A stretch of DNA of 64,000 nucleotides, from positions 6,648,851 to 6,712,850 of the forward strand of contig OZ022591.1 in assembly GCA_963669155.1 (NCBI GenBank), read 5' to 3'. The stretch is from Arbacia lixula (lineage: Eukaryota > Echinodermata > Echinoidea > Arbacioida > Arbaciidae). Position numbers and translations under genes: made by a program. The first letter of the stretch is position 1; each line of letters opens with the position of its first letter. Positions 1 through 64,000 of this stretch are shown here, in pieces. A model generated the notes under the pieces. The model saw only the letters and a program-made list of their open reading frames with translations. It ran no database searches and had not been told where the DNA came from.

Positions 1-119
1 GTCGTGCTGGAAGTAGAGGAGGTTTTTGTGAAAATGGATCCTGGAAGAAATTCATGGAGGAGTTGGAGCAAAAGAAACTTCCTTCTCAATCCAGAAAGAA
101 AGTGGATGAATATGAAGAG
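1..119 (+). CDS. SFI1: SFI1-like exon 1 (5' partial)
   Basis: Codons run from base 3 and end in phase 0 at ...VDEYEE before GTAAGT. The exon is open to the left edge, so its true start is not visible. The peptide is charged and contains GSWKKFMEELEQ. The Met at 54 is internal, not a supported start. Confidence 0.6.
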
Positions 120-3100
120 GTAAGTTGTTACCTGAGTTATTTAATTTTTATTTTAGTCCATGAACAAACATTTTATTCTTACAATTTAATTTTGTTTGTT
201 GAGTGTCATTTATTACCCAGTCTCTACAATGTACTTCCAGAAAATGCTGACATGAATCTGCAAAAGGTTTAGAGTTAACAGGGCTTGATATAAATTGAAT
301 ATATGGTGAACAGTAGAATAGCAATAAAGAAGGGACAGAGGAAAAGAGTGGTGAAGAAGAAAGAAACAGAAGAATAATTAAGAGGAGGAACAGAGTGAAA
401 GAGAAGAAAGAAAAACAAAGTAAAGGAAATTAAACAGAGAAGGACAACATGTAAGACAAAGACAGAAGTAGAGATCCCAACCCCTGAACCCCCATCAATA
501 TCGTAACAGCAAAAGGGTCGGTGTGTACATACACTACAGCTCAAAGGAATTGGCATAGGGAAAGGGAAAGGGAAGAAAGGGAAGGAGCTGTAGCTTTAAA
601 CCGCGGTATATTCTGTCCATTTCAGCATGAAACACGATGCTTTAGCCTATCTGTCCCAAATCAAGTTCCAGGAGATCCTGAGATCTATTACTGTGTAGAT
701 TTTGCAGGATTCACAAATCACAATACATACTGTATACTTCATCAATATTTGCCTGGATCAACTAGATTCAAGCTAAATTTGGCAAGCCAATAAATGGACA
801 ACTGGCCTCTGTGTTGGCTCAAGACGTCAAGAGGCTTAATGCCATTTTGCAAAGCGCATTTTACAAAAAAAGTGTCTTGTTTGTTTTTTCAGTTAAAGTA
901 GAATGGTAAATAAGTGGGGCTTTTGGGATCCCTTCTTCAAAAGATATTTCTTTCTGGCCTCAAGTTTGTTTGTGAGTGGGAGAGATTCACAGGAGGGATG
1001 GCTGAATGGCTTATAGTGGACAAAACATGAAAAAAAAAGATGATTTGAAGAAAAGAATTGCAGAAAATGGTTTTGATATTGAAGATTGTTCAGTAGCCAT
1101 ACATGTAAATACAATGTACACTCCACTGACTCCAGCTCAAAGGAATTGGCAAAGGGAAAAGGAAGAAAGGGAAGGAGCTGCAGTTTTAAACCACGGTATC
1201 GTACGTCCAGTTCAGCATGAAACATGATGCTTTTTAGGCTAAAGCATCGTGTTTCATGCTGAACTGGACAAAATATACTGCGGTTTAAAACTGCGGCTCC
1301 TTCCCTTTCTTCCCTGTTCCTTTCCCTATAGATGCCAATTCATTTGAGCTGTAGTGTCGCTTGAATGGCTAGCTCCAAACATGTTGCAATACACACTAGG
1401 CAAATGGCCATGCATCACATCACTGCACATCATGGAGACATCAAACAGGCTTAGCCGAGCCTTTCATCATGTATTGTGTACATGTACATAGTACAGTCTG
1501 TGATACTGAATCAGAATGACTTTTGACAAAGTGACAGTGCCATTTATATTTCTATATAATGGTAATGATTCCTTTTCACTCCTTATATGAATTGATAGGC
1601 AAAAGGGGTTTATAGACATAATGTTCTTCTTTGTCTCACTTTGACATAATTTGTATATTTGTTTGTACCACTGTGATGTTGAGCTACATGTAAATACTCA
1701 ATGTGTGCCAATATTGCACATCTTTGGGCTGGACTGTTTGCTGCACTTTAGGTAGATTTTTCTTCAGATTGACTGGGAAAATGACAGAAATAGATGATAA
1801 GGAATGATGATGGTTTGTTGGGAGAGGAACTCGACAGTGTACAGGTACACTGTACATGAAGTAAATGTCAAGGCACTGAAAAAAAAAATCCTCCGGAAGG
1901 TCAATGTACAAGAAAGTATGAGTGCCAGCATCACATTTGGTGGACCAGGGAGTAAAGATATGAAGTGCATGGTCACTCTAGCCAGTAGCCTGCTGCGATC
2001 AATGTCATACTGTCAGTGTTAAATACATGTTTTACTTCACCCAACCATGGAACCTTCATACATACATTTTTTGTAGTAGGGTCTATGTTTCAACGGATAT
2101 AGATGAAAGAAAAAAAAACAGTGGATGATGCTCTTCAGCGCATCAATATTTGGAGTTTCAATAAAAAGTAAGTTTAATATTCATTACGGATAAATCGCTA
2201 ATGATAATCGTTTGTCTCGCATTGTATGGTCAAGAAGGGATCTTTTTTGTCCTTAGCTTCTCTTTTCCCAGATTCTTTCAAGAAAAGAACTCCTTTTGAC
2301 ATTGCATACTGTACATTCCTCATCTGTCAAAAACTAAATTGCATGTCATGCATCTTGTTTTAATAGTCTCCATCATCAACGGGAGCTATCCAAAGAATGT
2401 CCATGACACTCCCTCCGCTATGGCAAATAGAATGTGATACTCTGCGGTGGTACTGTTGCTAGGGTAATCTGCCCAGAAGTGTTGATAGTAGGCTTGGGGT
2501 GTTGCTAGGGACACTTATTGACTTTTGACCTGGAGAAGTTTGGAAAATGCAGACATGTACGCTATATGTTTGTATACCAAGGAATTTGCGTCCCATTATG
2601 AATATTTGCCATAACTTTCTTTGCGTTTGAACCTGCAGTACCATGGGTGTGAGGACTTAGACTGGAGCATTTGTATTTCATGTAAACTAGATATGTTCAT
2701 AAAATTTGATATAGACTGCATCATAAATGGTGAGATACATTTGAGCAAACTTGAGCGTCAAGAGAACGGGTATATTGATGGTGAGTATTGTTACCTGTTA
2801 TTTAGCAAAATCCAGGCTGATTTTATAATTGAAGAAATCAAGATGGAGGAGGGGGCATGGGCAGAGGTGTGTCTACATTTAAAAACAATGGGGCAGTTGT
2901 AGGGGTTAAGCCCTAAACCTAGCTTACAGTGAGACTGAGAGTTCTATTCCATGCCCTAATTTCATTTGAGTTTTGTTATTGCACACACCCTCTCATTTTC
3001 ACCTCCTAAACACAACAAAAAAGTAAGTACCCCCTTAAGCAAAATAGTATAACTTTTTATCAAAGAGGTTTTGGGCAAAATAATTTGGCAGGATTGTTCC

Positions 3101-5499
3101 ATAACTTATTTACTCAGTTCTGTGTGATAATCACATTAATCTAATCAGTCATGCAAGAATACATGGGTTCTCGTGCAATTTCACCCCCAAAATTCTGAAA
3201 AGAGCCCTGGAAAATGTTAAAATATCCCCCCAAATTCCCATAGTCACAATGTTAAAATTGTAGCCAAACGGCCAATGTGCTCAAAAAGGAGCCCCCCAAA
3301 ATGTCGAATTATTTTTTTCCCCTGCTTTACATGTTCATGTACTGTATGTAGCAAGATCATGTAGAATTCACAGGATGACAGACTGTCAGACTGTTAAAGA
3401 TCCCTTATTCTACTCAAAGCATTTCTTAGACTTTATCAAACAATGTTCATATGATACACACAGTTAGATGTTTATTTCAAACTGTTTTCACTGGAATGGA
3501 TTGTCTGTAGCTGGAGTAATCAGACAGTATCATTGACAATTGTTTGACCCACAATTAAATAATATCCTCTCCTTTTCATCACATTTGTATGCAAAATAAA
3601 CATTTACATGTGAGATGTTTGAATACTGAACATTGTTATTATGAGTGAAGTGTACATCATGTACACTCCAGCTCAAAGGAATTGGCATAGGGAAAGGGAA
3701 ATGGAAGAAAAGGAGGGAGCCGCAGTTCTAAACCACGGTATATATTGTCCAGTTCAGCATGAAACACGATGCTTTAGCCTAAAAAGCATCATGTTTCATG
3801 CTGAACTGGACAAAATATACCGCGGTTTAAAACTGCGGCTCCTTCCTTTTCTTCCCTTTCCCTTTCCCTATGCCAATTCCTTTGAGCTGTAGTGTACATG
3901 TACATTTCATATTGTACAATTGAGTGTTGAGTCAGTCAGCCAAAGAGTTCTTTGCTTGCGAGCACCATTCCCTAGTCACCCTCTGGCCTCAATGTCATCT
4001 ACATGTACAGAAAGCTCCATCTGTCTGCTCGTTTCCCCAATCTAATCCAATTTGTGAGATCGGCTAAAGACACTCTTCAAGGTCCTGTGTATGGACTTGC
4101 TTCCAGGGTGATTGGCCATTATCTTTTTTTTTTTAACCAAAACTCCTTTCCTAAAATGGAATTAAGATTATTCACAGACAGAGGGCTTCCTGAAACCAAC
4201 ATTCTTTTTTTCATCTTTTTAAGACTGTCTCCTAACTTGAAGATTATTGCAGATGGAAGATTCTGCAGAGCACTTGAGTTCCATCATGCAAGAAACCAAC
4301 CCTTGACCCATAAGATATTATACTTTGTCAATGTAGGCATAACAGAGATTGTTGGCTTACCAAGTACACATTTGTTCTAGCCTTGCTTCCAAGCTAATTG
4401 GCATTTCTGAACCAAACTACATAGTACAGTGCAACCTGTCTATAGGGGCCACCAAAGGGAAACAAAAAATGTGGCCTTTATTGACAGGTGGCTGCTATAG
4501 GCAGGTTCTTTAACACAGTATTTCTCTCTGGGGGAATTATTTTAGTGGCCACTATAGACAGGTGGCTGCTAAGACAGGTGTGACTGTATTCAATAGAGGA
4601 ATTCTGGCTGAAATCTATAGACAAATAATTCTCGCTCCTCTGTGGCTAACCCCAACATTTACTGAGACAAGAGGAGAATGATAAAGTGAGTAGTCTTATG
4701 AGAAATAGACTCTAGTTTTCAGTTTGGAGAATTAATGTCCAACAGCCTGGAAGCCAGGCTATATACCAGTTCCATAAAAAATATTCATATATCAGCCTGA
4801 TAAAGAGACTATTAATCTGCAAGGTTGCATTGAGGAGAAATATTGTATGACATGTCCTAATAGGTGAAGTGTCAACTCTCTTGGGATGGATCATGCATAG
4901 AGCATGTAGAGGCTCTACTGTGATAGGCAAAGTGCTGCAGTCGCAGGATCAGCGGGCAAAGCCAGGCAAACAATATGAATGCTTGGGAGTGGAAGTGATA
5001 GGAGTTGAATTTTACTGAGATACCTGTGCATTACCTGCATAATATATGTACATGTACTTGCATATATACGCATGGACACATATTCCTAACAAGACTTCAA
5101 GGGTGTACACTGTAGCGCGAGTGTAAGGAGGAAAATACAGAAAAGAGGGATAAACATTGTTTTATGTAGATATGTTTGAATGTAGAATCAGAAAAAATAA
5201 TGAAGACAAAGGAAGGGCAATGCAATGTGTGACCATTAACCAAATTAATGCAAAGTTGAATGAAATATTAAAAAAAAACAGAATTACTGGGGATGAAAAG
5301 AGAAAGAGAGATGTACTATGTACATGTCATTGAGGATTATTAGAGAGAAACAGAAAGAGAATGGAAGAGAAGAAAAGGAAGAGTTGGAGGGAAGGGAGAC
5401 AAACACAGGGAGGGGGGCATGTATAGAGAAAGAGAAGGAGAAAAAGGGAGAGAGAGGGGGAGGAAGGGAAGGAGGAAGGGATGGGGGAGGGAGAGAGAG

Positions 5500-5557
<58 letters not shown>

Positions 5558-6115
5558 GGGATGATATCCCTACTTCATATAACAGAAAATGAGGAATGAG
5601 TGTCTGTTCAATGCATGTTCTTTCTGGACTCAATTTTGATATTTCTTAATAATGGTTAAATTTATGGCTAATTTATAATGATATGATATCTTCTCCCCCA
5701 CCCAACCACTCTCTTTCTCTCTTCCCGTCCTTACTCTCTTTGTACCCACTCACACTCATGCTGTACCTACACTCGGTGTCTCTCTTTCTCTTTCCTCTTC
5801 CTTTCTTTGTGCTTATCTCTTTCCCCTGTCTTCAACACAATCATCTCTCTCGTTTGTATATTTTCTGCTCCTGCATCTTTATCCCCCCCCCTCTCCACTC
5901 TCTGTTTTTCAATCTTTTCCCCATTCCCCTTTCTTTCCCCTTCCCTCTTCCCCTCACCCTTCCCTCTCCCTCCCCTCTTTCTCCCCTCTTTCTCCCCTCT
6001 TTCTCCCCTCCCTCTCCCATCTCTCTCCTCTACCACTCCTCTTTGTGCGTGTACTCTCATCCTTCCAATCGCCCCCCCTTTGTATGTCGATCACTCCCTG
6101 CCCCACCCTTTCTAC

Positions 6116-6149
<34 letters not shown>

Positions 6150-9100
6150 ATCCATTCGCTGTGTGTCTTCCATGTGTCTCCCATGTACACTGTAATGATA
6201 CAGGATTTCCATGCCTGGAAAGCACACCCCTCCTTACACTCCATCTCCAGACATGGTACAGTCCACTCAACACCTGGGCACAGCAAATCCAGACCATCAA
6301 CTCAAGGATCATTCCATTTGTCCCATCTGGAGGGGAGTGCTGAATCAGATAGTTCAGATGATATGGAACCTTTTCTTCATTCTGATTCCTCATTTTCAGG
6401 TTGGTAAATAAACATTATCTGGGACTACAAACGGACCTTTGGAAGGATAACTTCTGAATTTACCTATTATTTTTTTCTATTCAATGTATATTGTAGTGCA
6501 CTTGAATTTCTGAATTCGAATGTTGTCTGTACGTTTTCATGAGCACTACATACTTCCTAAACAAAGAAAATTATCTCGGATAAAATCAAGTTTTATATCT
6601 GCTTGAACGAATCGTTCTCTACCACGGTGATCCAATCACATATTGAAGTGAAAGTGTGAGTTACATGCAGATCAATTACATACACTGGAACTGTTTTACA
6701 GTGCATCAGTTCCCCCGTCCTTCTTATGTATCAGGGGCTTAGAGCTTCTTTGCATTCCCAATGCAAGGTAGTGTGCTGAAAAAACAAACAGCCCCTGCAG
6801 ATTAAAAAAAACACATATATGTATAATGCACAGGATGTTCAGGTATGGCATCAGGCTTGCAAGAAACACTCTCTCTGTTTTATGTATTGTACACATGCCA
6901 GTCGGGAGTAACCTCTGTGTATAGTACAGCACCACATAAACACATTCTTTGTTAAGGAACATCTTGATGGTACATGTACATGAATATCCAGTACAAAATA
7001 CACATTAACTTAGGGGTCTAATCTTTATGTTCGACTTCAGTGTATCTACATAACAACATTGTATAATGTCTTTGGGACACCCGTTGTGTACACATGTGAA
7101 TCAGTTTCAGTGACGGCATGCTTCATTAAGACTACAAATATTTACTCGGTGTCATCAAGCTACGTTGAGATCTATTTGATAGTACAAAGTACATGGTTTG
7201 TTTACAAGGTGCACCATGCCCCGGGAATTCTTGAAAAGGACTCATTCAGGTATGTGTACTTAAGATAGAATGAAACATGGAAGATGACCCATTTCATCAT
7301 ATTTCATTGCAAAAAGCATAGAAATTAGTGTTCATTCATTTTGTCTGTATTTACTTTTATAGTATGAACTTATTTAAAGTGATATGATATGAAATGTAAT
7401 ATATACCTCCTACTTAGCTAATGAGTACAGGATCCGCAAAACAGCTTCTCTGGAATAAAAGCAATATAATCAATACTAGAGATAATATCTATAAGGCATG
7501 CGTGCTCAGAAATGGAACAAAAGATGGAACACAACACATTTATTGTGTCTCAATTTACAAAGCATCAGTGTCCATTCATTCTTTTCTTCTTAAATAATCT
7601 GAAATGATAAAAAATTATGTGATTGAAATGTACCTCCCACTTAGTTTAATGCACAGCAATATCCCCCAAAGCAAATTGATTTGGATGAAAGCACAATAAT
7701 AATGATTACCGTACATGTAGATATAATCTTTTACGTTTATACACTGTATGTCCATTCACACATTCTTTATCTCTGATCTCCCTTCCATTCCTTTTAGATG
7801 TGGGTCACATCCCAAATGGACAGCATTTCCCAAAGACTCACAGAGCCACTCCTCACCCACACATAAGCCCACGTAGAATAAACCACACCAACACCAGCAT
7901 TAACCACACCCACCATTCCTCGAGGAGTCCAGGATTATCCTGGCAGAAGTACAAAGCTCTGGCTGGAAGGGAGAGGCGGCCACCTCACATTGGAACCCCT
8001 GGAGTCCTGGAAGGGAACAGGGGCAGCTCGGAACCTAGAGTTGGACATACCACCCCTGGTGAGAGTAACGCTGTTGACAGAGAGAGACATCAGTACGTGC
8101 ACAGTGAACAAAACCATGAGTGGTTGGACCAGGAAAATGAAGCAACATATCTTCCAACTACAGGATTGCATGTGACCAGGCCTATGGGCTATCATGATGT
8201 AGCACGGGTTTCCTATGATGAGGATGAGCCCCTATACATCACCAGAACCTCAAATGTAGATGATGATTACCAGCATTTTAGAGGAAATGGTCATGATTTG
8301 GCGGGTAATGGCAACAGTACCTCTGCACATGGAAGGGAATTTGAATATGCAAATAGATATAATTCTTTATGCCCAACTATCAGTGCCATACATGGGGAAA
8401 ATGACATACAATTGAGAGTGCAAGAATCATACAGACTTCCAGGATTGAGAACAGATCAAAGTGATCCAGTCAACCAAAGATCTCACTATTCAAATGGTGA
8501 GCTTAGAGTCGATGGTGCTATGGAATCCGAAACGTCCACACAGGCTTGGCAACCAGCTATGTCCGGCATTATGACAAGGGATGAATATTACATGAATTGT
8601 CATGACGCCCAAAGATATGATAATTTTCCAGGCGTCCCATCAGCATTAACATTTGGTCAAGGAGGTGCTAGTACAGATGCTATCAGTCTTCCATCTGGGA
8701 TTCGCTCAACAAACACAAGAACAGTGAGGTCTCTCAGCTCTTCCAGTAGCCAGAAATTGCCAACGAACAGGAAGCTAGAAGATTATTTCAAAGACAACAG
8801 AGCAGAAGCCGTATCAGCATACGAGCCATCAGAACAACTTGCAAGTGGTATTCCTTCAAGAACATTTGGCGCTCTCACAGCATCAGTATTAAGAGAAGAC
8901 ATTCAAGCGGAGATAGACAATGATCAAGGCAATCCAATGTTCCCACTCAACAATGGATCAATACCTGTTCTTAGCAGGAATACTCCTTCAGGGCAATCCA
9001 CACACAAATATCCTCAAAGCAGAGACAACATTCTAGAGCAACACAAGGAGGAGCATAGTCCTCAAAAGTTATATCCATTGCAATCACAGAAGGGTATATC

Positions 9101-11415
9101 TGAAAGTAAAATGGCTTATGAGAGTTCATCATTGACAGCATCTGGCTTGGATATGTACTTGCAGCAGGGGGATGGATATGATGGAACCGCTTCAGAACAA
9201 AGTCCTACATGGCAGAGAACTCTTCCCGATTACCATGACCCAGTACAAGATCTTTTACTTACTTCATCCTGTACAGAGGATTCACTGACCAGTGACACTC
9301 ATTTGTCCAGGATGGCTCAAGAACAGGGCAGGATGCCTCTAGCAGGAAAGACTGCCTATGGTGATGGCAATGTCTCTGATTACTCATCAACTACCTCACA
9401 GGATACAGTACGTGCTGCAATACCACAACCTGTTCGGACCTCCTCCTTAGAAGCTACATCTTTGCAAGGGTTGCCTGATGAGATATCCCCTCAAGGAATA
9501 TATATGAATGGACACAACAGGCGACAGATTTCAAGAGCTTCACCAAGAGACATTTCATCTGAAGATAGCACTCTGAATGGATCAAACATTCTGCAGAAGA
9601 AGAGTGAGGACTCTGTACCACAGATGGATTGCACCTTAGATCCCTCGCAAAGAACATCAATGATTGGTCTTAACAGCAGGCAACTTATGAGGGCTTCACC
9701 AAGAAGTATTTCATCTGCAAGTGGAGCTCAGAATGGATCAACCACCCTGCAGAAGAAATCTAAAGACTCAGTACCTCCAAGTTATCACAAATTTCCTAAG
9801 AAAACCCACAAGAAACCTCATGTTGCTGTCCATTCAGCTAGTGCCGGTGATTGGGACAATCTGTCTAGAGATGGCAGTGCATCCATGCACCTCAAAGATC
9901 CAGAGTATTTGCTGACGGAAGAGAATCGCCTTCTCAGGGAAGCTCTAGCAAGAAGACGGATGTTTGGGGACTCCATGAGTTATCACATGGACGATGCAGC
10001 ACCGAGCTCTCAGGTGAGCCTACATTCTACTGAGATGTGTTGAAAGAGCTCAGGAAAAAGAGTTGCAACGCTAAATTATGTAATGCAAAGTTACAGGAAT
10101 GACAGATAGATAGATACATGTAGATAGTCTTTGCCAAATACCTACATCTTGCAAACCAATACAGACACATCACCAGTCTACCGAGACAGCTCTGTTCCGT
10201 CTTCCTTTGTACAGAAATGTCTCTGTATGTGACAATATGTGAATAACAAGACCAACTAACTATATATTTTAATGATATAATGTATGATATGATAAGATAT
10301 GATAATGTGATTGATGTAACTATTATAGTTTATTCTTATTTTATTTTGCTCATTTTTCAAGGCTGGTTCCCTCAACTCTGGTGTGATGAGCCTATCAGAG
10401 CTTCAGGGGCTTGACTCCAAGCCTGTGGCTGCCCACCAACAATCCTCTCAGACAGCATCACGGTACAGGTATGTGATCTGTCTTCCTCCTCTTCCTTCTT
10501 CTGTCCTTCCTTCTTTCCTTCCTTCCTTCCTTCTTTCCTTCCTTCCTTCCTTCTTTCCTTCCTTCCTTCCTTGTCTCCTTGCTGCCATTTCTCATTTGTC
10601 AAAAGATCTTTGCCATGGCTATTACATTAGTTTCTTCTTTCTTTTCCTCTCCTTTATCTTTCTTTTTTACCTTATTTTCTCCTCCTTTTTCATCCCCATC
10701 TATCTCTCTTCTTATATGTTTTCTTTTCTTCATATTTATTTTTTCATATTATTGTTTTATTTCTTCACCATTTTCTTTTTATGTGTTGAAAATGTTGTTA
10801 TCGCTCTTTATGCAGTGTTAATCATTCAATGTTCTTAAAAAGGATATGATGTCATGATATATGACGTGATTAGCATGTATTGCACACTTGTATGGTAGCA
10901 CAGCACTTCATATGTCCACTTCATACATATAATTACATTTCTCCTACATGGAATTAATACACGCTAGAAAGCATGGCAACATGCAAGTTGTACACGTGCG
11001 TGCATGCTAGTGAAATACGTAATTACATTTGTAAATCTGTGCATTCAAACGTTTCTTGCCCCCAGGGGACACACTCCGTCCCTACAAGGATAAACTTGTC
11101 ATGTATGAAACCCCCAGTGCAGGCAATATTGATTTGTTATTTTAAGGGAGAGAGGGGTCGGAATAGTAAGGCATGATATGCGCTGGTGATATTGCAGGTA
11201 CATGTATGGTGATTGTTAGTTGCATGGCCAATTAGAGTTGGTGATATAGGTGGTGTAGGAGAGAGAGATAGAGAAAAGGGGAGGGGGGAAGGTAAGGGAG
11301 TTTGAAGGGGGGTGCTGGGGGAGGGAGGGGAGCTAGAGGGACAGGGAGGGGAGAAAGTGGGGGCAAGCAGGGTTGGGGATCAAGGGAAAGAGGGAGAGGG
11401 GGAGGAAAGGAGTAG

Positions 11416-11458
<43 letters not shown>

Positions 11459-14400
11459 GAAAGAGATACAGAAGGGGTGAGGGAGAGAGGGGAAAGAGAG
11501 AGAGGGAGGATACATAGATTGAAAGAGGGTTGGAAAGGACAGAAGGAAACAGAAACTATATATATATGAAAGAGAGATAATAAAAGGAGGTGAGAGAGGG
11601 ATGAAGAAAGACAGAAAGGCAGGAATGGTTAGAAGAGTGGGAGAACGAGATCAGGGTTGAATTGCTGAAAATGGATATACCAGTCCAGGGTTACAGATAC
11701 AAGTGTAGGTATGTTATGATGTTTGTTAGAGTGAAATGAGAATGAGCGAAAGAGAGGGAGAAAGCAAAAAAATGGAGAGGAACATCAAGGATAGGGACAG
11801 GAAAGGGGAGAGAAGGAGGGATTGAATGACCACCTAATACCGACTTCCCACCTTCCTGCAATATCACGTTCAGATCAACTACTATTTACCAACCTGCTAA
11901 GAACACCTGCACATACATACACGTCCATGTACATGTACATGTATATGCCTGCTGTTTATCTGCTCACATACCCTTTTCACACTAAAATCATTGGCTCTAT
12001 TGGCCGTGTTCTACTGGGGAAGGCTGGTCATTAGTTTAATTTTCATATTTAAAAAATGTTTGTTGATCAAAATGAAATGGAATCAAAGCAAATATGTACT
12101 TTGTAAATATGAGATAATTGCAAATGATACACTGTACATCATTCCACAAAAATGTCTTCTCGAAATTTTTACAAATACATTGTTTTTTTGCTCTGCAAAT
12201 GAAAGGAAAAACACATAAAATACTAATAGTACAATTAATAAAAATTATTTTAGAAATAGTCTATTCCTAGAATATGTGCTGTGCCATTGTTAATTACTAC
12301 ATTTAAGATGGATTGATAATCATGTTATTGCAGTGAAAGAAACCCCCACTTTTTCCCTTTCAGTATCAAGTCTTTAAAAAGTTAAAAACTGTAAAAAGTC
12401 TGATCCTACTATAGTAAGATGGTTAACCATGAGCCTTTATTTCTCCACTTTCAAGTTGGCAATCAGAACAATGGAATTGCCCAGATTGATGTATATTTTA
12501 AGCTTCCTGTACCCTTCCCATTATTTTAGGTGTGACTTGGGCATATCATAGTCCACATTGCAGATGTTGCGACAGACTAAACATGAAACTGCAGTATGAG
12601 GGAATGCTGATCAGACTCCCATGCTGATTGCAACAGCTCTTGCGCACTATTTTTATAAGCCTGAATAATGCGGCTTCTCTGGTGGGTACCTTGAGGCCTT
12701 GAGAATGAAGCCTGCTGCTGCTGTATCCCTGATATTACTATGATATGTGTATTATAAGTCAATTTATTTCCACAAATCATGCATAACTTGCTATTACATT
12801 TTTTTTTTTACAGTAGGATGGAGGAAATGTAAAAAAAATGTAACAAGGGAGTAAAAAAAGAAAATCATCAAGAGAAGTCAGATGTCAAAGAACAACAATT
12901 GATTTCCTTCATCCATGTTTTTATTGAAAAATTGTTTCAGTATTACATATTTTCAGATTTTTTTTAAAACTTAGTCAAAACCCTGGCCTAGGTATTAGGC
13001 TGTGTGGTGCATAGACACAACCCAGTCTGTTAACAACTGAAGAAACCGTTGATAGGTCCCTCGATTACCGCCCGACAAAATGAGGACACGAGGCCATCTG
13101 GTGTATGGTTGATGGTACTTTATTATGTAGGAGAAAAAAAAACCCTGCATTGTACAGAAATATACCAACAAACAAAATATGAGTACATCGTCATAATGTA
13201 ATTACTATTGGATAGCATCATTTATGTAAATTACAATGCAGTTCAATTCAGTTCAGAATTCATTTCAATGATTTGATTATTATATCACACGGATTTAATA
13301 TTCCACCATGTGTGGTAATAAAGTATTTCAAATGGTTAGATAGCATAATTGTCATTGCAATATAAAAACCTCTGTCACATTTTATAACCGAATAGATAAA
13401 TGCGTTGATATCGAGTATCGCTACATGAATGATTGCATAAAACATGTATCACAACTCAAATCCCGATCCCTAAACGCATAGAGACATCGTAATCTTAATG
13501 TGATATACGCTATACAAAAACTGCCAATTACATGTACTGTCCGATAATAAAACTCACCCTAGTTATGGGGCGGACCTGCTTGCGACCTAGGACATGAGGT
13601 CGAGCACTGGGTTGGAGTTTGTAGTGGCTAAATAAGAAAGTACGAAGGATCTAATTAATTACCGACACAAGTTATATTTCCGAGATTGTAAAAATCAACG
13701 GGCTAAATAATCGTGTCTGAAACAAGAGACTACGAGTTTAACAAACACACAAACGAGTACGGTACGACCTTCAATAATCAAGCGTTCAATCTCGGATGTT
13801 TTTCTTCTTTCTTTTTTTTTTGTCAAGAAGAAATATATACCATGAATAAAACTTGTACTTGTATCGAAGTTTTATGTTGAATTACACAAAATATAATGTG
13901 GTCTACAAGTTCAATAGAATGTAATTAATATACGGTGTACCGCCATCGGCCAAATGCCACGCCCAAAAATGTAAAGGCACCTATATGTAACATTGGGTCA
14001 CTCTTTCAAATACATGACTGTCATGGAGAATTAAACATATATAAATACATGACCGTCATGAAGAATTAAACACACAGTATGAATATAGCAATCACCGTCT
14101 AAAAATTGTTATATAATTAACGTACCTTGGGCAATACTGTACAAGTATGCCACGTACTGGACGGCCTTGCCACGTACTGATGGGATGGCCTTGGTACGGA
14201 CAAAAACAAGGACAACCACTCTCGCTGGCTAGTAAGATGCAAGTGACGCTAACGCGCCTACCCGAACGGGCCTTGCCAGACATAGCTACTTTGCATATAT
14301 CGGCGAAACAATTTTACTAACATTAATTGAGTAATGCTAAATATGTTGAGTTAATTGAGTAGGTGAAAACTTTTAAATAGAAAAGTATATCACACACAGG

Positions 14401-17400
14401 TTAAAACAATCCAAAACGACTCGTAATGTTCATATAAAATTTTATATAGTAATTAAATTAAATGATATGATAAATGAATGACAGGACTACTTAGTCGGCG
14501 AGGAAATAAATAAGTGACACGTTTTCTATACATTGTGACGTGGCTAAAACGGCGCCAAAAGAAAACTACAGTGTCCTTAAGAAAACAAACCAGAATATAA
14601 TGTTCACGCTTTTGGTCGCTACACAACTACATGTATGTGTGGTAAAAGAGACTGCTCCCTGATTACGCCATGGCTCCTCTGGCTTCTTCCAGGAGGAGCG
14701 TGGATGGGACTAGGGCGTAGTCTGTGTTACCAGACATACATTTAGTTGTTAACAAACTGGGTTATGTCCATGCACCTCACAGCCTACAGTGTAGTACCTA
14801 GGCTTAACCAAACCCCTGGCAGAATTGCTGTTCTGCTCTAAGTAGAGCCTGTAATCATTACCACTAACATCCCTTACCTTTAGAGCTGAGCTTAGATTTT
14901 TGTTGTTGTTTAACTCTTTGCCCGCCACGCACACTATCTCCCCTGCGCCACATTTATTTCAGGGTGCCACATTCAGAGGGGTTTTGCATGCACGCTCTTA
15001 TTCAACTTGCAATAATTTTTTATTGGTGTGATGAAAAAAAAATGTGTAGCAAAGTCTAAAAGAAATTAATACTCTTGCCAATGGTATCATTTTTGTCATG
15101 TATAATATCATAGATTCTGAGAATTATAACTTTACATTTTGTCTCCAAATTATCGTTTTGGAGGCTATTTTATACCTCTTATATTCAATATGTCCTAATG
15201 AAAGTTATTCTCTAAGTTAGTTCATAAAAAAGATGTCTTCTTTAGCTTTCATTACATACCAAACCCATGTTTTATGGTAATAATGAGTCAAGCAATTTAA
15301 GATTTAAATGGGGCATTCAAAAAGAGTAAGCTAACAATGAACTAAACTCCTCTATTGAAATTGACCCTGGGTACTTCTCAATAGACTTCCTGTCCTGGGA
15401 GACTTCCTGCCTATTGATACTTTGATCCCCTTATGCAATACATGCGTCGCTATTGTATGTGTGTGCGCACAATACAATTAAATGCGTTCCGTATGCATTG
15501 TGCGCGAAATGTGACTTGAGTCGAACTTGGCAGCCCGCTGTATGTGCCGCGAGTCGAACGAAGCGGGCAAAGAGTTAAAGGAACCCTTCTCTGATCTATG
15601 TGTCTTGATATCAATGCAGGACCAGACCAGCGATGACGGCCAGTGGAAGTCCTCGTCGTACCACCTCCATCCTGTGGGTCTTCAAGCTCTTAGATCTACT
15701 ACACAATCACCCTATGGAAAAACATGAAGTCTTAGTGGCACAGGTATTTTGGGGGGTGCAATATTTTGTACTACATTATGTAATTTTCTGAATTTTTTTA
15801 TTTATTCATCTATTTCTTTTCTTTCTTTCTTTTTTTTTTTTTTGGGGGGGGGTACAATATTTTGTACTACGTTATCTAATTTTTGGAATTTCTTCATTTC
15901 TTCATTCTATATTTCTTTATTTGCATTAAAAAGTGAATACAATGTTTAAGTAAATGGTATAGCCTCATATTAAATTACTTTGAGAACCTTAATGTTTTCA
16001 TGTATAACTCATACACAGTAATACACAAATACTGACAACTGTATTTCACATCTTGTAGACTATTTAGAGTGCAACTTATATTCATATATTTGAAAAAGTG
16101 ACTAAATGCTCAAAATACATGTACATTTATGCTAAATAGCATGAAAATTATTAATATTTTGATAAGAAGATGCAAACCGAAGGCCTTAACAATGTTTGAT
16201 CAAAATCAATTTACACGCATCATGTTATGATAATGATGTTCATTTATTAACACTGGCTGTCACTATTGTATACATTTAGTCCCGCTCTAAATCAATCTTA
16301 TGTTATCCATATAATGATTGTGTGGTTGCATCCGCAGGCGTACTGGTTCAGGAGGTGGCACACCAAAGTCAGGCTGCTCAAACTGAAACGCCAAGAGGAG
16401 GAGGACAAATGGAGGAGGTAAGTGTTTGGGTCTCTTGACAAGAGAATTGGTAGATACATCTTAGAGACATGCTGGAGACCAGGGACCATTTTCATGAAAG
16501 CTTTCTAGGCTTGTTGGTCACTACAATGCATGCATTTCGATGCACTTTGGTAACTTACTAGGCTTAGTAAGGTTTCATGAACATGGCCCCTGCACTCAGC
16601 AGTATCAAGTATGTTAGCTGTTAATATCAAGCACGGAGTGTGTCACAAAGATATATGCAGGGGAAAAGGAGAAAATATGATTGTTCCCATTCACATCTGT
16701 AGATTTTTTTTATTGCTAATATCAAATGCAAAATATTGAATTTTAAATAAATGTAATTTGGATTTAGTTAAGAAGTTATAAACTGCAATTAATGATAATG
16801 ATGTCTTTACAATACAATTTCAAATTTCATTTGCTAACTAGAGCGGTCACATTCCATGAGGTCTCCCTCCAACAACAATGCCTCCATCATTGGCTCGCCA
16901 CAGTGAAGTCACGCTCCAAATCAGCTAGACTCCTCTACCAGCAGAGTTTGCTGCAGAAGGGGCTGCGTGCATTCAGGTTTGCTGTGATGAGGAGCAGAGT
17001 GCAGGCAATACAACTGGAGAAGAGGCTAGAGCTGTTAACACTTTCCCATTACTACAGTAAGGTAAGTCAAACCTGTCCCTTAAGACCACCCAAGGGAAAA
17101 CAGAAGAGGTCTGTAAGGACAGGTGGTCTTTATAGAAAGGTGGAATTACATGCACACTTCTCTGAAAGAATTTGAATTAAGTGGATTTTACAAACAGATC
17201 GCCCTCTAAAAATGTATATATCCTCAGGGCTTAGACACAAGCCTCAATGCTGCATTAATTACTCCTTTGAATTTACAAGTATATTTTGTTTCTACAAAGA
17301 AATTTTAGGCATACACCCAGTAGTAAGGATAGTGTGCTCCATCCTGTAAATGAATGAAAAACGAGTCGGACAAAAATCTTGGAACCAGACGGGATTTGAG

Positions 17401-17699
17401 CCTGCAACCTACTGCTTACCGGGCAGCGACTTAACCACACAAGCTATTTCTAGTTCACGGGTCAAGACACGACAACATGTAAACAAATACCGAAAGAGTC
17501 TCATTTAATCTGACTCATTAATATTCATGAGTAGTCCGCTGTAGGGACAATTTGGCTAGATTTTATTGAAATGGTTTTCTGGGGTAATTTCAATGTACAA
17601 AGAAATTTTAGGCATACACCCAGTAGTAAGGATAGCGTGCTCCATCCTGTAAATGAATGAAAAACAAGTCAGTCAAAAACCTTGGAACCAAGACTTGTT

Positions 17700-17736
<37 letters not shown>

Positions 17737-20700
17737 TGAAATATAAAAATATATGAAATATATTTTGTCTGTCATGGCACGTGTGTCCTTTCTTTTTTCA
17801 ATCCATACTCCCGCCCTCAACCCATAACCATGAATTAGTAACTGGTAGGAGGTGATCGACTGTGTGAATGATCTTTGACCCAGTGCTAGTAAGTGCGTGC
17901 AGGCAGGCAATACTGCCCAGGAAGTAGAGGTGGTGCGCATACAACTGTGTGTATGATATGGGTGCCGTCGGATATTGGAGAGACCCCTTATACCGTTTGT
18001 ACTTTGTACTTCTTCCTTTATGCGACAGTGGAAGGCCATTGCTGAGGTGCGAAGGGAGAAGGAAACTCTCCTGGAGCAGCTAGCCAGCCAACATGTGACA
18101 GTAAAAGCCTTCAGAGCCTGGAAAGAAGGCTACCAGACACAGCAGAGGATGGGCATAGCTGATCTGCACTATAAGTGAGTTGAGCAGCTCAATCCAATCC
18201 AATAAGCCGCTTTCATAACGTACACACAACTTTCTCCCTGAGTGCGTACAATCACCTGTATCTAGTCAATCAGTTTCAATGAATGGGGTCTATTCTGTAT
18301 CTAGAAGTTGTTGCTAGGCAGACAAACCCGGACAAGCTTTGGGCTTACCATCAGTAACGTATTGTTAGAAAGATGTGATCGCAATTTTGCGTATATAATT
18401 AAAATGGTCTATTCAATGAAGGTACTAATGTATTGCAGCACCGTTAATTAAGTGCGAATGACAGGCACTTACTTAGTTGTCGTCGGGTACAGGAGTACAG
18501 CAGTCCGGAGTGCAGCAGTCAGGAGTACAGTGCAGCAGACCTGTCGTAAGAAATGACCCTCTTGTCCGGTGCTTGAACTCCAACTGGCCTTACTTGTACT
18601 CGGCATCGATCATGAGGGTAATTTTGGGGGGGAGTGGCGCACGCGCCGTGCGTAGTGCCCATTTGATTAAGGTGAGCGGGGGCTATCTCATTGTATTTGG
18701 TGGTGTGTTTATTGTCCGCCGGGTGTTTCCAGGCGACGCTTCATATTTGCATACTGTTTATGCTTCACACCCCCCGGCCCTATAGATTGGCAAATATTTG
18801 GAAATCCTTTATTTTTAAATTGCCAATCTTTGTGTTTTGAATTTGCTATTATCTAGAGTTAAGGAAAACAAACAATATAAAACAAACCAAAACCAAAACA
18901 ATGAAACGTAATCCTGAATCAACAAAAACAACTTTAACTACGTCTCTATTTACAATATTTACAATTAATGAGTTCCTACTCAGTTTACTGAGATGGATAC
19001 TCATTCCTGTCGCCCTAACCTACTTCAGCAGTACAAACGCTGTGCGTTTGTGTAGGTAGCCCCGATTACTTCTGGGAGGGGCATACCGCGAGCCCTGGCG
19101 ACGTAATATCCTACGTCCCCAAGATAGTACGGGGTGTTATATGTACACTCCGGATGCACCTTGAGGTGAGGGGAGTCCGTCTCTAGTAATAGACGGTTCA
19201 GGGGAATTTCCCTCACTGCTGCGAGTTGGTCCTCGTTAAACGAACGGACCTTGCCCGTGATACCAAAGTAGCAGTGAGGGAAAGCTTTGTGCCAGGCATG
19301 GACCATGCCGACGTCACTGCTAAAGCAGTGCAAGTGCACCCGTTGATGGGGGAGGCACTTCCTCTGTAGACGTCGCAATGCCAGCCGGTTTACGACCTTA
19401 CTGAATTTGTCGTCGTCAGCCCCTCGCAAGTGCATCACTAAGATGCGCCCCAGGGTCCCTAGAGCCAGGATCCGGTCCATGAGCTCCTCTTGGTGTCGCC
19501 AAAGGTGTTTTTTTACGGTGAAGTCGAAACCAACTTCACTGATGGCCGACACCCGGGGATTGCATAGGAGCTTCAGGAAGCACTCCCATTGGCCTGGCGT
19601 ATAATCCGCCGCCTTTTTCGGATGGATTCCGATGGCTAATTTCCAATTGGAGTCTACTATTCGGCCCAGGACCTGTTCTTCGAATTCTGGATGGGAGAAG
19701 TTCAAAGGGTCACAGTAATTAAGAACCCCGCCCGTTATGGGAAGATAGTGGTCCGGTTCACGGCCTGGGAGCATCGATTTGCTCACACCTGAAGATAGTT
19801 CAGATAGCCTGTCGGGATGGAAATGGGAGTCAAATCCTGAGACCTCAAGTGAAACCTTTTCTGTCACATTCGACCCTTGAACAGGCATGGCTGGAATGGG
19901 AGCCGACTTCTGGAGTCCGGGCTCTAGTTCTAGTTGGTTAATAGCCCCCCTCTGTTCAGGAGATAGTTTGTCCCACAGGAACACCAGGGGCCGCCAATGT
20001 GCAAGAATTGCCGGGGAGTTGATCGGCTGAAGGGTGGGGACTACCTGTTCCCAACCCTCTTTCTCCCGCAGCAAGCCCATTTCTACCTTGTCAGTTTCGC
20101 TGAGAGGGCTTTGAACAGAGTGCCAGTTTTTGTTGGTATAGTCTATGAGTCCCTCTAGATTGTCTGCGCCTGTGAGGAAGTTTGCCACCATGTGCAAAGC
20201 CTTGGCCCGCTTTGAGAGTGTCTTCGACCATCCTGGGCCGGTATGCTCTTCCTGAGGGCGGAAAAAATCGGGAAGATGGTAATAAACATGCCACCTTAGT
20301 TTGGGGGAGGCATGCCCACAACCTTCAATTGGGCAAACTGACCTGTGCTTCTTTAAACGTTGGTTGCCCCCAGAGGTGGACGGACGTTTTGTCCCTTTTT
20401 TAGCCTGTTCTTCATGATGAATGGGGCTCCGGAAGGGCGACTGGCTGGAGCCAGGAAGCAAGGCACCTTTGCCTGCATCCATCCCGGCTGCCAGCCCTTT
20501 GGGTGCAGGAATCTTCATGTTTTTCCCTACCACAGGCTCAGCCAGAATAGCCAGTGTGTATTTTGCAATTCCCCTACCTCTACCTACTGTGTTATGTGTT
20601 TTAGATTCTATCTCTATCTTGACAGGACTAGTGTTAGTGTTAGGTTCGGTTTCTTCCCCGCTCACCTCACCCTCAAATTCCCTGGACAATGGACTAGGGG

Positions 20701-23700
20701 GAAAGAGATCGATGATGGGATCCATCCTGTGTGGATAGAAGATTAATAACACTGTTGCGTTAATCATTTAAGGAATGGAAATACCTCTAAATTATTTATT
20801 ATTTCCCCGTTATGATTAATCGTCAGATCCCATTGTCCGGTTTTACTTGTTAGTACATTTCTTTAACCTGTCATGATTTACAACGAATCTTGAGTTCCGG
20901 TAGGAGATTCGATAGAGGTAGGGAGAGAGTTTTTTAATTATGGTCGCCGGGCCCTTCCAGGGAGGACACAGTTTCTTTGTCTTCCCTTTTTGAGTGGCCG
21001 TGTCGAGTAAGTAAACTCTGTCGCCCTCTTGGAATTCACGACAATAAACCCTGACATCGTAATCTCTCTTCATGCGCTCTTGGGTCGCGCGGAGCTTATT
21101 CCTAGCAGTTTCATGGGCTCGGGTAAGAGTCTGTGTTAGCTGAGAAACATACTCCTCCTTTGAGCCTGATTCTGCTGCGGACGGAAGAGGAAAGATCAGA
21201 TCTGCTGGCTGATTAGTCTCCCGGCCAAGCATGAGCATGTTTGGGGTGAAGCCTGTGCTTCTGTTCACAGTGGATCGGATAGCCCCAGCTATTTGAAAGA
21301 TAAACTTATCCCATTGGCTTTGAGATTTTCCAATATAACACCTTATAGCCTGCATTAGAGTTCGGTTAAACCGCTCAACTTGTCCGTTTGCAGATGGCCG
21401 ATAAGGTGTGGTTCTGGCTTTATGAATCTGTAAAGCCTCACACACGCTGACAAAAAGTCGGCTCTCAAAGTTTCTGCCTTGATCGGTAAAGATCTGCAGA
21501 GGGCAACCAAAACGACAAAAGAACTCTCCTACGGCTGCATGGGCAGTGGTTTCTGCTGTTTGGGATGGCAAGGGGATACATTCGACCCACTTCGTGAATT
21601 GGTCGACCATTACAAGAATGTGCTCATTACCTTGCGAGGTTTTCGGAGGGGGCCAATGAAGTCAAGGTGTACCCGTTCCATTGGGGCTCCGGCATGATAG
21701 TTCTTCATGGGGTGTCTCCCATACCTCACGGGTTTTTTGTTCTTATTACATGTAGCACAAGCTGTAATGTAGTTCTGTACGTCACGGGACATTCCATACC
21801 AAAAGTACCGGGACCTTATTTTACTGTAGGTCCGGTTTATCCCAGCATGGCCAGCGGATGGAAGGTCATGGTTAAGTTTGATCACTTCATTCCGTAAAGA
21901 ATGTGGTACCACTAACAGGTCATTGGCTTCATCTTTCCTCCAGATGAGGCCATCTTTCATATGAAACAAATCCCGGTTCACCCAGAGAAATTTTCCACCT
22001 TGATCCCATAACATGAGGGTACCTTCATCTGGTTCCTCATTGGATACCAGCCACTTTCGTAAGTGCTTTAGCTGATCGTCGGCCTCTTGCTCCTTTTGCA
22101 AGCGTTCTTGAGATGTGAGACCCTCCTCACCATCGTTAGCCGGAGGCCCACAATCATCGTCAACCCTAGGGTCTTCCACTGTTACCCCACTGACGGATAT
22201 GATAGGCTCCCCTACAGTGGAAAGGATATCCATGTGGGTAACATTGTAGTCTAAGTCCTCGGGGCGACTCAAAGTGATTTCTGAGACTTGCTTCGACTTT
22301 GTAGCTAGTGAGATAACATCGTCCACAGTGGCTACGAAATGTGACCAGTTCTGATGGACTTTTTGACAGTAGGAGCATCCACCACAAGGCAACGATTCTG
22401 GGAGACCCCCAAGACGATAACTTTCACAGAGGAACTCATCGTCAGGGACTCTGGAAAGAGCATCCGCATTCTGATGCTTCCTGCCAGGTCTGTGCTCCAC
22501 TTTCATGTCATATTGTCCCAGTTCCTCAAGCCACCGTGCCAGCTGGCCCTGGGGCTCCTTAAAGTTGAGTAGCCATGTGAGGCTTCCATGGTCTGTTCTA
22601 ACCGTAAACGGTTTTCCAAGGAGGTAATGGCGGTACTGACGTGTGAATCTAACAACAGCGAGCAGTTCACGACGGGTGACACAATATCTCCGTTGTTCTG
22701 GAGATAAAGATAGGCTGCCATACGCAATGGCACGCTCTTGTCCACTTTGGACCTGAAGGAGCTCAGCTCCGATTGCTGTGCCAGACGCATCGGTATCCAA
22801 AATGAAAGGGTCAGTCGAGTTTGGTAGGGCAAGAACTGGGGCAGACGTCATCAGTTGCCGGGTATTGTCAAAGGCATCCTGATGTTCTTGTTTCCATTGG
22901 AAAGACTGCTTGCCAGTAAGACCATAAAGAGGTCTTACGGTGTCTGCAAAGTCCTTCAGGAAGGTTCTGTGGTAATTGACGAGCCCTAGGAATTGCTCTA
23001 CCTCTTTAGAGCTAGTGGGTGTTGGCCAATTGACCACAGCTTTAATGTGATCATCTTTGAGGTGGAGTCCATGTCTATCCACTTCTCTGCCCAAGAACTC
23101 GACACGTTGTTGGAAAAGAGAACATTTCTTTGGCTTGAGCTTGAGTTTGTAATCTCGGAAGCGTTCCAATACTTGTCTGAGATTCTTAACATGATCAATG
23201 AAAGAGGCTCCAAGCACCACAACGTCATCTAGGAATGCCAGGGCAATGTCCCAGTTTAAACCCCTGAGGACTAGATTCATCACTCTCGAGAAAGTTGCGG
23301 GGGCGTTGCAGAGGCCGAAGCCCATGCGTACGAACTCGTAAAGGCCATGCCTTGTGATAAAGGCCGTTTTTTCACGATCTTCTTTCTTGAGTCTTATCTG
23401 CCAGTAGGCAGAATTGGCATCCAGTTTCGAGAACCATATATTCCCAGAAAGGGTGTCTAAGCATTCCTCCATGCATGGCAAGGGGTAGACATCTTTTTTG
23501 GTTACATCATTTAACCGTCGGTAGTCAATGCACCACCTTACTCCCCCGTCCCGCTTTCTGACTAGGACAGGAGGAGATGCCCATGCCGATACAGATGGTT
23601 GTATTACCCCTGCTGTTAGCATTTTGTTGAGGTGACTTCGTTCCTCTTGCACGAAGTTCATGGGGGTGCGCCTCATTCTTTGTTTGATTGGCGCTGCGTC

Positions 23701-26700
23701 CCCCGTGTTAATGCCATGTTCTATTTCCGTGAAATTCCCTAGGTCAAATTCATCTCTGGCAAAGACCCCTTCAAATTCTAACAGTAATTCCCTTAGAATT
23801 TCTTGTTGATCTTGGGTAAGGTGTTCGATGGACTGCTCCCAGAGGCCCTGTAAGTGGGCAGGGATTGGAGTCGGCGAAGGTAAGCCAACACCCCGCACTT
23901 GCTTACTGTCCTTGGTTGGTGATGACGCGGAGTCATGCGCATGCATCCTGCCCTCGTTTGGCAGATCCAAGCCTGGTTTAATGGCGGTAGCTTCTAAGGC
24001 TTCCCCAACTACCATGCCTTGTTTCCAACTTAGGGTTCGGTCAGTAGGATTCAGTGCATATAGATCAATGGCTCCTGCTGTTTCATGATACGAGCGGGGA
24101 ATAAGTCCCGGAAGGTCGAAATGTGGTTCAATGATGAACTGCTCCAAAGATTTGTCTAGTGTGCAGGTTACCTTCTTCACAGACATGGGAGGAAGGGTCA
24201 CACTCTGCTTTACCAGTACTTGAGCTATGGAAACACGTTCATTTCTTCCCCAAATCATTGGGATGTCCTTGCCTTGAAATGACAGTTTTGCTCTAGGGAT
24301 GTCGATGGTGGCACTATATTTGCGTAGGAGATCAACCCCAAGTAGCATATCATCTTCGATAGGAGCGATATAGACTACTTCCGTGAGTGAATGTTCTCCC
24401 ATTTTAATGACTATTGGGCCGACAACCAAACCACTCATTTGCATGTCACGGCCAGCCGTGTTTAAAATAACACGTTGAATAACTGGCGGCCTGGGACTAA
24501 GAGTTTGGTAAACCCTATCCGACAGAATAGTGACTTCTGCAGCCGTATCCACTACTGCATTTATCTGCTTGCCATCTATTTGGGCTTCGATGCTAAACAT
24601 TGAAGACGTCTTGAGCTGACAGACGATGACATCTTCTGGATAGTCATCCATGGTGGCAGATTCTGGTTTGGCTGGTGGGGGCCATGGAGGTAGCACCCAT
24701 GGGCAGGTTATACTAGATGTAGGCTGCCCCTTCCTTTCTACCACGGTAGGCTGCCGCTGAGGGGGTTCTCGGGAGCCTGCACCAGTATTACTCCACGGCT
24801 CTCCAGATACCTTTGCTGAGGAAGCAAGGGTAAATGAAGTAGGGGTGGAACACCCTACCGAGTAACTTTCAACTGTTTCCTCAGTTTGTTTGGATAAGGC
24901 AGGGAATGGGGGCACTACATCTTTCTGGATTGGTGTAAGAACCTGCAAAGAAGTCTGATTAGTGCCCTGGGCTATGTGGATCGGGGTCGGGCTTGTTCCT
25001 CCGATCCCAACTCGTTTCCCGGTTCGTCACCAGCAAATGAAACAGTCTTCACTTGTTCAACTTCTGGACAATCCCGTTTAAAATGGCCGGATTTGCCACA
25101 TTTGAAGCAAGGATTGTCTGGGCCTGGTGACCTCAGTTTTCCTCTGGCCGGGGACGTCCTTCCTGGGGACGACCTGGGTTTAGGAGGATCACTCCTCATT
25201 TGAAGGGTTGTGATGAGCCCTTGCACCATAGAGTGAAGTGTTCCCACCTTTGCTTCGACTGAGTCTAGCTGTCCTTTGACAGAGTTCTGAAACGAATCAA
25301 ATTTCTGTTCCAGTTGGGAGACTCGGGTTTCGAGGCTAAGATCGTAACAGTGAGAAGTAAGTGAAGATGGGAGTGGTATTTCCATCTTCCGCGCTTTCTT
25401 CTCAAGGGGGTCTACACATGTAGATAACTGTCTGATGTCCTTCCGAGGTTTGCCTTGCATTGCCTGTCTGGCATGCTGGAACATTCGGGTAACTCGTAAG
25501 GCATCATCAAGATGTAGGGGTTGATGATTCAGTGTGTGCTGCCCCGCTTCGCGATCAGTCGACCCCTGACAGAAGCGCAGCACCAGCTGCTTCTGCACGT
25601 AACTATCGGGCAGATTGGGGAATGCCTGAGATGCTAAAGCCTGTAGTCGCTCGGCCCACTCTACGCATGATTCTTCGGAAGTTTGCCTTGCATAATTAAA
25701 TTGCACCTGGGCGACTTCCGGGAGTTCCTGTGGAGCAAATCGTTTCTCCAACTTCAGGACTACATCATAATAGCTTATGGCTGGGTCGCGTCTAATCAGT
25801 GAGGCGTAGTACTCGCTGGCTCTCCCATCCAATGCCCAACACAGTTGGTTTTGCCTATGTTGTTCATCCCAATTACTATCATTGGCGAATGATGTAAACT
25901 TGGCAAAAAATGCGTGCCAGCTCCCTGAACCATTAAAGACAATTGTTCTAGGTAAATATGTCCTGGGAGCGGGCTTGGGAGGCATTCTTGAATTTCCTGA
26001 GGAAATGATGGGGGGAACTATCTCGGGCCGGTTTGAACTATGGCCCTGTAGTTCGAGTGAACGCCTAGGCTCTGGCTGGTTGAACAGTGGAACTGTAATG
26101 GAAGAGACATTCTTCTGTCGGGTAGGTCCAGAACCCAGCTTAGATTGATTGGACCTAGGAGCCGGCTTAGGAGGCTGATTCGGTCCGGGATGAGGCAGTG
26201 GTTGGAGCCGGCGGACAGGTGGCGGCGACACCTTTACTGATGCTGAATATCCCCTCTGGTTTCCACCCTGATTGGGATAAAAATCATCATTCCTTAGAGC
26301 ACGAGTTGGGGTCCGATCATAAGTCTGACGAGTATGATAACAATCACGATCGTCAGGGAGATATCGATCACGAATATGAGTACGTCGATCATGATCATGG
26401 GGCTTCCGACCATCAACAAAGACACGCGTTGGGGCACCATTACAACTGTAATGATCATAATAGAGATCATCTCTTGGCCTTCGGGGAAACGGTCCATTAG
26501 ATTGATCCTCTTTTAGCTGCCTTGGGGGCACTTCCATCTGTAACAGAGAAAGCAACTCTCTCAAAAGATGTGAAGCCTCCTGGATGGAGTGCTCCCTTGG
26601 AAGGCGAGACTGTTTTGCAGTCTGGAATGCGGATGGATCATACTGAGGCCCATAAGTTGTCCTGCTACGAGGTTCGTAGTTGTTTTCCTCGTTTTGAGGA

Positions 26701-29700
26701 CCATGCGGGGCTCGCGTTTGCTGCATGTCAACTGGCTGGTCAATTGGAGCAGTTGGCTCTCCATATGTATGCAGTGGCTCTTCCATTGGACCACTTGGCT
26801 CGCCATACATATGCTGTAGCTCGTCCAGGGAGCCACGCTCTGGCACGCTCTGGGTTTGCCTTCCCCCCTCTCCCATTAAGGGTTGTTCAACCTTATTCCT
26901 CTGGGGTGTAGAGGTTCCTTGCTGAGCACCCTGTAATTGTTTAGCTACTGTCGGCCGCGGCGTAGCAATAGGCCTTGTAGCTTGAGGTCTACCGATGTCA
27001 AGTGGTAGGGATTGTCCCTGCTGACCATATGACACAGTAGAGTCAGAGAGTCTTATCGGGAGGGATGCAGCCCTAGGATGTCCTGGTGCCGGAAAACGAT
27101 CATAAGGATACGGGGCAATAGGCGGTGGAGGAGTTCTCCTTCGTGCCTGAGGCACCGGTGAAATTTGCGCGAGTGCATCTGCACCAGCAGGAGTAAAATC
27201 AAAAGCGTCTATCACTTCGTTTAAGTTACGAATATGCGGGACCGAGACTAATAATTCGGGAGTGATGTTTCTGGTAGCTTCGCGTAACGCAAGAATTCGC
27301 TCGGCAGTGGCGGAGCCAATGCCTGGTATTCGTAACAAGTCGTCCCTATCACAAGAATTAATACGGATCTTATCCATTGCGAAGAAAATGAAAACTAAAA
27401 TCCGCAAATGAAATTAATTCAAAGAAAATTGATGAATATTGGTTAGAAAATAGTAGAGAAATACATCAATTACATTCAGCAATAATCATTTGAAATTCAT
27501 TCACCTAATTCAGCAAACCAATCGCAAATTCAAATGATTTGCAATTCAACAGTTAATCAATTATTTGCAAATTTGCAATCGCAAATTGAAATGATTTGCA
27601 ATTAAATAGTTAATCAATTATTTGCAAATTGAAACTGTAAGCATTCATTCAACTATTGCAAATACAAATAGAAAATTACATCCAATTGCTTTCAGTTATT
27701 TGCAAGTTATGAAGTTAACATCAACTATTCCTAATTGGTGACAATAGAGCGGATTCTCCAATTAGCAATTATCTGCAATTATTTCCTAAAGTAGAGAATG
27801 ACAAATTAATCGTTAATTGCAAATTTCCCATCTATCATTCACCAACTGATTTATTGTGACCTATCTAGTGCAGTGTGATAAGTTGATCTTTACCACTGCA
27901 AATGTTTCCGATTTAGAAGTATCAGGAAACAATACTGATTCCAAAAATAAGAGCGAACATCATTAAATGGTAAATGAAAACAGTAATCGAGTCACAAATT
28001 TTAATTGCAAACTGAGAACAACTACATCTACATTAAATGCTAAATGCGACCGCCTGTGATAGCAGAGTACGTAAATCAGTATAAGGAATTGAAACTACAG
28101 GTTTTCCCTTTATATTTACTTATAGAGAACAGTAAGGGAAAGTTATATTCAAGTTAACTCGACCAATATTACATTTTATTTAAAAGCATGCCAATATGAG
28201 AAAGGGCGAATCTATTTAACAGATTTACTTTGCCTCCAATTGTAAATTGGCAACCATCGTCATTCGAGCCGCGTTTTTTACCGCTGGCGCGAAATTCAAA
28301 TAATGTGAGCCGCACCCGAATTCAATGGGCTATTCACAAAAGACAAAGGCAGCCACGTAATGGCGGCAGGTACATGTAAGGCAGCCACACGTAATGGCGG
28401 CAGCTACGTTAGGGCGGAATGTTTCGCATTAAGATAAATAGCTAGTTTAAAGCAAATTACGCCCTATACCCAGCTATTTGATATACACAAACTAATTATT
28501 ATATGCCTACTAACGTATTATGCCTTACCTAAGTTCCTAACACAATTTTTAAATCTATCGGGTATCCCGTGCAGAAAATGTGTTCCTTAAACGGGTTCAA
28601 AATGGTGAGCAATGTTTAACATTTGATCACCAAAATGCTGGAGCTGCTTGCAGCGCCATTAATGTATTGCAGCACCGTTAATTAAGTGCGAATGACAGGC
28701 ACTTACTTAGTTGTCGTCGGGTACAGGAGTACAGCAGTCCGGAGTGCAGCAGTCAGGAGTACAGTGCAGCAGACCTGTCGTAAGAAATGACCCTCTTGTC
28801 CGGTGCTTGAACTCCAACTGGCCTTACTTGTACTCGGCATCGATCATGAGGGTAATTTTGGGGGGGAGTGGCGCACGCGCCGTGCGTAGTGCCCATTTGA
28901 TTAAGGTGAGCGGGGGCTATCTCATTGTATTTGGTGGTGTGTTTATTGTCCGCCGGGTGTTTCCAGGCGACGCTTCATATTTGCATACTGTTTATGCTTC
29001 AGTACTATGGCTACATGTTTGTGACAACACTATAATGAAGTCTAGAGTTTGTTTTTTCATCAAATAATTCAATCGATAATTATACAGCTATCTACATATG
29101 TACATGCATATTCATTGCAATATGTACACTTCTGATTATATCTGCTTATCGAGTCTTACCATGCATTGAAGGCTTAGCTCCAGATACATGAATATTTGAA
29201 TATTCACAAGCACATTGATGTATGTGCATTTCATGATATATTAATTCATTTGTTTATACTCTTGAGTCTATCTACTCCCAAAGTGTGTTAATCTATAGAT
29301 GTTACCAGAAATATGAATATTCATGAGTACTACTGTACCATGCATACTCAGTATGTGTAACTCTTAAATACACTCTCGAGTCTATCTACTCCCATAGTGT
29401 GCCAATACATGGAAGCATCTGCATCCATGTCTATTCAATATGTGTTTCTGTACAACAGAGTGGGTCTACTGAGCAAGCACTTTGACGGCTGGAAAGCTTA
29501 CGTCAATGCCCAGAGACAGAAATTCTACCATGCAGAGATGGCAAGAGTCTACCACGAGGACAGACTGGTGAAGAAGTCATGGAATACCATGGCAACAGTG
29601 TTTGCTGAGAGGCAGAAAGCCAAGAGACAGTACAGGTAAAGTTAGGATAGAACTGTAGGATTAATTTTACTTATTGCATTTACTTTTAGAAATTTTCAAA

Positions 29701-32700
29701 AAGTATTCAAAATTTGGATCTCATACAAAATAAGATAAAAATTCCTCTCAAGGGAAACTATAAAAGTGACCATTATGCCAGCTGAAAATATGAGCTGTCT
29801 GCATGTACAAAACAAATGTGTATGATTGGATTCCATGATGTTTGTGCTTACATTTTCTTTATATATTATTGTTTATCATTGTATTTAACATATTTGTCAT
29901 TTTTTTCTCTTTAGACGATCTACCCTTGTAAGGGCATGGAAAGCATGGATGCAAGGCATACAGCTTATGAAGATGGAGAATCTTCACCATCACACGCAGG
30001 CCCTGGTCTTCAGACAACATGGCCTTCTCCGCAGGTTCTTTGCAGAGTGGCAGGATAGGAAGAGGATCTCCCAGGTTACCCGTCAGAGGGAGGCTGCTCA
30101 GCTCAGGTACAGCAATGTTTCCTTTTTAAGATGTTCTTTTTGGCTGTTCTTATAAAGTATAAAGAATCTTAGGGAGTAATGCTGTTTGAAATATTGAAGA
30201 TAGGCTCATGTCGAAGTCATGTCGTTTGTACCATGTATTCCACTTCCAAAGGCCAAATATTTAAATTCACAAACAAGGGTGGAGAAAATATTTTTAGGTA
30301 TTGATTTTTAAAAATAATTGCTATACAAGGTAAGAAAATTGACAAAAATCCAGGAAAAAAAAATTAACCATGTTCTAATTGAACACACTGTGCTATTCAT
30401 TTTCTTATAAGATATTAATGTAAGGAGTATTTGAAAATTGCTTGTGTTGTATTGGAAACTCTCATCTTTTGATACTCTATGAGGCACACCTTCTAGCTCT
30501 ATATGTTGAAGTAACAACTATATTGTCCATCTTCACATTGAAGACACTGCACTTTTCATTTTCATATTTGATATCAATCTAAGGAATATTTGAACACGAC
30601 TCATTTTTTGGTGCATTGTCAGGCAAACCTTCCAGCTCTGGAGGTTGAAGTTGGACCGTAGGCGACTCATCTGTCGCATCTTGGCCTCCAAGCATCGCGC
30701 AGCTCTGAAGCAGAAGGCTTTCACAGAGTGGATGGACAGGACGAGGAAGGCGAGGGAAGCGAGAGAGAAGGCGACAGCACTGCTCAAACGAACCCAGACC
30801 AGAGTGGTCCTCACAGCTTGGAGGGAGAGGACTTGCATTCAAATATGCCACAGGTTGGTGTGAAAATATGATTTGTTAAAGCATCAGTTTCTGCCATTTT
30901 TTTTTGCAAGTGCATGCACTTTATATGAAACCTTGATTTCCTGGTGATCAGATGGTCGCTTACAAATGGATGATTGTGTTGAACACTCAAACATGTATAG
31001 AAAGACCGCTCAAGAAAGAGTAGGGTCCCGTTGCATAAAACTTACCATTGATGGTAACTTTGCTATCAATGGCAACTTCTATGGAATCCTTTAAATTTGA
31101 TTGGCTGTTGAGTGATGTTACCATGGTAGTTACTATTGATGGCAGAGTTACCATTAAAGGTACAATTTATGCAACGAGACCCTGAAACGCAGTCTTTATG
31201 AGCAGGTGATCTTAGTGTACAGGTTATTTTGATACAGGTTTCAATGAAAAACATTGTTAGAAGGAAACAAGGAATATGGTCAGATATATAATCGTTGTTG
31301 TTAATTATGAAATTCAGAGCTATTCTCGAGCGACACACATCAGCGTTGCAGTTGAGAACAGAGCGAGCTGTGTGGCAGGTATGGAGAGCTGGCTGGAGGA
31401 GAAGGAGAGCAGTGAAGGACGGGATGAAGCGATGGTCAGTGATGTGTGTCCAGCGAGCTGTGCAGACGTGGAAGCAGCGCGTTGACCACAGCAGACTGAG
31501 ACAGAAGGCAGAGGACTTCCGCACCAGAGCAGAGCGCTCCCAGCTGAGAAGTAAGTGGTGGACATTTTCACATGAGCATTGTAACCTTGAGTGCACATGA
31601 AGAATTGTCAAGTCTATCATCCAAGCCAGGCCGGACATGAAACTTGTGAGTGGTTTGTTTTGATATTTATTTTTGATTAAATTTAACTTTATTTCCATCA
31701 ACTTACATGTATGTACAATATAACCAGATGGCATATACATGTGAATATCAATGAAAAAATACATTAAGAGACAAGTAAGGGGTGACTGAAATTTGGCTAG
31801 GTAACCATCCAAAAAACTAAATCGCATAGTAAAGAAATGGAAAACGGTGCATCTGTAAAAGCCAGTAAGATAAAACAAGGCTCATTCTCTTTGAATGGCT
31901 GCACTCAAACCTGTCATTTTTCCAGTGAATTAGGGGAGAGCCTGCCCATAACTTGGGCTTTAACTTTGTTAGGAGATACCTGCTAATGGGACATACTGCC
32001 ACTCACTCTCTAAATCCCGCCCAGGGGCCTTTTCAGTGTGGAAGGCTGCCAAAGAGACTGCTGACAATGACACACAGAGAGCTGAGGAAGCGTGGGGTGT
32101 CATCGCTCGAAACCAGCTTCACCGTACTCTGTTGGCATGGCGACTAGAGATGATGGAGTCAAGAGCCATGCATCCACTCACAGACAGGAGGAAGAAGCGA
32201 TGTATTGCAAGGTAAGAACATTACAGAAGAACAGAACCCTTTGAATAGTAATTAAAAAAATCATGGGAACAGATGGATAACATTGTGCTTTGAAAGCATA
32301 TTTTGTATGAAGAAACAATTTGGAGCAATGTAAAATAATATCATAGGACAGGGTATTGAGAGAATGGTATAACAATCACAATTCTCTATCAAACAGGGCC
32401 CTGACTCTTACAGCACTACATTAAAAGTTCAAAAGACCTAGATTTTACTTCAATGTTGTCACTGCTCCCCCCCCCCCCCTTTTTTCAGAGCTTTTGATGG
32501 ATGGAGAGAGGTGGTACTCCGGAAGAAGGACAGTCAGAAGATGGCAGAGGCCTGCGAAACCCATCTTGTTGCAAGACACTTCAACTGCTGGAGGTACTAC
32601 TGCTTATGTGTACATGTGTAAGAACAAGTATATGCACCATGCAATAGTGTCATGGTACAGTCAAAACTTGATTTAGTGACCACCTGTGTAGAAAGACCAT

Positions 32701-35700
32701 CTGTCTATAAAGACCATACTTATTGTTTCTTTCAACTCTTTATGTGTCATGTGAGGATTTTTCATACATGATGCACATAAATCCCATAGAGCATTATTTG
32801 ATTTATTGTGAAGTGTCTTGAGGACTTAATCAAAATGGAAAATGGCATTGTATAAATCTTACCTATTACTATTATTATTTGTGTTTTATTTCCCTTAAAA
32901 TTGATATCTCTACAGGGATCAGATCCTTACCTTCCTCCAGTGTTATTTGTTTTCTTTATTTGTTACATTAAACCAAAATGGAAAATGGCACTGTATACAA
33001 TTTATGTAGTTCATTATCATTCTTATTAGTTATATTCTTTATTTCCCTTTAATTGAATGTCTGTACAGGGATCAGACACATACGCTCCTGCAGTCAAGGA
33101 AGGAAGAAGAAGAGGAGCATCAGGCTAGTCTCATCCACAGCTGTTTCGAGGCGTGGTGCAAGCTGCATGAGAGAGAGGTCAACAGGAAGGGAATCACAGG
33201 TCGTGGGGAGAACAGATGCTTGAGGGAAGCTTTCACTTCCTGGAGGTCAAAGTTCGAAGAAGCAGAGCTGGAGAGGGAGGTTCAACTAGGAGAAGAGGTT
33301 TGTAAGAATTGCTGAAGTAAATTGTAAAACTAAGAACAATTCTACGCTTGTTTTTTCCTTTTGCACATTTCTCTAGGTAATTAATGTCATTGAAACTTTT
33401 GTCTCAAAGACAGTGTGGAACAAAGTCCTAAAACATCAACCTGCAAGGAAAAGTTGATCAAATATGAAATAGTAACATCTGGATTGTATACAGGATTTTG
33501 TCAGTATCCCATTGATCACATTATATTATTTGCTGCTCTTTATATTTTGTTGGGATTTATATGGTTTGAGGTAAGGACAATGAAACAAAAGTTCTTCAGT
33601 TCACAATTTCAAGTGATGTACATATTAAATGCACTATCTAGGTCTTAAGGTCTCAAGATTTTGATTAATTCATCAGACATCTTTTAGTGACTTCTTACAG
33701 AAATTCCAAGGTTTTCTGTTTTTCTTGTGAATCTTTCAGAAGAGAAATCTTGTCCTCCAGAAGATGTTTTTCCAGTCTTGGCGGAGAGTGAGCGGCGATG
33801 ATGCAAAGTCCGATGAAGACAAGTGCGACGTCATCCAAGACAGAATGACTCAGTCTGTTCTGTCTAAAGCATGGAAGCAGTGGAAAGTGTCTCTGGATCG
33901 TGAGCTCAAAGCACGGTAAGACAACTACTTGCAGCCTTATATTTCTAAGGAACAGAGGATTTAATCACTGAGTACAGTGCTCATATCAAACTAAGATTTT
34001 TAAAATTGATGGAATCTGAGAAGTGAAAAAGAGAGCTTTAAAAGCATCACCTGTGTGCTCCATTTATTCCTTATATGTGATGTTATGTTTGGTCCTTGGT
34101 TATTTTACAGATCATTTGAGGAGAGGGTTCATCACCGTCTGCTTCTCAAGGTATTCCTGTCATGGCAACGATACACGCAGCAAAGCATCGCAGATGCCAT
34201 CGACAGATTTGAACAGAGACTCAACGACTCGTGTGCCTCTCTGCCTAGTCCCACTCTCCTGGACACCTTACCTGCATCACTATCTCCACCTTCATCATCA
34301 TCTTCATCATCTGGAGACTCTCCCTCATCATTATCACTAGTGATGGATCACCATGGTAACCAATCGCCATGTCCATATGCCCTGTCTCCATCTCCTCTCA
34401 GGGAGTTGTCGGTGAATGCTGTGCGCAGCCTGGAGCAAGAGCAAGGGAATGGCTTGGGGGTGTCGCCGCCATCAAGTGATGGTCAGTCGCACCATACCTC
34501 TCCTGCTGAAGTGACAAGGACACCATCTCCACTGCACAACCTCCCTCGCCACCGCATGTCCACACTGCGCAGGGTAGAGAACAGCTGGACCCACCTTCAG
34601 CGGGTTGGAGGGATTGGCAAGACTGAGTTTCCTCAAGGAGCGATTGTGAACATCGAAGGGTTTCAGCATTCGTCGGGTCAGCATGTAGATTCGCAGTCCA
34701 GCGTGGATGGTATCGCATCAGTTGCAGACAGCGGTTACAGCGGCAATGGTGCTCCTCCACTTTCGAACGGTGAGTCTGTGAGCAGCCGCGAGGGAGCTTC
34801 TCTGAGGAATGCTAGTCAGGTCACAGAAGGGTGCGAGATGTCGCCTCACCGGAATAACAACAATAGCGGCACACCCCTGGAGGAGGTGCTCACTCGACCC
34901 AGATGTGCATCAAATAGTGCTGAGTTACTGGGTGAAGCAGAGACTGGTAACCCTTCTCACAAGCTACATACTAGTGTTGATGAAGGCATGATGAATGGAG
35001 AGATGGGACAGAGACTGGTGGCTGATAATGGTTTCAGCAATCATGGTAATGTGAGGCGTGGTGTTGTCAATGGAGCTGTACCACATGGAGATCCCGTAGA
35101 GGATCGCCCCCTTGCTAATGGCACTGCTGGTATTCTGCGACAGAGAGAGGAAGAGGAAGAGGAGAAGGAAGATGTCATGGAGGAAACACACAACGGCTTC
35201 TTCAGTAGTTCACCTCGATCAGATGTGACCTTCCCATCTCCCATGGGGTCCACCGCTCCACTCCCAGACAGGCAAACTCTGGCTGCCATTGCAGATAGGA
35301 AGGTAGGTATTGCAAACTTTGGGGCTTTTATGTAACATGTTTCTGGGTGTGTTTTTAGTGCTCACCTTACCTCATGATGTGCAATGTGTGTATTTTTTCA
35401 CAAATAACACATACAAATACTACAGAGCAGTATTTTGTTAAGAACAGAGAGGGTTAGAATGATGTTGTGCATGAATTCATGTAATTTGTAATTGCATGTA
35501 ATTTAGGGAGGGATGCAGGGATGGGGGGGGGGGGATAAATAAACCCTTGAGAATTGTGTTAGGCGACCACCCACCCATACCACACAGGTTACCTTGGGCA
35601 ATTTGTGGCAAAGTTTGACATTGCACTTATAGGGTTTGGGAGAAGGTCAGTTTAAATAAAGTAGCTCTGTATGACTTCCACTGTAATATCTGCTGCCTCT

Positions 35701-38700
35701 CAGGCGTACTTGACATCTGCCATTCTGCGGCTGCGTCTCTGGCCCGCCAGTGCTGCCTTCTACCAGTGGCTGGACCACACCCATCTCCAGAAGGAGCGGC
35801 GGCGCCAAAGGACAAGGGCGGAAGACTGCAGACGGCTGGCTGAGCTCCGGGCCACCTTCACTCATTGGAGACGGTGCGCTGTGGAGCGTCAAGTGGCGTT
35901 CAGTCAGTCGGTAAGACTGGAACATTTTCTCAAGTTTATATTGGTTAATTTTTGTGTTTCCGTACTCTAGTGAGCAACTTGCTCATTTTTGGAATACATG
36001 TACAGTGAAACCAACTTTAGTGACCACCTGTAAAGAAGACCACCTGCCTATAAAGACCACATCTTTTGTTTCCCTTTCATGGTCTTTCTACACAGGTTTG
36101 ACTGTATAGGTTTCTGTGAAGTGAAAAATAATTTTTATGTGGTCAAGCAACAGTTCATACAGTAATGAATTATAACCATTAAATTGGCAACAATAGTAAT
36201 TACTTTTTCATGAAAAGTAAAGTATCTAAAGCAATCATGTGGTAATCATTCCCTCAAATTTTCAACAGTTGGTACTGTTGGAATGTTTTTGCTCACATTT
36301 TTAATGTACACACATATCAAATTTCAGCAATCCAAGAGATCCCTTCCCATGGGCGGATGCCTGGATGAGAGCACAGAAATGAGCGAATCAGAACACTTGT
36401 CTCAGATAGCTGAATCCTTCCAAGAGCAGATCCAAGCCCAGAATGTCCGAGAGTGTTTCTTGTTCTGGCGGCTGAGAGGGCAGCAGATACAACAGGCGGA
36501 TCAGTACAGGAGCGACGTCATACTCCGAAGGTACATTTGACATAACTTGGCTGCAAGATCGTCTGATAAAAGTTCTGACTGGTAAAAGTTACATAGTGCT
36601 AGTCTGCTTCTGTGAATAACATTGGTTGATGGTTAAGAGGATGGATGGATAGGTTGATTGTTTCTTGGGTCATTGGGGAAGGCCTTTTTATCAATTAACC
36701 ATTTTCAAAGACTAATCAGTAAGGATTGTATTTTGAAAACCTCTGCTTCCCTCACCATCCATACAGACATCTTCCTTTTTAAAGAAACATCTCAATATAT
36801 ATCTACCATTGAAAACAATTGATGAGGGCTCTGGTAGATTTATCATCCACAATGCAAAATAGGGTCTTTGTGAATAACACAGGAGCCTCTGTAATCACTC
36901 ATTTTACCTCAGAGGGTTTAATGCAAAACATGGTTTACGATGTTAGTTTCATGATATCAGGCTTCAAAAGTAACCCACACAAATACATTTGTCTTCCACC
37001 TTGATTGCTGTCCAGGTTCCTGCAAGGTTGGTTGAGGTGGACTCAGGAGAAGAGACAGAGAGAGATGGCTGCACAGAACATGCTGGAAACACGGAGGAAG
37101 AGACTGGTAAGAGCCAATTTCTATCTCAAGAAAAAGATATCCTTCATAGAGGACCGAAGTTTGACGTCATATTAGATGATTGTCAAGACAACTGGTTCTA
37201 AACTATGTGAGTTGTGCAAATAGAAGTGATCATAGCAGGGACTCTCATTAGGAGCGTCTGAAACTAGGCCGCTAGACAATGTCGGCCTAGTGAAACTCTC
37301 ACTTGAGTGATGTTGTTGAGAATCAGAAAACCTGCATGACAATAGATATGATGACACCCAATTTGGTACTCTGTTGTATTCAAAAGATGCTAGAAATGAG
37401 GAGGAATAAATTGGTAAGAATCACCTTCTATCCAATTATAAATAAAACGATATCCTTGCTTGTATTAACATTTCTGAATGCTTCTTCTCTGGTGACTGAG
37501 ATAAAAACCAATGAATACATCAGCTGTCTGTATGGAAGGATCACGTTCTATGAATACAGCATATTTTGTTCCTCTTCACAAAATGCTGTAATGAAAATAT
37601 AACAATGTGAAGGCCATCAGCCCTGCGCAGTCTTTATGTATGGCGTTTACTGTATTCGTCTCATATAGGCTTTCCATCACTGGAAAGAACGCCTGGGCCA
37701 ACTAGACCTGGTCTACACCCACTACCATGGGGCCGCCCACAGCCACCTCTGCCTCGTCCTACGCCTGTGGCATGAGTGGGCCGAGTCACAGCATAGGCTC
37801 CGCCTCTCTCACCAAAGCGTCCAGCTGCGATTGGATGCTGCTATGATACGGCAGGCATGGGCTGTCTGGAAGCAGCATGTTGAGAAGAGTTTGCTTGCAA
37901 GGAAGTTTCAAAGCGGACAGCTTTTGAGGAGGTAAATTGATTTGACATCCTTTTTATGATTTGACTAGTATTTATTAATGTTAAAAAGAATACATGTAGA
38001 AACCGAAAAGTTGACAGAAATGACAATTTGAAGGTAAATTATGTTTATCTGACATTGTAATCAGTAATTTTCATCAGTAACCTTGATTGGCAACATCCAT
38101 TGGTCAGTGCATGGCAAAGTAGATTTTAAACTGACGCTTTTATTCATTTCATTTTCAGATGCTTGATTGGTTGGAAGTCTGCCATTCAGGTCACAAAACA
38201 AAACAGGCAAACACTGGATTCCATCCACCAAACGAAAGCTACCAGTGCCCTGACTGCATACTTCAGCCACTGGTGGATGGAATACAAGGCGAGGCAGTTT
38301 GCTAGAGAGAAGGAACAGAAGCATGCTCGGAGAGTGATGGAGGAAGTCATGGCTGCATGGAAGGAATTCTTGACGGAGAGACGTTGTATAGTGCGGGATC
38401 AGAAAGACACTCTGTGCAAGGTATTTATTAATGATAAGTTGATTGGAAAGATAACAGAAATATCAGAGAAACAGATTGCCAAAGGTTTCAACCAAGCCTG
38501 TCCAAGCAAAGGAACTTATTTCTTATTTTTGTTGTAATGAAAATATTAAGAATTTTGCTTTACTAAGACATTTTTGAAGCTTTCCCATTTAAAAAGTCAA
38601 TGTAATAAGCATGACTTTAAAGTGCTATTACCTATATTTCATACTTTTTTCACTGTTCAGTCAAATATTTGAATGATTAAGGATGTTTCCTTGTTTTTTG

Positions 38701-41700
38701 CAGGCCTTCTCTGCTTGGAAGTACCACCACACAACCACAAAACGCGGCAAGCAGCTGGCACTGTATGCTGCCACCAAGTGGCAACACATGGTGAGGAGGT
38801 CACGTGAGCTGAATGACACCATGGTCGACTATCAGGCATCAGTGGAGGAGAGGCGGCGCAAACAAACATTTCTGCATTGGCAACAGGCGTGGATTAGTAC
38901 ACGATTGGCTGAGTTCCATTACAATAGCAAACTCAAGCGAAGGTTAGACTCCAATATTGAAAACAAAATATGTATTGCTAGTCACTCTTGTAAATATGCA
39001 GTTTTTACTGTAGAATGAATGTATAGCCCATCATAATACATGTAGTGGAATAACTAAAAAAAGAAATACAAAGAAGAATTTCTACCTATAGTGTGTTTAT
39101 ATGAGGTGGATGATGCATGTAGATTAATGTTTAATTTATCCCGTTTTTATGTTCATATTGTCCAGGGTCCTAGAGAGTTTGCAGAGCCTTGTATTGCAAA
39201 CCAAACATCATCATCAACTAGAGCAGGAGTTGAGATCAAGGAATCAAAAAGATATGGTATGTAGCACCATTTTGATTGGAATTCTTTTTCACCAGCCCAA
39301 GAAAATGACATGTTACAACCGCACAAATTAGACCATGATATCAATTCATGTTATTTTGTCTTTAACCCACCATTCCCCCACCCCCTCTATCTATCTCTCA
39401 CTTCCCTTCTCTTCTCTTGTTCCTCTCGCTATAGCTGGCGCTGTGCTTCCACAAATGGAAAGAGAGGCAGAGTCACATGATCACACTCCATGTGACGGCT
39501 GAGCAGGTCAAAGGTCAGCTAGCGGACAAGTCCCTTGCCGCGGCGTTCTACTTATGGAGCCTGCAGTATCAGGAGAAGAGGGTGGTGTGCACATACCAGC
39601 AGGGACTGGTAGCAAAGGTACATGTATAGTCGGTGCTTTGGCTTTAAACCTGTTGCGTATAGTTCGAGCAGGGAGGTGTTAGGAAGGAGTAGAAACTCGA
39701 GCATAATACATTCAAACATCTGTATGGGTTCTAAAGCGTGCTCATGAATGTCAAAAGAATTCCATAATCATGACAATGCTTTGATGTTCCATGTGCCGAG
39801 CCAACATTTAGCTGATGTCGACTTGAAAAGAAATTTCTTTAATTTCCCATTTGTCTGTAGAAGTTTTGTTTTTGACAAATTCGTTTCCAAACTGTATGCT
39901 GTAAATGATTCGTTTTTCATTTATTGACAGGATGGAGCACACTATCCTTACGACTGGGTATATGCCGAAAAAAGCAATAAAATTTCTATCTTGGATACTG
40001 CCTTTGGCCTTTGGCCCAGTTTATTTGCTGATAAACCCATAGAAAGCATTGTTTTGAAAGGAGTAATGAGTCACTGAAGTAATCTTACAGAATTTTGGGT
40101 ACATTATTTAGAGTGTAACCAACAGAGAGCTATCCATTTCATTGTCACCTTGATTGAATCTAATTCAAATTTGTAATTGGTGTTTTGTTCAGGTGTGGCA
40201 GCGATGGAAGGCAGCCTCGATAAATCAACAGCGAGTAGACGCTGTCAGGAGAACTCATCAGTTCCACCTTCTAAAGAAGTGCTTCCAAACTCTCAGAACC
40301 TGGGCAATTGGTGAGATTTGGGCCTTATTTGAATTGCGTACTGTATATATATTTCATATTCTATTGATGATGATTTTATGTTAACATATACGTCTATCAA
40401 TTTCAATAAATTTCCACTTTAATAAACAACATGTTTAAAATTATATATATTTACAAGTTTGTGGTGGAACCAGTAAAGAGCATGCAGTCTTGTGGGAATG
40501 GTCCCATTTCATATTTTTACAAACGGGATACAGTTTATTTACAAAGACTAATCAAAGACTAAAAAACATGCCTCTGATTTCTTTTCATTTTCATAGCAAT
40601 CTCAATGTGGTTCTTAATGGAGATTTTTAAGTGACTTTTTTCCCCTGTGTCATTTTATTCATTTTCTCGTAATCAGTAGCAGAAATTCTTACTACAGTAC
40701 CATTTTGATGGTTGTGTTTCCATTGATTTTGTCTTATAGATCGTTCAGGAAGGAGGATAGTCCTCCAGTGTGTCCAGTCCAAGAGGGACCATTTTACACT
40801 CAAGAACACCTTCATGGTGTGGAGAGCGGAAAGCACAAAGATGCACATGGCTAAAGAGCACCATATGCAACGCTTGCAGAAGAAGTAAGTGGATTAAGAT
40901 ATTAATGCAAACAGGGACATGTACATTATTGTGTGTCTCTGTGGGAAAGTAAAGGCCTATTTCACACTCAAGAACACCTTCATGGTGTGGAGAGCGGAAA
41001 GCACAAAGATGCGCATGGCTAAAGAGCACCACATGCAACGCTTGTAGAGGAAGTAAGTGGATTAAGATATTAATGGAATAGCCTTTGTTGTAATAGGTGC
41101 TCTTTCACTGCTAGAGAACTTTATAAAAATCCTGTTTTAACTTTCCCAGAGCAAGATGAAATGCTTCTTTATGATATTTTTTTTGTATTATATACAAATT
41201 TTTTGTTTACTTCACTGTTTTCTTTGATTTCATTGATTAAAATGCAGTGGGTCATAAGAAGATAATAAACATGATTCTCTTTACATAGAATCCTTGTGAG
41301 CTGGGCACAACACAGCCAGAGGAAAAAGTGCCTGACCGCTCTGTGCCAACAAGGGATACGGAAAGGGGAGGAGCGTTGCCTTGGAGACGCATTTAGGAGA
41401 TGGAGGAAGGCGTATGAGGTTGCTCGCATCAAACAATCAAAGCTGCTGAGATTCACACATGAGCGAGATCAACGTCTACTGGCTAGGTAAGAGCTGTTAT
41501 TTTATATTCTTTGTACAGTGATACCTGTATATAAAGATCACTCAGGGGGGTAAAAAAAATTGTCTTTTTGAGCAGGTGGTCTTTAGATATACATACCTTT
41601 GATATATGTTACTTTGTTTCTGAAAAGAAACCAGAAATGTGGTCTTAATAGACAGGAAACAGGTTTCATCATATTGACCTTAAATTATGGCCTTGGCAAT

Positions 41701-44503: not shown

Positions 44504-45774
44504 AAGCAGTAGACTCTCAACAAAGAGACTCGGAAAATTACTCAGCATTGACATTCAGTTGTTACCATGTGCAATATTCATTGTCTTCGTAGAGCAAAGT
44601 AAACACTGCTCAGAAATGGGGAGTATTCATAGCATTTTAAATTTCAAAAGTGGACCAAATAATCTGCAATTCTAGTATCCACCAGAGTACACTCATTTGA
44701 AATACACTTCAACTACATATTGTGTGTAAGATATGGGATTTTAGTCATTGTTGGGGGTTATCTTGGATTTTTGTTGGGGATAGGAGATCACTTATTCACA
44801 TGGATATGTTGTATACAAATTGTCTGAACAAAGTATGACCTCAAATGTGATTGTGTAAAATTAATCTGTAGAATACTGTTAAGTATGTTATTGGTATATA
44901 TTGCATTATGTAACATGTGTATCTGTTTTAAAATATTATGTACAGTCTACTGTTGAACGCACAAGTTTTCACAATTTTATTGAACAAATCTTTTAATCAA
45001 ATTCGCCAAAAATATTTTCTTGCCAAGTACATACAAGTACATGTATATGTAGATTATAAGACACTCATATCGACATACAATCTGTGAAGTATGTAATTTG
45101 CCCATATTTTGAAGTTAAAAGTTTCTGAATTAAAAGTATGGAATGCCAAATCTATCAGTATGAGGTTTGTCAAGATTATTAAGTGTGATTGCTTTAATTA
45201 AGTGACAATCAAGTGGGCAAGTATTAGTGTTTCTTAAGGAATGTATTAATCATTGAAAGCAATCAGTGGCACTTTTATATTGATTGATCACAATTTTGCC
45301 CTACTCTGACAAAAGGAAGCAAGTGACAAATCACTCAAATCTGGGTTATTGGTATTCTTGGATTGTACCCAGCAATCCCTTCATACATCCAAAGTCTGGA
45401 CAAGAAATATTAATCTTGCTGCGAGATATTCAATCTAACATGATGTGGTGTTGCACTAATGTCAATGCAAGTGACAGACACATTTTACTTATTTACAAGA
45501 AAAGTCTCTTTTGTCAGTTACTTTCTTTTGTCAGAATTTCATGCCAGGCTTTTGGAAGATAGCAATCATTCTGCTTTTTTTCGATCACAAGAACAATGCA
45601 ATGTATGAAATGTTGCTTTTTTTTTTTGCTCGTTGTCTTGCCTCAAGATTCATCAATCAGCCGAAAAAATATAACAGGCTGCCTTACAAGTAATATATCA
45701 TGGGCTTATTCAAGTACTTTAGATGAAAATACACTAAGAAATGCACGATATTGAAAAACTATGTGATATTTCTG

Positions 45775-45780
45775 AATAAA
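45775..45780 (+). promoter_or_regulatory. Candidate SFI1 polyadenylation signal
   Basis: AATAAA about 1.27 kb after the stop, within AT-rich sequence. Further AATAAA motifs near 46023 and 46332 are alternatives. No way to choose from sequence alone. Confidence 0.35.
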
Positions 45781-46349
45781 GTTGTTTTATAAATACTGTT
45801 ATATTAGAACATTTTGAAACATATAATTCCTTGCTAAGGATGGAATATTACACTTTGGTTACAATATAACACTGAATTCAGAATATGGGAAAGTATTTTA
45901 AACAATGTTTTTTCCGTTTTTTTTTTTTTTATCCACAAACTTCCAAAAGCACAATTATCTACACCAAATTATATTAAATATTGTATGTAAAGCACGATTT
46001 ATGATCACTTTAAAGGTATTAAATAAATGTGCACTTAATGTATACATGATGTATTCTAAATGAATGCTTACTGAATTCTTAATGTATTCTATTAAACAAT
46101 TGTGTATGTTTGATGTTTGTTCTTGTGGTGGATGATGATGATGCAATTTTCGAGATACATGTATTCCACTCATTCGGGTGCTGGGGTATGATTTCTTTAC
46201 TTGTTTTTGCAGTTTTTGCCAAACTTATATCGGTGCCATGTTTAGTTGTGTTGTATAGTCTCTGACGGTCTAAAATGTGTTGTTATTTATACTGGTAGCT
46301 TGATTTAGGGATGGTATAATCAAATACATGAATAAAGGCATTTGGGTTT

Positions 46350-46660
46350 AAAGGGAATATACTGTACTGGGAAGACAAAAGGCCTTCAAAAGGTGATCAT
46401 GCACAATCTTCTTGCCAATGGTCTTAAATTCATGTATTGTTCATTTTAGAAACTTGCTGAAAGTCATTTGCCCTCAAATGAGCCAGATTTTAAGTAATTA
46501 GGGATTAAATCACAAAACCTCAAATTGTTCGGCCCGAACATCTCAATGATTTGTGATTTAATCACAAATTCTAACATGGACAATACATAAATTTAAGACC
46601 ATTGACAAGAATAACGCACAATCACCTTTTAAGGCCTTTTGTCTTCCCAGTACAGTATAC
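46350..46660. mobile_element. Hairpin MITE family D, copy 1
   Basis: Starts AAGGGAATATACTGTACTGG and ends CTTCCCAGTACAGTATA in inverted orientation; inner arms (GGCCTT, AAAAGGTGAT, CTTGC, TTAAATT) also pair. Within the SFI1 3' flank. Confidence 0.8.
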
Positions 46661-48016
46661 ATGTAAATTACTTTCAAATGAGGTGCAGAAAAATTGTCTG
46701 ATTTTTTTTATTAATTTTATCTGTACTCTTCACTTTACGAGCCGATCTTAGTTACTTTCAATATATTTTGCATTTCAAATCATTATGCAACCAAATTTTC
46801 TATAATGCTTTAAAACCTATCATCCATTAACTGTGTTTTTTCTTTATCTTTTCATCTCACACCTCCTTTTTACTGTCTCAGTATATTATCATTCCCATAA
46901 GCGAAATCCTCAGAATATTGTTGTTAGATACATGTCTGACAAAGCAACAACTTAGTAAAGGTTACATAGATACTGTACAATCAATTTTATATGAACAAGT
47001 TCTGAATATGCAACAGGGTATTCTCCATAAGAGGTTGCTATATTAATGTGTATCTACAGAATGTACAAACTTAACAATAGCTGTTTTATTCATGTACCCC
47101 TAATACTTTTCCTGTTTTCTCATCACCTTTCAAGCTTGATCAATCACTTTTTCTTTCTCTGGTGCAATTTATATGTACATGTATTTTTTTATACTAATAT
47201 GAACAGGTATAGCAATTTCAGTATTCAACATTGTATTGAATGAATAAATTATCTCACTTTTTATGAACACGCACTGTATTTGAATTGTCTTGTTCATTGC
47301 TTCATATATTTATTGGTTGCTGTGTATCTGCTGAATTTAGCTCTCCCTTGTCTCATTTACATGCAACATTATTCTCCTGACATTAAAATAATTATACAAA
47401 TAGAGTAAAACAATTCATTCTCCAGAATAATTCAGAATATTTTATTAAGTGTGTTACATGCACAGTTCACTCAATAGTTAATGCTTCTTTAATGATGACT
47501 TTAAAAACATTACAACTACAAATATTAATATATTTCATGTGTTCTTCATTATCGCCATTCCCTGTGTCATGGTTCATAAAATGAAATGTACATTGTTTTG
47601 TAAATGTCATATAATCTTCTGTTTTCATATACTGTACTCCTAAAAGGAAAACTGATGAAAAGCAAACCTTAGCAGATATGTCAAAATACACATGTGCTGT
47701 GTAAAGGCTGACATTTTTTAAATGTGTAGACCTCTATTCTCTATTAGTTTGAAATATATTTTGAGGCTTTATGATGTAACTTCATTTTTAACCATCAATA
47801 TTTAAAAAAAAATATTCAAGGATTATTGGAGGATAATCTCTGCAAAGAATTGAACCTTGTGCTTCATAAGGATCCTACAAAAAGATGGCTGAATAGTTAA
47901 AATGGCATTTTATTACAACAATCTCTACAAAATAGGTTCTAATTCAATCCATATCTTCTGATACAGGGCTACATCATTAAAATATACAAAATGGTTGATA
48001 TTGTTGATTGCATTAA

Positions 48017-48707
48017 CCCTAATACTGCCGGGGTATTTCAAAGCTTGTTATTACCGGGGGGGGGGGGGGGGGGGGCCATTATGGCCCCCCCCCTGAGATC
48101 TCGGCCATGGGTCGCCCGATTGCCGATTTTTTTTTTTGACTAATTCATTTATGCTAATTTATGCGAGAAATCATAGATTCTGGTATTTCTCACTAAATAA
48201 AGCCTCAGGAATAGCAATTTTTGGTACAAATGTCTTTCATAACTACCTCATCAATTCTTGAAAGAAAAAGATAGGTTGCGGTAATTATTTCTTATGTATT
48301 TAATTGTTTTGCAATTTCCTTATGTATTTCTTTGTTTTTCGTCAAGCGTTTTTTTGCTATTTGACAAAATTACAACCACATTTCATTTTATATTGCTCAA
48401 AAATATTTGAAACAATGATAACACTTATTAGAAAAGTATTTACATAAATTGGAAAAGCTCCTGATTTTATCCATAGGATTGTACACAGTCATATAGAGAA
48501 ATAGCGAAATTTCAGTGACATGTGTTCGGTAAACGTAATCTGACACCCGCACGGTAGGTCCGATCGCCATAAATTTGGTATCAAAATGTGCGGGAAGGAT
48601 CAGAGAAAAAAGTCAAGAAATTTCGTTTTGAAATATTGAGGCGTTAGGAAGTACCGACAAAACTTCGACAGGGGGGGGCCATAATGCCCCCCCCAGGAGT
48701 ATTAGGG
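48017..48707. mobile_element. piggyBac-like MITE 2 (TTAA target)
   Basis: 691 bases with ends CCCTAATACT and AGTATTAGGG, flanked by TTAA at 48013-48016 and 48708-48711. Subterminal G/C runs, GGGGGCCATTATGGCCCCC-like, are near both ends. No transposase ORF. Confidence 0.8.
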
Positions 48708-50149
48708 TTAAAGAAATTATGCAGAAAGTGGTACTGTTTTCATCCATGCACAGTTATGGTCTATACATGTATCGTACAACTCAATTGTTCTCTACATGCA
48801 GACATGATGTATGATGAACTCTATGTAACAAGTTCACTTCAGAGATTATATTTTGATATAAACTTCATTACCAGATAATTATTGCGGTACTTTCCATTGC
48901 AAAATATAATTATAATTAGGTCTTAGGAACAAAACCGTAATGCTTAGTCATTTCTTCATTATTGAATACAATACAATATAATTCTACCCAATAACGGCTA
49001 ATCAAAACAGGTGGTTCTTTACATGTACATGCATCTACCCTTATCTTTCCTTACTACCCTTTTTGAAAAGATATCAAAAAGTAACACTGCAATTAGCTAA
49101 TTAGTATCAATTACACCAGACATAATGACAAAGATGAAACAACGGGACATAATTCCTCCCTTTTTGTCAATACATCCCTCTGCGAGTTTGATCCATGTAA
49201 AGTAGCAATATACCTCTCCAAAAATGATACACACTATTCATTTCCATGAATTCCCATGGGAACAAGGATTTCAAGATGTGCACTAAGCTGGAAGACTAAC
49301 ACCTTGAAACATTGTTTGCAAAATTATGCCGAACTCTGTATATGCAATCGTATGAGCTACATGTACTGGTACTTATTATAATTTTTCTAGGATCACAAAC
49401 ATTTCATTCTCTTGTTTTATACTTCACAGGTACAGAGACACTTTATTTCTCGTTCACGACACTACTACCTTACTCTCATTTGAACGTATTCGATGATGCT
49501 TCACAGTTCACACAAGAGTTTAAAATACAAGGAAATATTCCAGTTTGGCATTTCAACTAAAATCAGCAGCGACAAAATCATTGTAAGATTAGTTCATGTG
49601 AGAGTGATTCCATGCTACCACTTACTACAATGGTAATCCTAGGAGTAATTTTTTCTTTTGGTTCCAAACATGGGGAGTCCACCGAATAGAATGTCTAATC
49701 CTATCCCTAAAAATAGAACCCACCTACTGTGCCATACCCCAAACCTCCCATGGCACCCCAGTCTGATGATCTAGGTAAGCTTTTCTATGATATGACCTTT
49801 CACGGCATACATTCTTCTTGCTCCATCCTTTGCTTGGCTAGCACAAGCATTAGCATCAGCAGACAACGATCTTCACAGTTTTCACTGTCACTTGCTCTTC
49901 CTCCCTCCATCTCTATCTCTCGACATGTACCTCTCAATTTCTCCATATCCACTCTCTGCGTCTTTCTCTTATCATACTCTTTCTATCCCTCTCTCTGACT
50001 CTGCTCTTTCCGTCTCTCGCTCGCTCACTCTCTATCCAGCTGTCTCTTGATCAAAGTGTTTTTGATCAATTCATTACCAACATTTCCTTCCAGTTGCAAC
50101 TTGCAATAGGATTTTCTTCTCTTACTGCAGAACCATTTGCAGTCCAACA

Positions 50150-50155
50150 TTTATT
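50150..50155 (-). promoter_or_regulatory. Candidate SZRD1 polyadenylation signal
   Basis: AATAAA on the minus strand about 770 bases after the SZRD1 stop. The 3' UTR would include a (CA)n tract at 50629-50661. Confidence 0.35.
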
Positions 50156-50628
50156 TTTTCAGTTGCTTCTGCACCTGGATGGGGCCAGCTTTTGACCTTT
50201 CCTTCAGCTATCTTTATCACTTCAACATTGTCATCCCCTCAGTTTGGAAAAAGCTTGTCATCAAAATTGCCTCCCAACTGCAACCTTTCGACAAGGTTTT
50301 TTTCAGATATTTAACTCAATCCATCATAAGATGTACATGGGTCAATCTGCATACTCACTAGGCTACAGTAGCTTGTAACAGTAGCTTGTAACAGCAGCTT
50401 GTAACCTCATCTTAGATTGTTTCTCTCTTAGCAGAATCTAATGCAGCATTGGGTACAACAGAGACCTTTCAACTTCATTCAACTTGAAGGCTGTTTCTAT
50501 GAGCGCAGTTATACTTTGCCATTCATGCAACAATCCCTATATCCAACCATACAGGTGTCTCCTGCTAGATGGCATGGGCTCCAAGTTGTCTGTCACACAG
50601 GCACACACATACACACAGACAGACATGG

Positions 50629-50661
<33 letters not shown>
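50629..50661. repeat. (CA)n microsatellite
   Basis: About 16 CA units in the SZRD1 3' flank. Confidence 0.9.
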
Positions 50662-50665
<4 letters not shown>

Positions 50666-50922
50666 CATGCTCATATGCATGCCCAAACATCATGCATACG
50701 GAAATACATACACACTGACACATTCTTACACACGGACAGACAACCTGCACTAGCGAGCAACATACTGTTCCGCAACAGCTGGTGCCTGCATTGGAAACAC
50801 TGAAGCCGGTTGCCATGTAGAATAGAAGTTGGTATAGTCTCTGTAACGATGGATGTTCTGTTTTCTGTCTTTCTCCCCCACTCTCAATGTTAGGCCACGA
50901 TGCGACATCTGTCTTGCCTTCA

Positions 50923-50980
50923 TTACCTCTTGGACGACCCTTGCCCTGAAGATGACCCGCCATCTTTCCCTCTGGTGTTA
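50923..50980 (-). CDS. SZRD1: SZRD1 exon 5 (terminal)
   Basis: Acceptor TAATGTCAG, phase 2 in; reads SNTRGKDGGSSSGQGSSKR and TAA. A related copy of the acceptor and first bases lies 166 bases upstream in transcript direction (51146). Confidence 0.85.
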
Positions 50981-53900
50981 CTGACATTACAAATGACAAA
51001 GAAAAATGACATTAGACAGTGCAAAGAATAGTGATTTACAATAAGAACAATAAGAACTCATTTTCGGATGAAAGAGAAGACACACTCCCAGATAAGAATT
51101 AATGGCATGAGATGACCTGCCCTGTTCCGCTCTGGATTCATATTTACTGAAATTACTAATGACACAAATAAAAAATAAATGAATGTGTATAGAATAATAA
51201 TACTAATTCTTAAAATATCACTTGTGTGAGACTTGTCCAGAAGAACTCATAGAATGAGTCAGAGCAAATAAGCACAAGATTACCTGGGTGGGGCTTCGGA
51301 GAAATCTGTCTCTGCTGAACCAAGAATCCTCAGTCTTGCCTGCTTGTATTCTTCCTCTCGCTCTGCCAAAGTCTTCGGCTTTGCCTGAATGAACAAGGCG
51401 AGTACATACATCGATATCAAAAGTAATATACAACTCATTACAGATGAAAAGGTAAATGAATACACAATCTATTCTTTCTGGATGCTATATGACCATTTCA
51501 ATTCTTTCCGAAAGTAAATATCTTGAACTAGATATCTCCAGTTGTAAATTAAAATATCCCCATTTCAATTGTTAAATATATTATGAATGGAATATCCCCA
51601 TTGTGAATTGCTGGAACTTCCATACATTTCGTACCTTCAGAAACGCATTTGCTTCAAACTTTGCATGAACATTAAGAAGATTCTCTCACACTCTGCTCCA
51701 GCCCATCTCCAAGGCATGGTTTCTTCATATGAACCTGCATGATCACTACGCTCAATGTCAGATAAAAGCCTCCTGAAAATTTGGGGGAAGCGTGCTATCA
51801 ATTGGTGACAAAAGTATGTATGACAGCTCTAAAAATATGAAGTAGTCTCCTACATAATGTTCATCATTAGAAATTTTGAAGAAACACTTAAGAACATACC
51901 TATTTTTTTGAGTAAACTTTTCCTATTCTTTTTAATTTATATGGTATTATTTGACTATTGTAAGTGCTATGGTATTTCTGGTGTATAGCGTGCATAAACA
52001 CCCATATTATTATTATTATTATCACCTTGTTGACGTCCTTGGTCTCGGCAGGGTTCTGGTCGCCTCCAGCCTCAGTAGGTCTCTTGAGAATCCTGAGCTG
52101 GGGTTGGTAAGACGTCCGGTGAGAGTCTTCTGGTGTGGGCACTACCACCGGGGTGGTAGCCTGCTTCTGCCTGATAGAGGGGGAGGAGGAGGAGGATAGT
52201 ACAGGGAATTTAACCTAATGTTTCTAATACCATCGGTATCACTACTAATACAAAATCATTATTCACAGCTGTGAAGTCATCAAAGAAACCATCAAAATAA
52301 GAAAGTTGAAGTTAAAATACCTAGATAGTACTACGGTATCATCATCAGCAAAAAATGTACATGTTTTTTCAACTTAAACACTTTAAATACATTTCAGCTC
52401 AAAGGAATTGAAAAAAGGGGAAAGGGAAAGGGAAGAAAGGGAAGGAGCCACAGTTTTAAACTCTGGTATATTTTGTCCAGTTCATCATGAAACACAATGC
52501 TTTGAGCTGTATTGTATGATATTTGAGAGAAAATATGTCTGCAACAAATAGAAGAAAAACTAGAAACAAAGAAGAAGTGGTACACAGAACAAGTAAAAGA
52601 GCAGTACTGGTAGAAACTCATCATAGCAAATCATCATGACTAAGATTTTTTAAACATTTTGAGCAAGACACCTACTTTTGATTATCTCGTTCCCTCTGGG
52701 CCTCTGCCAGTTTCTTGTCAAGGACCTGAAAAAAAGCAAAAACAACAAGAAAAATTAAAAATAACAAACTTTTAGCTTCAACAAGAAATAAACTAGACAT
52801 TTGGCAAAACTTCTTGAAAATTCCTTTCTGGTTTTTGCATGGCAAAACATAACAATAACAGAAATAATAGTGTCTACAGTGCCTTGATCAGTTAAACAGT
52901 ACTTAAGATGTTTCTAATTCTTCTAAAATTGTATCAATTTTGATTACCAGGCAGGCAGGTGCATTCATTTCTTGATATAGACCTACTTGTTTAGAGATTA
53001 CCGTTTTCATGGTTTTTAAGAGTCTATGTCTGACCGTACTACCGACTATTTTTTTATTGCGGTGACCCACTAGGTTATTTATTTGTTGCGTGGTGCTGAC
53101 CATTTTAAATTGCAGAAAATTTACCAATATTACCTGGTGGGTTAAAATATTCCGGGCACCTGGCTAACTTTGCAAGCCTTGGCCTGGGTTTGAAGACAAC
53201 AATCTCAGATTCTGAATTCACACCATACCTGCTACATGTGTAATATACTTGCTGTATATATACACATGTTCAGGAACTTCAGGTCCATAGGGAATTGTGG
53301 ATATTGTGCACATAAATTGTGGTGACTTCAAAACCATGAATTCTTGGACTGTTTTAAAGTCTTCCCAAGATTCATATATTAATTCCATGCCCCCAAACCT
53401 TAAAAATAATATCACTTTACCAATTCATTAGGAGAAAATCCAAGATTTATTCCCATTCAGCTTATGTAGTAGCGTCTGCTCTCTGCTATGTTAACACGTC
53501 GAATGACCGTTATTAGCATACGAAAAGAAATTTCCACCGTGACTAGTCTTTATCAAAGTCTGATGGCATTATTAAGCTCATAATTTGTAGAAGCTCATAT
53601 GTCAAGTTTTGTAGCAGACAAAAAATAAAAACTTTGTACCCAGGTTATAATGAACATTTATGTGCGTCAATGAATATAAATAAATAAAACTGCCAACTTA
53701 ATGAGATTTTGTCATTTATTTCTAAATTATAAATCGTAACAACATTTAAGCACAAATAATATCGCGAGGGCTATTGTGTGCACAGCTGGATGTTTACAAA
53801 CATGCTATCGGCACTTCTTTTGCTGAGCCAACTATCGTCCTCCCCGTTAAGTGTCAAATAAGGGCTAGGGGGAGCTACGAACTTTTACACAATATTTTCC

Positions 53901-54371
53901 AGAGGTTAGAAATCTGACGAGTCGTGAAACCTGATTAGCAAAACTAGGCCTACTTAGAATTGTGAGTAAAAGATTATGTCTTTCATTTTAATTTGCGAAT
54001 CATATTCCAATTAGTGCAAGGAAGACGGCCTGCAAGTGATTTCAATTTATTTATGCAAATTAAATGGTTATGGGTATTTGAAATCATAGGCCGTTCTGCC
54101 TTACTTCGTACACACGGTATGGAGTTTGAAGCTGGTGATTCACACCCCACTTTTCAGTCACATCACACACACAGAAAATATCGTACGGGACCACCTTAAG
54201 CTCTAAACCGTGCCTAATCATTTCGTACGTTCCGAACTGGTGCATTTTCACTCACTTACACAACATTCTCTTCACACAAAATATCACACATGCATTATCA
54301 ACGAATTTATAACTTACTCCACTGTCAGCCATATCTTCCCAACTATCCCAAACTTCTTCGGAATCCTCCAT
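50923..54371 (-). CDS. SZRD1: SZRD1 (SUZ RNA-binding domain-containing 1), whole gene span
   Basis: Five exons join to 135 residues with consistent phases. The start MEDSEEVWDSWEDMADSG matches the conserved SZRD1 N terminus. A SUZ motif, LRILKRPT, is at residues 60-67, and a SUZ-C motif, AKPKTLAEREEEYKQARLRI, then LGSA, at 84-107. The end is Gly/Ser-rich with a basic SSKR tail, as in vertebrate SZRD1 (152 residues). SUZ domains bind RNA; SZRD1 is a small cytosolic protein with limited functional data. Convergent with SFI1, whose stop is 6.4 kb away. Confidence 0.92.
51090..51165 (-). repeat. Duplicate of the SZRD1 exon 5 acceptor and start
   Basis: Minus strand ATTTCAG then TAAATATGAATCCAGAGCGG parallels ATGTCAG then TAACACCAGAGGG at exon 5; both continue to a shared GGTCATCT. 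The intron bases before the acceptors are also alike. In the same phase it would read SKYESRAEQGRSSH and run on without the basic SSKR end. Either a decayed copy or an alternative terminal exon. Confidence 0.6.
51284..51384 (-). CDS. SZRD1: SZRD1 exon 4 (SUZ-C motif)
   Basis: Acceptor TTCATTCAG, phase 0 in, phase 2 out before GTAATC. Contains AEREEEYKQARLRILGSA, then TDFSEAPP. Confidence 0.92.
52026..52170 (-). CDS. SZRD1: SZRD1 exon 3 (SUZ motif)
   Basis: Acceptor CTCTATCAG, phase 2 in, phase 0 out (AAC AAG before GTGATA). Contains PQLRILKRPTEAGG. The donor runs straight into an (ATT)n tract in the intron. Confidence 0.92.
52393..52515. mobile_element. Hairpin MITE family A, copy 4 (internally deleted)
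   Basis: Left arm from CAGCTCAAAGGAATTG through CATGAAACACAATGC joined directly to the right terminus TTTGAGCTGTATTGT. Lies in SZRD1 intron 2. Confidence 0.75.
52676..52725 (-). CDS. SZRD1: SZRD1 exon 2
   Basis: Acceptor TTTTTTTCAG, phase 0 in, phase 2 out before GTAGGT. Reads VLDKKLAEAQRERDNQ, a charged helix aligned with the LEKKLKITQKE region of vertebrate proteins. Confidence 0.88.
54318..54371 (-). CDS. SZRD1: SZRD1 exon 1
   Basis: ATG at 54371 to a GTAAGT donor, 18 codons, phase 0. Acidic peptide with two Trp residues, the family's hallmark start. Confidence 0.92.
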
Positions 54372-54440
54372 TATATGAAAACAAAGCAAATGGCTGGATC
54401 CTGTCAGTTAGCTGCAAGAACACTATGAATATGTATTAGA

Positions 54441-54448
54441 TGACGTCA
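54441..54448. promoter_or_regulatory. CRE/ATF palindrome in the SZRD1 promoter
   Basis: TGACGTCA, the full consensus CRE bound by CREB/ATF factors, lies 70 bases upstream of the SZRD1 ATG in a region without other ORFs. Position supports a promoter role; occupancy is inferred. Confidence 0.55.
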
Positions 54449-54506
54449 CGAAACTAGGTACTAGTTATACTGTATACACCCACTTTACTCCATGTCCAGT
54501 CGCTCG

Positions 54507-54979
54507 TCTGGCAAGCCGTTTTAACATTTATTCCTATTTCTTGATATCACGAATTCGATTTCTTGATATCAAGAATTCGACTTCTTGATATCAAGACTTC
54601 GACTTCTTGATATCAAGACTTCGACTTCTTGATATCAAGAATTCGACTTCTTGATATCAAGAATTCGATTTCTTGATATCAAGAATTCGACTTCTTGATA
54701 TCAAGAATTCGATTTCTTGATATCAAGAATTGCCATTGCTTAACTACACAAAACCATTTCTTTATATCAAGAATTCGAATTCTTGATATCAAGAAGTCGA
54801 ATTCTTGATATCACGAATTCGATTTCTTGATATCAAGAAATCATTTTCTGATATCAAGAATTCGAATTGTTGATATCAAGAAATGGTTTTGTGTAGTTAA
54901 GCAATGGCAATTCTTGATATCAAGAAATCGAATTCGTGATATCAAGAAATAGGAATAAATGTTAAAACGGCTTGCCATA
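54507..54979. mobile_element. Palindromic satellite-bearing foldback element
   Basis: Ends TGGCAAGCCGTTTTAACATT and its reverse complement; the whole 470 bases is one inverted repeat. The left arm holds about eight tandem 22-bp units, TTCTTGATATCAAGAATTCGAC, whose first 16 bases are a perfect palindrome. A second paired block (AATTGCCATTGCTTAACTAC) is at 54728-54762 and 54881-54915. CGCTCG at 54501-54506 and 54980-54985 may be the target duplication. No ORF. Confidence 0.85.
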
Positions 54980-55218
54980 CGCTCGCACGGTATGTTTGCG
55001 TAAAATGGTTAAACAATCGTGTAAAAAAAAAAATATTCGCCTCCGGGCGGACAAGTTCGGTTTAGCAGCTGTTTTGGGGATAAAACGAGTCTAGAATCTA
55101 GACTAGCACGACAGTCGAGACTACATACAGGCACGATCGTCGAGACTGGCACGTCCCTTTACTAGTATGACTTCCAGAATCCAAATTACAGACAAGAAAT
55201 CTTAGGTACGTATATAGA

Positions 55219-55426
<208 letters not shown>

Positions 55427-55435
55427 ACAGCGTGA

Positions 55436-55535
55436 TACATCCTGTAAACATGGTAAATGGATGAAAAACGCGTTGGATAAAAATCTTGGAACCAGGTGGA
55501 TTGGAACCTGCAATCTACTGTATACCGGGCATTTC
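55436..55535 (-). mobile_element. tRNA-derived SINE, copy 4
   Basis: Minus strand includes a good B-box, GGTTCCAATCC (55499-55509), then CTGGTTCCAAGATTTTTATC and the tail to GTTTACAGGATG. Its 3' end abuts the (AGT)n array. Confidence 0.72.
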
Positions 55536-55939
55536 ATTCATTTAGAGGACGGAGCATTGGAAATACTTCAGAAAGCCCTTTCACTAAAAACATATGGATA
55601 TAGTTTTTTACATGTGGTCATGGTAGTTGTATTAGAAAAAAAAGCAGAAAAATAATATTTCTTCAATGCATGGGGAAGGGGTAGAGTGGATGAGGACAAT
55701 GATGACGGGTGTAATAGGTAGGGAAACAGGGTGGGGGAGAGAGGTGGAACGATGGTATGAACGAGGATATCTTGATCAATGGGAATGAATGGTGGTGGAA
55801 GAGCATTCAGGGGAGGACGTCAAAGGAAAGGCGGCAGAGGGAGAAAACAAATCAGATGAGAGACGAGGGGAGATAATGAAGATAAATAAAATGAGAGGGA
55901 GGTAGGGAGAGATGTGGGGAGTAGAAAGTGAAGTAAAAA

Positions 55940-56165
55940 GAGTAAAGAGGGAGATAGAGAGAGAGGGGGGGCGGGGAGGCGGAGAGGAGGAGAGAATAAG
56001 AGAGAGAGAGAGAGGAGAAGAGAAAGAGAGGGGAGAGAGAGATAATAAGAGAAAGAGAGAGAAGAGAGATAATAAGAGAAAGAGAGAGAAGATCGAGAGA
56101 GAGAGAAGAGAAAGGTAAAGAGAGAGAGAATGATAAAAAGAGAGAGAGAGCGAGAGACAGAGAGG

Positions 56166-56196
<31 letters not shown>

Positions 56197-56280
56197 CGGA
56201 GAGGGAATAAAAGAGAGAGAGAGAGAGAATAAGAGAGAGAATAAGAGAAAGAGAGAGAGAGATAGAAAGAGATAGAGAAT

Positions 56281-56329
<49 letters not shown>

Positions 56330-56360
56330 AGAAGAAGAAGAAAGAGAGAGAGAGAGAGCG
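55940..56360. repeat. GA-rich tract
   Basis: Over 400 bases of almost pure purine on the plus strand with a terminal poly-G run. The Ser/Leu-rich minus-strand ORF is an artefact. Confidence 0.9.
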
Positions 56361-56756
56361 GGGGGGGGGGGGAGGGGAGGAGATGGCAAAGTAGAAGTGA
56401 AGTTGCTTTTAAATGTTTATAACTCTACAAGGGATATTGGGATTGGCAAGAACGTGTCTGTAAGGGCTGTTTCCATCCGATTGTTACGGATGCTATCGTC
56501 CACTTCATCATCATGACAGCATGTGCCTAAGAAAATGTCTATCACTTTGTGCCTTAACTTTATGTTCATCTGCTTATGAAAAACGTGTGCTTTATCATGA
56601 TTTATTCTAAGCTGATGTTTGGTATTTCTTCTGAAGTTTTATTTTGTATCATGATAATGTACCTGTTTTATCATGCAATTTGTACAATTCAGACTTCCAA
56701 TGAGCATAATCATGACATTATGCTCAATTATTTTTCATGTAACTCTTGAAACGAAT

Positions 56757-57128
56757 TAAAGGGAATATACTGTACTGGGAAGACGAAAAGCCTTCAAAAG
56801 CTAATCGTGAGCAATCTTCTTGCAAATGGTCTTAAATTTACGTATTGTCCATTTTAGAAACTTGCTGAAAGTTATTTGCCCTCAAATGATCAACATGTGG
56901 AGAAATTCGTGATTACATTTAAAATCTTGCAAATGTTTGACCCGAACATTTTGATAATTTTGAGAATAATCACTACATTCTCCACATGTGGATCATTTGA
57001 GGGCAAATAAATTCCAGCAAGTTTCTAAATTGGACAATACACTCATTTAAGACTATTTGCAAGGAGATTGCTCACGATCACCTTTTAAAGGTTTTTTTTT
57101 GTCTTCCCAGTACAGTATATGCCCTTTA
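56757..57128. mobile_element. Hairpin MITE family D, copy 2
   Basis: Same ends as copy 1 (AAGGGAATATACTGTACTGG ... CCCAGTACAGTATATGCCC). The centre extends into a longer stem with CACATGTGG and TCATTTGAGGGCAAAT in both arms. About 370 bases. Confidence 0.8.
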
Positions 57129-57349
57129 AACTGGATGAAAATTACACTTCATGCAAATGTTGTCCTGATTTCATTTTCAATACTATTATTTGATAACTAA
57201 ATTAAATACAATGTGTTGTAATTGTCGTTATTTTCTATAATTTCTTCATCAATTTCTCTAAATTAATGTGAGCTGTATTGCATAAGTGGCAAATAGTAAT
57301 GTGCATACTGAACGGCAACAGGCAGATAAAATAGTGGATGCACCATAAT

Positions 57350-57724
57350 GTGTTGTGTGTGTGCGTGTGCGTGTGTGTGTGGTGTGTGTTTAAAGCACTT
57401 CTTTCTCAATATGAATACCCCTTCTCTATCTCCATCTCTTGCTCCTTCCTATATCGTCTTTCCTCTTCTTTGAATTGTGCCTCTCCTATTCTACCTCTTA
57501 CTCTCCCACTGTCTATCCTTCTTTTTAATTGTATGGGATATAATAAAAAATCCTTTACTCCTCTCTCTCTCTCTCTCGTTCCTCCATCACCAATCGCTGT
57601 GTGTGTGTGTGTGGTTGTGTGTGTATATGTGTGTGGTTGTGAGTGTGTGTGTGTGTGGTTGTGTGTGTGGTTGTGTGTGTATGTGTGCGTGTGTTTGTGG
57701 TTGTATGTGTGCGTGTGTTTGTGG

Positions 57725-57789
<65 letters not shown>

Positions 57790-57800
57790 TGTGTGTGAGG
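57350..57800. repeat. (GT)n tract, interrupted
   Basis: GT runs at 57350-57390 and 57597-57800, the second nearly continuous with GGTTGT interruptions. Between them is CT-rich sequence. Confidence 0.9.
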
Positions 57801-57888
57801 AGGGAGTGAGGGTGGGGAAGGCAGTGTACTGGACATTTTAATTCAAACTCTTAAGTGATGAACCTGCATCTTAACTAGTAACCTGGGG

Positions 57889-57994
57889 TCATATTCATGA
57901 AACCTTACTAAGCCTAGTTAGATGCTAAAACGCATTCAGCTACGTGCAATTTTAGTAACTGACTAGGATAGTAAGCTTTCATGAATATGGCCCC
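57889..57994. repeat. TIR repeat family C, copy 2
   Basis: GGGGTCATATTCATGAAACC ... GCTTTCATGAATATGGCCCC, inverted ends; inside TTACTAAGCCTAG matches copy 1. Confidence 0.7.
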
Positions 57995-59054
57995 TGGATA
58001 CCAAAGCATGGAAAAGTCAAACCTTCCCTGACATATCTACATGTATTACATCTAGGCACAGAACTTGACAATGACAACATCGTAATAGCAATGCAAGAGC
58101 GTAGAGTATGTGGAGAGTCATCGTGGATCGAGGATGCCACGCAAACTAAGCAAACTATAATCACAGGTATAGTACAGATTACAGTGGATCTGGCTAAAGA
58201 AGACTACTTGGCTATATCTTCTGCTGTCTTGAAGGAAGAGAATAGAATCATTAGTCTTAGTACTAGACACAACTTTATTGTATCTGTGAGAGGTGAGATT
58301 TGGAATAAAGATGCGTAACAGCCTGGAAACCAGGAAAATCTTACAATATATTCCAAGACATAAAACAAAAGAAAATGGAAATTTCAAATGTCACAAGGGT
58401 CTCATTTTATTGCAAATTTGGAATACATAACATGACACACCCACACACTTCAAGATATGTCAGTGCATGAACATACCACCTTGATAAATACTAGCTCATC
58501 ATATTTATTGTAAGTGGTACTCCTGCGTCGAGAAAAGATTTGAATGGCCTCCTTGTAAAACATGATCCTTTTCTGGTGCAAATTCTTCTCATAATTTATA
58601 TCATTGAAATAAATTTCACTGATCCAGTCCAAAATAATGTCTTGCTCCCATATTTTGTGCAGTCTAATAGAAGAGCATAAAACATATAAATCTGTGTATA
58701 AATACAATAAGACATGGATTGAAGGATTCATTAAAATTATGTAATTAAGTACAATGATTCCCAGAATCAAGAAGGCATTCATGATGAACAAAGTGTTTCT
58801 GATAAATAATATTTGCTATTCATTGAATGCATCATAAAACTTTCCAGATGATCATATCATCATGATATCTCATAAATTCGATAATTGACCTTGTCTTTAC
58901 ATTGACTTTACAGATTATTGATAGTAGACACACATTTCATCTTTAGTACTGTAGAACATCCAATAATGTACATCAGCCGATGTGATGAACTTGTGAACTT
59001 TCCAGTGTTTTTTGTAGCTCAGAGTGTAAGTCTGTTTGTCAACTCAATGACTCC

Positions 59055-59293
59055 TACACTCCAGCTCAACGGAATAGGCATAGGGAAAGGGAAAGGGAAG
59101 AAAGGGAAGGAGCCTCAGTTTTAAACCGTGTTATATTTTGTCCAGTTCAGCATGAAACATGATGATTTTCAGGCTAAAGCATCGTGTTTCATGCTGAACT
59201 GGACAAAATATATCTCGGTTTAAAACTGGAGAGCTCCCCCTCCCTTTCTTCCTTTTCTCTTTCCCTATGCCAATTCCTTTGAGCTGTAGTGTA
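59055..59293. mobile_element. Hairpin MITE family A, copy 5 (full palindrome)
   Basis: TACACTCCAGCTCAACGG ... CCTTTGAGCTGTAGTGTA, centre near 59174. Just downstream of the OVCA2 stop, so it may lie in the 3' UTR. Confidence 0.85.
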
Positions 59294-59386
59294 GATTATG
59301 TCATTCCTTAGACCTAATGCAGGGACCAAACAGTTCTCAGAAGCTAAGGGTTAATGGGACAAAAAAAAACTCCACTGCAGTCTTCA

Positions 59387-59475
59387 TCAGCTGATTTCTT
59401 CCTTCTTTGCACGCTGTGCCTCAAGGAATGGGATGTACACCTTCTTCTCGGCTGATGTTGCTGGGACGTAATGAC
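59387..59475 (-). CDS. OVCA2: OVCA2 exon E (terminal)
   Basis: Acceptor CAATACCAG, phase 1 in. Reads GHYVPATSAEKKVYIPFLEA, then a charged tail QRAKKEEIS and TGA. The His in GHYVP completes the triad. Confidence 0.88.
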
Positions 59476-62400
59476 CTGGTATTGAAAGCACAATAGAGGA
59501 CAATTTTACCATAACTGTACCATTTATTGATATCCATTGATGATTTCTAAACATAAGTAATAAGATCTTGAACATACAAACCCCATGCAAAATAACTGCA
59601 AAAAAAAAATTATGATAAGATGCTTTTGCGACTTTCAACATCAATTTTTGAGAACAAATTTATTGACCCTGTAATATTTTCATTATCTATTGAGTTTACA
59701 ATCACAACATGATTTAATGTTTTACTATAATGATTATATGTAATGCATGAAAGATGGGGAATGGGTAAAATGAGAATAAAAGAAAGAGAGCGTGAGACAG
59801 AGAAGTGAAATGAGAAAGACATAAATAGAACAATACTGAGACAAGATCCGTATTCTGTAGTCTGTATTCACCTCCTGCATGGTTCAATGTCACTGGTGCC
59901 TCAAAGTACTGGAGTAAATCCAGGCTTGACTCTATAAAACAAACATACAACAATAACAATGTTCAACACTTTATGTAAAGGAGAAATAATGGGAAGGAAC
60001 ACATATCCACATGTGTTTGTACTTTAAAAAAAAATGAAATTGATTAAATGCAATGTGTCTTAAATAATGTTCAAATCATTTTATTTTTGTAACTGTATAA
60101 TGGAGAGAGGAGAGAGACATCCAGTTATGCCAAAAGTCTCCATTTCTCCTCCATGGGTACAGTAAAACAGTAATGGCATACAATACATTCTCTAAGCTTG
60201 AGAGCAAGACAGAGAGATATATTGTGAGTGGGCATAAACTACAATTGGAACACAAACATTTAGCTGGAAGACTCATGATATTGACAGTTAACATCTAGAT
60301 TAAGCGCCACTCTTCCGATTGCTGCATGTGAAACACACACAAATTCCTACATACCATCATTTTGTCAGGCAAAGAAGGAGTTAATCCTCTAAGTACTGTA
60401 TACGCCATTTACTAAGCAAGTTAATTTTTCACAAATTGGGACTTCGCGACAATTTCACAAGTGGTTAAATTCACAACCATGCTCTTAGTGGTGCCATCAT
60501 GCATCACACACCTTGTTCAGGTATATCTATTACATGTGCACGTCGAATTCATTTTGGGATCAGAGTTAATATTTGGCTTGTTGTTAAATTTGCAAATAGC
60601 ATACGACTCGCGAAATTCACGAAAATAGAAAACCCTAGATATATATGGGCTGGCGCATAAGGTACCACGTGTGGATCAAGTGTGTAATAAGCCAATAGGC
60701 TTTTTCCTGGCTTGGTGTTGATGGAGTTAAATACCTTTTGGAATGACTTGGTCTGTGTCTCCGAATACATGCAGTGTTGGGCAGGTTATCTTCTCCAGGA
60801 AGCAGGAATCGTGTCCGCTGCTTAGACTTTTGAACCCAGCAACCAGGATAGCAAAATCAAATGGGAATCTAGTATCTGGGGAAATTCAAGAAAAAAGCAA
60901 CGCTAGCAACAAGTGGAAGAATAATAATACTGGTAATGAGAGAAATCCTATTCAAAATCACATAACAAAAATGATGATAATGATAAAGGTTATGCAGTCG
61001 GAATCTAGTATCTGGGGAAATTAAATGAAACACAATAATAAGAATGGGAAAAAGATCTATGGCAATAACAATAGTAATATTCATCAAAATTAAACAAAAG
61101 AAATGATACTGATGATGACACGTAGAGGTTAGAGCAATGATTATTATTTTGCAGTCTCTGCTGAAATAGTTACTGATATGATGCTTTTTTGTAATCCCCC
61201 ACACGTAATGTATCATAAAGGGATAGTTCACCCTGAAGATAAGTTGGTTTCAATAAAAGCACAGATATTAAAGAAACATATTAGTGAAGGTTTGACGAAA
61301 ATTCGTCAAAGCATAAGACAGATATGATCTTGTGAAATTTCAATTTTGTGACGTCAAATGCGGGGTGCTTTCCTACATGTTGTGCACAAAATAATTCCAT
61401 AAACTGCTCTTTTTCTGTTTTTGACAACGGAATCATTTTTTTCGTACAGGTACGTGTGTAACAAATATATTTCCAATGATATATTAAACGCACAGGTAGA
61501 AGGATGCATATCTTTTTGAAAAAATGCATATTTCTGAAAAAAAATTGTACACAGCATATGGGAGAGCACCTTGCACGTGACGTTACAAAATCGAAAAATT
61601 AAAAGATCATAACTTCCTTATCCTTTGACAGTGTCAGGAGAGAAATTTATCCTTGATTTTGCCAGTGAAGTGAAATCGAACTTGGTTGAATTGGTAAAAA
61701 GATTTAGAGCTTTAAAGCTGTCCTAGAAAGCCATTAGGTCAAACTGCAAGAAGGTGACTGTCTGGAAATTCACATTAAATGAGACAAAGCAAAAGTTAAA
61801 GAAATAGCATGGCAACAGCATGCCCGGTTTGTAATATTATGTATTAATTCAGACTATAGGAATTGAGTGAATAGAGGTGTTATGTAATAGCTCCCATCCA
61901 GGTGATGGCTAGGAATGGCTATATTTAAGCATGATGATTGGATGATTCCTTTAGTGTAGAAAAGGCATGGAAAGGCAAGTGTATGGGAGTGTAAGGGACT
62001 TTAGTGTGAAAATCTATGGTTAGGGAATCTAAATAAAAAGCTGAGTAATGTAGAGGATCGGGGAGAATCACTTTAATCAGACATCCAGCATAGATCTCCG
62101 CATGGGCAGCAGTCGTTTTTCTGGGGGTTTTCCACGTCGGTGAGATGCGAGCTCCAGCTGCCGATAAAACTGAACTCTGGAAAAAACTGGAAGGGAGCTC
62201 AATCTCCATTTGCCTGCTCGCCGTCGTTTGAGCTCGGGCATCGCAGGTCAAGGCATGAGTCTGCATGGTAGCAGCGACTAGTGAAGGCCGAGGAGCTGAG
62301 AGGACCGCCGATAGGGTAGCGTCTAGCTGAGTGGCCAAGTCAAGGGATGCTTCCAAGAGACACGCCAAGCGACTGTGCCGAGGTCGACGACGAGTGTATC

Positions 62401-64000
62401 CGGCATTGATGGCGACCGAGCCAGGCTGAGGGGATCACCAGTTCAGGTCATCCAAGTTAACCAAAGTTATGTATTTGTGATTTGTTTCTTATTATCTTTT
62501 ATGCTCAATATATTGTTGATTTGTTGATTTGAAATATTAAACTCGAGCATAACTGTATACGAACAGTTTGAATTCCTATTATTTCAGTGTCAGAGTAGCA
62601 GAAGAAAAAAAAAAAAAGTCACTCACGTGACAGACAGATTTCTTTCATATCTCATTTTATTGAAACCAACTTAATTTCAGGGTGAACTATCCCTTCAAAA
62701 TGACCCATGCACTCACCTCCTTGCTGCTTTAGACCACACATGAGAGCCAACATGGCCGCCCCCTGGCTAAAGGCAAGTACACCTATTCAAAGACAAGAAA
62801 ACTATACTTTGGTATTTTGCTACATTTATCACAGATAGCGTTTATTTGCATAGCTTCAATGGTGCCAGTATAAATGGAGAAATGAATTGATTCTGTCTCT
62901 TTTTTCAATGACTCATTTCTGTTAGTTCATCACATCAAAGCAACACATTTTTGTGCAGAAAAGTTTTTTTTGCTTGTTTTCTATAATTAGGGGATGATCT
63001 CACAAGTCATAATCCCAAACCACAGGATAATCTTTGTCAATGGAGAGATTGAATTATTCATCTACAACATAATTTTCTTATCATTGTAAATGCAGTTTTG
63101 CACTTGCAGTTTATGCATTGGTTCCAATTTCAATCAATCATAAATGAGATTTCTTTGAACGTTTGCTTCTATCAGAGCACCTGTTGGTTTACCTATGATT
63201 TGAGATAAAATTAACAGATCTTACTTCTACCCAATTAAAGTCCTGAGGGACAGTGACGCAAATAACCAAAAATGGCACCTCATCATTTCAGTGGTACATT
63301 TGACCACTTCTTGAACATAAAAAAACAGATCACTATCCACTTTTACCATTCAGGATGAATTCAGTTCATTGTGCGCAAATGTGTTCTACAGTTTAATATG
63401 ATGGCACAAGTCAAAATACATCGACATTGACTCACCATCGAATGGGCCTTGCTCCTTGAATGCCTCTGCCAGAGTCTCTAATGACTCCTCATACCCCGGA
63501 TTGACAGTTGTCTGTTGGGAAGCATGAAACCCGCCCTCTTTGTCAGAGAACCACCAACCTCGCTCCTCCCCAACTGCACTGCCTCCATCAACGCTTTTGG
63601 TGATGAGATTCGGTGCGTTGATGTACACTGCACCAACGTCAAGGTGATAAGAGCAAACATTTAGAGGGTACGTTGACCATCAGTGTTCTTCTGTCACATC
63701 TTAATTTGTGAAATTGAGGTTTAAAAAGTATCATAAACATGGGAAGACCATAAGCGCAAAGTGCGATAAAGTGTTTGTTTCTGTTTGCTATTCTGGAGTA
63801 TTTGAAAAAATGACATTATTTGAGAAAGAGATTCTACCAATTTTAAAATAGCAAAGTACATCAGTGGTATCAAATAAAGCACTAGTTGCATTGTGCAAAA
63901 TTCTGAATTAAAAAAAAAACACCGTAAAATACTGCAAATCTTAATTAAATGGAATATTTTTTCATATCTACTGCCCGATTCACTGGTGCATGATACAACT
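59387..64000 (-). CDS. OVCA2: OVCA2-like serine hydrolase, span of visible exons (5' partial)
   Basis: Five exons join in phase 1 at every junction and cover about 181 C-terminal residues of the FSH1/OVCA2 alpha/beta-hydrolase family (vertebrate OVCA2 is about 227). Seen in order: GWWFSDKEGG, GPFDG, the nucleophile elbow AFSQGAAM with catalytic Ser, LVAGFKS, the Asp-bearing HVFGDTDQVIP, and the His-bearing HAGGHYVP. The Ser, Asp and His of the catalytic triad are all present. OVCA2 hydrolyses long-chain esters. The first exon or exons lie beyond 64000. Same strand as SZRD1. Confidence 0.9.
59872..59931 (-). CDS. OVCA2: OVCA2 exon D
   Basis: Acceptor GTTTTATAG, phase 1 both ends, donor GTGAAT. 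Reads SSLDLLQYFEAPVTLNHAGG. Confidence 0.88.
60735..60875 (-). CDS. OVCA2: OVCA2 exon C
   Basis: Acceptor ATTTCCCCAG, phase 1 both ends, donor GTATTT. Reads DTRFPFDFAILVAGF and later CPTLHVFGDTDQVIPK, carrying the catalytic Asp. A copy of its acceptor and first bases lies 136 bases away. Confidence 0.9.
60863..61022 (-). repeat. Tandem copy of OVCA2 exon C acceptor and first bases
   Basis: Plus-strand GAATCTAGTATCTGGGGAAA occurs at 60865 (the real exon start and acceptor, read in reverse) and again at 61001. The intron bases after each are also similar, so a roughly 136-base unit was duplicated. Confidence 0.7.
61218..62697. mobile_element. 1.48-kb TIR DNA element in OVCA2 intron
   Basis: Left end AAGGGATAGTTCACCCTGAA and right end TCAGGGTGAACTATCCCTT are inverted copies; TAAGTTGGTTTCAATAA extends both to about 38 bp. 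The interior is mixed in composition, with a 147-codon minus-strand frame (61925-62368) that I do not recognise. It ends 20 bases from OVCA2 exon B. Confidence 0.75.
62717..62782 (-). CDS. OVCA2: OVCA2 exon B (nucleophile elbow)
   Basis: Acceptor TTGAATAG, phase 1 both ends, donor GTGAGT. Reads VLAFSQGAAMLALMCGLKQQ. The residue before F-S is Ala where vertebrates have Gly. Confidence 0.88.
63436..63627 (-). CDS. OVCA2: OVCA2 exon A (most 5' visible)
   Basis: Acceptor GTTGGTGCAG, phase 1 in and out. Reads YINAPNLITKS..., EERGWWFSDKEGG, NPGYEESLETLAEAF and EQGPFDG. The bases from 63628 to 64000 are AT-rich and show no exon. Confidence 0.88.

What the first reader, a model, noticed from the sequence alone, without database searches (positions are those of the whole stretch)
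19025..20767. A gypsy retrotransposon that carries a complete TatD nuclease
The ORF lies between integrase and the 3' LTR inside one element with identical-looking LTRs and target duplications, so it is part of the element and not a captured neighbour. The TatD ligand set (HxH, E, H, H, D) is intact, and a C2H2-like finger precedes it. Standard Ty3/gypsy elements have no such enzyme. It could trim cDNA ends, remove RNA primers, degrade competing nucleic acid or counter a host defence; which of these is inference. Invertebrate genes named TATDN2-like may in part be such elements.
Basis: partly seen in the sequence, partly recalled or inferred. Interest (0 to 1): 0.88.

Follow-up and report, generated by a model that had tools for sequence, protein, structure and literature searches.

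The report
Jumping gene carrying a DNA-cutting enzyme
A family of retrotransposons in this animal genome carries, as a regular third gene, an intact-looking DNA-cutting enzyme of the TatD type that cells normally use for DNA repair, and natural selection seems to be keeping it working.

The parts
28660..29001 (-). 5' LTR (342 bp), begins TG, ends TA
   Evidence: 100% identical to 18426-18767; ends set by target duplication in 7 copies
29002..29005 (.). target site duplication GTAC, 5' side of the element
   Evidence: read directly
28641..28658 (-). primer binding site TGGCGCTGCAAGCAGC.., one base after the LTR
   Evidence: read directly; tRNA-Ser is recalled, the genome test did not complete
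24972..27407 (-). Gag ORF, 811 aa as listed: N-terminal helix-hairpin-helix (scores at or just under Pfam cut-offs), C-terminal CCHC knuckle
21610..24948 (-). Pol: protease, RT, RNase H, integrase H2C2; frame stops inside integrase in this copy
20843..21610 (-). rest of integrase (core and C-terminus) in another frame in this copy
19025..20767 (-). ORF3, 580 aa, finger plus TatD nuclease
20276..20335 (-). C2H2-like finger CPIEGCGHASPKLRWHVYYH (residues 145-164)
   Evidence: such a motif in 4 of 5 families' ORF3 tested
19031..19837 (-). TatD domain (residues 311-579)
18768..18780 (-). polypurine tract GGGCCGGGGGGTG just before the 3' LTR
18426..18767 (-). 3' LTR (342 bp)
18422..18425 (.). target site duplication GTAC, 3' side of the element

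Best explanation
Shown: this is a recent insertion of a Ty3/Gypsy-type LTR retrotransposon whose lineage carries a third gene, a finger-TatD nuclease, in the place where retrovirus-like elements keep env. Shown by sequence: the group II (HxH) TatD metal site is complete and the domain is under purifying selection. Inferred: the protein is made from a separate, in some families spliced, message as a non-structural accessory enzyme; the finger and N-terminal part bind nucleic acid or partners. It acts as a metal-dependent 3' single-strand nuclease, perhaps with AP-endonuclease activity, on the element's own replication intermediates between reverse transcription and integration: trimming 3' overhangs and flaps, or removing deaminated or abasic ends of the cDNA. 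It raises the yield of integrable cDNA without being strictly needed. Identity and membership about 0.95; this role about 0.35-0.4; the figure below is for the whole statement.
Against: F6 lost the TatD body and still has 4 copies with pol 1412-1414 aa open, so the enzyme is dispensable at least there. The window's own family has no good acceptor near the ORF3 ATG (best is rank 37 of 645, at -100) and no GTRAGT donor in the 3.7 kb from the 5' LTR to the end of gag. Residues 1-304, finger included, show no selection signal (11 N: 4 S). No expression or enzyme data. The F4 ORF read has E411 replaced by D, and two of three L028 TatD units have lost the H480 ligand, the first of them D531 too.
Confidence: 0.5

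Rival explanations
1. The nuclease acts against the host or against competitors: it degrades foreign or host-derived nucleic acid, R-loops or small-RNA intermediates in the germ line, so that the element escapes silencing or excludes other elements.
For: Loss of medaka tatdn2 raises R-loops in germ cells (PMC12709183, abstract and passages). The element TatD has a weak match to the anti-phage nuclease QatD (E 5e-12, below cut-off). Env-like position of a separate protein. Two different internal deletions of F3 (one in L119, L120 and L027, another in L121) removed RT-RH-IN yet kept ORF3, open at 852 aa in three of these four copies, as if the protein were useful apart from pol.
Against: No target known; the QatD match is weaker than that to the general TatD model TIGR00010 (1.7e-30, also below its cut-off). 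Four deletion copies are few and may be hitchhiking.
Confidence: 0.25
2. ORF3 is a nucleic-acid-binding or structural accessory protein in which the TatD fold serves mainly as a binding platform; catalysis is not what is selected.
For: F4 has E411 to D; two of three L028 units lose ligands. Long variable N-terminal parts (ORF3 577 to 1373 aa).
Against: All ligands kept in 7 of 7 F1 copies and in the F2 and F3 ORFs aligned; the selection signal sits in the TatD half.
Confidence: 0.15
3. A chance passenger: a host gene fragment caught by one young copy and amplified, of no use.
For: All copies of F1 are young (LTR pairs 0-2 substitutions), so persistence within F1 alone proves little.
Against: Module present in diverged families at 37-49% identity; purifying selection; host TATDN2-like gene only 30-32% identical, no closer than the two bacterial TatDs compared, 30-36%.
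Confidence: 0.04
4. ORF3 is a host gene lying beside or inside the element by accident.
For: A TATDN2-like host gene exists.
Against: Seven insertions at different places, each with its own 4-bp duplication, all contain it.
Confidence: 0.01

Closest known systems
Bdelloid rotifer LTR retrotransposons Juno and Vesta with a DEDDy exonuclease ORF3 (PMC5408684, passages read)
   Same: LTR retrotransposon of animals; a nuclease ORF3 after pol, in env position; invariant residues said to be intact (DEDD changed to DEED); ORF3s described there as typically expressed from spliced messages
   Different: DEDD RNase-D-like fold, not TatD TIM barrel; acquired at least twice there and said to show no significant departure from neutrality; here one TatD clade with a selection signal
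Group II TatD nucleases (TATDN2/TATDN3, YcfH, YjjV; PMC10085689 passages)
   Same: HxH motif, E/H/H/D ligands, fold; TATDN2 has an extended N-terminal region
   Different: cellular genes; here a mobile multicopy gene with a C2H2-like finger and a middle part conserved between families
Ty3/Gypsy elements with captured enzymatic domains, e.g. an m6A demethylase domain in orchids (PMC9289625, search listing only) and additional ORFs of plant elements (PMC7264820, search listing only)
   Same: extra captured domain or ORF in an LTR element
   Different: other enzyme, other kingdom
Troyka (Metaviridae; PMC12440569, passages)
   Same: LTR elements known from echinoderms among others
   Different: Troyka has CG..CG ends and 3-bp duplications; here TG..TA and 4 bp

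Membership tests
Ty3/Gypsy (Metaviridae) LTR retrotransposon | Pol order protease, RT, RNase H, integrase | tested here: met
   Pfam matches in that order over 21610-24948 and 20843-21610
Ty3/Gypsy (Metaviridae) LTR retrotransposon | paired LTRs and short target duplication (4-6 bp) | tested here: met
   342 bp, 100% identical; 4 bp in 7 of 7 copies; the LTR starts TG but ends TA rather than the usual CA
Ty3/Gypsy (Metaviridae) LTR retrotransposon | PBS and polypurine tract | tested here: met
   TGG-type PBS one base after the LTR and GGGCCGGGGGGTG before the 3' LTR in 7 of 7 copies; which tRNA was not tested
Ty3/Gypsy (Metaviridae) LTR retrotransposon | placement of RT in a named Gypsy clade | not testable with these tools
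   no Repbase or GyDB reference set held
TatD nuclease, group II (HxH) | PF01026 above its gathering score | tested here: met
   122.8 bits against 27; also the F2, F3, F4 and F5 ORFs
TatD nuclease, group II (HxH) | HxH, E, H, H, D metal ligands | tested here: met
   7 of 7 F1 copies; E411, H446, H480, D531 invariant with 41 bacterial TatDs (many rows there do not reach the HxH)
TatD nuclease, group II (HxH) | TIM-barrel TatD fold | tested here: met
TatD nuclease, group II (HxH) | metal-dependent nuclease activity | not testable with these tools
   needs protein
orthologue of cellular TATDN2 | closest relative is the host TATDN2 gene | tested here: inconclusive
   30-32% to the TATDN2-like gene on C1, no closer than the two bacterial TatDs compared at 30-36%; in the tree element TatDs stand apart, the split element+host from 12 bacterial rows has 93/91
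bdelloid-type DEDDy ORF3 | DEDD exonuclease domain | tested here: not met
   Pfam lists TatD_DNase only for ORF3, and the domain models as TatD
env-like ORF expressed by splicing | splice acceptor before ORF3 | tested here: inconclusive
   rank 1 AG at an ATG in F2 (of 626) and F3 (of 620; of 495; second in-frame ATG); not in the window's family, rank 37 of 645 at -100; weights recalled, no RNA data

The most novel reading that the evidence does not exclude
There is an old lineage of animal Gypsy elements defined by a finger-TatD ORF3: retrotransposons that bring their own repair-type 3' nuclease to process their cDNA or to fight host nucleic-acid defences. Many invertebrate 'TATDN2-like' gene models are its copies.
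Probability: 0.4. Interest if true: 0.75.

Novelty: new variant of a known kind. Interest (0 to 1): 0.62.

Why it matters
An extra enzyme kept by LTR elements is unusual. Here a DNA-repair-type nuclease is kept across diverged families, with its domain under selection, and is deleted in one related family. That gives a natural comparison of the same kind of element with and without the nuclease, in one genome, and makes the question of what an LTR element gains from a nuclease testable. It also warns that TATDN2-like gene models in invertebrates may be mobile-element proteins.

Tried and rejected
PF01026 family search of the own genome: not completed. PBS-to-tRNA test by pattern: not completed. 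Host-gene-beside-element: rejected by seven insertions, each with its own duplication. Recent capture from the host TATDN2-like gene: no support. A clean duplication for F2: not found; its flanks share a 290-bp repeat. A first 7-copy N/S count was misaligned by indels (27) and was replaced by the codon alignment (11:14). Viral structures: 2 of 107 matches at E 0.001 or better, one of them clear, Yasminevirus A0A5K0U911 (E 8.5e-14), not followed. IMG/VR: 1 of 101 patterned stretches encodes a relative, 26% identical. No named clade could be assigned to the RT. The model gives nothing for residues 1-310 (low confidence); that part was not folded alone.

Papers: that a TatD-bearing LTR element is not in print is claimed only for these searches of the held library: TatD + retrotransposon + gypsy (1 paper, wheat), TATDN2 + retrotransposon (8 papers), TatD + LTR retrotransposon (2), TATDN2 + echinoderm (1), TatD + retroelement (2). 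Three of these papers were read in passages and describe no such element; the others were seen as listings only. PMC12440569, PMC5408684 and PMC6338049 have no occurrence of 'TatD' in the main text held. Searches (0 papers) gave listings only. Repbase and Dfam are not held.
Full report
What is there. The window lies in an unnamed 607-Mb genome at C16:6648851-6712850. Between 18426 and 29001 on the minus strand is one LTR retrotransposon. The LTRs (28660-29001 and 18426-18767) are 342 bp and identical over their whole length. GTAC stands directly outside both. One base inside the 5' LTR begins a TGG primer binding site, and GGGCCGGGGGGTG lies directly before the 3' LTR. Reading inward from the 5' LTR: Gag (HHH motif near the Pfam cut-off, CCHC knuckle), protease, RT, RNase H, integrase, then ORF3, 580 aa. 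In this copy the pol frame breaks inside integrase.

Other copies. The protein search of the genome gives 64 matches, 7 of them full-length at 98-100% identity. I read both ends of the other six. All 7 of 7 copies have their own 4-bp duplication (GTAC, ATAT, GTAC, GTAT, CTAG, GTAT, ACAG); the two LTRs of a copy differ by 0 to 2 substitutions (two pairs also differ by 1 and 6 gap columns), while the six other copies' LTRs are 94-98% identical to the window's. So these are recent, independent insertions. With the window's copy counted and the six others: Gag is open in 6 of 7, pol is one frame in 5 of 7, ORF3 is open in 6 of 7, all three in 4 of 7.

Selection. Over a codon alignment of 7 copies, the TatD domain has 11 non-synonymous and 14 synonymous changes (3 columns with gaps or stops dropped; 74% non-synonymous expected without selection; p 0.0014); residues 1-304 have 11:4, no signal (2 columns dropped); the whole ORF 22:18, p 0.007. 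Gag (6 copies) 34:31 and pol before the break (5 copies) 39:39 behave alike. Pairwise dN/dS: ORF3 0.35, gag 0.31, pol 0.27. The expectation is a simple single-change count with a transition weight of 2, and copies are not independent, so p is rough.

Relatives in the same genome. F2 (C12, L017/L018/L029): RT-RNase H 82%, integrase 75%, TatD 49% identical; LTR about 417 bp. F3 (L023/L024/L032, L025/L026 and others): 71%, 63%, 44%; LTR 223 bp, and in the L025/L026 copy a 4-bp duplication ATAA. F5 (L028): integrase 62% (read through its stops), TatD 41%, decayed, three TatD units in tandem. F4 (L030): TatD 48%, ORF 1373 aa with two fingers; the only pol match found before it is an integrase scrap (39% over 61 residues). 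A finger motif is found in 4 of 5 families' ORF3; not in F5. The 5 element TatDs fall on one side of one branch (100/100 among 20 rows; 100/99 among 18 rows; midpoint rooting only). In F3, one deletion (L119, L120, L027) and another (L121) remove RT to integrase and keep Gag and ORF3; the C10 copy (L025) fuses the H2C2 part of pol in frame to TatD by deletion.

A family without it. RT search: 109 rows, 108 of 965 candidates scored. Fifteen loci are 67% or more identical to the window's RT; 11 of 15 have a call-6 TatD match within about 10 kb. The other 4 are family F6 (72%, pol 1412-1414 aa open). Downstream of F6 pol, one copy has 49 residues of a TatD C-terminus, 78% identical to F5 (E 6e-19; best of 200 shuffled queries 0.018; first seen); a stump is found in 3 of 4 copies, not in the 901 bases read of the fourth (L125). 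So F6 had TatD and lost it. The remaining 93 rows are 54% or less identical; comparing the two tables by eye, none lies within 100 kb of a call-6 TatD match. They are a sample, since most candidates were not scored.

Expression. With a simple acceptor score (recalled weights), the AG directly before the ORF3 ATG is the best of 626 AGs in F2. In F3 the best of 620 and of 495 AGs in two copies directly precedes the second in-frame ATG, 36 nt after the first (these two copies are homologous, not independent); before the first ATG the nearest AGs score lower, with rank 2 at -61 in L023. In the window's family the best AG near the ATG ranks 37 of 645 at -100, and no GTRAGT donor occurs in the 3.7 kb from the 5' LTR to the end of gag. 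So a spliced message is likely for F2 and F3 and unsupported for F1.

Host genes. Searching with a bacterial TatD (41 rows) adds a stretch of a bacterial-looking contig (C506) and a multi-exon TATDN2-like gene on C1 (4 exons read by eye in L129). It is 30-32% identical to element TatDs, no closer than the two bacterial ones compared (30-36%). The source of the element's TatD is therefore open; the split element+host against 12 bacterial rows has 93/91. Clusters on C9 and C3 that look like TatD gene arrays are remnants of F5- and F3-type ORF3 in the parts read.

How it probably works. Shown: position, integrity, conservation, fold, selection. Inferred: E. coli TatD digests ssDNA and RNA from the 3' end, trims 3' overhangs and removes deaminated ends; E91, E201, D203 and H62 matter (PMC4176340, abstract and passages). 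The element has the acidic residues I equate with these (E411, E529, D531) and H382 at the position I equate with H62. A reverse-transcribing element makes 3' overhangs, flaps and hybrids (general knowledge), so its own cDNA is the nearest plausible substrate. A host-directed role is the main rival. Dispensability in F6 argues for an accessory role either way.

What is known. LTR elements with nuclease ORF3s exist in bdelloids (DEDDy; PMC5408684, passages), so the kind is known; the enzyme, its retention across families, the selection signal and the documented loss are what is new here, as far as the searches named go. Repbase could not be consulted and may hold such consensus sequences without the TatD being remarked on.

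Noticed in passing
L017:7486-8439, L023:6847-7818, L122:1-1155: Pol of families F2, F3 and F6 ends in a PHD finger after integrase (E 1.4e-11, 2.7e-10, 1.7e-8); none is listed for the window's integrase.
   Followed up: partly
window 24972-27407 and L017, L023, L025, L027: Gag begins with a helix-hairpin-helix-like motif (scores at or just under Pfam cut-offs), with a similar start in F2 and F3 Gag.
   Followed up: no
L028:4037-8653; L127; L128: TatD parts of decayed elements have become tandem arrays (units about 1.4 to 2 kb, roughly 87-95% alike), which could be mistaken for a host TatD gene cluster.
   Followed up: partly
L115 (G000:C506): Contig C506 looks bacterial (bacterial-type TatD with one in-frame TGA, a YidC-like ORF by eye): contaminant or symbiont in the assembly.
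   Followed up: no
L033 250-540 and L018 1959-2248: The F2 element is flanked on both sides by the same 290-bp sequence, 99% identical, instead of a clear short duplication.
   Followed up: no
L025:5898-9764: An F3 copy with 100% identical LTRs and duplication ATAA has pol fused in frame to TatD by a deletion that removed the integrase core and the finger.
   Followed up: partly
window 16792-17175 and 34055-35335, + strand: Open frames that by eye look like exons of one coiled-coil host gene on both sides of the element, so the element may sit antisense in an intron; no Pfam match.
   Followed up: no
window 43511-44020, 54536-54948: Short tandem-like repeats; and a 110-245-bp dispersed repeat near 530, 1130, 3660, 52390 and 59055 in both orientations.
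   Followed up: no
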